Below, piece by piece: positions 1-64,000 of a stretch of 64,000 bases of DNA. Position 1 is the stretch's first letter; each line of letters opens with the position of its first letter. The translations under genes and the position numbers were made by a program. The notes under the pieces were generated by a model. The model ran no database searches. It was not told where the DNA came from and saw nothing but the letters and a program-made list of their open reading frames with translations. Origin of the DNA: Lachnospiraceae bacterium (GTDB lineage Bacteria > Bacillota > Clostridia > Lachnospirales > Lachnospiraceae); contig JAFYGB010000019.1 in assembly GCA_017543445.1 (NCBI GenBank), positions 62,001-126,000 of the forward strand. Reading direction: 5' to 3'.

Positions 1-607
1 ACGGAAGCAGTTCCTCTTTCCGGATCAACGTATCGTCGAATCCGACAGGTTCAGTATACTCGATTTCCGGGAGATTTTCAATAGCCTGCAAAACACATTT
101 GATAAGGAGTTTTCTCGATATTCCTTTGCATAACGGGTAGATCGGAAGCATCTTTCCCATCTGTGGTTTATAATCTTCCGGCTTAAAATAATCCGGTTGT
201 TCGAAGGTCACGCGGGACCCGCGGATCTCCGAAATGCGGCCGCGGAATATGTAAGTGTCATTCGCATGAAACAGAGCACGTACAAATGGTGCATTGTACC
301 AAATGAGCGTACACTCGCGGCCTTCGAGATCTTCCGCACTCGTGATCGCGATCGTAAGGTTCCCCTTCTTCTTCAGAACGACGCCTTTTTTGATCCTGCC
401 ATACACGGAAACGATACCCGATGCCCCTTCCGAAAAGCTGCATTTACTGACCGCTTCCCGCAGCGTCACCGGTTTTTCATACACTTCGTAATCCCTCGGA
501 AAATACATCAGAAGGTCTTCGACGGTCTCGATATGAAGTTTTTGAAACAGCAAGGCATTCTTGCTTCCGATGCCCTTCAGGCTTTGGATCGGATCCGTCT
601 TCTTCAT
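1..607 (-). CDS. recG: ATP-dependent DNA helicase RecG, N-terminal part (cut by window edge)
   Basis: RecG remodels stalled replication forks and branched DNA. Only the first 202 codons lie in the window; the gene runs off base 1. The translation begins MKKTDPIQSLKGIGSKNALL and contains LLMYFPRDYEVY, followed by an OB-fold-like stretch, which matches the RecG wedge domain. The helicase motifs are outside the window. The ATG at 607 is the only in-frame start after a TGA three codons upstream; the purine-rich GGGGAAATGAGAG precedes it. An intrinsic terminator separates it from the fatty-acid-kinase gene, so it probably has its own promoter nearby. Confidence 0.9.
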   Translation of the reverse strand, partial: MKKTDPIQSLKGIGSKNALLFQKLHIETVEDLLMYFPRDYEVYEKPVTLREAVSKCSFSEGASGIVSVYGRIKKGVVLKKKGNLTIAITSAEDLEGRECTLIWYNAPFVRALFHANDTYIFRGRISEIRGSRVTFEQPDYFKPEDYKPQMGKMLPIYPLCKGISRKLLIKCVLQAIENLPEIEYTEPVGFDDTLIRKEELLP

Positions 608-631
608 CTCTCATTTCCCCGTATGTGAAAA

Positions 632-661
632 CGAGGCAAAAACGAAACCGTTTTTACCTCG
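632..661 (-). terminator. intrinsic terminator after the DAK2/DegV gene
   Basis: The arms 632-644 and 649-661 form a 13-bp stem with a 4-base loop, followed on the minus strand by TTTTC. The single non-Watson-Crick position is a U-G wobble on the minus-strand RNA but a C-A mismatch on the plus strand, so the hairpin is built for minus-strand transcription. It lies 34 bp past the stop of the upstream gene. Confidence 0.8.
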
Positions 662-694
662 ATATAGGATTTCATAACAAATCGTTATACGCTC

Positions 695-2386
695 TTACTC
701 CACCGAAACGATGTAATAATAGATCGGCTGGCCGCCTCTCTGAACGAATACATCGAAATCGGGATACTCTTTTTCAAGGGTCTCACGGAAACTGTCCGCA
801 GCCTCTTCGGAGACATCGTCACCGTAGTACACGTTCAAAAGAACGCTGTCTTCGTCGACCATCTTACCGATCATCTCAAGTGCGGTATCATTGATATCGG
901 AACCTACTGCCAGGATCGAATGATCGGAAAGGCCCATGATATCGTTTTCCTTAATGTCGACACCGTCGATCTGAGTATTACGAACCGCGTAAGTCACGGA
1001 ACCGGACTTCACGTTCTGGATCTCGCTGCACATCGTCTCGAAATTCTCCTCAGGGGACGATGTCGAGATGAAGTTCACCAGAGCGGAAACACCCTGCGGG
1101 ATGTTCTTCGTCGGGATCACATAGATCTTGCGATCCTTCGTAAGCGCTGCCGCCTGATTTGCCGCCATGATAATGTTGCCGTTATTCGGAAGCAGGTAGA
1201 TGGTATCTGCATTTACCTTTTCGATCGCAGACAGGAAGTCGTCCGTACTCGGATTCATGGTCTGACCGCCGGAAATGATATGATCTACGCCGAGGCTGGT
1301 AAATACTTCTGTCAAGCCGTCGCCGACCGATACGGAGATGAAACCATAAGGCTTACGCTTCTCCTGAACCTTCAGCTTCTTCGCGTCATCTGCCTCTTTC
1401 TGCATCGCAGCGAGTTTCTCTGCATCCTTAAAGAGTTTCTCGGTATGCTCTAATCGCATGTTGTCGATCTTCATCTTATCGAGCTGACCGATCTGAACCG
1501 CTCTGGAAAATGCTTTACCGGGATCGTTCGTATGTACGTGAACTTTGATCAGGTCATCGGTGCATACACAAACGACGGAATTACCGATGGACATCAAGAA
1601 ATCCTTAAACTCTTGCTCTTCCTGCTCGGAAAATTCACGATCCAGCATAATGATGAACTCGGTGCAATAGCCGAATTTGATATCTGCTGTTTCGATATCT
1701 GCCTTCGGGATGTTATTCATCATAACGCCCAGGCCCTTCGCTGCCTCGATACGGATCGGGATCTCGATACCGCAGTACGCGTCATAGGCGCCCTTCACTA
1801 CGGTCATCAGGCCGGTGCCGCCGGAATCCACTACGCCAGCTTCCTTCAAAACAGGGAGCAGCTCCGGTGTAGACTCCAGGGCGATATCGCCCTCTTTGAT
1901 CAATTCCTGCATGAACTCATTCATATCCGTGCAGGTCTTGCTTAATTCTTCGGCTTTCTCCGAGATGCAGCGGGCTACCGTAAGGATCGTGCCCTCCTTC
2001 GGAGACATGACCGCACGATAGGCGGTCTCAGTCGCACGTACCAGTGCATCGGTAAGGGTTGCAATGTCGATCGCCTCTGCGGTACGAACTACCTTTGTGA
2101 AACCACGAAGCAACTGCGACAGAATAACGCCGGAGTTACCGCGCGCACCGCGCATGGTCTCAGACGAGATCGTCTTACACAGGCTTTCAAATGTGTATTC
2201 GCTTTTCTCCATACCGGATACTGCCTTCGCAGCAGCCATGATGGTAAGCGTCATGTTGGTACCTGTATCTCCGTCCGGAACGGGGAATACGTTTAATTCA
2301 TTGATGAGTTCTTTTTTGTTTTCCAGGTTCTGCGCTCCGGCGAGAAACATCTTGGAAAATAACTGTACGTCAATCGTGTTGTCCAA
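695..2386 (-). CDS. fakA: DAK2/DegV-domain protein, fatty acid kinase catalytic subunit FakA (YloV)
   Basis: FakA phosphorylates fatty acids bound to a FakB (DegV) carrier, feeding host or recycled fatty acids to PlsX/PlsY. The 563-residue protein has the N-terminal DhaL/DAK2 kinase domain with the metal-binding DGDTGTN at residues 38-44 and a GARGNSGVILSQ block, a middle domain, and a C-terminal DegV-like domain. I chose the TTG at 2386: a perfect GGAGG lies 8 bases ahead of it. That same GGAGG sits inside the alternative longer reading frame starting at TTG 2401, which has no site of its own. The Asp23-family gene lies just upstream, the usual yloU-yloV pair. The FakA role is inferred from family. 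Confidence 0.85.
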   Translation of the reverse strand: MDNTIDVQLFSKMFLAGAQNLENKKELINELNVFPVPDGDTGTNMTLTIMAAAKAVSGMEKSEYTFESLCKTISSETMRGARGNSGVILSQLLRGFTKVVRTAEAIDIATLTDALVRATETAYRAVMSPKEGTILTVARCISEKAEELSKTCTDMNEFMQELIKEGDIALESTPELLPVLKEAGVVDSGGTGLMTVVKGAYDAYCGIEIPIRIEAAKGLGVMMNNIPKADIETADIKFGYCTEFIIMLDREFSEQEEQEFKDFLMSIGNSVVCVCTDDLIKVHVHTNDPGKAFSRAVQIGQLDKMKIDNMRLEHTEKLFKDAEKLAAMQKEADDAKKLKVQEKRKPYGFISVSVGDGLTEVFTSLGVDHIISGGQTMNPSTDDFLSAIEKVNADTIYLLPNNGNIIMAANQAAALTKDRKIYVIPTKNIPQGVSALVNFISTSSPEENFETMCSEIQNVKSGSVTYAVRNTQIDGVDIKENDIMGLSDHSILAVGSDINDTALEMIGKMVDEDSVLLNVYYGDDVSEEAADSFRETLEKEYPDFDVFVQRGGQPIYYYIVSVE

Positions 2387-2418
2387 AACAAAAACCTCCA
2401 AGCGGGATCATCGTATCA

Positions 2419-2775
2419 TCAGTCGATCACACGGATGCCTTCCACTAAAACATTGATCTTCTTCACTTTCATTCCGGTCAATGACTCCAACTTATAGCGT
2501 ACATTGGAGACCAGGTTCGCCGAAACGGAAGAAATGCTGACGCCATAGGCAACGATCACATGGAAATCGATCACAAGTTCGTTATTCTCGATGGATACGT
2601 TGACACCGTGTGTCAGGCTTTCTCTCTTGAGCAATTTGACGATGCCGTCTTTCATGTTGATGGCAGCCATACCAACGATACCAAAGCACTCGCAGGCGGT
2701 AGCGCCGGCGTACTTTGCGATGACATCCTGGTCGATATGAAGCTCACCATTTGCATTCTTGATAATGCCTTTCAT
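2419..2775 (-). CDS. Asp23/Gls24 family protein (YloU)
   Basis: This 118-residue protein belongs to the Asp23/Gls24 envelope-stress family, small membrane-peripheral or cytoplasmic proteins of unclear biochemical role. The central part reads IDFHVIVAYGVSISSVSANL and is followed by VNVLVEGIRV-like residues near the end (INVLVEGIRVID), the typical ending of this family. It is the first gene of a two-gene unit with fakA and lies 32 bp upstream of it. The ATG at 2775 is preceded by GAGG at good spacing. The family assignment is firm, the function is not known. Confidence 0.85.
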   Translation of the reverse strand: MKGIIKNANGELHIDQDVIAKYAGATACECFGIVGMAAINMKDGIVKLLKRESLTHGVNVSIENNELVIDFHVIVAYGVSISSVSANLVSNVRYKLESLTGMKVKKINVLVEGIRVID

Positions 2776-2812
2776 CTGTAAAACCTCGCTTTCTGACAGT
2801 GAAGCCTGTACT

Positions 2813-2818
2813 ATTATA
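2813..2818 (-). promoter_or_regulatory. -10 box (TATAAT) for yloU-fakA
   Basis: A perfect TATAAT lies on the minus strand about 40 bp upstream of the YloU start. I do not see a good -35 at 16-18 bp (best candidate TTCCCT), so either the promoter needs an activator or it is weak. A 21-base imperfect inverted repeat at 2824-2844 (TTAT-CCC / GGG-ATAA) lies immediately upstream and could be an operator. Confidence 0.45.
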
Positions 2819-2871
2819 ATCGATTATCCCCGAAAAGGGAATAACTTTTTTCAATTTCTTTCATTTTCCGC

Positions 2872-2900
2872 TTGCAAAACGGGCGGACTTCTGTTATTAT
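2872..2900 (+). promoter_or_regulatory. SigA-type promoter of rpmB
   Basis: The -35 TTGCAA (2872-2877) and -10 TATTAT (2895-2900) are separated by exactly 17 bp. Transcription would start near 2907, giving an 80-base 5' leader before rpmB. The leader holds short inverted repeats (GCGG/CCGC at about 2924-2939 and CGG/CCG at about 2958-2966) that could form a ribosomal-protein leader structure, but I do not recognise a known class. Confidence 0.75.
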
Positions 2901-2986
2901 ATCAATGTTGCGTATGCGCACAGGCGGTTTAAGCCCGCATATGAATGCTAATAATTCGGATTGCCGATTGGTAAGGAGGTGCTATC

Positions 2987-3172
2987 ATGGCAAAATGTGA
3001 TATTTGTGGTAAGGGTGCTCATATCGGCTGCAACGTCAGCCACTCTCATAGAAGATCCAACAAAATGTGGAAGTCCAACATTCGTACCGTACGTGTAAAG
3101 ATCGGTGAGAGTGCTCAGAAAGTACACATCTGCACTTCTTGCTTGAAGTCAGGTTATGTTGAAAGAGCTTAA
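2987..3172 (+). CDS. rpmB: 50S ribosomal protein L28
   Basis: L28 is a small protein of the large ribosomal subunit. The 61-residue sequence begins MAKCDICGKGAHIGCNVSHS and ends HICTSCLKSGYVERA. It is the zinc-ribbon (C+) form: cysteines 4 and 7 pair with cysteines 49 and 52. AAGGAGG stands 8 bases ahead of the ATG. It is transcribed alone, on the strand opposite to its neighbours, from its own promoter to a strong terminator. This isolated position next to the Asp23/DAK2 pair is the usual arrangement in Firmicutes. Confidence 0.97.
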   Translation: MAKCDICGKGAHIGCNVSHSHRRSNKMWKSNIRTVRVKIGESAQKVHICTSCLKSGYVERA

Positions 3173-3207
3173 TGATATCAGCAATCCTTAAAAATACGAT
3201 TTAAATT

Positions 3208-3253
3208 TGTCCGAACCGGACGCTCATGGCGCCGAGTTCGGACATATTTTTTT
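3208..3253 (+). terminator. intrinsic terminator of rpmB
   Basis: Perfect 9-bp arms TGTCCGAAC (3208-3216) and GTTCGGACA (3236-3244) are followed by TATTTTTTT on the plus strand. The loop can extend the stem further with a CGC/GCG pairing. The stop of the convergent gerW gene (3252) falls inside the T-tract, so the two genes meet tail to tail. Confidence 0.88.
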
Positions 3254-3644
3254 ACTCGAATTCTTCTTTTTCTTTGATTTCGTCGATCTTCTCCTGAACC
3301 TCAGGGCTCTCCTTCTTCGTGAACTTATTGATCAGATCCGGAACCATGTCAACGAGCTTGCTTACGGTATCTGCGTTCTTAACGCTGATCATACGGGTAT
3401 AGCCATCCTTAATGATCAGGACTGCGCTAGGGCTCATCTTACCGTTCATACCGCCGGCGCCGCGCTCTTTCGTCTCGCCTAAGAATGCACCTGCGCCCAT
3501 GCCGAAGGAAACGTCCACCAAAGGAAGGATAATGGTATCTCCTACCTGGATCGCGTCACCGACAACGGTCTTGGATGATACAAAGCCATCCATTCCCTTG
3601 AATAATGAATCTACCGTTTCTTTTAATGAATTCTCTCTAGCCAT
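3252..3644 (-). CDS. gerW: GerW family sporulation protein (YtfJ)
   Basis: GerW is a spore protein needed for normal germination in Bacillus; members of the family occur across spore-forming Firmicutes. The 130-residue protein has the family core: TVVGDAIQVGDTIILPLVDV, then a glycine-rich stretch (FGMGAGAFLGETKERGAGG), then KMSPSAVLIIKDGYTRMISV. The C-terminus is charged (KIDEIKEKEEFE). It lies downstream of a DUF2953 gene, matching the ytfI-ytfJ pair of Bacillus. Its presence suggests the organism forms spores or descends from a spore former. Confidence 0.9.
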   Translation of the reverse strand: MARENSLKETVDSLFKGMDGFVSSKTVVGDAIQVGDTIILPLVDVSFGMGAGAFLGETKERGAGGMNGKMSPSAVLIIKDGYTRMISVKNADTVSKLVDMVPDLINKFTKKESPEVQEKIDEIKEKEEFE

Positions 3645-3661
3645 TTACTGTTTCCTCCAGA

Positions 3662-4687
3662 TCAGTGTTTTCTTAATTTCTTAAATTCTTTCCATACTCT
3701 CCGACAATCCTTCTTAAATAGGATCGGGACGGCCCGAGCCACGACTGCCATCAGAATGATGCGTCCTTTGATCTCGATCTCACCGTCGATCACGGTATGG
3801 TCTACGCCGAATAACGGCTGAACATCGATTGCCTTATAATATACCGGATACAACATGCCGCTGTATCCGCAGATCATGCCCATCGTCTTAGGATCCCGCA
3901 GGCCGAATGTGATCTCGCCTTTGCATTTACGGGGTCGGATGGATTTCAGGATCTTAATGCCTTTCTTCGCTACATATTTAGCCGCACGCTTTGTATAATC
4001 GCGAGTCGCGAACTCTACATAGCGATCGACCATTTCCTTCTTCTCGGTAACGGCCTTGCAAATATGCTCGCCTTTTTCCTTCAGGCCTTCCAGTTTCGCC
4101 GCGATGCCGGACGACTCCGCTTCGACAACGCCTTCGGCGATCTCTGCCTCTTCCGCTACATCCGCGGTTTCATTTCCTTCGGTTTCACCGGACGCTTCCT
4201 CGGTCTTTGGTTCTTCGGAATTACTCTCGCCTTCTTCGGTTTTGTTTTCCGTTGAAGTCTCAGCTTCACTCATTGATTCCGTGGTTGCGTTCTCGGTCAA
4301 TGTTTCCGATTCTGCTTTCGCGTCCATATTTGCTGCGAAGTTCTCTGCGTCAGCCAACAGTTGTTCGGACTGATCCGGCAAAACATGGCTGTCATCATTG
4401 ACCGGTGATTTCGGCGCACCGAAGTCCTTCTCCATGAGCTTCTTCTTGATAAAAAGGATCCGCAGGATACCCAGCAGTTTTTTATCTTTGAAGGTGACGC
4501 GTGCTACCACGGCGCGTAGCCAGAAATGAAATTTTACCTCCGCGAACGGGGCCTTATCATGAAACGAAGCGTTGACCTGATATCGAAACGGCGTGATCAG
4601 AATGACCAGTACCAAAAACAGTATCAAACCGAGGATGACCAGCAGCGTGATACCGATGATCTTCAAGATCAACCATACAATGCCCAA
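3662..4687 (-). CDS. DUF2953 membrane protein (YtfI-like)
   Basis: The function is unknown; DUF2953 proteins sit next to gerW and are linked to sporulation by context only. The 341-residue protein has one N-terminal membrane segment (about residues 4-33), then a short globular part. A highly acidic, low-complexity linker follows (about 110-200, rich in Glu, Ser, Thr and Ala). The C-terminal DUF2953 domain contains the conserved-looking GEITFGLRDPKTMGMICGYSG stretch cut here as GLRDPKTMGMICGYSG. The start is a TTG at 4687 with GAGGG 11 bases upstream; it nearly abuts the preceding gene's stop. The acidic linker is longer than I would expect for the family. Confidence 0.78.
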   Translation of the reverse strand: MGIVWLILKIIGITLLVILGLILFLVLVILITPFRYQVNASFHDKAPFAEVKFHFWLRAVVARVTFKDKKLLGILRILFIKKKLMEKDFGAPKSPVNDDSHVLPDQSEQLLADAENFAANMDAKAESETLTENATTESMSEAETSTENKTEEGESNSEEPKTEEASGETEGNETADVAEEAEIAEGVVEAESSGIAAKLEGLKEKGEHICKAVTEKKEMVDRYVEFATRDYTKRAAKYVAKKGIKILKSIRPRKCKGEITFGLRDPKTMGMICGYSGMLYPVYYKAIDVQPLFGVDHTVIDGEIEIKGRIILMAVVARAVPILFKKDCRRVWKEFKKLRKH

Positions 4688-4693
4688 GTACGA

Positions 4694-5017
4694 TCACACC
4701 CTCTCTGCTTTCGGCTCGAAGTATTCCTGTACGCCGAGCGCTCCGGTATTACCATATACATCTTCTATGATCTTTTGTGCCACAGCGAAGGCTTCGTCCT
4801 TACCAAGCGCGATCCCCAGGATCAGCATATCCTGTTCCTGAAAATACGGCTGAAGGAACATGTAACCCGGATAGATATCTAAAAGGTTCTTCGGGTTTGA
4901 AGCCAACGTGATCAGGAAAACGTCCTTCATGTAACGCCCGTGCTTTACACGCGAAACGATGCGAAAACGTTTTGAGCGCGCAGACTCGCCTGTGTACAGT
5001 TTACGATACCATTTCAT
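4694..5017 (-). CDS. conserved hypothetical protein, 107 residues
   Basis: I do not recognise this protein. It begins MKWYRKLYTGESARSKR, is basic at the N-terminus, and has a predicted mixed alpha/beta body (DVFLITLASNPKNLLDIYPG, LILGIALGKDEAFAVAQKII). No signal peptide, membrane segment or metal motif is seen. A longer frame from a TTG at 5062 exists, but it has no ribosome site. The ATG at 5017 has AAGGAAG about 11 bases upstream and is preferred. It lies directly upstream of the DUF2953-gerW pair and is probably co-transcribed with them, which suggests but does not prove a related role. Confidence 0.6.
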   Translation of the reverse strand: MKWYRKLYTGESARSKRFRIVSRVKHGRYMKDVFLITLASNPKNLLDIYPGYMFLQPYFQEQDMLILGIALGKDEAFAVAQKIIEDVYGNTGALGVQEYFEPKAERV

Positions 5018-5112
5018 CTTCGCGCTCACTTCCTTCCTGTTCAAATTTTCTGGCAGATCCAATTACTACTATTTTACCCGATTTTCATCGGATTTGCAAC
5101 TTAAAATCCGAT

Positions 5113-6588
5113 TTAGGCTTCGGTATCGGGTGAAACTTCTTCGACATCCTCTTCATAGGCTTCGTCCTCGAAGGCTTCGTCCTCATCATATTCGTCATCT
5201 TCCTCGTAAGAATACAGAATATCCATGATATTCTCAGCATAGACGGCCCGTTCCTTCGGATCACTGCAGCCGCTTAAGGAAGCGACGATATACTCTTTCA
5301 GGTTACGAACATTCGCGAAATTCGAAGGCAGATATCCCAATACACGTGACATGATCGCACGTGCTACGGGCTTTTCGACTTTGCGGAGCAATTCATCAAG
5401 CTCGTTCTGCAGCTTCGCAAATTCTACCGCAACATCGGTCCTCTCGCAAACCGCCTGCGGCTTCTCATCACGATCCAGATCCGAGTAGTTATTTACCGAG
5501 AGAAGTTCGCAGAGATTGCGTAAACGCAGGATCTCGTCTTTCTTCTCGGAAGCCTTTTCATAATTCGGGCTATGGAGCAGGTTCTCGATCGAAGACTCGA
5601 TCTCATACATCTCCTCGAGAAGCGGCTCCTGAACGCCTTCCAGCATGACCAGACGATCCATCAATACATCGATCAGTTCAACATTTTCCTCGAAGGAAAA
5701 TGCATCCATGACCTTCGTCAGGATCTCACGGGAAACGCTTGTAGATTCGGACGTTTCATCGTTCTTCGACATCGCGATGACTAAAAGTTCGTTCGTGATC
5801 GTCGCCAGGATGTTCACCAGATCCATCAGCATAGACAGATAGGAGAAACACTCGTTGATGGTGAATGCAGCGATCGCATAGTCATCTGCCGAAATGTGAG
5901 AGTAATCATACTCCATGAACTGCTTCAGATATTCTGCAAGCTCAGGGAAAAACGTCTGCATACCTTCCGGTTCATAGAGACCGGCAGCGTTGCGGACGGT
6001 ATATAAGAAATCATCCAGGGAAGACTTATCCGATCCGATGTAAACGGAAAGTCCGTCGGATACATGTTCATAGAACTTGATACGCGTCATGCGTACCGGA
6101 AGTTCGCTGATGATCTCCATCATGATCGTCTTCAGGGATGCATTATCCTTCTCTTTAATGAGCGCATTGACCACCTGCTCGGCAAAATCCTCCGCGTCAA
6201 ACTTCGGATCCGGCTCGATCGTCTCAAACTGCGCACGCATAGAAGCGATCACCTTCGCATAGATTGAAAAACGGTCGTTGTAGACAACGAGGCAATCCAT
6301 GTGCTTTTTAAGTTTATCGCGCAGTTTCAGCAAATCCTTTTCTGCAGCTGCCGGCTGATCCAAGAGTGTTTTTGCGAGGGAAAACATCTCCCTACCCAAA
6401 AGGACCACCTCTTCGTTTTCGAGAATCTTCTCATCCTGAGAAAGCCCGACAAACTCATAGGCGGCCGATGCGTAAGCCAGCTTTTGCGCCAGCGTTTCTA
6501 TTTCTTTCACATAAGATGCGCGGTTTGCCGCCTCATCTTTGTTTTTGATCATATTGCGTTCATAGGTTTTGTATTGATACTGCTTCAT
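5113..6588 (-). CDS. large helical hypothetical protein with acidic tail, 491 residues
   Basis: I do not recognise this protein. It is almost entirely predicted helix, with no signal peptide, membrane segment, nucleotide-binding loop or cysteine motif. It ends in a strongly acidic tail of about 30 residues (EEDDEYDEDEAFEDEAYEED). The ATG at 6588 is supported by AAAGGAA 9 bases upstream. It is the last gene of the remA-gmk-rpoZ-rimO-pgsA-pncC run, 4 bp behind pncC, so it should be expressed with core functions. The coding pattern and start signal are those of a real gene. Any functional name would be a guess. Confidence 0.72.
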   Translation of the reverse strand: MKQYQYKTYERNMIKNKDEAANRASYVKEIETLAQKLAYASAAYEFVGLSQDEKILENEEVVLLGREMFSLAKTLLDQPAAAEKDLLKLRDKLKKHMDCLVVYNDRFSIYAKVIASMRAQFETIEPDPKFDAEDFAEQVVNALIKEKDNASLKTIMMEIISELPVRMTRIKFYEHVSDGLSVYIGSDKSSLDDFLYTVRNAAGLYEPEGMQTFFPELAEYLKQFMEYDYSHISADDYAIAAFTINECFSYLSMLMDLVNILATITNELLVIAMSKNDETSESTSVSREILTKVMDAFSFEENVELIDVLMDRLVMLEGVQEPLLEEMYEIESSIENLLHSPNYEKASEKKDEILRLRNLCELLSVNNYSDLDRDEKPQAVCERTDVAVEFAKLQNELDELLRKVEKPVARAIMSRVLGYLPSNFANVRNLKEYIVASLSGCSDPKERAVYAENIMDILYSYEEDDEYDEDEAFEDEAYEEDVEEVSPDTEA

Positions 6589-6592
6589 TCGG

Positions 6593-7066
6593 TCAAATTC
6601 CTTTTACTACTTCCAAGGCTTCTGCGATCGCCGTTTCGACTGCCTGCATTCGTACTGCACTGCGATCGCCGGAAAATACATGACGGCTCACATACACTTT
6701 GTTTTCGGCGCGGCAGCCGATCCCGATATAGACCAGGCCGACCGGCTTATCTTTCGTTCCACCGTCCGGACCTGCGATGCCTGTCGAAACGATGGAAATA
6801 TCCGCATCGGCAAATGCAAGCGCGCCGAGCGCCATCTCCCGCGCGGTCTGCTCGCTGACGGCTCCAAAGTTTTGTAAGGTCTCCTCGGATACGCCGAGGC
6901 GTTTATGTTTAGATGCATTGGCATAGGTCACGATCGTCTCGTTCAGGCATGCGCTGACGCCCGGAACCGAAATCAAGGTAGCAGCGATCAGTCCGCCGGT
7001 ACATGATTCCGCGGTCGTTACGGTCATCTTCTTTTCCAGTAAAAGAGCAACCAATTCTTCTGACAT
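6593..7066 (-). CDS. pncC: nicotinamide-nucleotide amidohydrolase PncC (CinA C-terminal domain)
   Basis: PncC hydrolyses NMN to nicotinate mononucleotide and ammonia in pyridine-nucleotide recycling. The 157-residue protein is the stand-alone CinA C-terminal domain: TAESCTGGLIA near residue 18, STGIAGPDGGTKDKPVGLV near residues 95-113, and the final FSGDR block. The N-terminal MoaB-like domain of full CinA is missing, so it should be enzymatic rather than a competence protein. Its ATG overlaps the TAA of pgsA (TAATG), so translation is coupled. The pgsA-cinA order is common in Firmicutes. Confidence 0.92.
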   Translation of the reverse strand: MSEELVALLLEKKMTVTTAESCTGGLIAATLISVPGVSACLNETIVTYANASKHKRLGVSEETLQNFGAVSEQTAREMALGALAFADADISIVSTGIAGPDGGTKDKPVGLVYIGIGCRAENKVYVSRHVFSGDRSAVRMQAVETAIAEALEVVKGI

Positions 7067-7623
7067 TACTTCAATCCATCCGAAAATACGTTTTTGTTTT
7101 TAACCAGGTACTCTGTCAACGAATAGATCGTCATAAATACTGCTACCACGATGGCGATCCACTCCAGCACGAAAAACCAGGTGAAATCCCAGTGCAGGAT
7201 CAGGATAACGACCATTACGATCTGACAGACCGTTTTGATCTTACCGCTCATGCCGGCTGCCAGAACGATACCGTCCTTCGCGGCAACTAAGCGGAAACCG
7301 CTGATGATAAACTCACGCCACAAAATGATCAGAACGGGGATCACGCCCGGAAGACCGGGACGATCGATCGTCGGGATCAGGCAAACGAGCGCGGAACAAA
7401 CCAGCATCTTATCTGCAAGCGGGTCCATAAACTTACCGAAATTCGTGACCAGATTACGCTTACGGGCAATCTTACCGTCCAAAAGATCCGTCACGCTGGC
7501 GATCACAAAGATCGTAAGCGCAATCCAGTTCTGGTGCGGGATCCCGAAATCAAAAATCATAAAGACCACAAAGATCGGTATCAACAGTACGCGAAGCACT
7601 GTAAGTTTATTTGGTAAATTCAT
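7066..7623 (-). CDS. pgsA: CDP-diacylglycerol--glycerol-3-phosphate 3-phosphatidyltransferase
   Basis: PgsA makes phosphatidylglycerol phosphate, the committed step to phosphatidylglycerol and cardiolipin, in the cytoplasmic membrane. The 185-residue protein has several membrane segments. It carries the complete CDP-alcohol phosphotransferase signature: Asp46, Asp49, Gly50, Ala53, Arg54, Gly63, Asp67 and Asp71 are at the exact family spacing. The start lies 17 bp inside the end of rimO and its end overlaps pncC, indicating tight translational coupling. Confidence 0.96.
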   Translation of the reverse strand: MNLPNKLTVLRVLLIPIFVVFMIFDFGIPHQNWIALTIFVIASVTDLLDGKIARKRNLVTNFGKFMDPLADKMLVCSALVCLIPTIDRPGLPGVIPVLIILWREFIISGFRLVAAKDGIVLAAGMSGKIKTVCQIVMVVILILHWDFTWFFVLEWIAIVVAVFMTIYSLTEYLVKNKNVFSDGLK

Positions 7624-8953
7624 CGGTCAACTCTCCTGTCAGGTCATACTCATATGCTCCCGTGATGCGTACGCGTACGATATCTCCGCTCATCCATTCA
7701 TGATCAGGTGATGCGAAAAACACAAGTCCGTCAACGCCGGGCGCGTCCATATATGTCCTTCCCGCAAACATGCCTTCCTCCGGAATAAAGCCTTCGACCA
7801 GGACGTCAAATTCCTGACCGATATGCTCCGAACAAAGATCTGCGGAGATCTCCTGCTGCAGTTCCATAAGGGAATCTGCGCGCATTCTTTTTATTTCTTC
7901 GGGACACTGGCCTTCCATTTCGGCGGCCGGTGTGTCCTCCTCCGCGGAGTAAGGGAATACTCCGAGGCGGTCAAACGAAACCATGTCGATGAAATCTTTC
8001 ATCTCTTCGAACTGTTCCTGCGTCTCACCCGGAAAACCTGCGATCAGCGTCGTACGAAGTGCGATATCCGGGATCTCCTCACGCAAATGCGCGATCACCC
8101 GCAAGATATGCTCGCGGTCGGTATGACGTCCCATCTTCTTAAGGATGGCGTCGCTGGCATGCTGGATCGGCATATCGATATAGTGACACACCTTCGGTAG
8201 CCGCTTCATGGTATCGATCATCGCATCCGTGATACTCTCCGGATAACAATACAAAAGACGGATCCACTTCAGGTCTTCGATCTCGGATAACTTCTCGAGT
8301 AATGTCGGAAGCATCGACTCGCGATACAGGTCCGTCCCGTACAGAGTCGTATCCTGTGCGACCAGAATGAGTTCCCGCACACCGGATGCTGCCAGGTTCT
8401 TCGCTTCCTCGACCAGATCCTCCATGGGAAAACTGCGATAGCCTCCGCGGATCTTCGGAATGATGCAGTAAGTGCACTTTCGGTCGCAGCCTTCTGCGAT
8501 CTTTAAGTACGCATAATAACCACCTGTGGTCAATGTACGGCGCGCCTTACTGTACGATTTCGAATCCATATCGGATATATACGGGACAGAAACGTCATTC
8601 TTCGAAAGGACTTCCTTAAGCAGATCCCCGATATGCAAAACCGAATTCACCGATAACAGGCCGTCTACTTCCGGCAGGTCACGGCGGATATCATCCGCGT
8701 AGCGCGTCGCCAGGCAGCCGGTAACAAGAAGTGCTTTGCAGCGGCCTTCCTGCTTCATCCGCCCCATATCGATGATGGTCTGGATACTTTCTTTTTTCGC
8801 GTCACCGATGAAACAGCATGTGTTCACGATGATCACGTCGGCTTCGTGTTCGTCATCGGTCAATGTATAGCCTTCGTCGAGCAAAAGCCGGAGCATCTTC
8901 TCCGAGTCGACCAGATTCTTATCGCAGCCGAGGGAACAGAACATTATTTTCAT
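7607..8953 (-). CDS. rimO: ribosomal protein S12 methylthiotransferase RimO
   Basis: RimO is a radical SAM enzyme that adds a methylthio group to an aspartate of ribosomal protein S12. The 448-residue protein has the N-terminal UPF0004 domain with cluster cysteines 10, 46 and 80. The radical SAM cluster motif follows at C156-x3-C160-x2-C163 in EGCDRKCTYCIIPKIRGGYRS-like context, and a TRAM domain ends the protein. RGGYRS after the cluster separates it from MiaB, which has RGRERS. Its start overlaps the rpoZ stop by 4 bases (ATGA). Confidence 0.95.
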   Translation of the reverse strand: MKIMFCSLGCDKNLVDSEKMLRLLLDEGYTLTDDEHEADVIIVNTCCFIGDAKKESIQTIIDMGRMKQEGRCKALLVTGCLATRYADDIRRDLPEVDGLLSVNSVLHIGDLLKEVLSKNDVSVPYISDMDSKSYSKARRTLTTGGYYAYLKIAEGCDRKCTYCIIPKIRGGYRSFPMEDLVEEAKNLAASGVRELILVAQDTTLYGTDLYRESMLPTLLEKLSEIEDLKWIRLLYCYPESITDAMIDTMKRLPKVCHYIDMPIQHASDAILKKMGRHTDREHILRVIAHLREEIPDIALRTTLIAGFPGETQEQFEEMKDFIDMVSFDRLGVFPYSAEEDTPAAEMEGQCPEEIKRMRADSLMELQQEISADLCSEHIGQEFDVLVEGFIPEEGMFAGRTYMDAPGVDGLVFFASPDHEWMSGDIVRVRITGAYEYDLTGELTDEFTK

Positions 8954-9378
8954 TCGTCTTTTTCTTCTGCTGTTTCTTCAGCTTCTACGTCGATATCTTC
9001 AGCGTCTTCTTCCGTATCGATCTCTGCGTCGTCATCGAGATCTTCGTTTTTCGCCCACTTACCATAGCCGGTAGCGGCCTGCTGCGCCTTGATCAGCTCA
9101 CGGTTTACGCGCTGAAGTTCTTCGATCTTCGCATCTTCTTCTGCGATCTCTTCCTCGTTCAGAATGCGGGTCTGTCCATTATAAAGTTCGCGAACGGCCT
9201 GAGACAGCGGCTTATTCTTCGGGTCGCCGGTGCCGGTCAGTTCCTCGATCTCAGTGATCTGACGAGCTCTTCTTGCAGCTGCCAGAACGACAGAATAACG
9301 GCTCTTTACGAGGGGGTTCTCCTCGTCGCAGCCTGCGTTGATCTTCTCCATAAGTTCCAAATAGGACGGATGTAACAT
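8950..9378 (-). CDS. rpoZ: DNA-directed RNA polymerase omega subunit with acidic C-terminal extension
   Basis: Omega helps assemble and stabilise RNA polymerase. The 142-residue protein begins MLHPSYLELMEKINAG and contains SRYSVVLAAARRARQI, the conserved omega core. Typical Firmicutes omega is about 70-100 residues; here the last 35 or so residues are a low-complexity acidic tail dominated by Asp, Glu and Ala. GGAGG precedes the ATG. It follows gmk by 18 bp in the usual gmk-rpoZ order. Confidence 0.93.
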   Translation of the reverse strand: MLHPSYLELMEKINAGCDEENPLVKSRYSVVLAAARRARQITEIEELTGTGDPKNKPLSQAVRELYNGQTRILNEEEIAEEDAKIEELQRVNRELIKAQQAATGYGKWAKNEDLDDDAEIDTEEDAEDIDVEAEETAEEKDE

Positions 9379-9396
9379 AATAAAGCCTCCAATGAT

Positions 9397-10047
9397 CTAT
9401 GATTCAAATGAAAATTGCGAAAGTTGTTGTTTGATCTCGCCGATCAGTTTTTCACTGCAAACGGCGCGGTCATGGGCCAGAGTGACCATCTGATGCATCT
9501 TCTCAGCACACTCATCGATGGTGTCATTGACCAGAACGTAATCGTAACGGTCCATCAATGTGGACTCGAAGATCGCGGTCTTCATGCGGCGCTGTACGAC
9601 CTCCTGCGTCTCCGTGCCACGTCCGATCAGACGCTCATACAGCGTTTCGGCGTCCGGCGGAGTCATGAAGATCAAAAGCGCGTCAGGGAACTTCTCTTTG
9701 ATCTGAAGCGCACCCTGCACTTCGATCTCCAGGATGACATCCAGGCCTTTTTCCAGGCATTCGAAGACATAATCCTTCGGAGTTCCGTAGTAGTTTTCGT
9801 TGTAAGTCGCGTACTCGATAAAGCGATCCTCGGCGATCCTCTTCTCGAACTCTTCCCGCGTCAAAAAGAAATAATCGACGCCGTCCTGCTCATATACACC
9901 TGTTTTTTCGTTCATCCGCTTCGCACGTGTCGTTGCGGATATGGACAATGCATAGGTGTCAGGATACAGGGAAAGCAGTTTTTTGATGATCGTGCCTTTG
10001 CCGGATCCGGAAAATCCGGACAATACGGTGAGTACACCTCGTTTCAT
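9397..10047 (-). CDS. gmk: guanylate kinase
   Basis: Gmk converts GMP and ATP to GDP and ADP, an essential step in GTP and dGTP supply. The 216-residue protein has the P-loop GFSGSGKGT at residues 11-19 and the GMP-binding region SISATTRAKR and GVDYFFLTREEF. YATYNENYYGTPKDYV then follows, where ENYYGT is the usual family signature. The start overlaps the remA stop by 4 bases (ATGA). The remA-gmk-rpoZ order is typical of Firmicutes. Confidence 0.97.
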   Translation of the reverse strand: MKRGVLTVLSGFSGSGKGTIIKKLLSLYPDTYALSISATTRAKRMNEKTGVYEQDGVDYFFLTREEFEKRIAEDRFIEYATYNENYYGTPKDYVFECLEKGLDVILEIEVQGALQIKEKFPDALLIFMTPPDAETLYERLIGRGTETQEVVQRRMKTAIFESTLMDRYDYVLVNDTIDECAEKMHQMVTLAHDRAVCSEKLIGEIKQQLSQFSFES

Positions 10048-10334
10048 AGCAGTTCCTCCTGCAACTGGTTCTGCATGGTCTTTTCGTCCGTGAAAGGAAC
10101 CGCCTGGGTACGACTGACGATGGTCTCGGGAAGCAAAGCGGAAAGTACGACACTTCCGTCATTCATCAGGATGACCGACTTCGTTTTGCGGCCTTGCGTA
10201 ACATCGACCGCCTTAAAGTGGTCTTTCGCGTTTTGTACCAGACGTTTCATCGGAGCAGATTCGCAACGTGTGATCGCGGTAACGCCGCTTAAGTTGATGT
10301 AGTTGCCGAAGCCGACGCTTACAAAACCATCCAT
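10044..10334 (-). CDS. remA: RemA-family DNA-binding regulator (DUF370)
   Basis: RemA is a small ring- or filament-forming DNA-binding protein; in Bacillus it activates extracellular matrix and osmoprotection genes. The 96-residue protein begins MDGFVSVGFGNYI and has the conserved GRKTKSVILMNDGSVVLSAL block with the basic DNA-contact residues. A longer frame from 10364 is possible, but AAAGGAG stands 8 bases ahead of the ATG at 10334, which also matches the family start. It heads the operon with gmk and rpoZ and sits next to a strong promoter. Confidence 0.9.
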   Translation of the reverse strand: MDGFVSVGFGNYINLSGVTAITRCESAPMKRLVQNAKDHFKAVDVTQGRKTKSVILMNDGSVVLSALLPETIVSRTQAVPFTDEKTMQNQLQEELL

Positions 10335-10425
10335 CGCGCATCTCCTTTCGGTCCGAAACAGCAAACCAGCATTGATCTATGGGCGTTCAGGGCATAGTAA
10401 CCCCTTTGACCACATAGATAATGTC

Positions 10426-10454
10426 ATTATACTTTATCTTCCAAAATAATTCAA
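10426..10454 (-). promoter_or_regulatory. SigA-type promoter of the remA operon
   Basis: The -35 TTGAAT (10454-10449) and perfect -10 TATAAT (10431-10426) are separated by 17 bp on the minus strand. Transcription would start near 10419, giving a leader of about 85 bases before remA. It is back to back with the rqcH promoter, only 9 bp from that promoter's -35 box. Confidence 0.85.
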
Positions 10455-10462
10455 GCATATTC

Positions 10463-10491
10463 TTGCTTATCCCTTTCATTTATGCTACTAT
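10463..10491 (+). promoter_or_regulatory. SigA-type promoter of rqcH
   Basis: The -35 TTGCTT (10463-10468) and -10 TACTAT (10486-10491) are 17 bp apart, and a TG two bases before the -10 makes it an extended -10 promoter. It diverges from the remA operon promoter. A short hairpin (TCCGAC/GTCGGA, 10502-10522) lies at the start of the transcript. Confidence 0.78.
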
Positions 10492-10551
10492 TTCAGAGAA
10501 GTCCGACCGAAAAACCGTCGGAAAATTCCATAAAGAATGAGAGGATCGCCT

Positions 10552-12351
10552 ATGGCACTCGACGGAATCACGATTGCCTCTCTCCTGCCCGAACTGAAAA
10601 ACGCGCTCGAGAAAGGACGCTTATCCAAGATATCACAAACGCAGGCCAATGAACTCCTGCTTACCATAAAAGGAAACCAGAAAGACCCGTACCGCTTACT
10701 GATCAATGTAAGCCCGGGTATGCCTTACATTTGCTTCACCGATGAAAACAAGCCGGCGCCGCTTACCGCTCCCGGCTTTTGCATGATGCTTCGAAAATAC
10801 ATCGCCAACGGCCGTATCCTCGACATAACGCAGCCAGGTATGGAACGTATCCTGATCTTTTCCATCGAACACCTAAACGAACTCGGAGACCTCTGTAAGA
10901 AAGAATTGATCATCGAGCTCATGGGAAAATACAGCAACATCATCTTCTGTGATGAAAACCGCAGGGTTTTGGACGCGATCCGTCATGTTCCGCCTTCGGT
11001 CAGTTCGCTGCGGACCATCCTGCCCGGCGCCTCTTACTATCTTCCCGATGAACTAAAGAAACAGGATCCGCTTCCCGTTGCTGAAGCGATCACGAATGGT
11101 GCGGCTGAGTGCATCCCCGAGGAATTCTTCTCCTCGGCAGATACCTTGGTATCCCGTATGTATATGTTTTTTGCCGGGCTCAGCCCGATCTATTGCCAGC
11201 ACATCCTAAACCTGTCTGGTATAGAAAGCGATCGCAGCGCCGCTTCCTTAAACGAGGAAGAACGGCTTCATTTCTCTCGTGTTTTCGCACGGGAAATGCA
11301 ATCCGTGATCCAGGGGGAGTTTTCACCTGCGATCTACTATAATGGCGATAAGCCGATGGATTTCTCTCCGATCGTTCTTTCTGTTTATCCGGAATACACC
11401 ATGCAAACTGTCCCGTCTGTAAGTGAGATGATCTTCCGCTTCTACTACGAGAAGAGCCAGCACTCCTTTATCCAGGGAAAATCCGCAGATCTTCGTAAGA
11501 TCATCCATAATGCTCTGGAGCGAAACCGCAAGAAGTTCGCCCTTCTTGAGAAGCAGATGAAAGATGCGCAAAAAGCGGATAAGTTCCGTCTGCAAGGTGA
11601 ACTTCTGACTGCTTATGCCTATCAGTATCCGGAGCCGGTAAAAACGGTGACCGTTGAAAACTATTACGACGACAACAAGCCCTTAACGATCACCCTCGAC
11701 GAAACGAAGACTGTCCGCCAAAACGCAGCCTCCTTTTATGAGCGTTACAACAAACTGAAACGCACACAGGAGGCGACGGAAGGCCTGCTCGCCGAAACGC
11801 AGGAAGCCATTTCCCACCTAGAGAGCATGCAGCTCTCGCTCTCATTGTCCAAAACCGAGGCCGACCTGACCGATATCGCGAACGAACTGAAGAAGGCCGG
11901 TTACATGAAGAAGACAGTCCAGACTGGCAGTAAGAAAAAGCCTGTAAAAGAACCCGCGGTTGCAGGTAAGCCTCTCCACTTCGTGAACTGCGACGGCATG
12001 GATATGTTCGTCGGAAAGAATAATCTGCAGAATGAATACGTTACATTCACTCTTGCGGGCCCCAACGATATGTGGTTCCATGCGAAGAACGTTCCCGGAT
12101 CCCACGTGATCGTCAAGACCGGCGGTAAGGAAATGTCCGACCGCGCATACGAAGAAGCCGCGGCCCTGGCAGCATATTTTTGCCAGAACCGCGACAGCGA
12201 TAAAGTCGAGATCGATTATGTAGCGCGAAAGGCGATCAAAAAGCCGCCGAAGTCCGCGTTTGGTTTCGTTATCTATCATACGAATTACTCGATGATCGCA
12301 CGGCCGGACATCTCCGGCCTCACCGAGATCAAGGACGGCTCATCGAAATAG
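10552..12351 (+). CDS. rqcH: ribosome quality control factor RqcH (NFACT family, FbpA-like)
   Basis: RqcH binds stalled 50S subunits carrying peptidyl-tRNA and directs addition of C-terminal alanine tails. Older names are fibronectin-binding protein A or YloA. The 599-residue protein has NFACT-N (ending around the typical LDAIRHVPPSVSSLRTILPG), a middle coiled-coil (about 320-450) and the C-terminal NFACT-R domain (GPNDMWFHAKNVPGSHVIVK, then DYVARKAIKKPPKSAFGFV). The ATG at 10552 is chosen over 10537 because AGAGGA lies 6 bases ahead of it. The last 12 bases overlap the convergent lipoprotein gene. Confidence 0.93.
   Translation: MALDGITIASLLPELKNALEKGRLSKISQTQANELLLTIKGNQKDPYRLLINVSPGMPYICFTDENKPAPLTAPGFCMMLRKYIANGRILDITQPGMERILIFSIEHLNELGDLCKKELIIELMGKYSNIIFCDENRRVLDAIRHVPPSVSSLRTILPGASYYLPDELKKQDPLPVAEAITNGAAECIPEEFFSSADTLVSRMYMFFAGLSPIYCQHILNLSGIESDRSAASLNEEERLHFSRVFAREMQSVIQGEFSPAIYYNGDKPMDFSPIVLSVYPEYTMQTVPSVSEMIFRFYYEKSQHSFIQGKSADLRKIIHNALERNRKKFALLEKQMKDAQKADKFRLQGELLTAYAYQYPEPVKTVTVENYYDDNKPLTITLDETKTVRQNAASFYERYNKLKRTQEATEGLLAETQEAISHLESMQLSLSLSKTEADLTDIANELKKAGYMKKTVQTGSKKKPVKEPAVAGKPLHFVNCDGMDMFVGKNNLQNEYVTFTLAGPNDMWFHAKNVPGSHVIVKTGGKEMSDRAYEEAAALAAYFCQNRDSDKVEIDYVARKAIKKPPKSAFGFVIYHTNYSMIARPDISGLTEIKDGSSK
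12302..12319. other. GC-rich hairpin at the rqcH 3' end
   Basis: A perfect 7-bp stem GGCCGGA/TCCGGCC with a CATC loop lies inside the end of rqcH and about 20 bp past the stop of the convergent gene. Neither strand has a T-tract after it, so it is not a standard intrinsic terminator, but it is the only strong structure where the two transcripts meet. Confidence 0.5.
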
Positions 12352-13398
12352 TTCGAACGCCTCCCAGCCTTCCCGGTTGAAATAGATCTTCGCGCGGTCG
12401 ATATAATTCGAACACTCGTTTTCGTAATAGTCGTTGATCATGATCTCCAGCTTGCGTTCGCGATTCTTCGCGGACAATGCTTCGTCGAATTTATCGAGGA
12501 CGGTCACGATGTAATATGCGCCATCACAAAAGATCACCGGACTGGTCTTTTTATCTTCCAGTTCCATGATCGTGTCCATGATCGTTTCCGGAAAATCATC
12601 CGAACGCGTCACGGCATATTGTGTATTCGGCAGTTCGTTGATCTCCGAAGACTCCGCAAGCATGAAGAAATCGTTTCCGTTCTTCAGATCCGTTTCGAAC
12701 TTGCGGATCGCCGTTTCATCCGAACTTTTTACAATTCCACAGCTAACGACTCGAACCTCTTCATCGCTGATGACGAGGTTCGCTGCTTTTCGCAGTATCG
12801 CCTGATATTTCCTGGCCTTTTTATACATGGTGAATACATGCTTACACTCCTCGAGTGTAACATCGTCCGGAATGCGGACGACCAGATGCTTACCTTCTTC
12901 TTCCTGTACAGACGAAGCCTCTGTACCCGCTTCGGTTGCAGCGGCCGCGTCAGAAGAAGCCTCAAAGCGCACAGCCGGAGCTTTTATCTTAGAAGCATAG
13001 AACGCCTCCGCTTCAGCTGCGATCTCATTTTCCTCTGCTTTCGATAGCGTATTCTCTTCATCAAAGCGGGCGGAAAATGCAGTCAGCATCAGGAGTTCTT
13101 TATACAGACCGTACTCCTTGATATACACATCCAGGGTCATCTCACTGTCGACAAACGCAGGTGCGAACACCTTCGCAGGGTTCGTATATACTTCACTATA
13201 CTGTGCTGTCAATGCATCCCAGAGCAAGTAAGAGATCACGGATAATTCGTTGAAATTCACCGTATGTTTATCCATGCAGATAACGTCCGTTTCGGCATTA
13301 TAGTCGAAATCGGACGTTTTCTTAGAAAGGCCGGAGCAGCCCATGAGGCCGACCAGCATGGATACAATTATCAAAACAGATATCGTTCGTTTCGACAT
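12340..13398 (-). CDS. predicted lipoprotein, PrsA/SurA-like
   Basis: This is probably an exported foldase-like or chaperone-like lipoprotein. The 352-residue protein has a lipoprotein signal (MSKRTISVLIIVSMLVGLMG, then Cys21). A SurA-N-like helical region is interrupted by an Ala/Glu-rich low-complexity stretch (around 140-170). The C-terminal region has the length and secondary structure of a parvulin domain (AIRKFETDLKNGNDFFMLAE, ELEDKKTSPVIFCDGAYYIV). The parvulin active-site residues are not clear, so isomerase activity is uncertain. The ATG at 13398 follows the maf stop by 8 bases. It ends the der-plsY-gpsA-maf operon. Confidence 0.65.
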   Translation of the reverse strand: MSKRTISVLIIVSMLVGLMGCSGLSKKTSDFDYNAETDVICMDKHTVNFNELSVISYLLWDALTAQYSEVYTNPAKVFAPAFVDSEMTLDVYIKEYGLYKELLMLTAFSARFDEENTLSKAEENEIAAEAEAFYASKIKAPAVRFEASSDAAAATEAGTEASSVQEEEGKHLVVRIPDDVTLEECKHVFTMYKKARKYQAILRKAANLVISDEEVRVVSCGIVKSSDETAIRKFETDLKNGNDFFMLAESSEINELPNTQYAVTRSDDFPETIMDTIMELEDKKTSPVIFCDGAYYIVTVLDKFDEALSAKNRERKLEIMINDYYENECSNYIDRAKIYFNREGWEAFELFR

Positions 13399-13406
13399 CG
13401 ATGATC

Positions 13407-14048
13407 TCACTCCCAAATCCCTTTCTTCTTCAAAAAGCGATACAACTCAAACAGCGGTAAGCCGACGACATTGTTGTAGTCGCCGTCGATTCTGCGGATA
13501 TAGGTCCCGCCGATCCCTTGCAAACCATACGAGCCTGCCTTATCCATCGGTTCGCCGGTCGCGATATAATCGCGGATCTCCTGCGCTGACATCGGCCCGA
13601 AATATACATCCGTGCAGACAGAAAACCGTTCTTCCGAGAGAAGCTCGCCTCGTTCATCGGAAACCAGAACAGCAACACCGGTGTAGACCGAATGCTTCGT
13701 TTCGACGTTCTCGCCGGTTGTCCCGCTTCCGCTCAACTTATATAGCATGGAAAACGCATCCTCTTCGTCCTTCGGTTTCCCGAGGATCTCGTCCTCATAA
13801 ACGACTACCGTATCGGCGCCGATCCAAACGGTTGGCCTTCCTGTGTAGGATGCCCCTGCATGCGCGTATACGGCCCGTGCTTTCGTTTTTGCGAGTAAGC
13901 TGACATATTCCGCGGGCGGCAGATGATCGTCATTTGCGGGCTCCTCAGCGTTACTCACGAGGATCTCAAAAGGAATTCCCATACGCCCGAGGATCTCTTT
14001 TCGTCGTGGGGAAGCACTGGCTAATACAACGTTGTAAACGGTCTTCAT
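13407..14048 (-). CDS. maf: Maf-type nucleoside triphosphate pyrophosphatase
   Basis: Maf proteins hydrolyse dTTP, UTP or modified nucleotides, and are linked to septum control in Bacillus. The 213-residue protein starts with the family signature VVLASASPRRKEIL, followed by the catalytic region VWIGADTVVVYEDEILGKPKD and later the KAGSYGLQGIGG block. An insertion of about 10 residues (GSGTTGENVETKHSV) lengthens it slightly. The ATG overlaps the gpsA stop (ATGA). Confidence 0.94.
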   Translation of the reverse strand: MKTVYNVVLASASPRRKEILGRMGIPFEILVSNAEEPANDDHLPPAEYVSLLAKTKARAVYAHAGASYTGRPTVWIGADTVVVYEDEILGKPKDEEDAFSMLYKLSGSGTTGENVETKHSVYTGVAVLVSDERGELLSEERFSVCTDVYFGPMSAQEIRDYIATGEPMDKAGSYGLQGIGGTYIRRIDGDYNNVVGLPLFELYRFLKKKGIWE

Positions 14049-15067
14049 TGATCTTCGTCCTTCTCCCAGATGATGCCGTAATACTCAGCTCTGCCGTCAC
14101 GGTTCATCAGGTCGGAAAATGCCTCCTTCACGCTCTTATCGTTGAACACGATCTCATAGACCTGGGTAACGATTGGCATCTCGACCTGGTATTTATCCGC
14201 GAGCGTCTTCGCTGCCTTCGTAGAATGCACGCCTTCAACGATCTGCTGGACTTTATCCATGGCTTCTTTTGCCGTCATACCCTGTCCCATGTAAACGCCG
14301 GCCGTACGGTTACGGCTGTGCTTGCTGGCGCAGGTAACGATCAGATCGCCGATACCGGACAGTCCGTAAAAAGTATGGATATGTCCGCCCATGGCGGTGC
14401 CGAGACGCGTGATCTCTGCGATACCGCGCGTGATCAACGCGGCCAATGTATTATCTCCGTAACCTAGGCCTTCGACCATGCCTGCCGCAAGTGCGATGAC
14501 ATTCTTCAGGCTGGCTCCGAGTTCGATTCCGAGCATATCGTTGCTGATATACGTACGAAAATTCGGATTCATAAAGATGCCCTGCAGATACTCTGCAGTT
14601 TCTTTCTTCTTCGCGCCGATGACGGTGGTCGTCGGCATGGCATTGCATACCTCTTCCGCATGGCTCGGTCCCGAAAGAACGGCAACTTCACACTGCGGGA
14701 TCTCCTCCTGCAGAATACCCGTCATCGTAAGCAAACTGTCGGCTTCGATACCTTTGGCTACATTGACGATCAACTGTCCTTCCCGAATGAAGGGCGCCAA
14801 AAGATGCGCCGTCTGACGAACATACGGGGATGCGACCGCCATGATCAGAACGTCACGGTCTGTCACCGCTTCTTTTGCATCCATCGTCAGTTTTACCTGT
14901 GCGGGAAGTTCAAATCCCGGAAGGTTCTTATATTTGTGTGTGGTTGACAGTTCTTCGATCTCTCTTTCGATCTTCGACCAAATGATCAGATCATGACCAT
15001 TATCCGTGATAACTCTTGAAAGTGCGACGCCCCAGGTGCCGCCTCCGAGTATTGTGATCTTTGCCAT
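14045..15067 (-). CDS. gpsA: NAD(P)H-dependent glycerol-3-phosphate dehydrogenase
   Basis: GpsA reduces dihydroxyacetone phosphate to sn-glycerol-3-phosphate, the backbone for phospholipids. The 340-residue protein has the N-terminal dinucleotide fold (ITILGGGTWGVALSRVI), the VNVAKGIE and LSGPSHAEEV motifs, and the C-terminal helical domain with AEITRLGTAMGG and GDLIVTCASKHSRNRT. It stands with plsY, whose product uses its glycerol-3-phosphate, so two consecutive enzymes are co-expressed. Confidence 0.97.
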   Translation of the reverse strand: MAKITILGGGTWGVALSRVITDNGHDLIIWSKIEREIEELSTTHKYKNLPGFELPAQVKLTMDAKEAVTDRDVLIMAVASPYVRQTAHLLAPFIREGQLIVNVAKGIEADSLLTMTGILQEEIPQCEVAVLSGPSHAEEVCNAMPTTTVIGAKKKETAEYLQGIFMNPNFRTYISNDMLGIELGASLKNVIALAAGMVEGLGYGDNTLAALITRGIAEITRLGTAMGGHIHTFYGLSGIGDLIVTCASKHSRNRTAGVYMGQGMTAKEAMDKVQQIVEGVHSTKAAKTLADKYQVEMPIVTQVYEIVFNDKSVKEAFSDLMNRDGRAEYYGIIWEKDEDQ

Positions 15068-15118
15068 GATATCTCCTTTCTGATGCAGGAACGTATTCGC
15101 AGGATCTACCCCGCGCGA

Positions 15119-15829
15119 TCAATCCGATTCCTCTGTCTCATCGATCTGTGTTTCCTCGACGATCTGTTTTGGTTCCTTGTGTTTTCTCGTATTGAATTTA
15201 TTTTCCGTTCCGTTCATCAAACGGGCGATATTCTTACGGTGCTGGTAAAACGCCAGCATCATCGTGATCACGCACAAAACCACCAGTTCGACCTTACCAT
15301 GGGAGGTCAGGCCATAGGACCATACGTAGTTGTGGATAATGATCAGGATGAATGTCTGCGACACGGAGTAAAGCGAAGCAAAGGATACATAACCTGTCAG
15401 GAATACGAGAAGTGCAAATGCACCGTATCCGAACAGGGAGAGCCAGCCGTCCAGTGCGATTGCAACGGCGCCGGTGCAGGCGATGCCTTTTCCACCCTTA
15501 AACTTCAAAAAGAACGGGAAATTATGTCCCAGGATGACGCCGAGGCCGATGTAAAACGTGTAGATCATCGCATCGAACTCGCCGTCCGGCAGATGTTTTG
15601 CGATCACGTACTTCATTACCATACAAGGAATGAAGGCTTTTAAGAAGTCGCCGAGAAATACGATGGCGCCGGCTTTCTTACCCATGACACGCAGCGTATT
15701 CGTCGTTCCGGTGTTGCCGCTTCCTTTTGAACGAAGGTCCACATGCATGATCTTCGCATAAAAGTATCCGGTTTGAATAAGGCCGAACAGGTATCCTACG
15801 AAGAGGATCACGATCTTTTGGTAATTCAT
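15119..15829 (-). CDS. plsY: acyl phosphate:glycerol-3-phosphate acyltransferase
   Basis: PlsY transfers the acyl group from the acyl phosphate made by PlsX to glycerol-3-phosphate, giving lysophosphatidate. The 236-residue multi-pass membrane protein has all three signature loops: [34 protein letters not shown], and a later conserved cytoplasmic loop. A hydrophilic C-terminal tail of about 35 residues (ending [10 protein letters not shown]) is longer than usual. Its start overlaps the der stop by 4 bases. Confidence 0.95.
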
Positions 15830-17154
15830 TGTTCTTTTTCCTTTCGCTCACGGATCATAAAACGAAGCGGCGTCCCCTTAAATCCGAACGCTTCTCTGAT
15901 CTTGTTTTCGATGTATCTCGTATATGAAAAATGCATCAATTCCTTATCGTTTACAAAAATCACGAAGGAAGGCGGTTTTACCGAAACCTGCGTGATATAG
16001 AACAGTTTCAGGCGTTTTCCTTTATCCGACGGCGGCTGCTGCAGCGAAACCGCTTCGCTGAGGATCTCATTCAGCACACCGGTGGTGATACGCAGCTGCT
16101 GATTCTGGATCACGGCGTCGATGGTATCGAAGAGCTTATTAAATCGCTGTCCGGTCTTCGCCGAAATGTACATCACTTCTGCATACGGCATGAAAGAAAG
16201 AACTTCCGTAACCTTCTCCGTAAAACGATAGATGGTCTTATCGTCCTTCTCCAGAGCGTCCCATTTATTGACCGCGATGATTACGCCCTTTCCTCTTTCG
16301 TGGGCAATGCCGGCCACCTTCGCATCCTGCTCCGTCACGCCTTCCACGGCATCGATGACCAGGATCGCAATGTCGCAGCGGTCAACCGCGTAAACGGTAC
16401 GGATGATGCTGTAACGCTCCAGTTCTTCTTTGATCTTACTCTTACGGCGCAAGCCTGCGGTATCGATAAATATATATTTATGTCCGTTGACTTCCACTTC
16501 AGTATCGATGGCATCCCGCGTCGTTCCTGCAATGTCGGAAACGATCACACGGTCCTCGCCGGCGATGCGGTTGATGATCGAGGATTTACCGACGTTCGGT
16601 TTACCGATGATCGCGATCTTCGGGATGCTATCCTCTTCTTCGACCTCTTCCTGCTCCGGAAAATGTGCGGTCACTGCGTCGAGCATATCGCCCAAGCCCA
16701 GTTTTGAAACTGCTGAAACCGGTACCGGCTCACCGATGCCCAGATTGTAGAATTCATAGACATCCGCCATCATCTTCTGGAAGTAATCGACTTTATTGAC
16801 CACCAAAACAACGGGCTTCTTCGATTTGCGGAGCATGGTCGCGACTTTTTCGTCCGCGTCCACAAGGCCCTGGCGCACATCCACGAGGAAGATGATCACA
16901 TCCGCCGTCGCGATGGCGATCTCCGCCTGCTCCCGCATCTGGGACAGGATGACGTCCTTACTCTCCGGTTCGATACCGCCCGTATCGATCAATGTAAATT
17001 TCTTATTCAGCCACTCGCAATCCGCATAAATACGGTCACGTGTGACGCCCGGTGTATCCTTAACGATCGAGATGTTATCACCGGCCAATATATTAAACAG
17101 TGTGGATTTACCCACGTTCGGTCGCCCGACGATGGCGACGATCGGTTTACTCAT
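15826..17154 (-). CDS. der: ribosome assembly GTPase Der (EngA)
   Basis: Der acts in late 50S maturation and is the only common GTPase with two tandem G domains. The 442-residue protein shows GRPNVGKST near residue 10 with DTPGVTRDR and DTGGIE, and a second set GKPNVGKSS near 185 with [25 protein letters not shown] and NKWDAL. A KH-like C-terminal domain follows. The start overlaps the DUF512 gene by 8 bases. Confidence 0.97.
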
Positions 17155-18616
17155 CTTTAGTCTCCTTCGGGTTTAATCGATCCAGTTCGTAGGGATTGTG
17201 GAAGGTGTGTCCCTTCGTTTCCATGCCTCTTCCCATAAAGACATCGACCAGATCCTGCCCGCCTGATTTTACTATATGGATCGGAACTTGTAAAGTAGTT
17301 TCTGCTTCCGACTTCGTAACATCATCCAAAAATACTTCTTCACCGCTTCGGAACATGCAGGAAGGAAGCACCAGCTGCATTCCCAGCGGACGTCCTTTTA
17401 ACTGCTTCATCAGATCTCCGCCTGTGACCAGACCGGCCACCGTGATCAGTTCCCCGAAGAAATCATTGCGGATCTCATATACGTGGAACTTCGCATTCGG
17501 AACATACTTCATGAACCATTCGGCGTACTTACGTATATAAGGCGCTGCGAGTTTTCCTGTGGCAAATGAATACTCCCGCTTCGGCATATCGATATAAAAC
17601 CGCTTCCTGCCTTTTTCATCCTTCTTATGTTTCAGGGCGAGCGGGTGTCGTTTCACATAGGCTTTCAAGGATTCGCGCATGGCATCTTTGACTTCATTTT
17701 CCATGAGGCGGATCATGCCGACGCCGTTTTCCAACTGAAGATAGCCGTCATAGCGTTCTTCCTCCGGCATCTTACGTCCGGCCGTGATGTAAAACTCATC
17801 ACTGGCGTGAACAAAATGAAGACCTTTTTCTTTGAATATCTTCTTTTGGAACTCTTCAACGATATCGATGACGTTGCATGCGTCCTCCTTCGTGACGGCA
17901 CGTAAAGGATACAGGCCTTCCCGATATTTCGTCAGACCGCAGGGAACGATCGATAGACTCGGCATAGTCGGGACATACTTCGACAGATCCGAGATCGTAC
18001 GGCGCAACTCATCACCGTCATTGATATCCGGGCACAGAACGACCTGTGCGTTCATCTCGATCCCTGCTTCATAGAGACGATCGATGAGCGCCAGCGCCTT
18101 ACCCGCAAAGCGGTTATGCAGCATCTTCTCTCGCAGTTCGGGATTCGTCGTATGGACGGATACATTGATCGGAGCCAGATGGTACTTGATGATACGCTCG
18201 ATATCCTTATCCTTCATGTTCGTCAGCGTCACGTAGTTTCCCTGAAGGAACGAAAGACGCGTATCGTCATCTTTGAAATAGAGCGTCGGCCGCATACCGG
18301 GCGGCATCTGGTCAATAAAGCAAAAGATGCATTTATTACTGCATGAGCGGTATTCACTCATGAAACTGTTTTCAAATTCCAGGCCGAGATCATCAAACTC
18401 TTTCTTCTTTACGTCGTACGAGATCTCCGTCCCATCCTTCTTTCGGATCTCCAAAGTGAGTCCGGTGGTCATAATCCGATAACGGTAGTCGAATACATCT
18501 TCTACGCTCTCCCCGTTCACGGACACGAGGGCATCTCCCGGCTTTATGCCGAGACGCTCGGCTATGCTGTTGTGTTCGATCTTCGCGATCAAATGAACGT
18601 TTTTCTTCTCTGCCAT
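17147..18616 (-). CDS. DUF512 protein: PDZ domain plus radical-SAM-like iron-sulfur domain
   Basis: The function is unknown. The protein is widespread in Clostridia next to der, so a link to ribosome maturation or envelope growth is possible. The 489-residue protein has an N-terminal PDZ-like domain ([20 protein letters not shown]), then C92-x3-C96-x2-C99 in [19 protein letters not shown], the radical-SAM-type cluster motif. The DUF512 domain follows ([19 protein letters not shown]). The ATG at 18616 has AGAGGAAG ahead of it; a longer frame from 18673 covers the promoter and is rejected. It leads the operon. Confidence 0.88.
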
Positions 18617-18660
18617 GTCGGACTTCCTCTGTGATTTCTCGTGACTTGCGTCATATATAC

Positions 18661-18689
18661 ATGATACCAACAATAGCCTGTTTTGTAAA
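18661..18689 (-). promoter_or_regulatory. SigA-type promoter of the DUF512-der operon
   Basis: The -35 TTTACA (18689-18684) and -10 TATCAT (18666-18661) are separated by 17 bp on the minus strand, about 45 bp upstream of the DUF512 start. It diverges from the prs promoter 22 bp away. Confidence 0.78.
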
Positions 18690-18710
18690 GCATAACGGGA
18701 GCATTTACCC

Positions 18711-18739
18711 TTGACACTGTGTCGTTTAGGGATTATAAT
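18711..18739 (+). promoter_or_regulatory. consensus SigA promoter of prs
   Basis: A full consensus TTGACA (18711-18716) and TATAAT (18734-18739) are separated by 17 bp, the best promoter in the window. The transcript would start near 18746, leaving a leader of about 40 bases. I see no purine-operator or terminator in the leader, so expression should be high and constitutive unless a repressor binds elsewhere. Confidence 0.9.
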
Positions 18740-18786
18740 TTAGTTCCACGAATGTTTCGTGAATCACTCGCATGGAGGAACCCGTA

Positions 18787-20094
18787 ATGGCAGAAACGAT
18801 CCGTGACTTTTCAAACAATCTTCCGGTCGGACCGCTGAAGATATTGGCACTGGAAAGCTGCAAAACGCTGGCACAGGAGGTCGACTCATACATTCGCGCA
18901 TTCCGCGAAGAAGACCTTATGCACGCAGCGCTTTCATCGAATGACGCATTAAGTTTTGTGGATTATCAGGAGAACGGTTATCAGATGAAGTCCGATTGTA
19001 TCCGTTTCGGTACCGGCGAAGCAAAAGGCGTTCTTTACGAGAGCGCCCGCGGTACAGACGTATACATTTTGTGCGACATCACGAATTACAGCCTGACCTA
19101 TTCCGTTTGCGGACACTTAAACCACATGTCCCCCGACGATCATTTTCAGGATATGAAGCGCATGATCGCGACCTGTATCGGCGCCGCTAAGCGTGTTACG
19201 GTCATCATGCCTTTCCTATACGAAAGCCGCCAGCATAAGCGCAGCCGCCGTGAGTCTTTGGACTGTGCGCTCGCACTCGAAGAACTGGTCAATATGGGCG
19301 TAAACAACATCATCACCTTCGATGCGCATGATCCGCGTGTGCAGAACGCGATCCCGCTCCATGGGTTCGATAATTTCACACCGCCCTATCAGTTTATCAA
19401 AGCATTGCTCGCAAAAGAAAAGACGCTGCAGATCGATAAGGATCACCTCTGCATCGTTAGCCCGGACGAAGGTGCCATGAACCGTTCCGTATATTTCGCC
19501 AATAACTTAGGCGTTGACATGGGTATGTTCTATAAGCGCCGCGATTACTCCCGTGTCGTAGGCGGCCGCAACCCGATCGTAGCGCACGAGTTCTTAGGTT
19601 CCGATATCCAGGGTAAGACCGTCATCGTTGTCGACGATATCATATCGTCCGGTGAAAGCATGCTGGATACCGCTCGTGAATTAAAAGAACGTGGTGCCGA
19701 GCGTGTCATCATCTGCTGTACCTTCGGTCTCTTCACGAACGGCTTCGATGCCTTCGATGAATACTATCAAAAAGGGTACATCGATTACGTCATCACAACG
19801 AACCTGAACTACCGTCCGGAGGAACTCATAAACAAGCCTTGGTACCTCGAGGCAAATATGAGTAAATTCCTGGCAACCATCATCGATACGTTAAACCACG
19901 ACGTTTCCATCGGTGATATCATGGATCCTACCGCTCGTATCCAGAACATCGTCAACAAATACAACGAAGGCCTTCCGGAGCGTCTCGAAGAAGAACGCAA
20001 GGCCGCTGCACAAAAAGAAGCAGCCGCTCAAAAAGAAGCAGCTGCCAAAAAGGAACAAAACGAAACCGCCGAACCCGAAGATACAGCCGAATGA
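18787..20094 (+). CDS. prs: ribose-phosphate pyrophosphokinase, long variant
   Basis: Prs makes PRPP from ribose-5-phosphate and ATP for purine, pyrimidine, His, Trp and NAD synthesis. The PRPP loop VIVVDDIISSGES and the FDAHDPRVQNA segment identify it. The protein is 435 residues against about 315 for classical enzymes. The classical ARQDRK flexible-loop motif reads ESRQHKRSRRES here, and a Lys/Ala/Glu repeat tail (AAAQKEA units) extends the C-terminus. This is a divergent clade; PRPP synthesis is likely but the allosteric behaviour may differ. The ATG at 18787 has GGAGG 8 bases upstream. It is monocistronic and faces yraN tail to tail. Confidence 0.9.
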   Translation: MAETIRDFSNNLPVGPLKILALESCKTLAQEVDSYIRAFREEDLMHAALSSNDALSFVDYQENGYQMKSDCIRFGTGEAKGVLYESARGTDVYILCDITNYSLTYSVCGHLNHMSPDDHFQDMKRMIATCIGAAKRVTVIMPFLYESRQHKRSRRESLDCALALEELVNMGVNNIITFDAHDPRVQNAIPLHGFDNFTPPYQFIKALLAKEKTLQIDKDHLCIVSPDEGAMNRSVYFANNLGVDMGMFYKRRDYSRVVGGRNPIVAHEFLGSDIQGKTVIVVDDIISSGESMLDTARELKERGAERVIICCTFGLFTNGFDAFDEYYQKGYIDYVITTNLNYRPEELINKPWYLEANMSKFLATIIDTLNHDVSIGDIMDPTARIQNIVNKYNEGLPERLEEERKAAAQKEAAAQKEAAAKKEQNETAEPEDTAE

Positions 20095-20099
20095 TCGAC

Positions 20100-20453
20100 T
20101 TATCGTGCGGGAAACGCATTTCGAAATAAACGAATGTCCTCTCCCTGAATGCTCACCACGTCAAAACGGACGGGTGTCTTCGGGGGGAGTTTTTTTATAC
20201 GCATATAGAGGGAGGCAACGCGACATATGGTACGCTGTTTCGGGTAATTCACCGCCTCGGCTGCATATCCGTAGTGATACCCCGCCCGGTATTTCACCTC
20301 GACAAAACACAAATAGTCGTTATCGCGGGCGATGATGTCGATCTCGCCGATCCTGGTATAGAAATTCTGTTCCAGGATCTGGTATCCATTCTGCTTAAGG
20401 TATTCTGCGGCTATGTGCTCATAGTGATTCCCGAGTCTGCGTTTATTCTCCAA
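20100..20453 (-). CDS. YraN family predicted endonuclease (UPF0102)
   Basis: YraN proteins have a restriction-endonuclease-like fold and an unproven DNA-processing role. The 117-residue protein has GEIDIIARDNDYLCFVEVKYR, which holds the D-(x)n-E-x-K type catalytic triad, and ends with the family-typical FDVVSI segment. It starts with TTG at 20453, directly after the rnhB stop codon; GAGGAG inside the rnhB end lies 9 bases ahead. rnhB-yraN is a conserved pair. Confidence 0.88.
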   Translation of the reverse strand: MENKRRLGNHYEHIAAEYLKQNGYQILEQNFYTRIGEIDIIARDNDYLCFVEVKYRAGYHYGYAAEAVNYPKQRTICRVASLYMRIKKLPPKTPVRFDVVSIQGEDIRLFRNAFPAR

Positions 20454-21221
20454 TCAGTCTTTCTCCTCTTCAAACAGGCGGAAACTGCGGCGATGGATCG
20501 GGCAGGCTCCATATTTCTTCAGTGCTGCATAATGCTCCGCACTCCCGTATCCCTTATGGCCGGCAAAGCCGTACTCCGGATAAAGTTCGTCATATGCTTC
20601 CATCATCCGATCCCTGGTGACTTTCGCAATAATGCTCGCACAGGCGATGGACAGACTTTTCGCATCTCCCTTGATGATCGGGACCTGCGGAATCGAAAGC
20701 TTAGGGATCGTTACAGCATCGTTTAAGCTTACCTCTGGGACCACCGACAGTTTGGAAACTGCTTCACGCATCGCCTCATAAGTGGCCTGCAGGATATTGA
20801 TCTCATCGATCCGGGCAGGCGAAGCAATACCAACGCCAACACTGACAGCCTTATTCATGATCTCATCAAACAGCTCGTCACGCTTCTTCGCCGTAAGTTT
20901 TTTGGAATCGTTCGCATAGAGGATCTTCGTTCCTTCGGGCAATACAACAGCCGCAGCGACGACCGGGCCGGCTAAGGGGCCGCGCCCTGCTTCATCGATA
21001 CCGCAGATGATCTTACGTCCACGCTCTCGCTCCTTTATCTCATATACGAGCATCTGATCCAGGCGCTTTAATTCCGCCTGATAATTGTCATAGACCTTCT
21101 GATACTTAACGATAAGTGCAGACACTGCACTTCTTGTATCAGTTTGATAAAATGCAAGCGCATCCGGAAGGTCATCCGGATGCGTATTCTTTAATATGTT
21201 CTCGATTTCTTTGATCGTCAT
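20454..21221 (-). CDS. rnhB: ribonuclease HII
   Basis: RNase HII cuts RNA in RNA-DNA hybrids and starts removal of single ribonucleotides from DNA. The 255-residue protein has an N-terminal helical extension of about 70 residues, as in Bacillus RnhB, then the catalytic GIDEAGRGPLAGPVVAAAV and later NDSKKLTAKKRDEL, SIIAKVTRDR and HKGYGSAEHY. It lies between the signal peptidase gene and yraN. Confidence 0.96.
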   Translation of the reverse strand: MTIKEIENILKNTHPDDLPDALAFYQTDTRSAVSALIVKYQKVYDNYQAELKRLDQMLVYEIKERERGRKIICGIDEAGRGPLAGPVVAAAVVLPEGTKILYANDSKKLTAKKRDELFDEIMNKAVSVGVGIASPARIDEINILQATYEAMREAVSKLSVVPEVSLNDAVTIPKLSIPQVPIIKGDAKSLSIACASIIAKVTRDRMMEAYDELYPEYGFAGHKGYGSAEHYAALKKYGACPIHRRSFRLFEEEKD

Positions 21222-21231
21222 GAGAAACTCC

Positions 21232-21876
21232 TTATTTGATGCCGCCGAAACGTTTAAACGGTCCGATGCGGAAAACGACCTTACCGCGGATCTGACCTCT
21301 CGCGATCACACCGATCTCTTCCTTACGACTGTCCTGGCTGACACTGCGGTTATCGCCGAGAACGAAGTATTCCTTCTCTCCGAGCGTGATCGGCTCAGTA
21401 GCGATGCCTGCGTCGAGAATAGGCGTCGAACCATAGGTATCATCTTCCAAAAGTTCACCGTTGATGTAGACTTTACCATCTTTGATCTGGATCGTTTCCC
21501 CCGGAAGTCCGATCACACGCTTCACATAATTCAGCCCTTCTGCGCGGTCGATGGTAACGACCACGATATCATAACGCTTCGGTGAAGAAAAAATGTAATG
21601 GCTGGTGATGACCATATCTCCATCCTGCAATACCGGATCCATGGACTCACCATCCACGGTCGCACTGGAGAAGAAGATCTTCAGGATCAATCCGACTACC
21701 AGAAGCAGGATCACAGCATACAAAACACCGATCAGTGCATAATAGACCGGTTTATGTTTGATCGCATCCGTACGGTCTTCATAAAACGTTATACCGTTCG
21801 CATTTTCCTCGTCCAGATACTTAAAGTCCTGTTCCTTGATACCATTCTGTTCATTCGGTTTCTTTTTGTTTTTCAT
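21232..21876 (-). CDS. lepB: signal peptidase I (first copy)
   Basis: Signal peptidase I cleaves signal peptides from exported proteins outside the membrane. The 214-residue protein has a hydrophilic N-terminal arm (1-42) and one membrane segment (about 43-70). The catalytic Ser78 lies in VDGESMDPVLQDGD, the general base Lys119 in NYVKRVIGLPGE, and the LGDNRSVSQDSR box near the end. Its start overlaps the rbgA stop by 4 bases. A second, different signal peptidase lies on the other side of rbgA. Confidence 0.95.
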   Translation of the reverse strand: MKNKKKPNEQNGIKEQDFKYLDEENANGITFYEDRTDAIKHKPVYYALIGVLYAVILLLVVGLILKIFFSSATVDGESMDPVLQDGDMVITSHYIFSSPKRYDIVVVTIDRAEGLNYVKRVIGLPGETIQIKDGKVYINGELLEDDTYGSTPILDAGIATEPITLGEKEYFVLGDNRSVSQDSRKEEIGVIARGQIRGKVVFRIGPFKRFGGIK

Positions 21877-22733
21877 TCCGCTACCTCAATGGAGATCTTC
21901 CCGAGACGCCCGCCCCGGTAATCATCCAGGATCATGTTTGCTACACGTGAAAGATCGGGCTCGCCGCCTTTAACCAGGCAAGCTTTTTTCACCGCGATCG
22001 CCTCCATGATCTCGTGTGGTTTCTTACCCTCGCACTGGATCTCATAACGCTTATCAAAAGCGTCCGGAAACCTTACGAGGATCTCCTCTATAAAGTGCAT
22101 ACAAAGTTCTTCTTTGTTGATGATGTCATCGTTGATGGAACCGATGTACGCCAGATGCATCCCGACGACGGGATCTTCGAATTTCGGCCAGAGCAGGCCG
22201 GGCGTATCCAGCAATTCCAGTTTATTATCGATCCGGATCCACTGCGTTCCCTTCGTCACACCGGGTTTGTTTCCGGTCTTTGCGACGGACTTATTGGAAA
22301 ATGAATTGATAAAGGTGGACTTTCCGACATTCGGGATGCCGACCACCATGGCCCGGATCGGGCGATTTAAGATGCCGCGTCTTCGATCCCGCTCGATCTT
22401 CTCACGGCAGGCTTCGGTCGCTGCGGCAACCACTTTTTTCATTTGTGTACGCGTTCTTGCATCCAATGCAACAACGCCGATATTCTGCGCTGAAAAATGG
22501 GCGATCCAGCGCGCATTTTCCGCGTCTTCCGACAGATCCGACTTATTCAGGAGGATCAGGCGGGATTTCTGACCGGCCAGTTTATCGATGTCGGGATTCC
22601 GGCTGCTGCGTACGATACGCGCATCCACGATCTCGATCACCAGATCGACCAGTTTCATATCTTCTTGCATGGTACGGCGGGCTTTTGCCATATGGCCCGG
22701 GTACCACTGGATATTCGGTTTATTCTCACTCAT
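21873..22733 (-). CDS. rbgA: ribosome biogenesis GTPase RbgA (YlqF)
   Basis: RbgA is a circularly permuted GTPase needed for late 50S assembly. In the 286-residue protein the G4 motif LLNKSDL comes before G1 (GIPNVGKSTFIN), followed by GVTKGTQW and DTPGLLWPK, which is the permuted order. The N-terminus IQWYPGHMAKARR is the family signature. The ATG at 22733 has GGAGAG upstream; the 6-codon longer frame is not used. It lies between two lepB genes. Confidence 0.95.
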   Translation of the reverse strand: MSENKPNIQWYPGHMAKARRTMQEDMKLVDLVIEIVDARIVRSSRNPDIDKLAGQKSRLILLNKSDLSEDAENARWIAHFSAQNIGVVALDARTRTQMKKVVAAATEACREKIERDRRRGILNRPIRAMVVGIPNVGKSTFINSFSNKSVAKTGNKPGVTKGTQWIRIDNKLELLDTPGLLWPKFEDPVVGMHLAYIGSINDDIINKEELCMHFIEEILVRFPDAFDKRYEIQCEGKKPHEIMEAIAVKKACLVKGGEPDLSRVANMILDDYRGGRLGKISIEVAE

Positions 22734-22751
22734 GGATCCGCTCTCCTTCAT

Positions 22752-23300
22752 TCAGGGGATGAACCTGGCCTTTTTGATCGGCAGGATCACGCTCCAGGGT
22801 TTTCCGATCATATCTTTTTTCTTAATCAGACCGATCGTCGGACTGCGACTGTCTTCCGAAAACTGCGGATTATCACCGAGCACATAGTACGAATCTCCGG
22901 GAAGCGTAACTGCGCCGGCAGATGAGCTGGTCGAATTCGCCAAAGGGATCATATAATCCGGAAGATCCAAGGGCGCATCATTAATGTAGATGACGCCTTC
23001 AACGATCTTTACGGTCTCGCCGGGAAGCCCGATCACGCGTTTGATCGTACGCTTTCCGTTTTCCGTCTCAAACAAGACCGGTTCGAAACGCTCGGGGTCG
23101 CGGATCACATAAACCGCACGATTGATCAGAACGACTTCTTCATCCTCGATCTGGGGCGACATGGAACTGCCGTCCATGGAAAAACGACTGCCGAATATAT
23201 GTCCCAGGAACAGGACGCAGGCAGCTACGGTTACGATATGCATCAGCATGATGAGCGCGTGCAGACCGCGTCGGGAATTCGAGTCGTCGTACAGTTTCAT
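22752..23300 (-). CDS. lepB: signal peptidase I (second copy)
   Basis: This is a second signal peptidase, 182 residues. It has a short N-terminal arm, a membrane segment (about 12-34), the catalytic Ser46 in MDGSSMSPQIED, Lys87 in TIKRVIGLPGE, and LGDNPQFSEDSR. It is only distantly similar to the first copy apart from these motifs, so the two are probably not recent duplicates. The ATG at 23300 with AGGTGG ahead is chosen. A frame extending to 23369 would run through two hairpins and begin at a TTG without a ribosome site. Confidence 0.93.
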   Translation of the reverse strand: MKLYDDSNSRRGLHALIMLMHIVTVAACVLFLGHIFGSRFSMDGSSMSPQIEDEEVVLINRAVYVIRDPERFEPVLFETENGKRTIKRVIGLPGETVKIVEGVIYINDAPLDLPDYMIPLANSTSSSAGAVTLPGDSYYVLGDNPQFSEDSRSPTIGLIKKKDMIGKPWSVILPIKKARFIP

Positions 23301-23316
23301 GATCCACCTACAAAAC

Positions 23317-23390
23317 GAGGACAGAATCTTTTGACTCTGTCCTCCAATAATCTCGTAAAAACGAGTCAAACAAGGAAGCCGAAACCGGCT
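23317..23390 (-). terminator. cluster of three hairpins between rplS and lepB
   Basis: Reading in the minus direction after the rplS stop: AGCCG/CGGCT with a GTTT loop (23377-23390), CTCGT/ACGAG (23352-23365), and a 9-bp GAGGACAGA/TCTGTCCTC stem (23317-23344) followed by GTTTTG. The T-tracts are weak, so this is best read as partial termination or RNA processing. It would lower lepB-rbgA expression relative to the ribosomal protein gene. Confidence 0.55.
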
Positions 23391-23399
23391 GTTGTTTAA

Positions 23400-23747
23400 T
23401 TATTTTACAAGTTCCTTAACCTTTGCCTTCTTACCTACACGATCTCTGAGGTACAGAAGCTTTGCACGGCGAACCTTACCGGTGCGAACTACTTCGATCT
23501 TCTCTACACGAGGAGAATGAAGCGGCCAGGTCTTCTCAACGCCAACACCGTTGGAATTCTTACGAACGGTGAATGTCTCGCGGAAACCACCGTTCTGTCT
23601 CTTAACTACGGTGCCTTCGAAGATCTGGATTCTTTCGCGGTTACCTTCCTTGATCTTAGCGTATACCTTTACGGTATCACCGATGTTGAAGGAAGGGATG
23701 TCTGTCTTGAGCTGTTCCTGCTCGATGCTCTTGATAATGTCGTTCAT
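23400..23747 (-). CDS. rplS: 50S ribosomal protein L19
   Basis: L19 lies at the 30S-50S interface. The 115-residue protein has [40 protein letters not shown] and the ending [18 protein letters not shown], all classical L19. The ATG at 23747 has GGAGG 6 bases ahead and matches the family start ([12 protein letters not shown]). It follows trmD after a gap of about 118 bp that holds a hairpin and a possible promoter. Confidence 0.97.
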
Positions 23748-23828
23748 ATGCGACCTCCATAAAAAATTGATATGAGACGTTCTTAGCATCCGACAATGAC
23801 ACCAGCGGACCATCACATTAACTTCTAA

Positions 23829-23864
23829 AGTTTAACATGGTTTCCTCTAAAAAGCAAGAGGAAA
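23829..23864 (-). promoter_or_regulatory. possible rplS promoter overlapping a hairpin
   Basis: An 8-bp stem TTTCCTCT/AGAGGAAA (23841-23864) follows the trmD stop by 1 bp on the minus strand and lacks a T-tract. A -35-like TTGCTT (23857-23852) starts in its arm and loop, with a -10-like TAAACT (23834-23829) 17 bp on. The -10 is poor, so this is a tentative internal promoter giving L19 extra transcripts. The roughly 75-base leader before rplS could hold an L19-type leader, which I cannot confirm by eye. Confidence 0.4.
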
Positions 23865-23865
23865 A

Positions 23866-24630
23866 TCATGTTTCTTCCTCATTTTCCTTTTTTTCTGCTG
23901 CATCCAGCAGCGATTTTAGGTATTTTTGTTCCTTTGGCGTCAGGTTCGCCTGTGCCAAAAGGTCGGGTCTGCGCTCGAGGGTCCTCCGGATCGACTGCTG
24001 TCTGCGCCAGGTCTCGATATTCAAGTGATGTCCGGATAAAAGCACATCCGGCACGCGCATCCCCATAAACTCCTCCGGCCGCGTATACTGCGGATACTCC
24101 AGAAGATTATCGTGGAAACTCTCCACGTCGGCCGAAGTATCATTGCCCAGAACACCGGGTACCAGGCGGGAAATGCAATCCATCAATATCATCGCCGGCA
24201 GCTCGCCGCCCGTCAGCACATAATCCCCGACGGAAATATGATCCGTAACACACAGTTCCAACGCTCTCTCATCGATCCCTTCGTAGTGACCGCAGAGAAA
24301 AATGATATCGGAATGCGCGGCCAGTTCTTGCGCGATCGTCTGGTTGAACACACGCCCTTGCGGGTTCAGGTACACGACCGGTGTATCTGCAGGCAGATCC
24401 TTCTTAACGTCCTGGACGCAGTCATAGACAGGTTGCGGCCCCATGACCATGCCGGCGCCACCACCGTACGGATAATCATCGACCTTATTATGTTTTTTAT
24501 CCGCCGTATAAGCGCGGATATCGATCGCGTCGATTCGGATCAGATCCTTCTCGACCGCACGCTTCGTAATACTGTTATTCATACCCGAAACGATCATTTC
24601 GGGAAACAGGGTAAGAACATGAAAATGCAT
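23866..24630 (-). CDS. trmD: tRNA (guanine37-N1)-methyltransferase TrmD
   Basis: TrmD methylates G37 next to the anticodon and prevents +1 frameshifting. The 254-residue protein begins [12 protein letters not shown], has [25 protein letters not shown] and the knotted SAM site [15 protein letters not shown]. rimM-trmD-rplS is the universal order. GGAGG lies just ahead of the ATG. Confidence 0.97.
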
Positions 24631-24666
24631 GGTTCCTCCTCGTTTGTCACTGCAGGTCTTACTTCA

Positions 24667-25176
24667 TCAGTCCAATAAGCCCTTCATCACATGGACGCGG
24701 CAAATGCCGTTCTCCAGATCGATGTCCAAAATACATTCATCGATCGCAGGCAGAAGGATCTCCTTCTTATCGGGTGTCGTAACGATATAGACATCATTCG
24801 CCCCGGTCTCCATCACGTCCGTGAGGGTACCGAGTTCTGTTCCTTCGTCAGTCACGACCGAAAGGCCGATCAGATCCCCGATGTAGTACTCACCATCCTC
24901 TAAAGGAACCGCGTCCTCGCGGCGTACGTAGAGTTCCGCATTGCGGTACAGGCGCGCCTGTTCCACGCTCGTGATCTCCTCCATCTTCAGGATGACCAGA
25001 TTCTTAAAATACTTAACGCCGACGATATGCACGTCCATCTGCCCGTTCCGGTATTTCAAAACGGCAGTTTTTAAGTCATCAAAACGTCTGGGATCGTCAG
25101 TGGTCGGGAATACCTTTACCTCTCCAAAAACCCCGTGGGTCGTCGTGATCACGCCGACACGAAGCAAATCCTCCAT
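24667..25176 (-). CDS. rimM: 16S rRNA processing protein RimM
   Basis: RimM binds ribosomal protein S19 and helps mature the 30S head. The 169-residue protein begins MEDLLRVGVITTTHGVFGEV, the conserved RimM N-terminus, and has a C-terminal PRC-barrel (YIGDLIGLSVVTDEGTELG, EILLPAIDECILDID). The ATG at 25176 follows AAAGGAG by 6 bases; the 7-codon longer frame is rejected. It precedes trmD by 36 bp. Confidence 0.95.
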   Translation of the reverse strand: MEDLLRVGVITTTHGVFGEVKVFPTTDDPRRFDDLKTAVLKYRNGQMDVHIVGVKYFKNLVILKMEEITSVEQARLYRNAELYVRREDAVPLEDGEYYIGDLIGLSVVTDEGTELGTLTDVMETGANDVYIVTTPDKKEILLPAIDECILDIDLENGICRVHVMKGLLD

Positions 25177-25286
25177 ACGAACTCCTTTACAAACCAAACA
25201 CGAAAATCAGGCCTCACCAGGCCCGACAAAAAAAGAAAAACCACCGGGGATGTTGGCCATCCGACAGTGGCAAATCTCTTAACAAG

Positions 25287-25514
25287 TTATACGATCTCCA
25301 AAACAACTTTCTTTTCTTCTTGTGTAGAAGCTGCTTTGAGTACGCAGCGAATCGCTTTTGCGATGCGGCCTTGCTTTCCGATAACCTTGCCCATGTCTGT
25401 GGATGCTACCTTCAGCTCAATCACGATCGTATCCTCTTTCTCCGTCTCCGTAACGACAACTTCGTCAGGAAGAGTAACCAGTGATTTCGCGATCACTTCA
25501 ATCAGTTCTTTCAT
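25287..25514 (-). CDS. khpA: KH-domain RNA-binding protein KhpA (YlqC)
   Basis: KhpA pairs with KhpB/Jag in Gram-positive bacteria and affects cell elongation and RNA regulation. The 75-residue protein is a single KH domain with the GKQG loop at residues 46-49 in GKVIGKQGRIAKAIR. GGAGG is 9 bases ahead of the ATG at 25514. It lies between rpsP and rimM, its standard position. Confidence 0.93.
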   Translation of the reverse strand: MKELIEVIAKSLVTLPDEVVVTETEKEDTIVIELKVASTDMGKVIGKQGRIAKAIRCVLKAASTQEEKKVVLEIV

Positions 25515-25547
25515 CCTATACACCTCCATAAACGGGGGGCAGCAAGA

Positions 25548-25793
25548 TTATTTCTCGATGCCGGCAATCTTCAACAACTTAGCAACGGTCTCCGTAGGCT
25601 GTGCGCCGGTGGAAAGCCACTTCTTTGCAGCATCTGCATTAAACTTGATCTCGCTGGGATCTACGTTCGGATTGTAGTAACCGATCTCCTCGATGAAGCG
25701 ACCATCTCTAGGTGCTCTCTCATCTGCTACAACAACTCTGTAAAACGGGGACTTCTTCTGTCCCATTCTCTTTAAACGGATCTTTACTGCCAT
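25548..25793 (-). CDS. rpsP: 30S ribosomal protein S16
   Basis: S16 binds early in 30S assembly. The 81-residue protein has the classical start [20 protein letters not shown] and [27 protein letters not shown] precedes the ATG. It follows ffh by 63 bp with no visible terminator. Confidence 0.98.
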
Positions 25794-25856
25794 TATCTTT
25801 CACCTCCTGAATAAATAACTCTATATCATTAACGCCATATCGGCGGTTAATGCAAA

Positions 25857-27182
25857 TCAAAACGGCAACTTAAAGCGGCCTTTTTTGCCACCCATCATAC
25901 CGGGCAGCTGCTTCATCATCTTCTTCGACTGCTCGAAGCCCTTCAGAAGTTTATTGACCTCGGAAATGTCCACGCCGGCGCCCTTCGCGATGCGGTTTTT
26001 GCGGGAAGGGTTGATGATATCCGGGTTCGATCTTTCCTTCGCTGTCATAGACAGGATGATCGCTTCCACGCGGTCGAGCTGCTTCTCGTCGATTTCGGGC
26101 ATCTGCGACATCTTACCGGGCAAATGCTTCAGGATCTCCATGAGACCGCCCATCTTCTTCATCGACTTCATCTGCTCGAGATAGTCGTTAAAGTCGAACT
26201 GCGCGTTGCGCATCTTCTTTTCGAGTTCTTTCGCCTGCTCTTCGCTGACGGTCGCCTCTACCTTCTCGATCAAGGTGAGGACATCACCCATGCCGAGGAT
26301 ACGGCTGGCCATACGGTCGGGATAGAACTGTTCGAGATCCGAAAGCTTCTCACCCATACCTACATACAGGATCGGCTTACCGGTAACGGCTCTTACGGAC
26401 AATGCAGCACCACCACGGGTATCACCGTCCATCTTCGTGAGGATCACGCCCTCTACGCCGATCTCGTCATCGAAAGTCTTGGATACATTGACCGCTTCCT
26501 GGCCGGTCATGGCATCGACAACGAGGATGCTATGATCGACATTCCGTTCACTCTTGATCTCCTTCAGCTCGTTCATCATGTCTTCATCGATCTGCAGACG
26601 ACCTGCGGTATCAATGAACATAACGTTGTAACCATTTTCTTTCGCATGCGCGTAAGCAGCTTTCGCAATGTTCACCGGACGTACGTCGGTGCCCATGGAA
26701 AATACTTCCACGCCCTGCTTACGACCGTTCGTCTGCAACTGCTCGATGGCAGCCGGACGGTAAACGTCGCAGGCAACCAGCAGCGGCTTGCGGCCCTTCT
26801 GCTTCATCTTACCTGCCAGTTTTGCGGCGGTCGTCGTTTTACCAGCACCCTGAAGACCGATCATCATGATGACGGTTACCTCATTACTGGGACGAAGCTC
26901 GATCTCCGTCGTTTCAGAACCCATCAGTTTGATCATCTCTTCGTTAACGATCTTGATGACCATCTGTCCGGGATTCAATCCGGTAAGTACATCCTGACCG
27001 ACGGCACGTTCGGTCACGGCGTTCATGAACTGCTTAACGACACGGAAGTTAACGTCCGCTTCCAAAAGCGCCATCTTAACTTCTTTCAGTGCCTCTTTTA
27101 CATCGTTTTCGGTCAATCGACCTTTATTCCGGAGGTTTTTGAAAACGCTCTGGAGTTTTGATGTCAATCCTTCAAATGCCAT
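25857..27182 (-). CDS. ffh: signal recognition particle protein Ffh (SRP54)
   Basis: Ffh with 4.5S RNA recognises nascent membrane and secreted proteins and delivers them to FtsY. The 441-residue protein has an N domain, the G domain with GLQGAGKTTTAAKLA, DVYRPAAIEQL, DTAGRLQIDE and TKMDGDTRGGAALSV, and a C-terminal methionine-rich M domain (MKSMKKMGGLMEILKHLPGK, MMKQLPGMMGG). The 4.5S RNA gene is not in this window. ylxM lies 9 bp upstream. Confidence 0.98.
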   Translation of the reverse strand: MAFEGLTSKLQSVFKNLRNKGRLTENDVKEALKEVKMALLEADVNFRVVKQFMNAVTERAVGQDVLTGLNPGQMVIKIVNEEMIKLMGSETTEIELRPSNEVTVIMMIGLQGAGKTTTAAKLAGKMKQKGRKPLLVACDVYRPAAIEQLQTNGRKQGVEVFSMGTDVRPVNIAKAAYAHAKENGYNVMFIDTAGRLQIDEDMMNELKEIKSERNVDHSILVVDAMTGQEAVNVSKTFDDEIGVEGVILTKMDGDTRGGAALSVRAVTGKPILYVGMGEKLSDLEQFYPDRMASRILGMGDVLTLIEKVEATVSEEQAKELEKKMRNAQFDFNDYLEQMKSMKKMGGLMEILKHLPGKMSQMPEIDEKQLDRVEAIILSMTAKERSNPDIINPSRKNRIAKGAGVDISEVNKLLKGFEQSKKMMKQLPGMMGGKKGRFKLPF

Positions 27183-27191
27183 AGGAACCTC

Positions 27192-27536
27192 CTATATCAA
27201 CTCGCGCATGTGCGCAAGCACCGCTTCCATCTCCGAAACGTCCATCTTCGGATCCGTTTCTTTCAGGCGCCCTACGATCTCTTCGATCGACGAAACGTCT
27301 TTCTTCAAAGACAGGAAGCGTTCAACTAAGTGTAACTTCTCTTCGTAATTCTCGAGGATCTTATTGATGCGATGGAGCAGATCGAAAACACCCTGGCGGG
27401 AAATGCCGCGCATAGATGCGATCTCGCTCAACGAAAGATCCTGAAATATAAAGTCCTCATATACTGATTTTTGATGCTCCGTAAGGAGTTCACCGTAAAA
27501 ATCATAAAGTAAAGTCTGCTTGAAAATCTCATCCAT
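27192..27536 (-). CDS. YlxM family SRP-associated helix-turn-helix protein
   Basis: YlxM modulates SRP activity in streptococci and is encoded next to ffh throughout Firmicutes. The 114-residue protein reads LLYDFYGELLTEHQKSVYED, then an HTH similar to sigma region 4 (LSLSEIASMRGISRQGVFDL). The ATG at 27536 matches the family start; a GTG three codons upstream (27545) is an alternative, as the GGGGTGAGG ribosome site serves either. It is the first gene of the ffh operon. Confidence 0.9.
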   Translation of the reverse strand: MDEIFKQTLLYDFYGELLTEHQKSVYEDFIFQDLSLSEIASMRGISRQGVFDLLHRINKILENYEEKLHLVERFLSLKKDVSSIEEIVGRLKETDPKMDVSEMEAVLAHMRELI

Positions 27537-27587
27537 AATCCTCACCCCATGTGCCGGAAACTAGTCGATTTTTTGCCTGACTTACTT

Positions 27588-27616
27588 ATCATACATGAGC
27601 AAAAGCGGTTTGTCAA
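27588..27616 (-). promoter_or_regulatory. SigA-type promoter of the ylxM-ffh-rpsP operon
   Basis: A perfect -35 TTGACA (27616-27611) and -10 TATGAT (27593-27588) are 17 bp apart on the minus strand. The -35 lies inside the 3' arm of the ilvA terminator hairpin, so terminator and promoter share DNA. The start would be near 27581, about 45 bases ahead of ylxM. Confidence 0.83.
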
Positions 27617-27638
27617 GTGTTTTTTCTTGACAAACCGC
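27601..27638 (-). terminator. intrinsic terminator of the rnc-smc-ftsY-ilvA unit
   Basis: The 13-bp perfect arms at 27605-27617 and 27626-27638 enclose an 8-base loop and are followed on the minus strand by TTTTGC. The ilvA stop is 18 bp upstream. The plus strand also has a T-run 5 bases after the stem, but no plus-strand gene ends here. Confidence 0.85.
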
Positions 27639-27655
27639 CAACTTTTTTAAATGTA

Positions 27656-28876
27656 TTACAGCATCGCACGGACGACCTTCGGACGATATCCGCCTTCGTC
27701 CAGCGCCTGAAGGATCTGCTCCTTATGCTCGGGACCTTCCGCCTCGACCGTGATACGAAGTTCAACGGCGTTGTTGCGGTTGATGGATACGAACTGATTG
27801 TGCTCCAGACGGATGACATTGCCGCGCAGACGAGCGATAACGTCTGCCACGCCGACCAGCTGGCCCGGCTTATCCGGCAACAGTACGGAAACCGTGAAAA
27901 TACGGCTTCTCTGAATGAGGCCCTGCTGCACCACCGTCGACATGGTGATGACATCCATGTTACCGCCGCTCAGAACGGAAACGACCTTCTTACCTTCCGC
28001 CGGCAGATGCTTCAGTGCAGCCACGGAAAGCAGGCCGGAATTCTCTACGACCATCTTATGATTCTCGATCATATCCAGGAAGCAAACGATGAGTTCCTCA
28101 TCTTCGATCGTGATGATCTCGTCGACATACTTCTCGATATACGGGAATAGTTTGTCTCCGGGTGTTTTTACTGCGGTACCGTCAGCGATCGTATTGACCG
28201 TGGGCAATGTAACGACATGCCCTTCGCGGACGGACTCCTGCATGCAGTTCGCTCCGGCCGGCTCAACACCGATGATCTTGATCTTCGGGTTGAGTGTTTT
28301 AGCGAGCGTTGCAACACCCGTGCACAGACCGCCTCCGCCGATCGGAACCAGGATCGCATCGACCGTCGGCAGCTCCATGATGATCTCCATCGCGATGGTT
28401 CCCTGTCCGGTAGCGACTTGCAGATCATTGAACGGGTGAATGAATACATAGCCGTTCTCTTCTGCCAGCTTCATCGCATGCGCACAAGCCTCATCGTACA
28501 CATCTCCGTACAGGATAACCTCGGCGCCGTAGTTCTTCGTACGGTTTACCTTGATCAGCGGAGTGGTCGTAGGCATCACGATGACTGCCTTGCAGCCATA
28601 CTGCTTTGCAGCATAAGCGACACCCTGGGCATGATTTCCCGCACTGGCGGTGATAAGCCCCTTCGAACGTTCTGCATCGGTCAATGTACTGATCTTATAA
28701 TACGCGCCGCGTACCTTATATGCGCCCGTATACTGCATGTTTTCGGGCTTGAAATATACTTTATTTCCAGTCATGGAACTGAAGTACTCGCTGTACATCA
28801 GTTTCGTTTCCAATGTGACTTTCTTTACCTGCTCTGCCGCTTCTTCAAATGCAGCGAGCGTAAGTGCTTCTTTCAT
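27656..28876 (-). CDS. ilvA: threonine ammonia-lyase (threonine dehydratase)
   Basis: This enzyme deaminates threonine to 2-oxobutanoate for isoleucine synthesis or for catabolism to propionate. The 406-residue PLP enzyme has the lysine motif YTGAYKVRGAYYK, the glycine loop PIGGGGLCTG, and one C-terminal ACT-like domain (VSVLLPDKPGQLVGV). One ACT domain and this length fit the TdcB/IlvA type common in Clostridia; allosteric effectors cannot be read. The ATG at 28876 has GGAGG 7 bases ahead. It follows ftsY by 17 bp, an uncommon neighbour for that gene. Confidence 0.93.
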   Translation of the reverse strand: MKEALTLAAFEEAAEQVKKVTLETKLMYSEYFSSMTGNKVYFKPENMQYTGAYKVRGAYYKISTLTDAERSKGLITASAGNHAQGVAYAAKQYGCKAVIVMPTTTPLIKVNRTKNYGAEVILYGDVYDEACAHAMKLAEENGYVFIHPFNDLQVATGQGTIAMEIIMELPTVDAILVPIGGGGLCTGVATLAKTLNPKIKIIGVEPAGANCMQESVREGHVVTLPTVNTIADGTAVKTPGDKLFPYIEKYVDEIITIEDEELIVCFLDMIENHKMVVENSGLLSVAALKHLPAEGKKVVSVLSGGNMDVITMSTVVQQGLIQRSRIFTVSVLLPDKPGQLVGVADVIARLRGNVIRLEHNQFVSINRNNAVELRITVEAEGPEHKEQILQALDEGGYRPKVVRAML

Positions 28877-28893
28877 AATTGCGCCTCCGTAGA

Positions 28894-30108
28894 TCAAGCT
28901 TCAAACATATAAGGAGTCCAGTCGAATGTCTCGGGATCTTCGATCTCTTCTTCGATAACGGCTGATACCATAGCCTCCCAGACTTCGGTTCCGACGCCCC
29001 ACGCCTTCTGTTTGAAGATGAGGGACAGTTCTTCGAGATCTGCCAGGGAGATAAGTCCGGTCTCCTCCTCGGTCGGAAGGACAGCAGGAACATTCGTCCC
29101 CTCCGGCGTTTCCGGAGTTGCTGCTTCCGTACGCTCGGATTCGGGGATGAAGCCGACCATGGTCTCTTCTTCCTCCGGCTCGAGTTCCGGTGTCGTGAAC
29201 ATCGCGTTTACGAAATCCTCGGAATCGAACTTCTGAAGATCTTCGATACCTTCACCGACACCGATGTACTTCACCGGAACGCCGAGTTCGGACTGGATCG
29301 CTACGGCGATACCGCCCTTTGCAGTTCCGTCCATCTTCGTCAGGATGATACCGGTGATCTTTGCGACCTCGGTGAATTCCTTCGCCTGAACGAGGGCGTT
29401 CTGTCCGGTCATACCATCGAGAACGATCAATGTCTCGCGAAAGGCTTCCGGATATTCCTTATCGATGATACGGTTGATCTTATTCAACTCGTCCATCAGG
29501 TTCTTCTTGTTATGCAGACGACCTGCGGTATCGCAGATCAAAACATCGATCTTCTTTGACTTTGCAGACTGGATCGCGTCGTAAACGACAGCACCCGGAT
29601 CCGCGCCTTCCTGCTGTGCGACCATGGGAACGCCGGCACGGTTCGCCCACTCGCCGAGCTGATCGATGGCGCCCGCACGGAACGTATCCGCAGCGGCCAG
29701 CATGACCTTCTTACCCTGACCCTTTAACTGCGCCGCCAGTTTACCGATGGACGTCGTCTTACCAACACCATTTACGCCGATGACCAGAACGACGGAAGTC
29801 TTCTCCTCGAACTCGTAGGCATTTTCCCCGATATTCATTTTCTCGCGGATATCGTTGATCAGCAGTTCACGACACTCCATCGGAGCTTTGATCCCGAGTT
29901 CGTCTACCTGCTCCTGCAGATGTTCGATGATGTCCATCGTCGTGCGAACACCGATATCGGAGGTGATCAGGATCTCCTCGAGTTCCTCGTAAAATTCATC
30001 ATTGATCTTATCTCTGCCCGAGAATAGGCCGTCCAGTTTGGACAGGATGTTGTTTCTCGTTTTGGATAAACCGTCAAACAGACGGCGGAATAAACCTTTT
30101 TTAGCCAT
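28894..30108 (-). CDS. ftsY: SRP receptor FtsY with unusual C-terminal extension
   Basis: FtsY docks the SRP-ribosome complex at the membrane. In the 404-residue protein the N domain is about 1-100. The G domain has GVNGVGKTTSIGKLA at 111-125, DTFRAGAIDQL, DTAGRLHNKKNL and TKMDGTAKGGIA. The G domain closes with GVGEGIEDLQKFDSEDFVNA near residue 302, where FtsY proteins normally stop. Another 100 residues follow: an acidic Pro/Thr/Glu linker, then a predicted helical end (ISLADLEELSLIFKQKAWGV). The usual acidic region is N-terminal, so here it seems moved to the C-terminus. Confidence 0.95.
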   Translation of the reverse strand: MAKKGLFRRLFDGLSKTRNNILSKLDGLFSGRDKINDEFYEELEEILITSDIGVRTTMDIIEHLQEQVDELGIKAPMECRELLINDIREKMNIGENAYEFEEKTSVVLVIGVNGVGKTTSIGKLAAQLKGQGKKVMLAAADTFRAGAIDQLGEWANRAGVPMVAQQEGADPGAVVYDAIQSAKSKKIDVLICDTAGRLHNKKNLMDELNKINRIIDKEYPEAFRETLIVLDGMTGQNALVQAKEFTEVAKITGIILTKMDGTAKGGIAVAIQSELGVPVKYIGVGEGIEDLQKFDSEDFVNAMFTTPELEPEEEETMVGFIPESERTEAATPETPEGTNVPAVLPTEEETGLISLADLEELSLIFKQKAWGVGTEVWEAMVSAVIEEEIEDPETFDWTPYMFEA

Positions 30109-30118
30109 ATTGTTCCCC

Positions 30119-33100
30119 TTAATTATCGAGTTCGTTTTCTATCAGGTTGACGCTGACGAGTGCAGAAACGCCCTTCTCCTGCATCGTGATGCCATAGAGA
30201 CGGTCGGCGGAAACCATTGTACCACGTCTGTGTGAGATCAGGATAAACTGCGTATGCTCGGTGAGCTTGTGCAGATACTCCGCAAAACGGCTGACGTTTG
30301 AATCGTCCAGCGCTGCCTCGATCTCGTCGAGTAAACAGAACGGTGACGGTTTGAGGCTCTGGATCGCGAACAGCAACGAGATCGCGGTCAATGCTTTCTC
30401 GCCACCGGAGAGCTGCATCATGTTCTGAAGTTTCTTACCCGGCGGCTGCGAGATGATGCGGATGCCGGCCTCGATGACGTCTTCGTCCTCGACCAGTTCC
30501 AGACGTGCGCTTCCGCCGCCGAACAGTTCCTTAAACACCTTATCGAATTCGACCTGGATCAAAGCGAACTGTTCGTTGAACTGCTTACGCATGCCCTCGT
30601 CCAGTTCCTCGATGATCTTCTGCAACGCTGCCTCAGATTTCGTGAGGTCCTCGTGCTGCGTCTTCATGAATTCATAACGTTCGGATACTTCTTTATATTC
30701 TTCGATCGCGCCGACATTGACATGACCTAAGCCCTTGATCTGCGAGCGGAACTGGTTGATGATCTTATGCAGTTCGCTCTCTTTGTCGGTGATCTCTTCG
30801 GATAACTCGGGCACCTGGGTCGGCGTCATCTCGTATTCCGAGAAGAGATATTCGGTCATTTCGGTCAGACGTTCTTCGATCTTCTCGCGACGTCCTTCCA
30901 GACGAAGGCGCTCCATCTCGAGTTCGTTCTTACGATCTGAGATCTCGGTCTGCTTCGAGAAGAAGTCTTTCTGCTCCGTCATGACGGAGTTTTTCTTCTC
31001 GGTCAATGCGGTCTGCTCTTCCTTCAGGGACGCTAGTTCCGCATCCATCTTCGCAATCTCTTCCTGTCCGCGTTCGATCTCGTGCCTGCGGTCTTTTGCC
31101 GCCTGTTCGGAATCATCGACGCGCTGCATGAGGTTCTCGGCTTCATACGTAAGGTTCTCGCTGTCGCGGCGAACACGTTCCGCATTCTCCGAGAGAAAAT
31201 TCAAGGTCTGCTCTTCCTTTGCGTAGGACGCTTTGAGATCGGACAGCTCTACAGCCACCTCCTCGCGTGTTTTACGGTCGTTTTCCAGCCTTTTTGCGTA
31301 GTCCTGGACAGTTTGTTCATTGTCCGCGTTTTGACGCTCTATGGCGCTGATCTCGGCCTCGATCTTCTCCTTGTCGGCGCGGATCTCATCCAGCTGTGCG
31401 CAGAGATCGTTAAACGTGGAATCCGTAACGGCGATCTCGCCCTTCAAAGTTTCGATCTTATCGTCGCATTGCTTCAAAGAGATCGAGATCGTGGTCTCGG
31501 ACAATGCTACCTGCTGCATCTTATCGACGATCTCCTGGCCTTTCTTATTGATGGTATTGAGTTCGTCGTTTGCCTTCTTCAGTTTCGCTTCCAGCTGATC
31601 GACTTCTTTTCTGCGAAGAGCCGCCTGCTCTTCCCATTCGCCGATCTCACGCTTACGACCCAGAAGGTTGGAGTTATTCTTATAGGCACCGCCGGTGATC
31701 GCGCCGCCGGGGGTAAAAAGTTCGCCATCCAGTGTAACGATGCGAAGGCTCTGCTTGTATTTCTTTGATAATGTAGTTGCGTGATCCATGTGATCGCAGA
31801 CCACGACGCGCCCCAAAAGCTGGGCGAATACATCGTCATACTTTTTATCAAAACGGATCAAGGTATTTGCAAGGCCCAGAACCCCGGGTTCCTTCAGTGC
31901 TTCCGGACGGGAAAAGCCTTCATTCTTACCTTTCACCGCATCCATCGGCAGAAAGGTCGCACGGCCGAACTTATTCTCCTTCAGGTAGGAAATGCAAGTC
32001 TTCGCGGTATCCGTATCGCGGGTCACGATGTTCTGGATCGCACCACCTAAAGCGATCTCGATCGCCGTCTCGTACTTCTTATCGACTTCCAGAAGGTCGG
32101 AAACCACGCCCTCGATCCCGGACAGATCCTTCGGACCGTTCTGCTTATATTCCATCAGCTTGCGGATGCTGTTCTGGTAGCCTTCAAAATGCTCTTCCAG
32201 GTTCTTCAGGGATGCCGCACGGGAAGACGCTTCGTGGTATTTCTCCAAAGCTTCTTCTTTCTCCGCTGCGAGCGCATCGCGCTTCTTCACCAGTTCCTGC
32301 TGAACTTCCTTCGTTTCCTGGAACTGTTTACGGTAGGAAGCAACATTGTCCCGGACGGAAGCTAACCGGTCGGCAAATGTCTTGCGGTTCTCCTCTGCGG
32401 TCTCCAGTTCGCTCTGCGACTGCAGACGCTTCGAAGAGATCTCGCTGCGGCGACGGGAAACCTGCTCGTACAATGTGTCATAATGCTGCAGTTTCGCCGC
32501 TACGTCAGACTTGGAATTCAGTAATCTCTTCAGTTCATCCTGATCCTTCTCGACCAGGACCATATTCGCCGCGATCGCGTCATCAAGTTCTTTCATCTGC
32601 GCGGTCAGTTCGGCTTCTTTCTGCTTCTGTGCATCGAGGGTCTGGATGAGTTCCGACTTCTGTGTCAGATAGCCCTGCTTCTCCTCCTCCATCGTAAGCA
32701 ACTGCGAACGGATCTGCTCGAGGCGTTCGTTTAAAGTGCCGCGATTCTTCTCTTCCGAAGCGATCTGCTCATTCAACAGCATGACCTTCGAAGCGATCTC
32801 GTTCTTATCGTTGATGTACTGCGTGATACGCTCCGTAAGTTCGGCGTTCTTCTCATCCAGGGAACGGATGAAAGAATCGACTTCTTCATACGCGCTCACC
32901 AGTTCTGCAAGTGCTTTCTTCGTATCCTCGAGATCACCACAGACAATCGCATCATTTTCCTCGATCTTCTTCAGGTCTTCCTCGGAACGGTTGGTGAACA
33001 CACGAAACAGCTGAAGATCGTATTTCTTCAGCTCATCACGGATGCTTAAGTATTTACGGGCAGTTTCAGACTGGCGTTTCAGCGGTCCGACCTGCTTTTC

Positions 33101-33694
33101 GAGTTCGGTCAATATATCGGAGACACGGGTCAGGTTCGCATGCTCGCTCTCCAGTTTCTTCAACGTGCTCTGCTTGCGTCTCTTATATTTTACGATACCA
33201 ACGGCCTCATCGAACAGTTCACGGCGCTCTTCCGGTTTATTCGAAAGGATACGCTCGATCTGACCCTGTCCGATGATGGAGTAGCCTTCCTTACCGATAC
33301 CGGTGTCGTAGAACAATTCATAGATATCACGGAGACGGCAATTCACCCCGTTCAGTTTGTATTCGCTTTCACCGGAACGGAAGACCTTTCGCGTAACGGT
33401 AACTTCATCGTAATTGATGTTCAGTTTATGGTCCGAGTTATCCAAAGTGATGGATACCGATGCGAAGCCCAGCGGCTTACGCGCCTCCGTACCCGAAAAG
33501 ATAACATCCTGCATATTCGAACCGCGTAACTGTTTCGCGCTCTGTTCACCGAGAACCCAGCGGACCGCATCGGCTACGTTACTCTTACCGGAGCCGTTCG
33601 GACCTACAATACAGGTGATTCCGTTATGAAACTCAAAAACGAGTTTATTTGCAAACGATTTGAAACCCTGTACTTCGATGGATTTTAAATACAT
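30119..33694 (-). CDS. smc: chromosome segregation ATPase Smc
   Basis: Smc dimers with ScpA/ScpB compact and separate chromosomes. The 1191-residue protein has the Walker A GPNGSGKSNVADA near residue 32, long coiled coils (about 170-500 and 690-1000) and the hinge between (VVSDLLEVDKKYETAIEIAL, then GGAITGG). The signature MQLSGGEKALTAISLLFAI and Walker B PFCLLDEIEAALDD complete the ATPase head. Length is normal. It lies between rnc and ftsY, the classical order. Confidence 0.98.
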   Translation of the reverse strand: MYLKSIEVQGFKSFANKLVFEFHNGITCIVGPNGSGKSNVADAVRWVLGEQSAKQLRGSNMQDVIFSGTEARKPLGFASVSITLDNSDHKLNINYDEVTVTRKVFRSGESEYKLNGVNCRLRDIYELFYDTGIGKEGYSIIGQGQIERILSNKPEERRELFDEAVGIVKYKRRKQSTLKKLESEHANLTRVSDILTELEKQVGPLKRQSETARKYLSIRDELKKYDLQLFRVFTNRSEEDLKKIEENDAIVCGDLEDTKKALAELVSAYEEVDSFIRSLDEKNAELTERITQYINDKNEIASKVMLLNEQIASEEKNRGTLNERLEQIRSQLLTMEEEKQGYLTQKSELIQTLDAQKQKEAELTAQMKELDDAIAANMVLVEKDQDELKRLLNSKSDVAAKLQHYDTLYEQVSRRRSEISSKRLQSQSELETAEENRKTFADRLASVRDNVASYRKQFQETKEVQQELVKKRDALAAEKEEALEKYHEASSRAASLKNLEEHFEGYQNSIRKLMEYKQNGPKDLSGIEGVVSDLLEVDKKYETAIEIALGGAIQNIVTRDTDTAKTCISYLKENKFGRATFLPMDAVKGKNEGFSRPEALKEPGVLGLANTLIRFDKKYDDVFAQLLGRVVVCDHMDHATTLSKKYKQSLRIVTLDGELFTPGGAITGGAYKNNSNLLGRKREIGEWEEQAALRRKEVDQLEAKLKKANDELNTINKKGQEIVDKMQQVALSETTISISLKQCDDKIETLKGEIAVTDSTFNDLCAQLDEIRADKEKIEAEISAIERQNADNEQTVQDYAKRLENDRKTREEVAVELSDLKASYAKEEQTLNFLSENAERVRRDSENLTYEAENLMQRVDDSEQAAKDRRHEIERGQEEIAKMDAELASLKEEQTALTEKKNSVMTEQKDFFSKQTEISDRKNELEMERLRLEGRREKIEERLTEMTEYLFSEYEMTPTQVPELSEEITDKESELHKIINQFRSQIKGLGHVNVGAIEEYKEVSERYEFMKTQHEDLTKSEAALQKIIEELDEGMRKQFNEQFALIQVEFDKVFKELFGGGSARLELVEDEDVIEAGIRIISQPPGKKLQNMMQLSGGEKALTAISLLFAIQSLKPSPFCLLDEIEAALDDSNVSRFAEYLHKLTEHTQFILISHRRGTMVSADRLYGITMQEKGVSALVSVNLIENELDN

Positions 33695-33737
33695 GTATGA
33701 TTCCTCTTTCTTTCGGGGAATACGTGACCATTGCAGA

Positions 33738-34433
33738 TCAACGAGGTTCCCTTAGTTTCAGGACAGCTGCATGCGCGGCCTCCTGCTGTGCTGCTTTTTT
33801 GCTCTTACCCGTGCCGGTACCATAGACCACGTCTCCGATCAGGACCTCGATCACGAATTCCTTCTGATGATCGGGACCGTTTTCCGCGACCAGATGATAA
33901 ACGGGTTCTTTTGCAAACTTTTCCTGCGACAGCTCCTGTAGGATGGTTTTACTATCATAAAAGAACGTGGTATCGCTTGTGATACCCAGTACGTATTTCT
34001 CTACAAACTCTTTTGCAGTAGTAAAACCACCGTCCAGGAAAATGGCTCCGATCAGTGCTTCCATCGCGTCCGATGTGATCGAATCACGGGTGCGGCCGCC
34101 GCCGAGTTCCTCACCCTTACCGAGTAGGAGTTTGGATCCCAGGTCGATATTTGCCGCGCAATGCGCAAGCGCAGGCTCACAGACCATGGAGGCGCGTTTT
34201 TTGGACATGTCGCCTTCTTTCATCTCCGGATGCAATTTAAACAGATACTCACTGGAGACCAGTTCCAGTACGGCATCGCCCAAAAACTCGAGGCGTTCGT
34301 TGTGCATGCTGTATTCCAGGCGATGTTCATTCGCATAGGAACTATGCGTAAGCGCCAGTTTCAGCAACGAGCCGTCTTTAAAAGTATAACCTATCTTCTG
34401 TTGAAATTCCACAAGAATTCGTTCCAATTCCAT
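33738..34433 (-). CDS. rnc: ribonuclease III
   Basis: RNase III cuts double-stranded RNA in rRNA and mRNA processing. The 231-residue protein has the catalytic signature NERLEFLGDAVLELVSSEYL, the second acidic pair EALIGAIFLD, and a C-terminal double-stranded RNA-binding domain (KTILQELSQEKFAKEPVYHL, GKSKKAAQQEAAHAAVLKL). GAGGG precedes the ATG. It starts just after the acpP terminator. Confidence 0.97.
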   Translation of the reverse strand: MELERILVEFQQKIGYTFKDGSLLKLALTHSSYANEHRLEYSMHNERLEFLGDAVLELVSSEYLFKLHPEMKEGDMSKKRASMVCEPALAHCAANIDLGSKLLLGKGEELGGGRTRDSITSDAMEALIGAIFLDGGFTTAKEFVEKYVLGITSDTTFFYDSKTILQELSQEKFAKEPVYHLVAENGPDHQKEFVIEVLIGDVVYGTGTGKSKKAAQQEAAHAAVLKLREPR

Positions 34434-34456
34434 AACACATCCCTCATATAAACAGC

Positions 34457-34485
34457 AAAAGGGATGAGACCTGCGGCATCATCCC
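34457..34485 (-). terminator. intrinsic terminator after acpP
   Basis: GGGATGA/TCATCCC arms (34461-34467 and 34479-34485) with an 11-base loop are followed by TTTTGC on the minus strand. It lies 24 bp past the acpP stop and just before rnc. With a short T-tract it is probably partial, so rnc-smc may be fed by read-through. Confidence 0.7.
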
Positions 34486-34508
34486 TCATGTTATGAAAAC
34501 AATTGTAA

Positions 34509-34751
34509 TTATCTCTGGTTTTCAAGTGCGTTCTTGATCTGCTCAACGGCATCGCCGACGGTAACGATCTTCTCAGCCTCTTCACTGGGGATATCGATTT
34601 CAAACTCTTCCTCGATCGCCATAATGATCTGATAAACGTCCAAAGAGTCGGCGCCCAGATCATCCACGAAGGTGGTGCCCATGGTGATCTCATCGGTCGA
34701 GATGGAAAGGACCTCCGAAATGATATTCTGCAATTTCTCAAAAAACTCCAT
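34509..34751 (-). CDS. acpP: acyl carrier protein
   Basis: ACP carries growing acyl chains on a phosphopantetheine arm in fatty acid synthesis. The 80-residue acidic protein has the attachment site DDLGADSLD with Ser36, and [16 protein letters not shown]. The ATG at 34751 has AAAGGA at proper spacing; an ATG three codons upstream overlaps that site and is rejected. It lies between plsX and rnc with its own promoter. Confidence 0.97.
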
Positions 34752-34853
34752 TATTGCCATCCTTTCAATTCCAAAGTGAATTCGAAAATGAATGCCGCGC
34801 GAAAAAGCTTCGGCTTCTCTACAACGGTGCAGCTAACGTCTGACACCGAAATC

Positions 34854-34882
34854 ATTATAATGTATAGCCGCATGTATGGCAA
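34854..34882 (-). promoter_or_regulatory. SigA-type promoter of acpP
   Basis: The -35 TTGCCA (34882-34877) and perfect -10 TATAAT (34859-34854) are 17 bp apart on the minus strand, in the gap after plsX. The leader is about 95 bases. No obvious FapR-type operator was seen around it. Confidence 0.83.
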
Positions 34883-34919
34883 TACATATTTGTGTTTTTT
34901 TCGGAAAATGTATTCCGGC

Positions 34920-35912
34920 TTAGCTTACGATCGCATTGATCTGATCGATCGTCTTCGACTCTACGAAATCCACACACTGCATGATCGCGTTTTTGATCTC
35001 TTTCTCCGTCGCGCTGCCGTGGGTCTTAACTACGAGAGCCTTCAGGCCCAGCATAGGCGCGCCGCCATATTCCGAGGCATCGAACTTCTTGATCACGCCC
35101 TTCAGGTTTTTCTTCACCATCAGCGCTCCGAGCTTGCCCTTCAGGTTGGAAAGCATGCCCTTTTTGATCTCGCTGACGAGCGCGGAACCGACGCCTTCGT
35201 AGAGTTTCAGAATGACATTGCCCACGAACGCTTCCGTAACAACGACATCGGCCGCTCCGTAAGGAATATCACGGGACTCTACGTTTCCAATGAAATTGAT
35301 GTCTTCGCATGCCTTCAGAAGCGGGAATGTCTCTTTAACGAGGGCATTACCCTTCTCTTCTTCTGCACCGATATTTACGATACCGACTCTCGGCTTCTTC
35401 ACCTTACATACGCGCTCCATGTAAATGGAACCCATGCGGGCGAACTGAACCAGGTCCTCCGGACGTGCGTCGACATTCGCGCCACAGTCGATCAGAAGGC
35501 TGGCGCCCTTCGTCGTAGGGATCAGCGGAGCCAAAGGTGTGCGGCGAATGCCTTTGATACGGCCGACGATGAGCTGGCCGCCGACTAAGATGGCACCGGT
35601 GCTACCGCTGGAAATGAAAGCGTCAGCCTCGCCATCGCGCACTAATTTCTGCGCAACTACGAGGGAGGAGTCCTTCTTCTCACGGATCGCTGCCACGGGC
35701 GGTTCACCGGTCTCGATGACCTCGGTGGCATTGACCACCGAGACACGTGACTTATCGTATTGATATTTCGCTAATTCCGCATGGACCGCGTCTTCTTTAC
35801 CGACGAGGACGATTTGGATATTATCGCGAAGAGCCAGGCTATCGATCGCGCCCTGTACGATCTTCTCAGGCGCGTTGTCGCCGCCCATCGCGTCGATTGC
35901 TATTTTGATCAT
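34920..35912 (-). CDS. plsX: phosphate acyltransferase PlsX
   Basis: PlsX converts acyl-ACP to acyl phosphate for PlsY. The 330-residue protein begins IKIAIDAMGGDNAPEKIVQG, the family signature, and has ISSGSTGAILVGG, LIDCGANVDARPEDL and VTEAFVGNVILKLYEG. It lies 9 bp behind carB, so in this genome it may depend on read-through from the carB promoter. Its usual upstream neighbour rpmF is 3.7 kb away. Confidence 0.96.
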   Translation of the reverse strand: MIKIAIDAMGGDNAPEKIVQGAIDSLALRDNIQIVLVGKEDAVHAELAKYQYDKSRVSVVNATEVIETGEPPVAAIREKKDSSLVVAQKLVRDGEADAFISSGSTGAILVGGQLIVGRIKGIRRTPLAPLIPTTKGASLLIDCGANVDARPEDLVQFARMGSIYMERVCKVKKPRVGIVNIGAEEEKGNALVKETFPLLKACEDINFIGNVESRDIPYGAADVVVTEAFVGNVILKLYEGVGSALVSEIKKGMLSNLKGKLGALMVKKNLKGVIKKFDASEYGGAPMLGLKALVVKTHGSATEKEIKNAIMQCVDFVESKTIDQINAIVS

Positions 35913-35921
35913 GTCTACCCC

Positions 35922-38900
35922 TTACTGGATGGATGCATGGATGTCCTGCAGGCTCATTACGCCGATCTCACCCTCATGGATGACGGTGTAGATACCATCG
36001 GCGGTCGCCTTTGCGGCTGCCATGGTCGTGATATACGGAACCTTTGCCTTGATCGCCGTCTTACGGATGTAGCTGTCGTCAAAGATTCTCTCGTTCGGAG
36101 CGGTCGGTGTGTTAATAATGAGCTGGATCTTGCCGTTCATCACTTCATCCACGATGTTCGGACGGCCTTCCTGCATCTTGTTGATGCGCTCAGCCTTGAT
36201 GCCGTTTGCTACGAGAAGCTCGTAGGTGGAACCGGTCGCCACGATGCGGAAGTTGCAAGCCTCGAACTTACGAGCTACGTCAACGACTTCCGGCTTATCC
36301 TTGCGGTTTACGGAGAACAGTACACAGCCTTCCTTCGGCAGAACGGTCTGGGTAGCTTCCTGAGCCTTGAAGTATGCCTCGCCGACATTTGTGGACAGGC
36401 CGAGGACCTCACCTGTGGAACGCATTTCCGGTCCGAGGACAGGGTCTACTTCCTGGAACATATTGAACGGGAATACCGCTTCTTTTACGCCATAGTACTT
36501 CGGCTTGATCTCCTTCATGGTCGGGATCGGTGACTCCATACCAGTCAGAGGCGCGGTCATGATCTGTGTTGCGATCTTTACCATGTTGATGTTGCAGACC
36601 TTCGATACAAGCGGAACGGTTCTGGATGCTCTCGGGTTTGCCTCGAGTACGTATACCTTACCATCCTCGATCGCGTACTGCATATTCATCAGGCCGCATA
36701 CGCCCATCTCATCGGCGATCTTGCGAGTGTATTCCTTGATCGTCTCAACGAGGTTTGCGGGAATGTTCTTCGAAGGCAGGATACATGCGGAGTCACCGGA
36801 GTGAACACCTGCAAGCTCAATATGCTCCATAACAGCAGGAACAAATGCATGCTTGCCGTCTGCGATCGCATCAGCCTCACACTCCGTCGCGTGACGAAGG
36901 AAGCGGTCAATGAGGATCGGACGATCCGGGGTCACACCAACAGCTGCAGCCATGTACTGCTTCATCTGCTCGGGCTCATTTACGACCTCCATGCCGCGGC
37001 CGCCCAATACGTAGGAAGGACGAACCATAACCGGATAACCGATCTTCTCAGCGATGGCCAATGCTTCTTCTACATCGACTGCCATGCCGGATTCGGGCAT
37101 CGGAATGTCCAACTTATCCATCATGCCTCGGAACAGATCGCGGTCCTCTGCCATATCGATAACTTCCGGAGAAGTACCGAGGATGTTGACACCGTTCTTC
37201 TTCAGATCTGCTGCAAGGTTGAGCGGTGTCTGGCCGCCGAACTGAGCGATAACGCCCACCGGCTTTTCTTTATTGTAGATGCTGAGAACGTCTTCCAGGG
37301 TCAGAGGCTCGAAGTAGAGCTTATCGGATGTATCATAGTCCGTGGATACAGTCTCAGGGTTACAGTTAACGATAATGGTCTCGAAGCCGAGTTCCTTCAA
37401 AGCGAATGCAGCGTGTACACAGCAATAGTCGAACTCGATACCCTGACCGATACGGTTCGGGCCGCCACCCAGGATCATGATCTTCTTGCGATCGGTGATC
37501 GTAGTGTGATCCGGTGCGCAATATGTCGAGTAGTAATATGCGGAATTTTGAGTACCGAATACATGTACCGGCTCCCAGCTCTCGGTAATACCATAGGAAA
37601 GACGGGTGTTACGAACCTCATCCTCCTTCACTTCGAGGAGCTTAGCAAGGTAACGGTCAGAGAAACCGTCCTTCTTCGCAGTCTCCAGGATCTCCTTCGA
37701 AGGAACGCTGCCCTTCATGGTGAGGAGCATCTCTTCCTCTTCTACCAGTTCCTTCATCTGCTCGATGAAGTATTTCTTGATCTTTGTAAGGTTGTGGAGT
37801 TCATCAACGGTTGCGCCCTTACGAAGTGCCTCGTACATGATGAACTGGCGCTCACTGGTCGGGTAGATCAGTTTTGCAAGCAGGTCTTCCTTCGACAACT
37901 CATGGAAGTCCTTCGCGAAGCCCAGACCGTAACGGCCGATCTCCAGGCTGCGGATCGCCTTCTGGAAGGCTTCTTTATAGTTCTTACCGATACTCATGAC
38001 TTCACCTACGGCGCGCATCTGAGTACCGAGCTTATCTACAGAGTCCTTAAACTTCTCGAATGCCCAACGAGCGAACTTGATTACGACATAGTCGCCCCCG
38101 GGAACATACTTATCCAGCGTACCGCATTTTCCGCAAGGGATCTCATCCAGGGTCAGGCCTGCAGCAAGCATAGCGGAAACGAGCGCGATCGGGAAACCGG
38201 TCGCTTTCGAAGCCAGTGCGGAAGAACGGGAAGTTCTAGGGTTGATCTCGATAACGATGATACGATCGGAAACCGGATCGTGTGCGAACTGTACGTTCGT
38301 ACCACCGATGACCTGAACCTCGTTAACGATACGATATGCCTGCTCCTGCAGACGCTTCTGGACCTCTTCGGAGATCGTGAGCATCGGTGCGGAACAGAAG
38401 GAGTCACCGGTATGTACACCCATCGGGTCAATGTTCTCGATGAAGCAAACGGTGATCATATTGCCCTTTGCGTCACGAACGACTTCGAGCTCGAGCTCTT
38501 CCCAGCCGATGATGGACTCCTCAACGAGTACCTGGCCTACAAGACTGGCCTGAAGTCCACGAGCGCAGACGGTCTTCAACTCTTCTACGTTATATACAAG
38601 GCCGCCGCCGGCACCACCCATGGTGTAAGCGGGACGCAGAACAACCGGATAACCCAGCTTATCAGCGATGGCAAGTGCTTCCTCAACACTATAAGCAACT
38701 TCGCTACGCGCCATCTCGATGCCGAGTTTATTCATGGTCTTCTTAAACTCGATACGGTCCTCACCACGCTCGATGGCATCGACCTGAACACCGATGACCT
38801 TTACATTATACTTATCCAGGATACCCTTCGTAGAAAGTTCCGAGCAAAGGTTCAGTCCGGACTGTCCGCCGAGGTTCGGCAGGATCGCATCGGGACGCTC

Positions 38901-39140
38901 TTTCTCAATGATCTGCTCCAGACGCTTAACGTTCAGGGGCTCGATATAGGTAACATCCGCAATGCCGGGGTCCGTCATGATCGTCGCCGGGTTGGAGTTT
39001 ACCAAAACGATCTGGTATCCAAGCTTACGCAGCGCCTTACAAGCCTGGGTTCCGGAATAGTCGAACTCACAAGCCTGGCCGATAATGATCGGGCCGGATC
39101 CGATAATAAGTACTTTTTTGATGTCTTCTCTTTTGCTCAT
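35922..39140 (-). CDS. carB: carbamoyl-phosphate synthase large subunit
   Basis: CarB makes carbamoyl phosphate from bicarbonate, ammonia and two ATP for pyrimidine and arginine synthesis. The 1072-residue protein is full length: two ATP-grasp halves (GSGPIIIGQACEFDYSGTQA and GGGPNRIGQGIEFDYCCVHA mark each start), with RTSRSSALASKATG in the first and RASRTVPLVSKV in the second. An MGS-type allosteric domain forms the last 140 residues. GGAGG precedes the ATG. No carA is adjacent, so the glutaminase subunit must lie elsewhere. The gene has its own promoter, leader peptide and attenuator. Confidence 0.98.
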   Translation of the reverse strand: MSKREDIKKVLIIGSGPIIIGQACEFDYSGTQACKALRKLGYQIVLVNSNPATIMTDPGIADVTYIEPLNVKRLEQIIEKERPDAILPNLGGQSGLNLCSELSTKGILDKYNVKVIGVQVDAIERGEDRIEFKKTMNKLGIEMARSEVAYSVEEALAIADKLGYPVVLRPAYTMGGAGGGLVYNVEELKTVCARGLQASLVGQVLVEESIIGWEELELEVVRDAKGNMITVCFIENIDPMGVHTGDSFCSAPMLTISEEVQKRLQEQAYRIVNEVQVIGGTNVQFAHDPVSDRIIVIEINPRTSRSSALASKATGFPIALVSAMLAAGLTLDEIPCGKCGTLDKYVPGGDYVVIKFARWAFEKFKDSVDKLGTQMRAVGEVMSIGKNYKEAFQKAIRSLEIGRYGLGFAKDFHELSKEDLLAKLIYPTSERQFIMYEALRKGATVDELHNLTKIKKYFIEQMKELVEEEEMLLTMKGSVPSKEILETAKKDGFSDRYLAKLLEVKEDEVRNTRLSYGITESWEPVHVFGTQNSAYYYSTYCAPDHTTITDRKKIMILGGGPNRIGQGIEFDYCCVHAAFALKELGFETIIVNCNPETVSTDYDTSDKLYFEPLTLEDVLSIYNKEKPVGVIAQFGGQTPLNLAADLKKNGVNILGTSPEVIDMAEDRDLFRGMMDKLDIPMPESGMAVDVEEALAIAEKIGYPVMVRPSYVLGGRGMEVVNEPEQMKQYMAAAVGVTPDRPILIDRFLRHATECEADAIADGKHAFVPAVMEHIELAGVHSGDSACILPSKNIPANLVETIKEYTRKIADEMGVCGLMNMQYAIEDGKVYVLEANPRASRTVPLVSKVCNINMVKIATQIMTAPLTGMESPIPTMKEIKPKYYGVKEAVFPFNMFQEVDPVLGPEMRSTGEVLGLSTNVGEAYFKAQEATQTVLPKEGCVLFSVNRKDKPEVVDVARKFEACNFRIVATGSTYELLVANGIKAERINKMQEGRPNIVDEVMNGKIQLIINTPTAPNERIFDDSYIRKTAIKAKVPYITTMAAAKATADGIYTVIHEGEIGVMSLQDIHASIQ

Positions 39141-39173
39141 CTTCGTCCTCCATCGTATCTCTCATATGAGTAT

Positions 39174-39224
39174 TTAAACATACGGTCCGCTTACTGCGAA
39201 CCATTCTTGTATTAAGGCAATCAA
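39174..39224 (-). CDS. possible second leader peptide, 16 residues
   Basis: A TTG at 39224 follows GGAGG by 7 bases and opens a 16-codon frame, MIALIQEWFAVSGPYV, ending 33 bp before carB. Bases 39184-39202 within it form a 7-bp hairpin (GGTTCGC/GCGGACC, with one wobble). The ribosome site is good, but a frame this short can occur by chance. I report it because it lies inside a regulatory leader. Confidence 0.3.
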   Translation of the reverse strand: MIALIQEWFAVSGPYV

Positions 39225-39263
39225 CAGGGAGCCTCCACAACCGCGGCCCTATAAAAACGCAAC

Positions 39264-39293
39264 AAAAAAGTCAGTCTCGAAAAAACAACTGAC
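39264..39293 (-). terminator. attenuator terminator in the carB leader
   Basis: GTCAGT/ACTGAC arms (39293-39288 and 39275-39270), extended by one U-G pair, are followed on the minus strand by TTTTTTG. The stem starts one base after the TGA of the upstream leader peptide, so a ribosome at the leader stop would cover its 5' arm and block termination. It lies about 125 bp before carB. Confidence 0.8.
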
Positions 39294-39294
39294 C

Positions 39295-39402
39295 TCAAAC
39301 GAAAATATAGGGAACAGAAATAAAAGGGACGGAATTGAGAGAATCGTATGTCCCGTGTTTTCCACTCTGCATATTCAGACTCGTTAGCATAGCAGACTTC
39401 AT
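39295..39402 (-). CDS. carB leader peptide, 35 residues (pyrL-like)
   Basis: The ATG at 39402 is preceded by a strong GGGAGG 5 bases away and lies about 29 bases after the predicted transcription start. The peptide begins MKSAMLTSLNMQSGKHG and ends SVPFISVPYIFV. It has no run of one regulatory amino acid and no arginine. Codons 24-35 are a pyrimidine tract (31 of 37 bases from 39333 down to 39297), and the stop codon abuts the terminator stem. This matches the plan of E. coli pyrL: RNA polymerase pausing when UTP is low lets the ribosome catch up and prevent termination. The mechanism is inferred; the layout is seen. Confidence 0.65.
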   Translation of the reverse strand: MKSAMLTSLNMQSGKHGTYDSLNSVPFISVPYIFV

Positions 39403-39437
39403 GTCTTCCTCCCTATTCATTGCCTTAAATCTATAAA

Positions 39438-39466
39438 ACTATACCACAGGATGTTGAAAACTGCAA
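39438..39466 (-). promoter_or_regulatory. SigA-type promoter of carB
   Basis: The -35 TTGCAG (39466-39461) and -10 TATAGT (39443-39438) are 17 bp apart on the minus strand. Transcription would begin near 39431, shortly ahead of the leader-peptide ribosome site. Confidence 0.78.
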
Positions 39467-39517
39467 CTGTTTTTTTGAATTTTTTTCGGATTTTTTCACG
39501 TCCGGTTAGAATCATTT

Positions 39518-39539
39518 GGGAGGCGCTTCTGCGCCTCCC
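39518..39539 (-). terminator. GC-rich hairpin after rpmF, no T-tract
   Basis: Perfect 9-bp arms GGGAGGCGC/GCGCCTCCC with a 4-base loop lie 45 bp past the rpmF stop. No T-run follows on either strand. It probably ends or stabilises the yceD-rpmF message, but it is not a textbook intrinsic terminator. Confidence 0.5.
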
Positions 39540-39584
39540 GATTCACGTGAATATTATATCTTTTAAAACTCAATCAAGTCAGGA

Positions 39585-39770
39585 TCATTCTGCGTCTTTC
39601 GCAACGATTTCCTTCTTGTTGTAGGAGCCACAAGCCTTGCATACGCGGTGAGGCATCATCAGGGCGCCGCACTTGCTGCACTTTACAAGCGTAGGAGCGG
39701 ACATCTTCCAGTTCGCACGACGCTTATCTCTTCTGGCTTTTGAGGTTTTGTTCTTAGGACAGATCGACAT
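39585..39770 (-). CDS. rpmF: 50S ribosomal protein L32
   Basis: L32 is a small late-assembling 50S protein. The 61-residue sequence begins MSICPKNKTSKARRDKRRAN, a form typical of Lachnospiraceae, and has the zinc ribbon CSKC...CKAC. AAGGAGG precedes the ATG at 39770. It lies 4 bp behind yceD, the universal pairing. The next gene in most Firmicutes would be plsX; here carB and its control region intervene. Confidence 0.97.
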   Translation of the reverse strand: MSICPKNKTSKARRDKRRANWKMSAPTLVKCSKCGALMMPHRVCKACGSYNKKEIVAKDAE

Positions 39771-39774
39771 AACA

Positions 39775-40323
39775 TTACACCTCCTTAAATAAGTCTGCGA
39801 TCCTGGCCATCCTCGGATCCTTTGGTTCATCAGCCGTCGCCGAACAACCGCAGTCTCCTTCGTTCAGGTTCTTCCCACACACTGGGCATAATCCCTTGCA
39901 GTCCTCTGTACAGTAGACGGCAAATGGCATATTCACCGAGAGTGTGTCGAACGCGAGCGCATCGACATCCAGGAAACGATCGTTTATCAGAAAATTGACA
40001 AATGCGTCCTCGTCGTCATCCTCATCCGTTTCTTCCTTCTTCGTTGCTGTTTTCTTATTCAGATCCAGCTTGCAGGAATAAGTAAGATCAAACGGTTCGG
40101 ACAGAGGCTTCGCACACCGGGCACACGCCATCATAAGCACGATATGGATCGTGGCTTCCAGCTCGACCTGGCGGTCTGCACTGTGATGCAGGCGTAAGTC
40201 ACAATGACCTTCCTCTACGGGATACTGTTCTTTTTGAAACGAGAATTCCGCTTTTTCGATTGGAACTGTACATTCCTTTCGGGAGTCATTTGCCGCTGTC
40301 AATTCAGACAAATCAATCTGCAT
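39775..40323 (-). CDS. YceD/DUF177 family protein
   Basis: YceD proteins are linked to 23S rRNA accumulation and ribosome assembly; the mechanism is unknown. The 182-residue protein begins MQIDLSELTAAND. It has a CARC pair in the middle (MACARCAKPLSEPFDL) and a C-terminal cysteine cluster (CKGLCPVCGKNLNEGDCGC) that may bind zinc. A short acidic insert (KKEETDEDDDEDAF) lies between. The ATG at 40323 has GGAGG at 5 bases; a longer frame is rejected. It is paired with rpmF. Confidence 0.88.
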   Translation of the reverse strand: MQIDLSELTAANDSRKECTVPIEKAEFSFQKEQYPVEEGHCDLRLHHSADRQVELEATIHIVLMMACARCAKPLSEPFDLTYSCKLDLNKKTATKKEETDEDDDEDAFVNFLINDRFLDVDALAFDTLSVNMPFAVYCTEDCKGLCPVCGKNLNEGDCGCSATADEPKDPRMARIADLFKEV

Positions 40324-40363
40324 ATACGCCTCCATTTCCGGGGCATAATACGCATACCAAATG

Positions 40364-40392
40364 ATTATACCCAACTATTCCGGTTTTGTCAA
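40364..40392 (-). promoter_or_regulatory. consensus SigA promoter of yceD-rpmF
   Basis: A full consensus TTGACA (40392-40387) and TATAAT (40369-40364) are 17 bp apart on the minus strand, starting 10 bp after the pta stop. No terminator separates pta from it, so pta read-through is also possible. Confidence 0.88.
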
Positions 40393-40401
40393 TCGATTTT
40401 T

Positions 40402-41433
40402 TTAATTATTTTGCTGCTGTGCTGCCTTCTCCTCGGCCTCGAGTGCCTGGGCCTGTACGACCGTGATCGCTACAACGCCGACGATGTCATCTGCACAACA
40501 TCCGCGGGACAAGTCATTGACCGGGCGGGCGATACCCTGCGTTACCGGTCCGTACGCTTCCGCTTTCGCAAGTCTCTGTACCAGCTTGTAGCCGATGTTG
40601 CCCGCATCCAGATCGGGGAATACGAGGACATTGGCCCGTCCTGCCACGCGGCTCGTCGGAGCCTTCGACTCTGCAACGGAGGAAACCATGGCCGCATCTG
40701 CCTGAAGTTCACCGTCCAGATTGAGGTCGGGACGCAGGTGCTTTGCGATACGGGTCGCAGCTACGACCTTATCTACCTTCGGGTGGGATGCGCTGCCCTT
40801 CGTGGAGTGCGAAAGCATCGCTACGACAGGCTCCTCACCGGTCAGCAGAGAGAATGTATCGGCCGATGAGATGGCGATCGCCGCCAGCTTCTCGGCATCG
40901 GGATCCTGCTCGATACCACAGTCTGCAAATACGAACGTACCATTCAGGCCGTATTCGCAATCGGGCACGATCATCAGGAAGAAGGCGGAAACCAGCTTCA
41001 CACCGGGCTTCGTCTTCAGGATCTGCAACGACGGACGCAGCGTGTTTGCGCTGGAATGGCAGGCGCCGCTTACAACGCCGTCGGCGTGGCCCATCTTAAC
41101 CATCATGCAGGCATAGTACATATAGTCTTCGATCATCATCTGCTTTGCAAGTTCCGGGGTCATGCCCTTATTCTTACGCAGTTCGACCAGCTTTGAAACA
41201 TACAGCGGAAGTACCGGTGAAGTATGCGGATCGATGATCGTGATCTTCGAACGGTCGATCCCACGACTGTAAGTCTCTACCTCATCCGGAGTACCCAGAA
41301 TGATCAGGTTTGCAATATCTTCTTTGATGATCTTCTCCGCTGCTTCCCATACACGCGGATCCATGGACTCGGGAAGAACGATGGTTTTCTTGTCTTTCCG
41401 GGCACGCTCTTTTATGGAATCAATAAAACTCAT
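40402..41433 (-). CDS. pta: phosphate acetyltransferase
   Basis: Pta interconverts acetyl-CoA and acetyl phosphate, half of the acetate-forming, ATP-yielding route. The 343-residue protein is the short Pta type: TIVLPESMDPRVWEAAEKI, the VVSGACHSSANTLRPSLQ motif, FADCGIEQDPDAEKLA and GRANVLVFPDLDAGNIGYKL. The ATG at 41433 has AAGGAG at about 10 bases. The acetate kinase gene that usually follows in Clostridia is not here; yceD follows directly. Confidence 0.96.
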   Translation of the reverse strand: MSFIDSIKERARKDKKTIVLPESMDPRVWEAAEKIIKEDIANLIILGTPDEVETYSRGIDRSKITIIDPHTSPVLPLYVSKLVELRKNKGMTPELAKQMMIEDYMYYACMMVKMGHADGVVSGACHSSANTLRPSLQILKTKPGVKLVSAFFLMIVPDCEYGLNGTFVFADCGIEQDPDAEKLAAIAISSADTFSLLTGEEPVVAMLSHSTKGSASHPKVDKVVAATRIAKHLRPDLNLDGELQADAAMVSSVAESKAPTSRVAGRANVLVFPDLDAGNIGYKLVQRLAKAEAYGPVTQGIARPVNDLSRGCCADDIVGVVAITVVQAQALEAEEKAAQQQNN

Positions 41434-41538
41434 GTGACGCATCTCCTTATTGTTCTATCTGATCTACCCGCCGCTGTCCATCGGCTCATCGGACACCGTC
41501 GGCACGAAACCATAGGTTTCGCTTCCTTTACTGCATAT

Positions 41539-41567
41539 ATTATATAAGATATCCCTTTTACGTGCAA
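41539..41567 (-). promoter_or_regulatory. SigA-type promoter of pta
   Basis: The -35 TTGCAC (41567-41562) and perfect -10 TATAAT (41544-41539) are 17 bp apart on the minus strand. The leader of about 100 bases contains two small hairpins of unknown role. Confidence 0.85.
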
Positions 41568-41600
41568 GTATATCCATGTACTTTTCAAAGCACACGCCCG

Positions 41601-41633
41601 ATGTGACAATGGGGACGGTTCCGTTTGTCACAT
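41601..41633. repeat. REP-type bulged palindrome
   Basis: Arms ATGTGACAA (41601-41609) and TTGTCACAT (41625-41633) enclose ACGG-TT-CCGT (41615-41624). Five unpaired bases, TGGGG, form a one-sided bulge. This bulged-hairpin form with a G-rich side is typical of REP elements moved by RAYT (IS200-like) transposases. A degenerate second copy (GGAAGGTTCC... at about 41666-41687) lies in the same orientation. No transposase gene is in the window. Confidence 0.6.
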
Positions 41634-41641
41634 GTGTCTAC

Positions 41642-41664
41642 GTTGCAGGTCTGTGACCTGCAAC
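41642..41664. repeat. perfect 10-bp inverted repeat
   Basis: GTTGCAGGTC and GACCTGCAAC flank a TGT loop. It sits between the intact and the decayed REP-like copies, so the three may form one composite element. There is no T-tract, so it is not a usual terminator. Confidence 0.7.
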
Positions 41665-41694
41665 AGGAAGGTTCCATTTTACACATTATCTGAC

Positions 41695-41727
41695 AAAAAA
41701 CGGACCCGTCAAAAAACTCGGGTCCGT
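41695..41727 (-). terminator. strong intrinsic terminator after tmcAL
   Basis: ACGGACCCG/CGGGTCCGT arms (41700-41708 and 41719-41727) are followed by TTTTTTG on the minus strand. It starts 18 bp past the tmcAL stop and ends the four-gene operon. Confidence 0.92.
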
Positions 41728-41744
41728 GTATCCTATATATATGA

Positions 41745-43079
41745 TCAAACTCTTATCACGCCGTATGTAAACTCTCCGATCTCATCTGAGCTGTTTTGAA
41801 GCTGGTAATAGAATTCGGAAATGTACAGGTCGGTCTTAAACATCGCCAGGCAGGCGCCGCGATCCGACGGCTGGAAATCCTCGGCAAACCTCTCATAATC
41901 TGCAACCTTCGTAATAATGGGCAATGTCGCACATTCCTTGATGCGCGGCCGCAACAGTTTCGTATCTTCATCGCGGAAGCCCAGAAGCCGCAGGTAAAAC
42001 ACCGGATAGGGCGGGCGCTCCGCTCCGATGCCGGTAAGCAGTCGGAACAAAATGCGGGAAATGCGGGTGTAAGTAAGATTCTTCGATTTCAACGACACAA
42101 TGTAATCGTCAAATGTCCGACACGCGGACGCCTCCGCACTGCGGTTCACCAAATGACGCAGCAATGTCGGCTCGATGCTATTGTATGGTGCCTCATAGAT
42201 CAGGTTACGATAACGGACATCCAGAAGCATCTTCTTATAATACGGGAGCAGTTCATCCTCGCAGACCGGGCCATACTGCTCCAGCGTCTTCGTAAGGACC
42301 TCGCCGGCCGGCTTCGAGAAAAAGCCTTCCAGGTCTTCCGCCATTCCGCCATTCGCGATCAGTTCACGCAAATACGAGCCGCTCGCATAGGTTTCATCAA
42401 ATGCCGACGCCTGGTTATGCCCGGCTCCGACTCGTTTGATCGCTACCGGCTTCATCTTCGATTTGAGCGCGGCCAAAGCTTTGCAGTACTGTAATCCGAG
42501 CGTAGCGTTCGGGTTTCGAAGCATCGACCGAATGCTGTCTGCCTTCTCACTACCATCGCGTGCATCAAAATAGTCGTAGACTGCACAGTCATAGGCAGCG
42601 GGAAATGATTTTCCGCTCTCCAGGTAGGAACGTAGTTTCTCGCGTACCTCCACTGGCTCGTCGACCATCATCTTCGTAACTTCCTGCATCGCGTCGGTAT
42701 CGATCACTTCGCTTCCGAAGCACAGATAGTCGACCACACCCAGGCTGTCCAGAAGCGACACTGCCGCATGTGCAAACCCTTCAGCACTGGAAGTTGCGTA
42801 GATCGCAGGAATCTCAAACACCATATCGGCGTGAGAATCCCCGGACAAGCACATCCGTGTGCGAGTATACTTATCCACGATCGCCGGTGCGCCGTACTGC
42901 GTAAAGTTACCGCTCATCACGATGATGACGTATCTGCATCCCGTGGTCTCGCGCACCTTGCGAATCAGGTATTCATGGCCGGTATGATAGGGATTGAATT
43001 CCGCTACGATACCGGCCACGCCGCCCTGTGCGGGCGCCTGACCATCTTTTGCATATGGTATCTCGCGGATCTTGATCAT
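41745..43079 (-). CDS. tmcAL: tRNA(Met) cytidine acetate ligase TmcAL (YlbM)
   Basis: TmcAL activates acetate with ATP and acetylates the wobble cytidine of elongator tRNA-Met. The 444-residue protein has the nucleotidyltransferase motif GIVAEFNPYHTGHEYLI near residue 25, MSGNFTQYGAPAIVDKYTR, and RVGAGHNQASAFDETYASGS. AAAGGAG precedes the ATG. It sits next to pta; since TmcAL uses acetate, the pairing is functionally suggestive, though the two are in separate transcripts. Confidence 0.92.
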   Translation of the reverse strand: MIKIREIPYAKDGQAPAQGGVAGIVAEFNPYHTGHEYLIRKVRETTGCRYVIIVMSGNFTQYGAPAIVDKYTRTRMCLSGDSHADMVFEIPAIYATSSAEGFAHAAVSLLDSLGVVDYLCFGSEVIDTDAMQEVTKMMVDEPVEVREKLRSYLESGKSFPAAYDCAVYDYFDARDGSEKADSIRSMLRNPNATLGLQYCKALAALKSKMKPVAIKRVGAGHNQASAFDETYASGSYLRELIANGGMAEDLEGFFSKPAGEVLTKTLEQYGPVCEDELLPYYKKMLLDVRYRNLIYEAPYNSIEPTLLRHLVNRSAEASACRTFDDYIVSLKSKNLTYTRISRILFRLLTGIGAERPPYPVFYLRLLGFRDEDTKLLRPRIKECATLPIITKVADYERFAEDFQPSDRGACLAMFKTDLYISEFYYQLQNSSDEIGEFTYGVIRV

Positions 43080-43098
43080 ATCGGCTCCTTTATTCTTA

Positions 43099-44463
43099 TC
43101 AGTTCTTGAAACTATGGATCGGCGCGGGGATGCGTCCTTCGCGGGAAATAAACTTCTCGCAGGAGTACGGGTTCACCGGCATTACCGGTGCATAGCCCAA
43201 GAGTCCGCCGAACTCGACAATGTCGCCAACGCCCTTTCCGATCACGGGAATGATACGCACGGCCGTAGTCTTCTGGTTTACCATACCGATGGCAGCCTCA
43301 TCCGCGATGATACCGGAGATGGTCGATGCGGTGGTGTCGCCGGGGATGGCGATCATATCCAGACCAACCGAACATACGCAGGTCATGGCCTCGAGTTTTT
43401 CCAGGGTCAATGCACCGCACTGCGCTGCCTCGATCATACCATGGTCTTCGCTGACCGGAATGAACGCGCCGGACAGTCCGCCGACATAGGAAGACGCCAT
43501 AACGCCGCCCTTCTTCACTTGGTCGTTCAAAAGTGCCAGCGCTGCCGTCGTTCCCGGAGCGCCTACCTTCTCTAAGCCGATCTCTTCGAGGATCTCAGCT
43601 ACACTGTCGCCGACAGCCGGCGTCGGAGCCAGGGACAGGTCGATGATTCCAAACGGGATGCCCAGTCTGCGGGATGCTTCCTGTGCAACGAGCTGGCCGA
43701 CACGCGTGATCTTAAACGCGGTCTTCTTAATGGTCTCGCAAAGCACTTCAAAGTTCGCGCCGCGGCACTGTGTCAGAGCCGACTTAACAACACCGGGACC
43801 GGAAACGCCGACATTGATGATGGCGTCTGCCTCGGTGACGCCGTGGAATGCACCCGCCATGAACGGGTTGTCATCCGGTGCATTGCAGAATACAACGAGC
43901 TTCGCACAACCTAAGGAGTCCTGCTCCTTAGTAAGCTCCGCGGTCTCTTTGACGATCGTACCGAGCAGACGGATCGTGTCCATATTCATACCGGTCTTCG
44001 TCGATCCGACATTGACCGAACTGCAGACATATTCGGTCTGCGCCAGAGCCTGCGGGATAGAACGAATCAAAAGTTCATCCGATTTCGTCATTCCCTTGCT
44101 GCACAGCGCGGAATAACCGCCGATGAAATTCACACCGACTGTGATCGCAGCGCGGTTCAGCGTCCTCGCGATCTCGACGAAATCTTCGGTCGTCTTACAG
44201 ATCGAAGAACCGACCAGAGCGATCGGCGTTACGGAGATACGCTTATTCACGATGGGAACACCGTACTCCTTACCGATCTCATTGCCCGTGGAAACGAGAT
44301 CCTTCGCGATGCGCGTGATCTTCTCATAGATGGCGTCACAAGTCGTCTTCACATCCGCACGTACGCAATCGAGCAGGTTGATTCCGATCGTAATGGTACG
44401 GACATCGAGACACTCATGCTCGATCATATTATTGGTTTCATTGACTTCAAATATATTGATCAT
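43099..44463 (-). CDS. UPF0210 (DUF711) family protein
   Basis: The function is unknown; structures of the family are related to glycyl-radical (PFL-like) barrels, but it lacks proof of activity. The 454-residue protein has [15 protein letters not shown] near the start, [33 protein letters not shown] and [19 protein letters not shown]. Length is normal. It follows an ACT-domain gene by 9 bp, a pairing conserved over many Firmicutes, so the ACT protein is probably its regulator or partner. Confidence 0.88.
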
Positions 44464-44472
44464 ACGGCACTC

Positions 44473-44745
44473 CTAGATTCTGTGCATTTTAGTAAAGATC
44501 TCTTCCAGTTGCATGTGGATCACAACGCCGAGGTCGTTTCCAACGCCCTCGAGTTCCGTCACCATCGTGCTGATCTTCTTCTCCGATGCGGAGATATCCA
44601 CGATCATCATCATGTTGAAATATCCGTCGACGATGGTCTGGGAGATGTCCAGAATATTTACGGTGTTCTCCGCCAGATAGCTGCACACGCGGGCTATAAT
44701 GCCGACCGTATCCTTACCGACTACCGTGATTATCGCTTTTTTCAT
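44473..44745 (-). CDS. ACT domain protein (UPF0237)
   Basis: A small amino-acid-binding ACT domain likely regulates its UPF0210 partner. The 90-residue protein reads KKAIITVVGKDTVGIIARVC at the start, then NILDISQTIVDGYFNMMMIV, the ACT fold pattern. The ATG at 44745 has GAGAGG ahead; the 8-codon longer frame is rejected. It is encoded between the MBL hydrolase and UPF0210. Confidence 0.9.
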   Translation of the reverse strand: MKKAIITVVGKDTVGIIARVCSYLAENTVNILDISQTIVDGYFNMMMIVDISASEKKISTMVTELEGVGNDLGVVIHMQLEEIFTKMHRI

Positions 44746-44758
44746 GTCAATACCTCTC

Positions 44759-45556
44759 TTAGAACTCAATGGTTTCTGTCATCTCGTCGCGTTTTGCGAC
44801 CAGAATATATATCTGTTCGGCCAATGCCGGATCGATGCCTTCGTTAACTTCAGCCCTTACTGTATCCAGTGCGAGCTGCGGAATGTTGTTTTCCTGGCTT
44901 AAATGTCCCAGTACTGCATATTTCAGTCGCGGGTTTGCGATCTCGCACAGGAGCTGGCCGCAGCGGTCATTTGCCAAGTGTCCGTAATCACTCATCACGC
45001 GGCGTTTCAACTGGTAGGGGTAGGGTCCGACCTGAAGCATATTCAGATCGTGGTTGCTCTCGATGAGTAAGGCATCCAAGCCCAGAAGATTACGGACCGT
45101 GTAGCCGGTGTAATTACCCAAGTCGGTGCAAACGGCCGCGGCGCGGTCCCCGCACTCGATGCGATAGCCGACCGGACAAGCCGCATCATGCAGATTATTG
45201 AACGCCAGGATCGAAAGATCCCCGATCGTAAACCATTCATCCGCAACGATCGGACGATACAGTTCCGGATCGATCTCGCCTTTCTTATCCATGCGGCGGA
45301 TCTCCTCGATCGTCTCTTGTGGTGCGTAGATCGGAACTCGGTAGCGTTTCTCAAAAACATAGAGACCGCCGATGTGGTCGGAATGCTCGTGGGTGATCAA
45401 AAGACCTCGCAGGCTTTCGGGCAACACCCCCAGCAATGTCAGATTATCCTTGATTCGTTTGCAGGAGATGCCGGCGTCCACCAGAATGTTCGTCTCTCCC
45501 CCGCTGACCAGCGTACAGTTTCCACTGCTTCCGCTGGCAATACTCGTAAGTTTCAT
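44759..45556 (-). CDS. MBL-fold metallo-hydrolase, YycJ/WalJ-like
   Basis: YycJ-type hydrolases are proposed nucleases or coordinators of DNA replication with cell division. The 265-residue protein begins LTSIASGSSGNCTLV, has the metal site THEHSDHIGGL, the conserved SNHD, and GHLSQENN near the end, all as in YycJ. The walKR genes that accompany yycJ in Bacillus are not here. It is the first gene of the operon leading to tmcAL. Confidence 0.85.
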   Translation of the reverse strand: MKLTSIASGSSGNCTLVSGGETNILVDAGISCKRIKDNLTLLGVLPESLRGLLITHEHSDHIGGLYVFEKRYRVPIYAPQETIEEIRRMDKKGEIDPELYRPIVADEWFTIGDLSILAFNNLHDAACPVGYRIECGDRAAAVCTDLGNYTGYTVRNLLGLDALLIESNHDLNMLQVGPYPYQLKRRVMSDYGHLANDRCGQLLCEIANPRLKYAVLGHLSQENNIPQLALDTVRAEVNEGIDPALAEQIYILVAKRDEMTETIEF

Positions 45557-45597
45557 AACAAACTAACCTTTGTGTTTAGTATTTCGATTACCATGCC

Positions 45598-45626
45598 ATT
45601 ATAGTAGCATTTGCACGATACGTCAA
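45598..45626 (-). promoter_or_regulatory. SigA-type promoter of the MBL-ACT-UPF0210-tmcAL operon
   Basis: The -35 TTGACG (45626-45621) and perfect -10 TATAAT (45603-45598) are 17 bp apart on the minus strand. The -35 box overlaps the TGA stop of coaE. No terminator separates it from coaE. Confidence 0.83.
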
Positions 45627-46258
45627 TCCGATACGATCGATGTCAGGATCTGCCGTACTCGTTCGCGCGTAACATCAAAGCCGTAGCCGGTAGGTATGAC
45701 GGCTGTTGCCGCCTGAAAGAAATCGCCGACACTGCGTTGTTTCGCCATGATGGCGCGGCACTTTTCTTCACTGTAACCGCGGGAGCCGATCAGACGCTCG
45801 ATGCGCGTATCTTCCGGAGCAAATACATACCACATATGGTCGCAAAACTCTGGGATGTCTGTCTCCAAAAGCAACGCTGCCTCGATCACCAGAAAGTCCG
45901 GTGTATCGGCGGCATTCGGCTTGGAATTACGAAACGCTGCGATCTCGGTTTTGATCTGATCGATCACGATCGGATGGACGATCTTATTGATCGTTTCAGT
46001 CGAACCACCGTTCTCAAACACACGCTCGGCTAAAAGTTTCCGGTCGATCGTTGCGTCTTCTTTACGAACGATGTCGGCACCGAATGCATCGATCAGGGCC
46101 TGGTACGTTCTGCCGCCGGGCTCCATCAATTGATTTGCCATGTCATCTGCGATCAGCAACTTTGCGTTGCATTCTTCGGCCAATGTCGTACACACGGCGG
46201 TTTTTCCTGATCCGACGCCACCGGTCACGCCGATGACGATCTTCTTATTTTGCATCAT
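45623..46258 (-). CDS. coaE: dephospho-CoA kinase
   Basis: CoaE phosphorylates dephospho-CoA, the last step of CoA synthesis. The 211-residue protein has the P-loop GGVGSGKT at residues 13-20, IADDMANQLMEPG, and VIEAALLLETDIPEFCD, the family's dephospho-CoA site. Its ATG lies 14 bp inside polA, with GGGGAG 7 bases ahead. polA-coaE is a common pair. Confidence 0.95.
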   Translation of the reverse strand: MMQNKKIVIGVTGGVGSGKTAVCTTLAEECNAKLLIADDMANQLMEPGGRTYQALIDAFGADIVRKEDATIDRKLLAERVFENGGSTETINKIVHPIVIDQIKTEIAAFRNSKPNAADTPDFLVIEAALLLETDIPEFCDHMWYVFAPEDTRIERLIGSRGYSEEKCRAIMAKQRSVGDFFQAATAVIPTGYGFDVTRERVRQILTSIVSD

Positions 46259-48962
46259 TCCAATTCTCCCCGGTTGCGACCGAAACTTCCAGATCCACAG
46301 AAAGCTTCATCGCATTCTTCATGCAGGAAACCAGTAATTCCTTCACCTGCTCCACTTCTTCTTTTTTTGCCTCGATCAGCAATTCATCGTGCACCTGTAA
46401 AACAATGCGGGAAGCAAGCTTTCGTTTCACCAGTTCTGCATTGACCGCGTTCATCGCGATCTTTATGATATCGGCTGCCGTGCCCTGGATGGGCGCGTTC
46501 ATCGCGACACGCTTACCAAATTCGCGAACCATATACTGGGACGCCTTCAATTCCGGAATGGGGCGCGTACGCCCAAGCAATGTGGTCGAAAAGCCCTTTG
46601 TTTCCGCATCCTTCACGAGGCGGTCGAGTAGTTCCTTTACCTTCGGATAGGTCGCAAAATACCGTTCGATGTACTGCTCCGCCTCTTTCCGAGTAATGCT
46701 TAAGTCCTCACTCAGGCCGAAAGCACTGATACCATACACGATACCAAAGTTCACGGCTTTCGCGTTGCGGCGCATCTGCGGCGTAACTTCGGACAGCGGC
46801 ACATGGAACACGGACGCTGCTGTGATCGCGTGGATATCCTTATCCTGATGGTAGGCTGCGATCAGGTTTTCATCCTCGGACATATGCGCCAGGATACGCA
46901 GTTCGATCTGCGAGTAATCGGCGTCCACGAAAACATAGCCGGGAGCCGGCACAAACAGTTTCCGAATCTCCTTACCCTGGTCGTTACGAACGGGAATATT
47001 CTGCAGGTTCGGGTCCGCACTGCTGATACGTCCGGTCGCTGTCACAGTCTGATTGAACGTACCATGGATGCGTCCGTCCGCACGTACATAGCCGGGCAAT
47101 GCATCTGCATACGTGGATTTCAGTTTCGTCAGCTGCCGGTATAGAAGGATCTTCTGAACGATCTCATAGTCCGGCGCTAACTTATCGAGTACATCCGCCG
47201 CTGTGGAATAACCACTCTTCGTCTTCTTTCCACCCGGCAGTTTTAAGGTTTCAAATAAAAACTCTCCCAACTGTTTCGGAGAATTCAGGTTCACGCCGCG
47301 CGCGGCTTCCCCGCCTAGGGAAATGATGGTTTCCTCTACCTCATGGATCCGCTTTCCGAGCACAACGGAGAACTCTCGAAGTGCTGTAGCGTCCACGCAG
47401 ATACCATAACGCTCCATTCGGAACAGGCCATATACCAGAGGCAGTTCGATCTCCTCGTAAAGTTTCAGCATGGACTGCTCTTTCAAAAGGTTTTTCAGAT
47501 AGTTGCCGAGTCGTAATGCCAGGCTCGCCTCCGCAGCATATACCGGTCCGAGTTTATCCTCCATGACCGGATAGACATCCTGCACCTTACTCTTTCCCAG
47601 GATCTCGGCAGGCGAAGTATGTGTCTCTGCCAGATGGGAAGCCGCACAGGAAAATGCATCCTCCGGCGGCGACAGCGGACTCAGCAGATACGCCATAACG
47701 GAAACATCATCCGAACGCATCATAAGAGGCTCCAAAAACGCTTCTACATCGTTTTGGGAAGTATCCGCCAGCAGATGCAGGGTTTTCTTTAAGTCATAAA
47801 CACTGACCTTTGTATGTTCGAATACCTTACGGACCGGTTCGTATAACTGCATCACCGAGAACGGATCCCCGGCCGAAAGGTAGTAAGATTCATTTTCAAA
47901 TGCAACGCCGATGCCAAACCATTGGCGGTCGGAAGCGTCGCTGCTGACACAGAAGGACATGCCGACCTCGGAATGCTTCTGTGCCTGATCGAGAATGCGT
48001 AAGGCTTCCTCGATCGAAGAAACAAATGTATAGGAAATCTCCTTTTTCTCTGTTCCGGAATTCGAAGCAACAGCAGCCGAAGCCTTGCTTCCTTCGGCGA
48101 AACGAGAAAACAGGGATTTGAAGTTGTGCCGTTTTACGAGTTCATAAGCTTCCGGCGTATAAAGGTTTTCGATCTCTGCATCCGCAGGTGTAAAATCAAA
48201 CTCCGCATGAACATTGATCGTTGCCAGGATCTTCGACAGATGCGCCAGTTCGCGGTTCTGCTCGAAGGATTCACGCACACTCTTTTTCGTGATCTCTTCG
48301 ATATGCGCTTCTGCATTTTCTACGGTGTGATACTTCTGGATAAGCTCGGTCGCAGTCTTCGGTCCGACGCCCGGCAGACCCGGGATATTATCCGAGGTAT
48401 CTCCCTGAAGTGCTTTCAGGTCGATAAACTCGGTCGGCGTTACGCCGTATTCCGCAAATACGTCCTTCGCATAATAGTTGAAGATCTCTGTCTTTCCTTT
48501 TTGCGTCTTCGGGATACGTACCAGGATCGTGTCGGTTGCAAGCTGCAAAAGATCGCGGTCACCGGAAACGATCACGACCTGCATCGCATCGGGCCCGTCG
48601 GTCAGCCTGCGTGACAATGTACCAATGATATCATCCGCCTCTAGGCCCGCCTTCGAAACGCAGGGAACCCCCATAGCGTGCAGCATATCCTGCAGCATCG
48701 GAACCTGAACGAGAAGTTCCTGCGGCATGGGTTTACGCGTACCCTTATACTCTTTGTAGATCTCGTGGCGGAACGTGGGCGCTTTCACATCAAAAGCGAC
48801 CGCCAGATGGGTCGGATGTTCCTCATCGAGCAGTTTAAAGAGAATATTCAAAAAACCGTACACGCCGTTCGTCGGCTCGCCCTGCGCGTTCGTGAGCATC
48901 GGCAGGCCGTAGAATGCACGGTTGATTATGCTGTATCCGTCGATCAAAAGTATCTTATCCAT
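46245..48962 (-). CDS. polA: DNA polymerase I
   Basis: PolA removes primers and fills gaps in lagging-strand synthesis and repair. The 905-residue protein has the N-terminal 5'-3' exonuclease (LIDGYSIINRAFYGLP, GDRDLLQLA, GDTSDNIPGLPGVGPKTATE). The middle 3'-5' exonuclease-like domain lacks the DxE metal motif (EVGMSFCVSSD stands there), so it should not proofread. The polymerase domain has SADPNLQNIPVR, DYSQIELRILAH, the O-helix RRNAKAVNFGIVYG and QVHDELLIE. The ribosome site is weak (AAGGTG). Confidence 0.97.
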   Translation of the reverse strand: MDKILLIDGYSIINRAFYGLPMLTNAQGEPTNGVYGFLNILFKLLDEEHPTHLAVAFDVKAPTFRHEIYKEYKGTRKPMPQELLVQVPMLQDMLHAMGVPCVSKAGLEADDIIGTLSRRLTDGPDAMQVVIVSGDRDLLQLATDTILVRIPKTQKGKTEIFNYYAKDVFAEYGVTPTEFIDLKALQGDTSDNIPGLPGVGPKTATELIQKYHTVENAEAHIEEITKKSVRESFEQNRELAHLSKILATINVHAEFDFTPADAEIENLYTPEAYELVKRHNFKSLFSRFAEGSKASAAVASNSGTEKKEISYTFVSSIEEALRILDQAQKHSEVGMSFCVSSDASDRQWFGIGVAFENESYYLSAGDPFSVMQLYEPVRKVFEHTKVSVYDLKKTLHLLADTSQNDVEAFLEPLMMRSDDVSVMAYLLSPLSPPEDAFSCAASHLAETHTSPAEILGKSKVQDVYPVMEDKLGPVYAAEASLALRLGNYLKNLLKEQSMLKLYEEIELPLVYGLFRMERYGICVDATALREFSVVLGKRIHEVEETIISLGGEAARGVNLNSPKQLGEFLFETLKLPGGKKTKSGYSTAADVLDKLAPDYEIVQKILLYRQLTKLKSTYADALPGYVRADGRIHGTFNQTVTATGRISSADPNLQNIPVRNDQGKEIRKLFVPAPGYVFVDADYSQIELRILAHMSEDENLIAAYHQDKDIHAITAASVFHVPLSEVTPQMRRNAKAVNFGIVYGISAFGLSEDLSITRKEAEQYIERYFATYPKVKELLDRLVKDAETKGFSTTLLGRTRPIPELKASQYMVREFGKRVAMNAPIQGTAADIIKIAMNAVNAELVKRKLASRIVLQVHDELLIEAKKEEVEQVKELLVSCMKNAMKLSVDLEVSVATGENWNDAK

Positions 48963-48975
48963 AGCACCTTCGCAT

Positions 48976-49290
48976 TTACAGAAGAATGATCATCACGGCG
49001 GTCAGAAAGATGAGGATGAACAGAAGGACGGTCTGCAGGACACTGTGATGGCGCTTGATGTGCCCCATCTCCTTCTCGATCTTCGAATGAAGCATCCCAG
49101 AGAAGTTGAAATCCGTCGGCTCCTTTGAATCCAGTCCTTTCAGACCGCGCGTGACGATAAACTTGATGTCCAGCTCCTCATAGCATGAAGAGCAGTTTTT
49201 TACATGCAAAAGGAACTGCTCCTTCTGGGTACCGCGCAGCTTATCTTCATTGTACTGATCAATTAACGACAATGCTTCCTTGCACTCCAT
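48976..49290 (-). CDS. small zinc-finger membrane protein, anti-sigma-like
   Basis: The 104-residue protein has an N-terminal HxxxCxxC zinc motif (His29, Cys33, Cys36, with Cys3 a possible fourth ligand), as in ZAS-type anti-sigma factors, a charged middle, and one C-terminal membrane segment (about 81-104). No sigma factor gene is adjacent. It could bind a sigma factor encoded elsewhere, or be a membrane regulator of another kind. AAAGGA precedes the ATG. It lies between galM and polA with 13 bp to polA. Confidence 0.7.
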   Translation of the reverse strand: MECKEALSLIDQYNEDKLRGTQKEQFLLHVKNCSSCYEELDIKFIVTRGLKGLDSKEPTDFNFSGMLHSKIEKEMGHIKRHHSVLQTVLLFILIFLTAVMIILL

Positions 49291-49312
49291 AAGAACCGTT
49301 CCTTTCGTTGTA

Positions 49313-50380
49313 TTATCCTTCTACAGAAAACTTGTAGATCGTGGTCGATGTGTATGCATTGCCCTTGCGGATCACAGGAGAAACGAAGTTCTCATGATTT
49401 ACCGCATCCGGGAAATACTGGGTCTCAAAGCATGCACCGGCGCGCTTTACATAAACGGTGCCGCTCTTACCGGTCACCTTATTCTTGCCGACATAGTTGC
49501 CGGTGTAGAACTGCATGCCGGGAAGATCGGTGTAAACTTCCATCTTACGACCGCTCTTCGGATCGAACATGAAAGCGACCTTGTGGATGCCGCCCGGGTT
49601 TTTGAGAACGTAGTTGTGATCGTAACCGCCTGCATCCTTAAGCATGTAGTAGTTCTGGTTGATATCCTGTCCGATCGTCTTCGGTGTGTTAAAATCCATC
49701 GGCGTGTTGGCAATCGCTACCAGATTACCATTCGGGATCGACTTCTTATCTGTCTCAGTCACATAATCGGAATCGATCCAGACGATCTGATCCAGAACGT
49801 CGCCGCTATCATGACCGGCGAGGTTGAAATAGCTGTGATTCGTCAGGTTGATGATGGTGTCCTGATCCGGAACTGCAAAGTAGCCGATCATGACAGAGCC
49901 ATCTTCCTTCAAAGTGTAGGTGAGGGAAATGTCGACATTTCCCGGATAACCCTGATCCAGATCCGGGCTGTGCAGGGTCATGGTAACCGATGCGCTCTCG
50001 TCATCCACTCGGGTATCGGTCACTTTCCATACACGGTTCTGATACCCCTTTTTACCGCTATGCAGATTGTTGATCTTGTTGTCGTTCTTCTCGAGTTCGT
50101 ACGTTGTTCCATTGATCGTGAACTTCGCGCCGCCGATGCGGTTCGCGTGACGTCCTACTGTTGCCCCGAGAAAACAAGAGTTTTTGTAGTAATCTTCGAG
50201 GGTCTTGAGACCGAGGACTACGTCTGCACATTTTCCCTTCTTATCGGGAACTGCAAGACTTACAAGCAATGCGCCGTAATTGCTGACGGTGAGGGCCATG
50301 CCCTTCTTATTCGTCATCACGTAGTTGCGGATCTCTTCACCTTTCTTTGTCGTTCCAAATACAGAGTTTACAAGTATCAT
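49313..50380 (-). CDS. galM: aldose 1-epimerase (galactose mutarotase)
   Basis: GalM interconverts alpha and beta anomers of galactose or glucose. The 355-residue protein has the substrate motif GRHANRIGGAKF, the catalytic-His region LTNHSYFNLAGHD, and GMQFYTGNYVG with a downstream catalytic Glu region. The ATG at 50380 has AAGGAG 7 bases ahead. It follows an alpha-galactosidase gene by 36 bp, which fits: the galactosidase releases alpha-galactose for mutarotation. A small GNRA hairpin (CCGC/GCGG, 50404-50415) lies between them. Confidence 0.94.
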   Translation of the reverse strand: MILVNSVFGTTKKGEEIRNYVMTNKKGMALTVSNYGALLVSLAVPDKKGKCADVVLGLKTLEDYYKNSCFLGATVGRHANRIGGAKFTINGTTYELEKNDNKINNLHSGKKGYQNRVWKVTDTRVDDESASVTMTLHSPDLDQGYPGNVDISLTYTLKEDGSVMIGYFAVPDQDTIINLTNHSYFNLAGHDSGDVLDQIVWIDSDYVTETDKKSIPNGNLVAIANTPMDFNTPKTIGQDINQNYYMLKDAGGYDHNYVLKNPGGIHKVAFMFDPKSGRKMEVYTDLPGMQFYTGNYVGKNKVTGKSGTVYVKRAGACFETQYFPDAVNHENFVSPVIRKGNAYTSTTIYKFSVEG

Positions 50381-50416
50381 AATCATTCTCCTTATATTTG
50401 ATTCCGCTTTCGCGGT

Positions 50417-52612
50417 TTAATCTTCTCTTTCGATCTTCCAGACGAAAGAACGGTAGTCACCGCCAGCCCACGGGTTCGGGATAAATATTCCCGCGTTTAT
50501 AAGGGCGTCGCCCGTAAAATGACGCTCCATCTCTGGAATGAAGTAATTCGCGTTCGGATCCAGTCCCTGCAGGCGGACCAAAAACGGCCGATGATTGATG
50601 CGGTAAGTGACCGCTACCATGGTCAGAAGCGCGCGCGACTTATCCTTCGAAACCACCATATAGGCGTCTGCGAAATGATTCTCCGCGTAGGAAGCGAGTC
50701 GATAATAATCTCCCTCACGCACCAGATCGTTGCTTTCATGGTACATCGCGACTTGCTTGGGGATCATCGCCAGATCCTCTTCCGACAGTTTCGTGATGTC
50801 CAGTTCGTAACCAAAGGTACCAAGCATCGCAATGTGTCCGCGCGTTTCAAACGGAACACTGCGTCCCGTCAGATGGTTCGGGCAGACGGAAACATGGGCG
50901 CCGATCGTGGATAGCGGATAAATGAGGGCCGTTCCCTCCTGGATCTTCAGACGCTCGATGGCGTCGGTATCATCCGAACACCAGATCTGCGGACTGTAAT
51001 ACAACATGCCCGGATCGAAACGCCCGCCGCCGCTGGAGCAGTTCTCCAAAAGCAAGTCCGGAAACTCGCTAACGAGACGTCTCTGTAATTCATAGACGGC
51101 CAATGTATAGCGGTGGAAAAACTCTCCGATGCGGTCTGCCGGAAGATCCTTACTTCCGATGTTCGTAAGAGCACGGTTCATATCCCACTTCACATATTCG
51201 ATATTCGCGCTCTTTAAGACCTTACAGAGGCTAGCCCAGACATAATCCAGAACCTCGGAACGTGTGATGTCCAGAACATACTGCCAGCGCAGCGTCGTGT
51301 TCTCTCGATCTGGAATCTGGATGGCCCAGTCAGGATGTGCGCGAAACAGGTTGGAATCCGGACATACCATCTCGGGTTCAAACCAGATACCGAACTTCAT
51401 ATTGAGTTTATTGACTTCCGAGACGAGGTAACTAAGCCCGCCCGGCAGTTTCTCTTCATTTACCACCCAGTCGCCCAGGGCTCGATGATCATCGAAGCGG
51501 TTTCCGAACCAGCCATCATCCATGACCAGCATCTCAATACCGCTCTTCGATGCAGTGCGGGCGATATCCAGCAACTTTTCTGTATTAAAATCAAAATACG
51601 TAGCTTCCCAGTTGTTCAGGAGCACCGGACGCTTGTGATCCTTATATTTTCCCCGGATCAGATGGCTACGGTATAGATCGTGGAAGGTGCGCGTCATGCC
51701 ACCTAAACCCTGCGAAGAGTAGACCATAACCGCCTCCGGAGCCGTAAACGTCTCCCCGGGCTCCAGTTTCCAGCAGAAATCGTCGGGGTTGATACCGATC
51801 TGTACGATCACGTCATCATTGACCAGGCCGTCCGTCTGGGCGATGAAGTTTCCGGAATATACCAGGTTCATCGCATAGACTTCTCCGCTCGTCTGCGTCG
51901 TATTCGGCGACATCACGGCAATGAACGGGTGCGCCTGATGACTCGAAACGCCACGGGATGAATACGCACGGCTGATGCCGTAGGATACCGGGCGACGACA
52001 CATGCCGCGCTCCCGTCCCCACGAGCCATGAAGCGTGATCATGTCGTAAGAAGCCTCCGGCAGATACAAGTGTGCGGAAAGCACGCGGTCCAAATAGAGA
52101 GCCGCGCCTCCGCCGTTATGTAAGCGAACATGGCGGCAGATCGCATCATTGTCCGCGAAAACCGTATAGGACAGGGTCAGTGTCAGGTCGATCACAGGAT
52201 CGAAAAGTTCGATCTCCAGCGTCTCGCAGTTTTTCTCACTTCCGAAAGTCGCAGGAAGTTTCTCCAGTGCGGGCTTTCCCTTAAAGATGCGGTGGGAACG
52301 ATATTCACACAGGGCGCCGTGATGGCCCTGCATCGTATGTACATCCAGCGCACATTCCCGGAAATCGCCGATTCCGCGGAAGTTATATTCGAACGGAAAA
52401 TTATCATAGAAAATGCCCGTGTCACCGGGATTGATGTTGTCGACGAATGGATCCGCCTTCACACCCATCAAATGACGCAGGTTTTGGTTTTGTATTTTCT
52501 TTCCGTAGTAGATATGTCCCAGATACTTCCCGTTCACGATCCCCATGATGTACGTGGTGTTCGGTGTATGCAGGAAGAAGGACATGCACTTTTCACAGTA
52601 TTGAATCGACAT
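50417..52612 (-). CDS. alpha-galactosidase, GH36
   Basis: This enzyme releases terminal alpha-galactose from raffinose-family sugars, melibiose or galactomannan. The 731-residue protein has an N-terminal beta-sandwich (1-330). The catalytic barrel has LLNNWEATYFDFNTEKLLDI, VMDDGWFG, the nucleophile Asp in YVKWDMNRAL, and the acid/base Asp in IWCSDDTDAIERL. A C-terminal beta domain follows. There is no signal peptide, so it acts in the cytoplasm on imported oligosaccharides. GGAG precedes the ATG. No transporter gene is nearby. Confidence 0.95.
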   Translation of the reverse strand: MSIQYCEKCMSFFLHTPNTTYIMGIVNGKYLGHIYYGKKIQNQNLRHLMGVKADPFVDNINPGDTGIFYDNFPFEYNFRGIGDFRECALDVHTMQGHHGALCEYRSHRIFKGKPALEKLPATFGSEKNCETLEIELFDPVIDLTLTLSYTVFADNDAICRHVRLHNGGGAALYLDRVLSAHLYLPEASYDMITLHGSWGRERGMCRRPVSYGISRAYSSRGVSSHQAHPFIAVMSPNTTQTSGEVYAMNLVYSGNFIAQTDGLVNDDVIVQIGINPDDFCWKLEPGETFTAPEAVMVYSSQGLGGMTRTFHDLYRSHLIRGKYKDHKRPVLLNNWEATYFDFNTEKLLDIARTASKSGIEMLVMDDGWFGNRFDDHRALGDWVVNEEKLPGGLSYLVSEVNKLNMKFGIWFEPEMVCPDSNLFRAHPDWAIQIPDRENTTLRWQYVLDITRSEVLDYVWASLCKVLKSANIEYVKWDMNRALTNIGSKDLPADRIGEFFHRYTLAVYELQRRLVSEFPDLLLENCSSGGGRFDPGMLYYSPQIWCSDDTDAIERLKIQEGTALIYPLSTIGAHVSVCPNHLTGRSVPFETRGHIAMLGTFGYELDITKLSEEDLAMIPKQVAMYHESNDLVREGDYYRLASYAENHFADAYMVVSKDKSRALLTMVAVTYRINHRPFLVRLQGLDPNANYFIPEMERHFTGDALINAGIFIPNPWAGGDYRSFVWKIERED

Positions 52613-52622
52613 AAAATCTCCT

Positions 52623-53747
52623 TCAGACTACGATCAGACTGGCGACGTAGAAAGGTTTTACATCGTCCTCGTGTGCTTCGATGATCTCCAGGGACAGTTC
52701 GTGCTCCTCATTTGGAAGATCATGATAACAACACTCGAGAGCTGCCAGATCCCCCCATGTTTCGTCGAAGTTTGCATCAAGAATGCGAACCGTAGCGGGA
52801 TCATGATCCAGCGTTACACGCACGACCTGCGCAGGCAGATCCTTCGTTTTGCGGTACTGGATGCCGATGCCGGTACATTTGATGCGGAAGGTCATGAAAC
52901 TGCCTTCCAGCGAACCATACCAGCCGTTCTTAAAAATCTCGGCGCTGTTTTCCAGACGCATCTCATCCTTCGAGAAACCGTAGCATTGCATCGGCTCGAT
53001 CTCTTTGTTTGTCAAGCGTACACAGTTTTCGAAACGATTATCCGTCACGGGCACGGAAATGCCGTCTGAGCGGTCAATGAAACGCAACAGATTGCAGATC
53101 ACATCGGCCACCAGCTTGTGTCCCGCATCGTTCGGATGCAGACCATCCGAAGTGATCTCCGACATGGCGATCTGACCATCCAGTATGCGACGATAGACCG
53201 ATTCACGAATGCTGACCGTCGGAATACCGTAAGCCTTCGTGATCTCGTTATGTACGCGCTGAGATCCGGAACCGTCTGCATAAACCACGTTATCCAGCGC
53301 CATCACAGCCGGGAAGCCAGGCGCTTTCAGAAGGCGGCGGACCAGACCTTCATACGTCTCTTTGTAGAATTCATTGTCAGGATCGTTTACCGAATACTCA
53401 AACAGGATGAAGTCCGGCTTATATGCGAGAACATCCTCCTGCACGCGTGCAACACCGAAATACGAATCCGTAGCGCCGATCCCGGCGTTTACATACGAAA
53501 CCTGAGTGTCCGGAAAGCGGTTGCAGAACCAGTCATAGACGCGATATGCATAGCAGGTGGTGGGCATGGTAGCCGCAAAACCCTGTGTAACGCTTCCTCC
53601 GATGAAAGCGATCACCAGCGGTTTCCCCGACTCCTGTTTCTCGAACAGCATCTTCATGCGGTCCAAGTTTCCGTAAGCAATGATGCCGTCGTTGAGCATC
53701 TCCTTATAAGCTTCTTCGTTTTTCCTAAGTGCTTTAAGACCGGTCAT
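52623..53747 (-). CDS. SGNH/GDSL-type hydrolase, probable carbohydrate esterase
   Basis: The 374-residue protein is an SGNH hydrolase: block I IAFIGGSVTQG with the serine, block II YVNAGIGATDS, block III EYSVNDPDNEF, and block V DGLHPNDAGHKLV with Asp and His. An all-beta domain of about 130 residues follows. No signal peptide is present. Next to GH36 and galM, a role in removing acyl groups from sugars is plausible; the substrate cannot be read from the sequence. GGGAGG precedes the ATG. It lies 38 bp behind rpe. Confidence 0.85.
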   Translation of the reverse strand: MTGLKALRKNEEAYKEMLNDGIIAYGNLDRMKMLFEKQESGKPLVIAFIGGSVTQGFAATMPTTCYAYRVYDWFCNRFPDTQVSYVNAGIGATDSYFGVARVQEDVLAYKPDFILFEYSVNDPDNEFYKETYEGLVRRLLKAPGFPAVMALDNVVYADGSGSQRVHNEITKAYGIPTVSIRESVYRRILDGQIAMSEITSDGLHPNDAGHKLVADVICNLLRFIDRSDGISVPVTDNRFENCVRLTNKEIEPMQCYGFSKDEMRLENSAEIFKNGWYGSLEGSFMTFRIKCTGIGIQYRKTKDLPAQVVRVTLDHDPATVRILDANFDETWGDLAALECCYHDLPNEEHELSLEIIEAHEDDVKPFYVASLIVV

Positions 53748-53785
53748 ATCGTACCTCCCGGGCCTCTCTCCTTAAGCCCTACCTG

Positions 53786-54439
53786 TTACTTCAATGCCTC
53801 GAACAATGCTTCCATATTAGTTTTTATATCTCCGCGAAATACCGCGGTGCCGGCAACAAAAACATTCGCCCCGGCTTTCTTTGCTTCTTTGATGGTATTT
53901 ACGGTGATGCCTCCGTCGACCTCGATATCGACTGACATCGAATGCGACCGTAAATAGGTATACAATGCGTGTACTTTATCCAGCGTTTGCGGGATGAGCT
54001 TCTGTCCGCCAAAGCCCGGTTCAACGGTCATGACGAGAACCATGTCCAGCATAGGCAGATACGGGAAGATCTCCTCTACCGGAGTTCCCGGCTTCACGGA
54101 TATGCCGGCTTTGACGCCTTGCGAACGGATCGCAGCGAGGGTCTGCTTGATATCGCTGCATGCCTCTGCATGTACGGTGATGATGTCAGCTCCGCTTTTT
54201 GCAAAACGTTCCACATAGCGGATGGGTTCCTCGATCATAAGGTGCACGTCAAAAACGATGTCATCAAACGACTTTCGTAAGGATGAAATCACGGGAAATC
54301 CGATGGAAATACTCGGGACGAAAGCTCCGTCCATTACATCGATGTGCAGATATTTCGCGCCGTTTTCTTTTGCCTGGCAGATCTGATCGCCGAGTATCGC
54401 ATAATCGGCCGCCAGTATGGAGGGTGACAGGATATCCAT
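53786..54439 (-). CDS. rpe: ribulose-phosphate 3-epimerase
   Basis: Rpe interconverts ribulose-5-phosphate and xylulose-5-phosphate in the pentose phosphate pathway. The 217-residue barrel has LSPSILAADYAILGDQI, HIDVMDGAFVPSISIG, FDVHLMIEEP, VMTVEPGFGGQKLIP and VDGGITVNTIKEA, all family signatures. It follows rsgA, the standard rsgA-rpe pair. Confidence 0.97.
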   Translation of the reverse strand: MDILSPSILAADYAILGDQICQAKENGAKYLHIDVMDGAFVPSISIGFPVISSLRKSFDDIVFDVHLMIEEPIRYVERFAKSGADIITVHAEACSDIKQTLAAIRSQGVKAGISVKPGTPVEEIFPYLPMLDMVLVMTVEPGFGGQKLIPQTLDKVHALYTYLRSHSMSVDIEVDGGITVNTIKEAKKAGANVFVAGTAVFRGDIKTNMEALFEALK

Positions 54440-54454
54440 CGCAAGTCTCGCTTT

Positions 54455-55348
54455 CTAGTACTTTTTATTTCGTTTCAATTCTTCATAGATCAAAACATAA
54501 TTCTCGTAGCGTTCGGGGGCTATATCTCCCCTGCCCGCTGCCTCTTTTACTTTGCAGTCGCGCTCCTTCACATGCATGCATCCCGGAAAGCGACAGCCGC
54601 TCTCAAACGGCTCAAATTCGGGATAATAATCCCGTAGGCTCTCACAGTCCGTTTCATCAAGAAACAAACTGGAAAAACCGGGCGTATCGCACAAATAGGT
54701 ATCCTCGGCAATACGCATCAACTCGCTGTGGCGCGTCGTATGCTTACCTCGGGAGATCTTCTCCGAAAGGGTTCCCGTCTGTGACTTTGCATCGGGAAAT
54801 ACCGCATTTACAAAGGAAGACTTTCCGACGCCGGAAGGGCCGGCAAGCGCGGTCGTTTTACCGCGAAGTAAAGATGCCGCCTCTTCGATCCCGTAACCGG
54901 TAAGCGCACTCATAAACAGGACCTGACAGCCACTGTTCGCATAAATCTTACGGCAATGCTCCATCGCTGCTTCATCGATCAGTTCACACTTATTAAAGCA
55001 TAGCAGAATGGGGACCTCGCGTATCTTCAAAGAGATCAGAAAACGATCCACCAGATTGTAGCTGGGTTCCGGATGCGAGCACGCCATGACCAGCATCGCC
55101 TGGTCGACATTTGCCACCGTAGGACGCAAAAGCAGATTCTTTCGCGGCAAGATCTTCACGATGGCGGCACTGTCCGGTTTCTTATTCGCCGTGTCTTCTT
55201 CGATCTCTACGTAATCACCGATCGCGGGTTTGATCTTTTGGTAGCGGAACAAACCACGCGCGGTGCATGTATATAATTTGTTTTCTTTATCTTCATTCGG
55301 CGTGACCAGGTACAGACCTCCCACACCTTTGATGATCCTACCCTGCAT
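54455..55348 (-). CDS. rsgA: small ribosomal subunit GTPase RsgA
   Basis: RsgA checks and releases maturing 30S subunits. The 297-residue protein has an OB-fold N-terminus (GDYVEIEED). The GTPase core is circularly permuted, with CFNKCELID (G4) ahead of GPSGVGKSSFVNAV (G1) and TTRHSELM/CDTPGFSSL. A C-terminal zinc-binding part follows (SGCRFPGCMHVKERDCKV). It starts 3 bp after prkC, its usual neighbour; prkC phosphorylates RsgA in Bacillus. Confidence 0.96.
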   Translation of the reverse strand: MQGRIIKGVGGLYLVTPNEDKENKLYTCTARGLFRYQKIKPAIGDYVEIEEDTANKKPDSAAIVKILPRKNLLLRPTVANVDQAMLVMACSHPEPSYNLVDRFLISLKIREVPILLCFNKCELIDEAAMEHCRKIYANSGCQVLFMSALTGYGIEEAASLLRGKTTALAGPSGVGKSSFVNAVFPDAKSQTGTLSEKISRGKHTTRHSELMRIAEDTYLCDTPGFSSLFLDETDCESLRDYYPEFEPFESGCRFPGCMHVKERDCKVKEAAGRGDIAPERYENYVLIYEELKRNKKY

Positions 55349-55351
55349 AGA

Positions 55352-57856
55352 TCAGGCTTCTTTCGAAGCGGCCGCCGTTTCCGGAGTTTCGTCCTTCGGT
55401 GCTTTCGTCGGCGCTTCGGTCGGTGCCTGTGTGGGGGCCTGCGTCGGAGCCTGTGTAGGCGCCTGCGTCGGTGCCTGGGTCGGAGCCTGCGTCGGCGCTT
55501 CGGTCGGTGCCTGTGTAGGCGGTTCCGTCGGTGCTTCGGTCGGCGGTTCCGTCGGTGCTTCCGTGGTAGGTGCCGCAGTCGTAGGCGGCATCTTTGCAAC
55601 TACGAGGGAAATGGTGGTCGTATACGGTACCTCTACGCCGCCGCGATAGTTTGCGGAATAAACGTAGCCTTCCATGACCTCGTTCGTTTCTTTCTCTTCG
55701 ACTTCGACCTTCAGTTTCAGAGCTTCGAGTTCTTTCTTAACATCTTCGAGCTTACGTCCGATCAAAGTGTCGGGAAGTTTTACTAAAGCTACACCATCAC
55801 TGATCACAACTTCGATCTCGGTGTCGAACTTCACCTTGCGTCCCTCTTTTACAGACTGGGAAATGATCCTTCCCTTCTCGACTTCGTCGCTGTACTCGTA
55901 GGTAGCGCCGCGGATCTTCAAATGCAATTCAACTAATATCTTCTGAGCCTCGTCGCGTGTCTTGCCGCTCAGATCCGGCATCTCCACATACTCGCTGCCC
56001 TTGCTGACCTTTACGTTGATCTTCGTACCGGCTGTGATCTTTTCATTAACCGGAATGGACTGATCGATGACCAGGCCTTCGCTGTAATACTCGTTATATT
56101 CTTCGGTTACTTCTCCAAGTACCATCTGGTTCTCCGAGAGGAACTCATCCAAGGTTTCGATATCCTTTCCGATCAGGGACGGGCAATAAAACTCGTCGAT
56201 CTGCTCGCCGGAACTGATATATACGGTGATGCGGTCGCCGGCCTTCAGCTTACCGCCGCCGCTCGGCGCGGTCTGGATGACTGCACCCTTTTTATATTTT
56301 TCGCTGGTTTCATAGATCGGGCTGACCTCAAGTCCGAGCGCCTTCAACGTCTTGATAACGTCGACCTCGTCCTCTCCGACTAAGTTCGAAGGAACTACGA
56401 CCATCGAACTGCCCTTACTGATGGTCAGGTGGACCGTGCTGTGTTTATCGACGATGCTGTCTGCCTCATAACTCTGCGCGATAACAACACCCTTCTCGTA
56501 GGTCTCGCTGTATTCTTCTTTGGAATGCTGATATCCGAGGTTCTTCGACTTCAGAAGCTTATCTGCCTCATCCGCCTTCATTCCAACTACATTCGGCATG
56601 CGAACCTGATCCGCGGCCAAAGTAGTTTCCTTTGCCGTTGATTCTGCTACCGACGACGTACGAGGAGTGGCAGTCGTTTCGACCGAAGGCGTATCCTTCT
56701 TACCAAACCAGTTCATGGTCTTCGCCAAGAAGTAGAATGCAACACACAAAATGAGTACAGACAAGATGATACCAAGCATGAGGATCACCTTATCGAAGAT
56801 CGCTCCGCTGTCCTCATCATCATCTTCATCGTCATCCTCCGGAATCGAGATGACATCATTGCCTTTTGCGGCACCTTGGGCCGGTTTTTCCGGTGTCTCT
56901 TCGGTTTCGGTGTCGTTGATAACGATGCTGGTATTCTTCATTTGCTTGATCTGCATGAGATCATTGTCCGACATGATAACGGTCGGGCTGGTCTCGTCTT
57001 CCGTCGCCTGGCCGGGGATCGTAACGAAATCCTCGTCCGGCATCAAAAGTGCTTTACGCAGATCCGTGATCAGTTCGGTCACGGAATTATATCGACGCTC
57101 CGGTTTCTTCTGCGTCGCTTTCAATATGATCTTCTCCAGGCTGATGGGGATGAGCGGATCCAGTTGTCTCGGCGGGATCATCTCGTTATTCAGGTGGGCC
57201 AATGCGATGGAGACCGTAGAATCACCGTCGAAGGGAACCTTACCGGTCAGCATCTCATACAGGGAAATACCCAGCGAATAAATGTCGCTTCGCTCATCGG
57301 AATAGCCGCCGCGCGCCTGCTCGGGAGAAAAATAGTAGACCGAGCCGACAGCATCGGAATTAATAGTATTCGATGAAGCCGCCTTCGCGATACCGAAGTC
57401 GGTCACCTTTACCTTGCCTTCTTTAGAGATAATGACATTCTGCGGCTTGATGTCACGATGTACGATGTGACGCTCATGCGCTGCGCCGATACCCTGAACG
57501 ATCTGGATCGTGATTCCGATGGCTTCGCGGATCTCCAGCTTACCCTTCTTCTGGATATACTCCTTCAGGGTAATACCCTCCACGAGTTCCATAACGATAT
57601 AGTGCAGCTCGCCTTCGTCACCGACGTCGAAGATACTTACGACATTCGGATGGGATAAACCGGCTGCAGCCTGTGCCTCGGCCTTAAAGCGAGCAACGAA
57701 GTTCTCGTCATCACAGAATTCCTTTTTGAGGACTTTGATAGCGACCAAACGGTTGAGCTTATGACATTTGGCTTTATACACCTCTGCCATTCCGCCGACG
57801 CCGATCTTTTCCAGTATTTCATATCGGTCGCCTAAAAACATACCCTCTTTTAACAT
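55352..57856 (-). CDS. prkC: PASTA-domain serine/threonine kinase (PrkC/StkP type)
   Basis: PrkC-type kinases sense cell-wall fragments and control growth, division and germination. In the 834-residue protein the kinase domain is about 1-275 (GVGGMAEVYKA, Lys41, HRDIKPQN, DFGIAK). A cytoplasmic linker, a membrane segment (about 350-375) and five PASTA repeats follow, starting at RMPNVVGMK, VVPSNLVGE, YCPSLIGKD, EMPDLSGKT and KLPDTLIGR. The last 75 residues are a Pro/Thr-rich stalk of 4-residue repeats. The phosphatase gene lies 12 bp upstream and rsgA 3 bp downstream. Confidence 0.96.
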   Translation of the reverse strand: MLKEGMFLGDRYEILEKIGVGGMAEVYKAKCHKLNRLVAIKVLKKEFCDDENFVARFKAEAQAAAGLSHPNVVSIFDVGDEGELHYIVMELVEGITLKEYIQKKGKLEIREAIGITIQIVQGIGAAHERHIVHRDIKPQNVIISKEGKVKVTDFGIAKAASSNTINSDAVGSVYYFSPEQARGGYSDERSDIYSLGISLYEMLTGKVPFDGDSTVSIALAHLNNEMIPPRQLDPLIPISLEKIILKATQKKPERRYNSVTELITDLRKALLMPDEDFVTIPGQATEDETSPTVIMSDNDLMQIKQMKNTSIVINDTETEETPEKPAQGAAKGNDVISIPEDDDEDDDEDSGAIFDKVILMLGIILSVLILCVAFYFLAKTMNWFGKKDTPSVETTATPRTSSVAESTAKETTLAADQVRMPNVVGMKADEADKLLKSKNLGYQHSKEEYSETYEKGVVIAQSYEADSIVDKHSTVHLTISKGSSMVVVPSNLVGEDEVDVIKTLKALGLEVSPIYETSEKYKKGAVIQTAPSGGGKLKAGDRITVYISSGEQIDEFYCPSLIGKDIETLDEFLSENQMVLGEVTEEYNEYYSEGLVIDQSIPVNEKITAGTKINVKVSKGSEYVEMPDLSGKTRDEAQKILVELHLKIRGATYEYSDEVEKGRIISQSVKEGRKVKFDTEIEVVISDGVALVKLPDTLIGRKLEDVKKELEALKLKVEVEEKETNEVMEGYVYSANYRGGVEVPYTTTISLVVAKMPPTTAAPTTEAPTEPPTEAPTEPPTQAPTEAPTQAPTQAPTQAPTQAPTQAPTQAPTEAPTKAPKDETPETAAASKEA
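55406..55561 (-). repeat. 12-bp minisatellite coding (E/Q)APT repeats in prkC
   Basis: Thirteen tandem 12-bp units encode EAPT, EPPT, EAPT, EPPT, QAPT, EAPT, six QAPT and EAPT, outside the membrane after the last PASTA domain. The unit length is a multiple of three, so slippage would change the stalk length without breaking the frame. Confidence 0.92.
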
Positions 57857-57868
57857 TCAACTCACCTC

Positions 57869-58594
57869 TTAAATCTCGGGGTCAATAATGACCACACTTA
57901 TGTTATCCTGTCCGCCGTTGCGGTTCGCAGCCTCGATCAGCTGCTCACACTTCGAATGAAGCGATATCTCCCGGGAAACCACCTGGAAGATCTCCGCGTC
58001 ACTGACCATGTTGGTCAGTCCGTCGGAACACAGGATCACCTGATTGCCATGCGAAAGTTCGATCTCAAAATAATCGACCGTGACGCCCGAAGGGCTTCCG
58101 ATGGCACGGGTAATGATATTCTTTCTTAATCGGTATTCATCCGAGTCACGTGTCATCTTACCCATGGAGACCATCTCTTCCACGTAGGAATGGTCGCGGG
58201 TGATCTGACACATTTCGTGACTGGCTACATAGAGACGGCTGTCTCCGACATTTGCCACGTATAATACATTATCCTCGATGGTGGCCAGGACCAGTGTGGT
58301 TCCCATGCCCCACATCTCGAGGTTCTCATCCGCCTGCCGTACCAGCATGCGGTTGACTTGATGAATACTCGTATCGATCTTCGAAATCAAGAAGGGGTTT
58401 GTCGAGCTTTCCAGTAATCGAACGATGTTTTCGATCGTATAACGCGACGCAAAGTCACCGGCGTTATGTCCGCCCATGCCGTCTGCCACGATATACAGGT
58501 TCTTTAAGGAACCTACCGACGAATCGGAACAAAAAAACATGTCCTGGTTCATGGAACGCGCCTTTCCGACATCGGTCATGCCGAAGGAACGCAT
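57869..58594 (-). CDS. prpC: PP2C-type serine/threonine phosphatase PrpC (Stp1)
   Basis: This phosphatase reverses phosphorylation by the adjacent PASTA kinase. The 241-residue protein has the PP2C metal motifs GKARSMNQDMFF, ADGMGGHNAGDFAS, GDSRLYV, LCSDGLTNMVSD and GGQDNISVV. The ATG at 58594 follows a GGGAGGAGG tract by 8 bases; a 3-codon longer frame is rejected. It lies between rlmN and prkC in the usual order. Confidence 0.96.
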   Translation of the reverse strand: MRSFGMTDVGKARSMNQDMFFCSDSSVGSLKNLYIVADGMGGHNAGDFASRYTIENIVRLLESSTNPFLISKIDTSIHQVNRMLVRQADENLEMWGMGTTLVLATIEDNVLYVANVGDSRLYVASHEMCQITRDHSYVEEMVSMGKMTRDSDEYRLRKNIITRAIGSPSGVTVDYFEIELSHGNQVILCSDGLTNMVSDAEIFQVVSREISLHSKCEQLIEAANRNGGQDNISVVIIDPEI

Positions 58595-58673
58595 ACAAAC
58601 CACCTCCTCCCTTATGCAGGTCTTAGAACAGACCTTACGTATTTTTCCTTATTTCTTCTCGTACCGTTTCCGA

Positions 58674-59738
58674 TCATTCTCCTACCGGATCGGACGACGG
58701 TTTTTGCTCGGAATACCGGCGTCTCAACTGTCCACAAGCACCGTCGATATCCCGTCCCATTTCTCTTCTAATAGTAGCATTTATTTGAAATTTTTCAAGT
58801 TTTTTTTGAAATGCATATACAGAGGAAGCCTCTGTCGAAGAGAAGTTTCGCTCCCGGATCGGATTGACCGGGATCAGGTTTACATGGGCGTGATCGAAGT
58901 AACGATTGAGCAGCCTTCCGAGCCTTTCGGCGTACTCCGGGGAGTCATTTTCCCCACGCACCAGACTGTATTCGAATGTGATCCGGCGTTTGTTTTCGTC
59001 GTAGTATTCCCTGACAGCTGTCAGCAGTTCATCGAGGCTGTAAACCCGAGCGATGGGCATCAAAGCCTTTCGCTTTTCGTCATCCGCTGCATGCAGGGAT
59101 ATGGCCAATGTGATCTGCAGGTTCTCGTCTTTCAGCTGCCGGATCTTCGGAACGAGGCCGCAGGTCGAAACGGTGATGTTGCGCTGACTGATATTCTCGC
59201 CGTCCGCATCCGAGATACGACGGACGAAGGCAACCACGTTGTCATAGTTATCCATCGGCTCACCACATCCCATCAGGACGAGGTTGCTGACGCGCTCCTT
59301 CGTCTGGCGAATGATGGCATACACTTGGCCCAGCATCTCACCTACGGTAAGATTACGCTCCAGGCCGTCCAGCGTAGATGCGCAGAACACACATCCCATG
59401 CGGCACCCGACTTGTGTCGAGATGCAAACGGAAATGCCGTGATGGTAGATCATCCGAACGCTCTCGATCAGGTTTCCGTCCGGCAACGCGAACAGGTACT
59501 TGCGTGTTCCATCGATCGCACTCTCCTGATACGTGATCAGGCGGATCGGATCGACGATGAAGCGCTCCTTAAGCGCCTCTTTCAGTTTCGTTGGGAGGTT
59601 CGTCATCTCATCAAAAGAAGTAGCCTTGCTGACGTGGAGCCAGCGGTAGAGCTGGTCCGCGCGAAACTTCGGTTCTCCCAGTTCTGCGATGAGATCACGG
59701 ATCTCATTCAGACTCAGGGACAATATATCCGGTTTCAT
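58674..59738 (-). CDS. rlmN: dual-specificity 23S rRNA/tRNA adenine-C2 methyltransferase RlmN
   Basis: RlmN is a radical SAM enzyme that methylates A2503 of 23S rRNA and A37 of some tRNAs. The 354-residue protein has the cluster motif in CRMGCVFCASTLDGLERNL, VLMGCGEPMDNYDNV, and the catalytic cysteine near the C-terminus (DGACGQLRRRY). GGAGG is 8 bases ahead of the ATG. It starts a transcript after rsmB, with its own promoter and a repeat array upstream. Confidence 0.96.
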   Translation of the reverse strand: MKPDILSLSLNEIRDLIAELGEPKFRADQLYRWLHVSKATSFDEMTNLPTKLKEALKERFIVDPIRLITYQESAIDGTRKYLFALPDGNLIESVRMIYHHGISVCISTQVGCRMGCVFCASTLDGLERNLTVGEMLGQVYAIIRQTKERVSNLVLMGCGEPMDNYDNVVAFVRRISDADGENISQRNITVSTCGLVPKIRQLKDENLQITLAISLHAADDEKRKALMPIARVYSLDELLTAVREYYDENKRRITFEYSLVRGENDSPEYAERLGRLLNRYFDHAHVNLIPVNPIRERNFSSTEASSVYAFQKKLEKFQINATIRREMGRDIDGACGQLRRRYSEQKPSSDPVGE

Positions 59739-59798
59739 TCCATAAGCCTCCTTCTTACTTACTGCCGGAAGATCCGGCCTGTCCCCTGCTACATCTTG

Positions 59799-59827
59799 AT
59801 TCTAGCAAGGGAATATAGGAAAATCAA
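59799..59827 (-). promoter_or_regulatory. SigA-type promoter of rlmN-prpC-prkC-rsgA-rpe
   Basis: The -35 TTGATT (59827-59822) and -10 TAGAAT (59804-59799) are 17 bp apart on the minus strand. Both boxes deviate from consensus, so the basal activity may be modest. A phased repeat array lies 18 bp upstream of the -35. Confidence 0.72.
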
Positions 59828-59844
59828 CATTCCGACCGAAAACA

Positions 59845-59912
59845 TAACACGACTGTAACAAACTTTAACAAGATTGAAACAGGATTTCATACTTTCGTAA
59901 CAGAATGTAACA
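59845..59912. promoter_or_regulatory. helically phased TAACA direct-repeat array
   Basis: On the plus strand TAACA occurs at 59845, 59856, 59866, 59898 and 59908, with AAACA at 59877 and a weaker TCATA at 59887. The spacing is 10-11 bp throughout, one DNA turn. The preceding bases often give (T/G)TAACA. This resembles Pho-box-like sites bound side by side by OmpR-family regulators. It fills the gap between the rsmB stop and the rlmN promoter. Which regulator binds is not known. Confidence 0.6.
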
Positions 59913-59918
59913 CATTTG

Positions 59919-61400
59919 TCAAAAAGAGCGGTTTTTCTTCAATCTGCACAGATAGAAACCCTCGCCAGGATATTCACCCGGAAGCAAGGTGATCCCGTAG
60001 GAATCAGGGAAGCCGCCGTATCCACAGCCACTCAACGCTTCGTAAACCTCCTGTGCCGCCGAAGGGTCGGGCGCAAACGGAAAACGTTCGCAAAAGCGCT
60101 GCATCTGTGCGACATTTTCCGCAGGATTTAAGGTGCAAGTGCTGTATAGCAAGGTACCGCCGGGCTTCACATACGAAGCCGCCTGTGTAAGGATCGCACT
60201 CTGTAAACGGACCAGGTCCTCCAGATCCTCGGGCTTTAAACGATAACGGATGTCGGGCTTATTTCCCAACATTCCGAGGCCGGAACAAGGCACGTCGGCG
60301 ATTACGATATCGAAAGGGCCACATCCCAGATGATCCAAAAGATCCGGACGAGTCGCGTCCCAGACGCAGGTCGTGACCATATCGTCCATATGATAAAATG
60401 CTCGGTTTTCTTCGATCTTTTCGACTTTCTCCAAGCTAAGATCGCAAGCGATCACGGGCTCCATGGTGCCGTCTTTCGGAGTAAGTCTCCGAAGCCGGTC
60501 CGCCGCATGAAAAGTCTTTCCTCCCGGGCTGGCGCATAGTTCCAGCACGCAATCCCCCGCCTTCAGCGGAAGCAACCGGCCCACCATGGCGGAACTGATA
60601 TCTTGTACCATGAAGAAGCCGTCGCGATACGTAGGTTCTGCCATCAAAACATCCAGTCTCGGGCAAATGAACATCTCCGCCTCTGCTGCCGTACGTTTTT
60701 CGCATGGATGGACATCCAAAATGCCTCGTGTGACCAGATCCTGGATCCGATCCGCGTCAATGCCTCGGTTCGTCCGAAGCAAGTGCACCGAGGTAGGCAG
60801 CTCTCCATGCTGCATGAAGGCTTCAAAAATACCCTCAGCGCGGTCCGGATAAGAACTCTTTAAAAGATCATACATATATTCCGGAAGGCTATAGATCACA
60901 TGGTCCGGGGCCTTCGGAAGCAGTTTTCGGTAAAATGCGGAAGCCGTGCGAGGATCGCCGGGTTTGACAGCATCTTCCTCAGTCATCAAGTCTCTCTCTC
61001 GGATCAATGACCGCAAAATGCCATTTACAAAGCCCGTCAATTGCGTAAACTTACGCTTCTTCGCGATCTTTACGGCTTCATCACAAATGGTGTAATCCTT
61101 AACCCCATTCATCTCGTAGATCTGATAAGCGCTGATGCGCAAAAGATTGCGAATGAACGGTTTCATCTTACGGACCGGAAGCGACGAAATGTGATCGATG
61201 CATGCATCCAACGTGATCTTCCGCTCTACGGTTCCGATGCAGAGTCGGGACAGAAAGGCTCGGTCGCGGCGGTCCAAATAGGCGTACTTACTAAGCACCT
61301 GCCGTAGCAGGCGATTTAAAAATCCGCCATTTTCCAAAACCTCGGTGACGATATCCAGCGCAACCGCGCGAAGATCGACCGTATTTACCTGCTCGTTCAT
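59919..61400 (-). CDS. rsmB: 16S rRNA (cytosine967-C5)-methyltransferase RsmB
   Basis: RsmB methylates C967 of 16S rRNA. The 493-residue protein has an N-terminal NusB-like RNA-binding domain (1-150, LDRRDRAFLSRLCIGTVERK) and a C-terminal methyltransferase domain. Key features are the SAM motif CVLELCASPGGKTFHAADRL and the two catalytic cysteines in ADVPCSGLGML and YSTCTLNPAEN. It is longer than E. coli RsmB, with an extended C-terminus. GGAGAGG precedes the ATG. It follows fmt, the standard order. Confidence 0.95.
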   Translation of the reverse strand: MNEQVNTVDLRAVALDIVTEVLENGGFLNRLLRQVLSKYAYLDRRDRAFLSRLCIGTVERKITLDACIDHISSLPVRKMKPFIRNLLRISAYQIYEMNGVKDYTICDEAVKIAKKRKFTQLTGFVNGILRSLIRERDLMTEEDAVKPGDPRTASAFYRKLLPKAPDHVIYSLPEYMYDLLKSSYPDRAEGIFEAFMQHGELPTSVHLLRTNRGIDADRIQDLVTRGILDVHPCEKRTAAEAEMFICPRLDVLMAEPTYRDGFFMVQDISSAMVGRLLPLKAGDCVLELCASPGGKTFHAADRLRRLTPKDGTMEPVIACDLSLEKVEKIEENRAFYHMDDMVTTCVWDATRPDLLDHLGCGPFDIVIADVPCSGLGMLGNKPDIRYRLKPEDLEDLVRLQSAILTQAASYVKPGGTLLYSTCTLNPAENVAQMQRFCERFPFAPDPSAAQEVYEALSGCGYGGFPDSYGITLLPGEYPGEGFYLCRLKKNRSF

Positions 61401-61441
61401 AGTCCCTCTCCGGATCCCGTAAGTCGTAACCTACGCAGATC

Positions 61442-62392
61442 TTACATTTCCGGCTTCGTTGTAAACACCGTGCCGTTTTCGATCTGTCGGTTTCCGTTTA
61501 AGAAGTCACGGACCGACATCGCCTTCTTACCCTGAAGTTTCAGTTCCGTGACGGTCAATATACCATCGCCGGTCTGAATGCTGATCCCGCCGGGCGTTAC
61601 GGACGTAACCGTACCCGGTTGCTTCGTCGTGCTTCCCGGAAGGATCTTCGCTTTCAAAATGATCAGTTGCTGACCATTTACATATGTATAGGCACCCGGC
61701 CAAGGATAGTAGGCGCGCACCGCACGCTCCAGAGCCGCCGCCGACTGTGTAAAATCGAGGATACCGTCTTCCTTGTGGATCATGCCTGCATAACAGCTCT
61801 TTGAATCATCCTGAACTTCCGGCTTCACCTCTCCCGCCTCGATCGCATCGAGCGTACGGATCAGCAACGGACCGGAAAGCTCTGCCAAACGGTCGTGCAA
61901 TGACTCACCAGTATCGGTAGGCAGGATCTTCGTTTTCACTTTCGCCAGCATGTCCCCGGTATCCAGTCCCTGCGCCATCTGCATGATCGTTACGCCGGTC
62001 TCCTTCTCGCCATCTAGGATCACCTTCTGGATCGGCGCCGCCCCGCGGTATTTCGGAAGCAGTGAAGCGTGTACATTCACACAGCCGTACTTTGGTAATT
62101 CCAGGATCTCCTTCGGCAGGATCTGGCCAAAAGCAGCTACAACTATGATATCCGGCGCGATCTCACGCAAAATATCGATATTCTCCTGTTCGCGGATCTT
62201 CACCGGTGTATAGACCGGAATGTTGAATTCCATAGCCTTTATCTTCACCGGAGAGTAAGCGACCTGCGCCTTCTTTCCGCGATATTTATCCGGCTGCGTA
62301 AATACCGCAACCACATTCAAAAACGGATTCTTGATCAGAGCATCCAGCGATGCGACCGCGAAATCCGGGGTTCCCATAAAAACGATCCTCAT
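61442..62392 (-). CDS. fmt: methionyl-tRNA formyltransferase
   Basis: Fmt formylates initiator Met-tRNA. The 316-residue protein begins MRIVFMGTPDFAVASLDAL. It has the catalytic core NVHASLLPKYRGAAPIQKVI with GLDTGDML, and a C-terminal OB-like domain that binds the tRNA. It lies 39 bp behind def, whose product removes the formyl group later; the pair is nearly universal. Confidence 0.97.
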   Translation of the reverse strand: MRIVFMGTPDFAVASLDALIKNPFLNVVAVFTQPDKYRGKKAQVAYSPVKIKAMEFNIPVYTPVKIREQENIDILREIAPDIIVVAAFGQILPKEILELPKYGCVNVHASLLPKYRGAAPIQKVILDGEKETGVTIMQMAQGLDTGDMLAKVKTKILPTDTGESLHDRLAELSGPLLIRTLDAIEAGEVKPEVQDDSKSCYAGMIHKEDGILDFTQSAAALERAVRAYYPWPGAYTYVNGQQLIILKAKILPGSTTKQPGTVTSVTPGGISIQTGDGILTVTELKLQGKKAMSVRDFLNGNRQIENGTVFTTKPEM

Positions 62393-62431
62393 CCTTATCT
62401 CTCCCTATTCCATCAAAATCTATTTCGGGGC

Positions 62432-62908
62432 TTATTCTTCCTCGGGAACGTATGTGTTATCCAAAAGTTCGCCTTCCATGCGGTCAATGTACAACACGCC
62501 GTCCAGATGATCGAGCTCGTGACAGATCGCACGCGCCAGAAGCTCCTCGCCCTCGATCTCGAAATAGTTCATGTCGATATCATAAGCGCACGCCTTCACG
62601 TGGTTCGGACGGCGCACATAGGCCATCTTACCGGGCAGACTTAAACAGCCTTCCGTTCCGAACTGCTCGCCGTCGGACTCCAGAATCTTCGGATTGATGA
62701 AAACGATGGGACCATCCCCTACATCGATCACAACGATACGCTTCATCACGCCGACCTGTGGAGCCGCCAGACCTACGCCGTTCGCTTCATACATGGTGTC
62801 GATCATGTCCTCGACTAATGTGCGTACACGACCTGTCACCTCTTTGACTTCTTTGCACTGCTTGCGGAGAACATTGTCCCCGAACTCTCTTATTTTGCGA
62901 ATTGCCAT
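62432..62908 (-). CDS. def: peptide deformylase
   Basis: Def removes the formyl group from nascent proteins. The 158-residue metalloenzyme has all three motifs: GVGLAAPQVG, EGCLSLPG (metal Cys) and HELDHLDGVL (two metal His and the catalytic Glu). Length fits the short type. GGAGG precedes the ATG by 5 bases. It sits between priA and fmt. Confidence 0.97.
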   Translation of the reverse strand: MAIRKIREFGDNVLRKQCKEVKEVTGRVRTLVEDMIDTMYEANGVGLAAPQVGVMKRIVVIDVGDGPIVFINPKILESDGEQFGTEGCLSLPGKMAYVRRPNHVKACAYDIDMNYFEIEGEELLARAICHELDHLDGVLYIDRMEGELLDNTYVPEEE

Positions 62909-62962
62909 AAAAACCTCCGTTTCATCTATGCATTCGAATTATGTGAATATATAAGATCCGCA

Positions 62963-64000
62963 TCACGTACCCGTGACGTCGAATTCCAACAATACCTTTT
63001 GGGTATGGTTTTTGAAGTAGTTTTGCTCTTCCTTCTGTAGGACCACGACATCGAGATCGCGAGCCTCATTCAGCAACGGATAGGCAAATTTCTTAAGGAC
63101 CGCATCGCGGATCTGCGTCAATACAAAGGTCGATGAAGCCTTCACCAGAACGCGCCTGCGGTATACGTAATTGATCTTCGGCAGACCATCCAGGGTCGGC
63201 CCATAGACCGAGGGTGCACAACTCAGATCCGCGCAAGGTTTGACGAAGTTCTCGTTGATAAAGTACGCGATCTCAGCCCCCGCCCGTTCCGCGTAGATCT
63301 CGGAAGGGCTGTGCAGCCGGATGGACAGAAGACACATGGACGGCGGATAGCCCGCATTTCTGCGGTACTGGATCTCGCGCTCAAAGAATGCGTCGTAGTT
63401 CTGATCCGCAGCGGACTGAATAGAGAAATGCTCCGGACGATAGGTCTGGATGACGACATCTCCGGCCAGCCTTCCGCGTCCGGAACGCCCTGCCGCCTGT
63501 GTGAGCAGCTGGAACGTTTTCTCTGCCGCACGGTAGATCGGCATGTTTAAGGAGCGATCCGCCAGCAAAACGCCGACCAGCGTCACATTCGGAAAATCGT
63601 GTCCTTTTACGATCATCTGCGTTCCGATCAGGATATCGGCCTCGTGGTTCGCAAAAGCGGAAAGTATCTGCTTATGGGCATCTTTCTTCGCAGTCGTATC
63701 CTGGTCCATGCGCAGGATCTTCGCTTCGGGGAAAGCATTCTGCACCAGCAGCATCGCTTTCTGCGTTCCGATTCCCATGGGCGTCATCCGGCCGGCCTTG
63801 CAAGACGGACAGATGTGCGTCGCAGGCCGCATGTAGCCGCAGTAGTGGCAACGCAGGAAATCGTCCTGGTGATACGTCAGTGCGATGTCGCATTTCGGAC
63901 ATTTCTCTACATATCCGCAGGAATAACAGGACAATGAATTCGAGAAGCCGCGGCGGTTTAAAAACAGCATGACCTGCTCGTTTCTGGACAGACGGTCACG
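62963..64000 (-). CDS. priA: primosomal replication protein N' (PriA), C-terminal part (cut by window edge)
   Basis: PriA is a 3'-5' helicase that restarts replication at stalled forks. The last 345 residues are present; the gene continues past base 64000 in the same open frame. Visible are the start of helicase lobe 2 (NEQVMLFLNRRGFSN), the zinc-binding cysteines (CYSCGYVEKCPKC and CHYCG...ICPSC), GTQMIVKGHDFPNVTLVGVL, QAAGRSGRG and the C-terminal domain. The Met at 63970 is internal, not a start. It leads the priA-def-fmt-rsmB run. Confidence 0.95.
   Translation of the reverse strand, partial: RDRLSRNEQVMLFLNRRGFSNSLSCYSCGYVEKCPKCDIALTYHQDDFLRCHYCGYMRPATHICPSCKAGRMTPMGIGTQKAMLLVQNAFPEAKILRMDQDTTAKKDAHKQILSAFANHEADILIGTQMIVKGHDFPNVTLVGVLLADRSLNMPIYRAAEKTFQLLTQAAGRSGRGRLAGDVVIQTYRPEHFSIQSAADQNYDAFFEREIQYRRNAGYPPSMCLLSIRLHSPSEIYAERAGAEIAYFINENFVKPCADLSCAPSVYGPTLDGLPKINYVYRRRVLVKASSTFVLTQIRDAVLKKFAYPLLNEARDLDVVVLQKEEQNYFKNHTQKVLLEFDVTGT

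Follow-up and report, generated by a model that had tools for sequence, protein, structure and literature searches.

The carB gene in the stretch of DNA analyzed here (the window, 64,000 nt) is preceded by a short leader that, judging from the arrangement of its parts, is probably a ribosome-assisted transcription attenuator that works like that of E. coli pyrBI and senses pyrimidines. In the pyrBI system, as described in the accessible portions of two papers, polymerase crosses the leader and terminates when UTP is ample; in a shortage it pauses, and the coupled ribosome prevents the hairpin from forming (PMC10135430; PMC5021804). The elements of the carB leader and the gene itself are listed here in the direction of transcription:

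39438..39466, minus strand: promoter, TTGCAG (39466-39461), 17 nt, TATAGT (39443-39438), with TGn ahead of the −10
39409..39428, minus strand: 5′ arm of a putative long-range helix, covering the leader Shine-Dalgarno sequence
39408..39414, minus strand: Shine-Dalgarno sequence of the leader frame, AGGGAGG
39295..39402, minus strand: leader frame of 35 codons, ATG at 39402 and TGA at 39297-39295, MKSAMLTSLNMQSGKHGTYDSLNSVPFISVPYIFV
39298..39333, minus strand: pyrimidine tract, the last 12 codons of the leader, 30 of 36 pyrimidines (20 T, 10 C)
39264..39293, minus strand: intrinsic terminator (attenuator), a 6-bp core stem and six Ts
39212..39231, minus strand: 3′ arm of the putative long-range helix, in the spacer past the terminator
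35922..39140, minus strand: carB, carbamoyl-phosphate synthase large subunit, the gene under putative control (TIGR01369, 1362 bits; NF003671, 1484.8 bits)

The TGn ahead of TATAGT makes what we take to be an extended −10, and the −35 hexamer is weak, TTGCAG matching TTGACA at three of six positions; both hexamers are invariant in all six genomes of the genus. The core stem of the terminator pairs GTCAGT (39293-39288) with ACTGAC (39275-39270), followed by the six Ts at 39269-39264, and a single base separates it from the leader stop codon. In the predicted fold, the stem is extended to 10 pairs around a 10-nt loop and draws in the final two bases of TGA along with three of the six Ts, the leader frame ending 2 nt inside this extended stem. 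A first-pass annotation had described a promoter, a 35-codon frame, a strong ribosome site, a stop codon one base ahead of a stem, and six Ts, all of which we confirmed; its count of 31 pyrimidines in 37 bases was likewise reproduced, the last 12 codons alone giving 30/36. A strict consensus scan called neither the promoter nor the terminator at the leader, the former because its −35 matches TTGACA at only 3/6 and the latter because its loop exceeds the 8-nt limit of the scan. The fold of the leader up to the terminator was no better than shuffles (z −0.85), and the leader peptide had no NCBIfam match.

We propose that the tract at 39298-39333 is a region of UTP/CTP-dependent pausing. When UTP (and CTP) is plentiful, polymerase would cross the tract fast with no ribosome near, the hairpin would form, and transcription would end ahead of carB. 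When UTP is scarce, polymerase would pause in the tract and a ribosome on the leader could catch up; at or near the stop codon it would cover the 5′ side of the stem, the terminator would fail and carB would be made. A ribosome at a stop codon covers bases downstream of it, so a frame whose end falls ahead of the stem or inside it could function in the same way as that of pyrBI. The pause itself would create the coupling, because the polymerase of Bacillota is thought to outrun ribosomes. The available part of one study classes Bacillota as runaway-transcription species, with a ribosome seldom close behind the polymerase, and describes pausing of B. subtilis polymerase on T-rich sequence (PMC13323073). 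In such species, either the pause would buy the ribosome time or Rho would contribute. The same study puts the coding purine content of B. subtilis at 54% (PMC13323073); the value for the window is 0.531, and this nearness is compatible with runaway transcription. Only two gene-end terminators were found, too few to gauge coupling from the stop-to-terminator distance. A role of the tract as an anti-Shine-Dalgarno sequence was rejected, as the duplex it forms with the Shine-Dalgarno sequence was no better than that of dinucleotide-shuffled tracts in 8 of 10 leaders (P < 0.05 only in L319 and L046).

The identity of the signal was approached through the regulators encoded in related genomes. PyrR (NF003549) is over cut-off in none of the 37 genomes of the family (family f1, G000-G036), so that the earlier description of PyrR as the usual control does not hold here. 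Among 61 relatives, six have PyrR over cut-off, all six outside the family; weak matches below the cut-off occur, also in G000 (E 7.5e-5; assembly 93% complete). No Rfam family matches the 64,000-nt window at its gathering score (4227 models), and none of the four Rfam matches up to E 10 within 39100-39550 is a PyrR RNA element, in line with the first-pass remark that no PyrR-type site was evident. Since neither PyrR over cut-off nor an Rfam element was found and Arg codons are absent from the leader, a signal from pyrimidines read by polymerase pausing is the best-supported reading, with U (20/36) ahead of C (10/36) in the tract; we infer that this signal is the pyrimidine triphosphates, mainly UTP.

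The composition of the tract is exceptional for coding sequence in its surroundings: among 18,688 in-frame 12-codon windows from the 51 automatically called genes of the 64,000-nt window, none reaches 30 pyrimidines in 36. A tract that exceeds any 12 codons of the called genes in this way might instead be mainly a Rho-loading site, in which case Rho would stop transcription of an untranslated leader, translation would shield it, and the intrinsic terminator would be a back-up. Rho is over cut-off in all six genus genomes, and the available part of the study cited above describes B. subtilis Rho as terminating C- and U-rich RNA, which coding strands avoid (PMC13323073). However, Rho would have little room to act, since the tract is about 36 nt long and, in the nine sequences measured, only 1-42 nt lie between it and the intrinsic terminator; a terminator of this kind would also be unnecessary at a Rho site. 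We regard Rho-linked control as unlikely.

Returning to polymerase pausing, the codons chosen in the tract of the window are more pyrimidine-rich than the amino acids demand (P 0.0034, the best 36-nt window being re-picked in each simulation). The preference is also seen in L033, L288 and L044 (P < 0.02) and is not clear in L046, L275 and L319 (P 0.06–0.12), so that P < 0.05 holds in only four of the seven lineages tested, with the codon usage of the window applied to all of them. The encoded peptides invite a different explanation, a sensor of the trp or antibiotic type in which ribosomes slowed on Ser, Phe, Ile or Pro codons, or by a ribosome drug, would alter the RNA fold and the read-through into carB. 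Histidine leader peptides have been predicted in bacilli, according to the accessible part of the report (PMC2965389), and Ser and Phe are abundant in the carB leader peptides (37 S and 25 F among seven of them). This abundance is nevertheless explained by the tract being U-rich, and the leader encodes mixed residues with no run of a single amino acid. Arginine, which is tied to carB, is absent from the peptide of the window and accounts for five residues in the seven peptides. Neither the minimum-energy nor the centroid folds contain an antiterminator as an alternative to the terminator, alternatives having been searched non-exhaustively. An amino-acid or translation sensor seems very unlikely to us.

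The same layout, with different sequence, is found ahead of carB in six lineages besides the genus. To define the sample, 134 loci were asked for and 128 proved usable; a further 98 and then 31 brought the total to 257 upstream regions of the window's kind of carB. These were drawn from the carB matches listed, with at least five listed rows left out (G133, G306, G348, G571 and G562), and they are not independent genomes, L034 and L190 for instance showing the same sequence. No carB start was found in L217, L258, L262, L059, L344-L346, L364, L365, L425, L428 and L429; L220 is 65 nt long, and the upstream DNA of L204 (50 nt) and L413 (15 nt), though counted among the 257, is too short. The layout rule called for a frame of 15 codons or more that starts with ATG and has a Shine-Dalgarno of at least 4. 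The best 30 nt in the 60 nt ahead of the stem had to be at least 0.76 pyrimidine, the terminator had to reach −9 kcal/mol or lower, and the end of the frame had to lie between −5 and +16 nt from the start of the stem. Under this rule, which was fixed only after the first matches were known, 13 of the 257 regions match (12/226 and 1/31), as against none of 2260 dinucleotide shuffles and none of the 290 regions upstream of other automatically called frames of at least 200 aa. The 13 are the six of the genus together with L033, L319 (G497), L044, L275 (G505), L288 (G260), L046 and L393 (G576); in the other lineages the frame ends −4 to +16 nt from the stem start. The layout is thus rare, and most relatives lack it. 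A second rule, differing in part from the first, was applied to both strands of 120 loci (818,049 bases) and matched six times, four times ahead of carB; the sample favors this gene because 48 of the 120 loci hold the window's kind of carB.

Several other candidates were seen during these searches. L233 and L058 had matched a loose first rule and were judged accidental; that rule matched 20 of 1536 shuffles. L035 has a different attenuator-like leader within about 120 nt before carB, with seemingly exclusive hairpins and then six Ts, its stem ending 42 nt from carB; it was left out of the layout count. Among 60 pyrB and carA loci (L112-L171, flanks of 1.5 kb), none has the layout ahead of a gene, the one match, in L116, having no frame behind it. 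The same control was also considered for the nitroreductase-pyrB operon of this genome (L265) and rejected, as a promoter and a hairpin could be read there and no terminator. As a separate observation, pyrB is over cut-off in most of the family genomes G000-G036, PyrR in none.

Across lineages, the leader peptides are barely conserved. When the seven peptides were compared pairwise, the best pair reached E 0.001 and the next 0.012, with composition correction off. The nearest kin, L033 and L393, share 38 codons without an indel and have 31 differing sites. These comprise 15 of the 57 sites in the first half and 16 of the 60 in the tract half, so the latter evolves no more slowly in this pair; within codons 20-32, six of nine differences exchange one pyrimidine for another. 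A quick IQ-TREE was built from 133 rows with at least 190 aa of CarB, with SH-aLRT as its sole measure of support; on this tree, the 13 rows with a leader call for five changes compared with a shuffled mean of 12.5, a value as low being reached in 0 of 500 shuffles, and near-copies in the tree inflate this clustering; the starred branches force at least two changes of leader presence. The CarB of the window falls in a clade of 10 members (support 97), nine of which have the leader. In the tenth, G561, we read no frame, tract or terminator in the sequence between promoter and carB. The first-pass annotation had suggested asking whether the three elements co-vary, and they do so here: frame, tract and terminator occur together in all six genus genomes, L033, G576 and G497 and are jointly absent from the neighboring G561. 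The layout outlives the sequence, a pattern that fits selection on mechanism and not on the peptide.

Whether carB must be read through the terminator can be judged where the two lie close together. The distance from the stem end to the carB start is 27 nt in L046, 33 nt in L288, and 38 nt in both L007 and L319. A gap of 27–38 nt has no room for a promoter, and carB must therefore be transcribed through the terminator in these four; L044 is a weaker case, with 232 nt to carB and another promoter-like sequence between. We consider it very probable that the leader is a real attenuator. The same distances bear on the notion that the leader is a separate gene for a small protein, complete with a promoter and a terminator of its own; carB would then be expressed by leak-through or from another promoter, and nothing would be sensed. 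Such a gene would be complete in promoter, Shine-Dalgarno sequence, frame and terminator, and stop codons a few nt ahead of terminators are ordinary in B. subtilis, as far as the available part of the source goes (PMC7858274). Against it, there is no space for a carB promoter in the four sequences, the peptide is hardly conserved across lineages although the layout is, and the layout precedes carB and none of 290 other frames. We give this explanation only a small chance.

An attenuator under selection is also consistent with the pattern of conservation within the genus, where the leader is present in all six genomes compared. Promoter, Shine-Dalgarno sequence, frame, tract, stop codon and terminator stem are all retained in the alignment of the six. 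The leader frame has no indel and no internal stop; 16 of its 108 sites vary, eight of the 16 being third positions, and variable sites number 2 of 36 in the tract compared with 14 of 69 in codons 1-23. The terminator stem is kept throughout, L006 and L007 showing one U-A pair changed to U-G and a 2-nt deletion in the loop. In the leader 5′ UTR, 34 of 35 positions are invariant (five genus genomes, L007 left out). The spacer from the terminator to carB, in turn, has mostly diverged, and L007 has lost much of it. That the terminator is a constitutive damper or a relic of lost control, its frame and tract having no present role, agrees with the patchy presence of the layout (13/257, and none in G561) but not with a frame free of indels and internal stops in six genomes or a tract nearly fixed beside a diverging spacer, and we think it highly improbable.

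While the first-pass account of the leader was sound in its anatomy, it had overlooked a long-range helix between the 5′ end of the leader and the spacer, which is present in five of the six genus genomes and deleted in L007. Invariant sites make up 16 of the 20 positions of its 3′ arm, compared with 12/32 and 9/52 in the spacer on either side. The arms pair at 18-19 of 20 positions, and internal changes are to G-U; one G-G mismatch is common to all five genomes, and the end position pairs in L006 only. When the longer leader is folded, its minimum-energy structure includes the helix (z −2.69, with 2 of 100 shuffles as low). Because it forms only once polymerase is past the terminator, it cannot decide the termination of its own transcript, and because it is missing in L007, it is not essential. 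In most of the genus, the read-through RNA might pair its 5′ end and leader Shine-Dalgarno sequence with the spacer and so shut the leader frame; the helix may also protect the 5′ end of the transcript.

The carB gene stands alone with respect to carA. No carA is found beside carB in the 48 loci with carB of the window's kind (E 1e-20; flanks of 4 kb at most and less where a contig ends), and none is over cut-off in G000 (assembly 93% complete). In the two genus genomes examined, G003 and G001, a second copy forms a carA-carB pair behind purF-like and glutamate-synthase-like genes, these neighbors being named from reading the proteins and not from a search:

L374 1024-6765 and L375 743-6511: second CarB region of the genus, behind a purF-like gene and carA

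This second CarB is 46% identical to that of the window, and two CarB matches, of about 80–93% and about 57–60% identity over the first 200 aa, occur in many family genomes among the matches listed. We also asked whether the allosteric site of CarB points to a pyrimidine role. In an alignment to E. coli CarB (1a9x), the CarB of the window keeps the residues at 954, 974, 977, 993 and 1015, which we take to be UMP/IMP-site positions; position 1015 is the sole one at which the genus's second CarB departs from this, in an alignment judged by eye, and the comparison decides nothing. In the window (34920-39140), carB lies behind rpmF, a gene named by reading, and directly ahead of plsX with a gap of 9 nt, and plsX and the genes beyond may also feel the effect of the attenuator. 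In the other 47 loci with the window's kind of carB, plsX is absent from the fetched flanks (up to 4 kb). A hairpin at 39518-39541 on the minus strand, between rpmF and the leader promoter, shows pair-keeping differences in its inner pairs among the aligned genus genomes, such as GCGCAGAAGCGC versus GCGTAAATACGC.

A broader proposal, for which we see the case as evenly balanced, is that attenuators of the pyrBI kind operate in a phylum thought to be uncoupled, the UTP pause making coupling conditional and the coupling itself being the signal. Under this proposal, the layout would have arisen or been retained in a number of Bacillota lineages, of which one or more belong to a family lacking a recognizable PyrR; the peptide would be under no constraint, and selection would act only on the frame, tract and terminator; one genus would have added a helix that closes the leader after polymerase has escaped. 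The attenuator, if it works as proposed, would show how members of a Bacillota family without a recognizable PyrR control pyrimidine synthesis. It would also make a debated question testable, namely whether transcription and translation can be coupled on demand where polymerase normally outruns the ribosome, and the leaders would be short natural reporters for such conditional coupling. An attenuator whose sequence is hardly conserved would be invisible to family-based RNA searches such as the one made here with 4227 Rfam models at gathering scores.

Premature termination before pyrimidine genes is the mode of the PyrR-dependent pyr attenuators of Bacillota, and the carB leader is like them in terminating ahead of a pyrimidine gene. 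It is unlike them in that no PyrR is over cut-off in the 37 family genomes and no PyrR RNA element is among the Rfam matches. Leader peptides as such are already known in Bacillota. With the histidine leaders of bacilli, as the accessible part of that report presents them, the carB leader shares a short frame and a premature terminator; those leaders carry a stretch of His codons, whereas a pyrimidine tract and mixed residues are found here (PMC2965389). The available part of a study of bmrCD in B. subtilis reports ribosome-mediated transcription attenuation (PMC4191407), and the likeness, proposed in the case of carB, lies in a terminator controlled by a leader-bound ribosome in a Bacillota species. 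The bmrCD genes, in contrast, encode a drug transporter that responds to antibiotic pressure, and no link to pyrimidines is stated in that part of the source (PMC4191407). Among the matches listed from the open-access literature, titles and the openings of abstracts mention no leader of the pyrBI type in Bacillota.

The closest likeness is to E. coli pyrBI and its leader frame, pyrL, and the first-pass annotation had called the carB leader exactly this plan. The anatomy and its recurrence before carB point to an attenuator that functions as pyrBI does: both systems have a promoter and a leader frame (44 codons in pyrL, 35 here), the best 12 codons at the pyrL terminator are 29/36 pyrimidine compared with 30/36 here, and in both an intrinsic terminator lies ahead of a pyrimidine-synthesis gene. 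The exactness does not hold. The pyrL frame reads on through its terminator and stops 47 nt past the stem start, whereas the carB leader frame ends one base before the core stem, or 2 nt into the extended one. The target here is a lone carB, the loop is 10–12 nt compared with 4 nt in pyrBI, and the helix between 5′ end and spacer is a feature of the carB leader; no relation in sequence is claimed. Because the frame does not cross the terminator, we describe the carB leader as working like pyrBI and do not call it a pyrBI attenuator.
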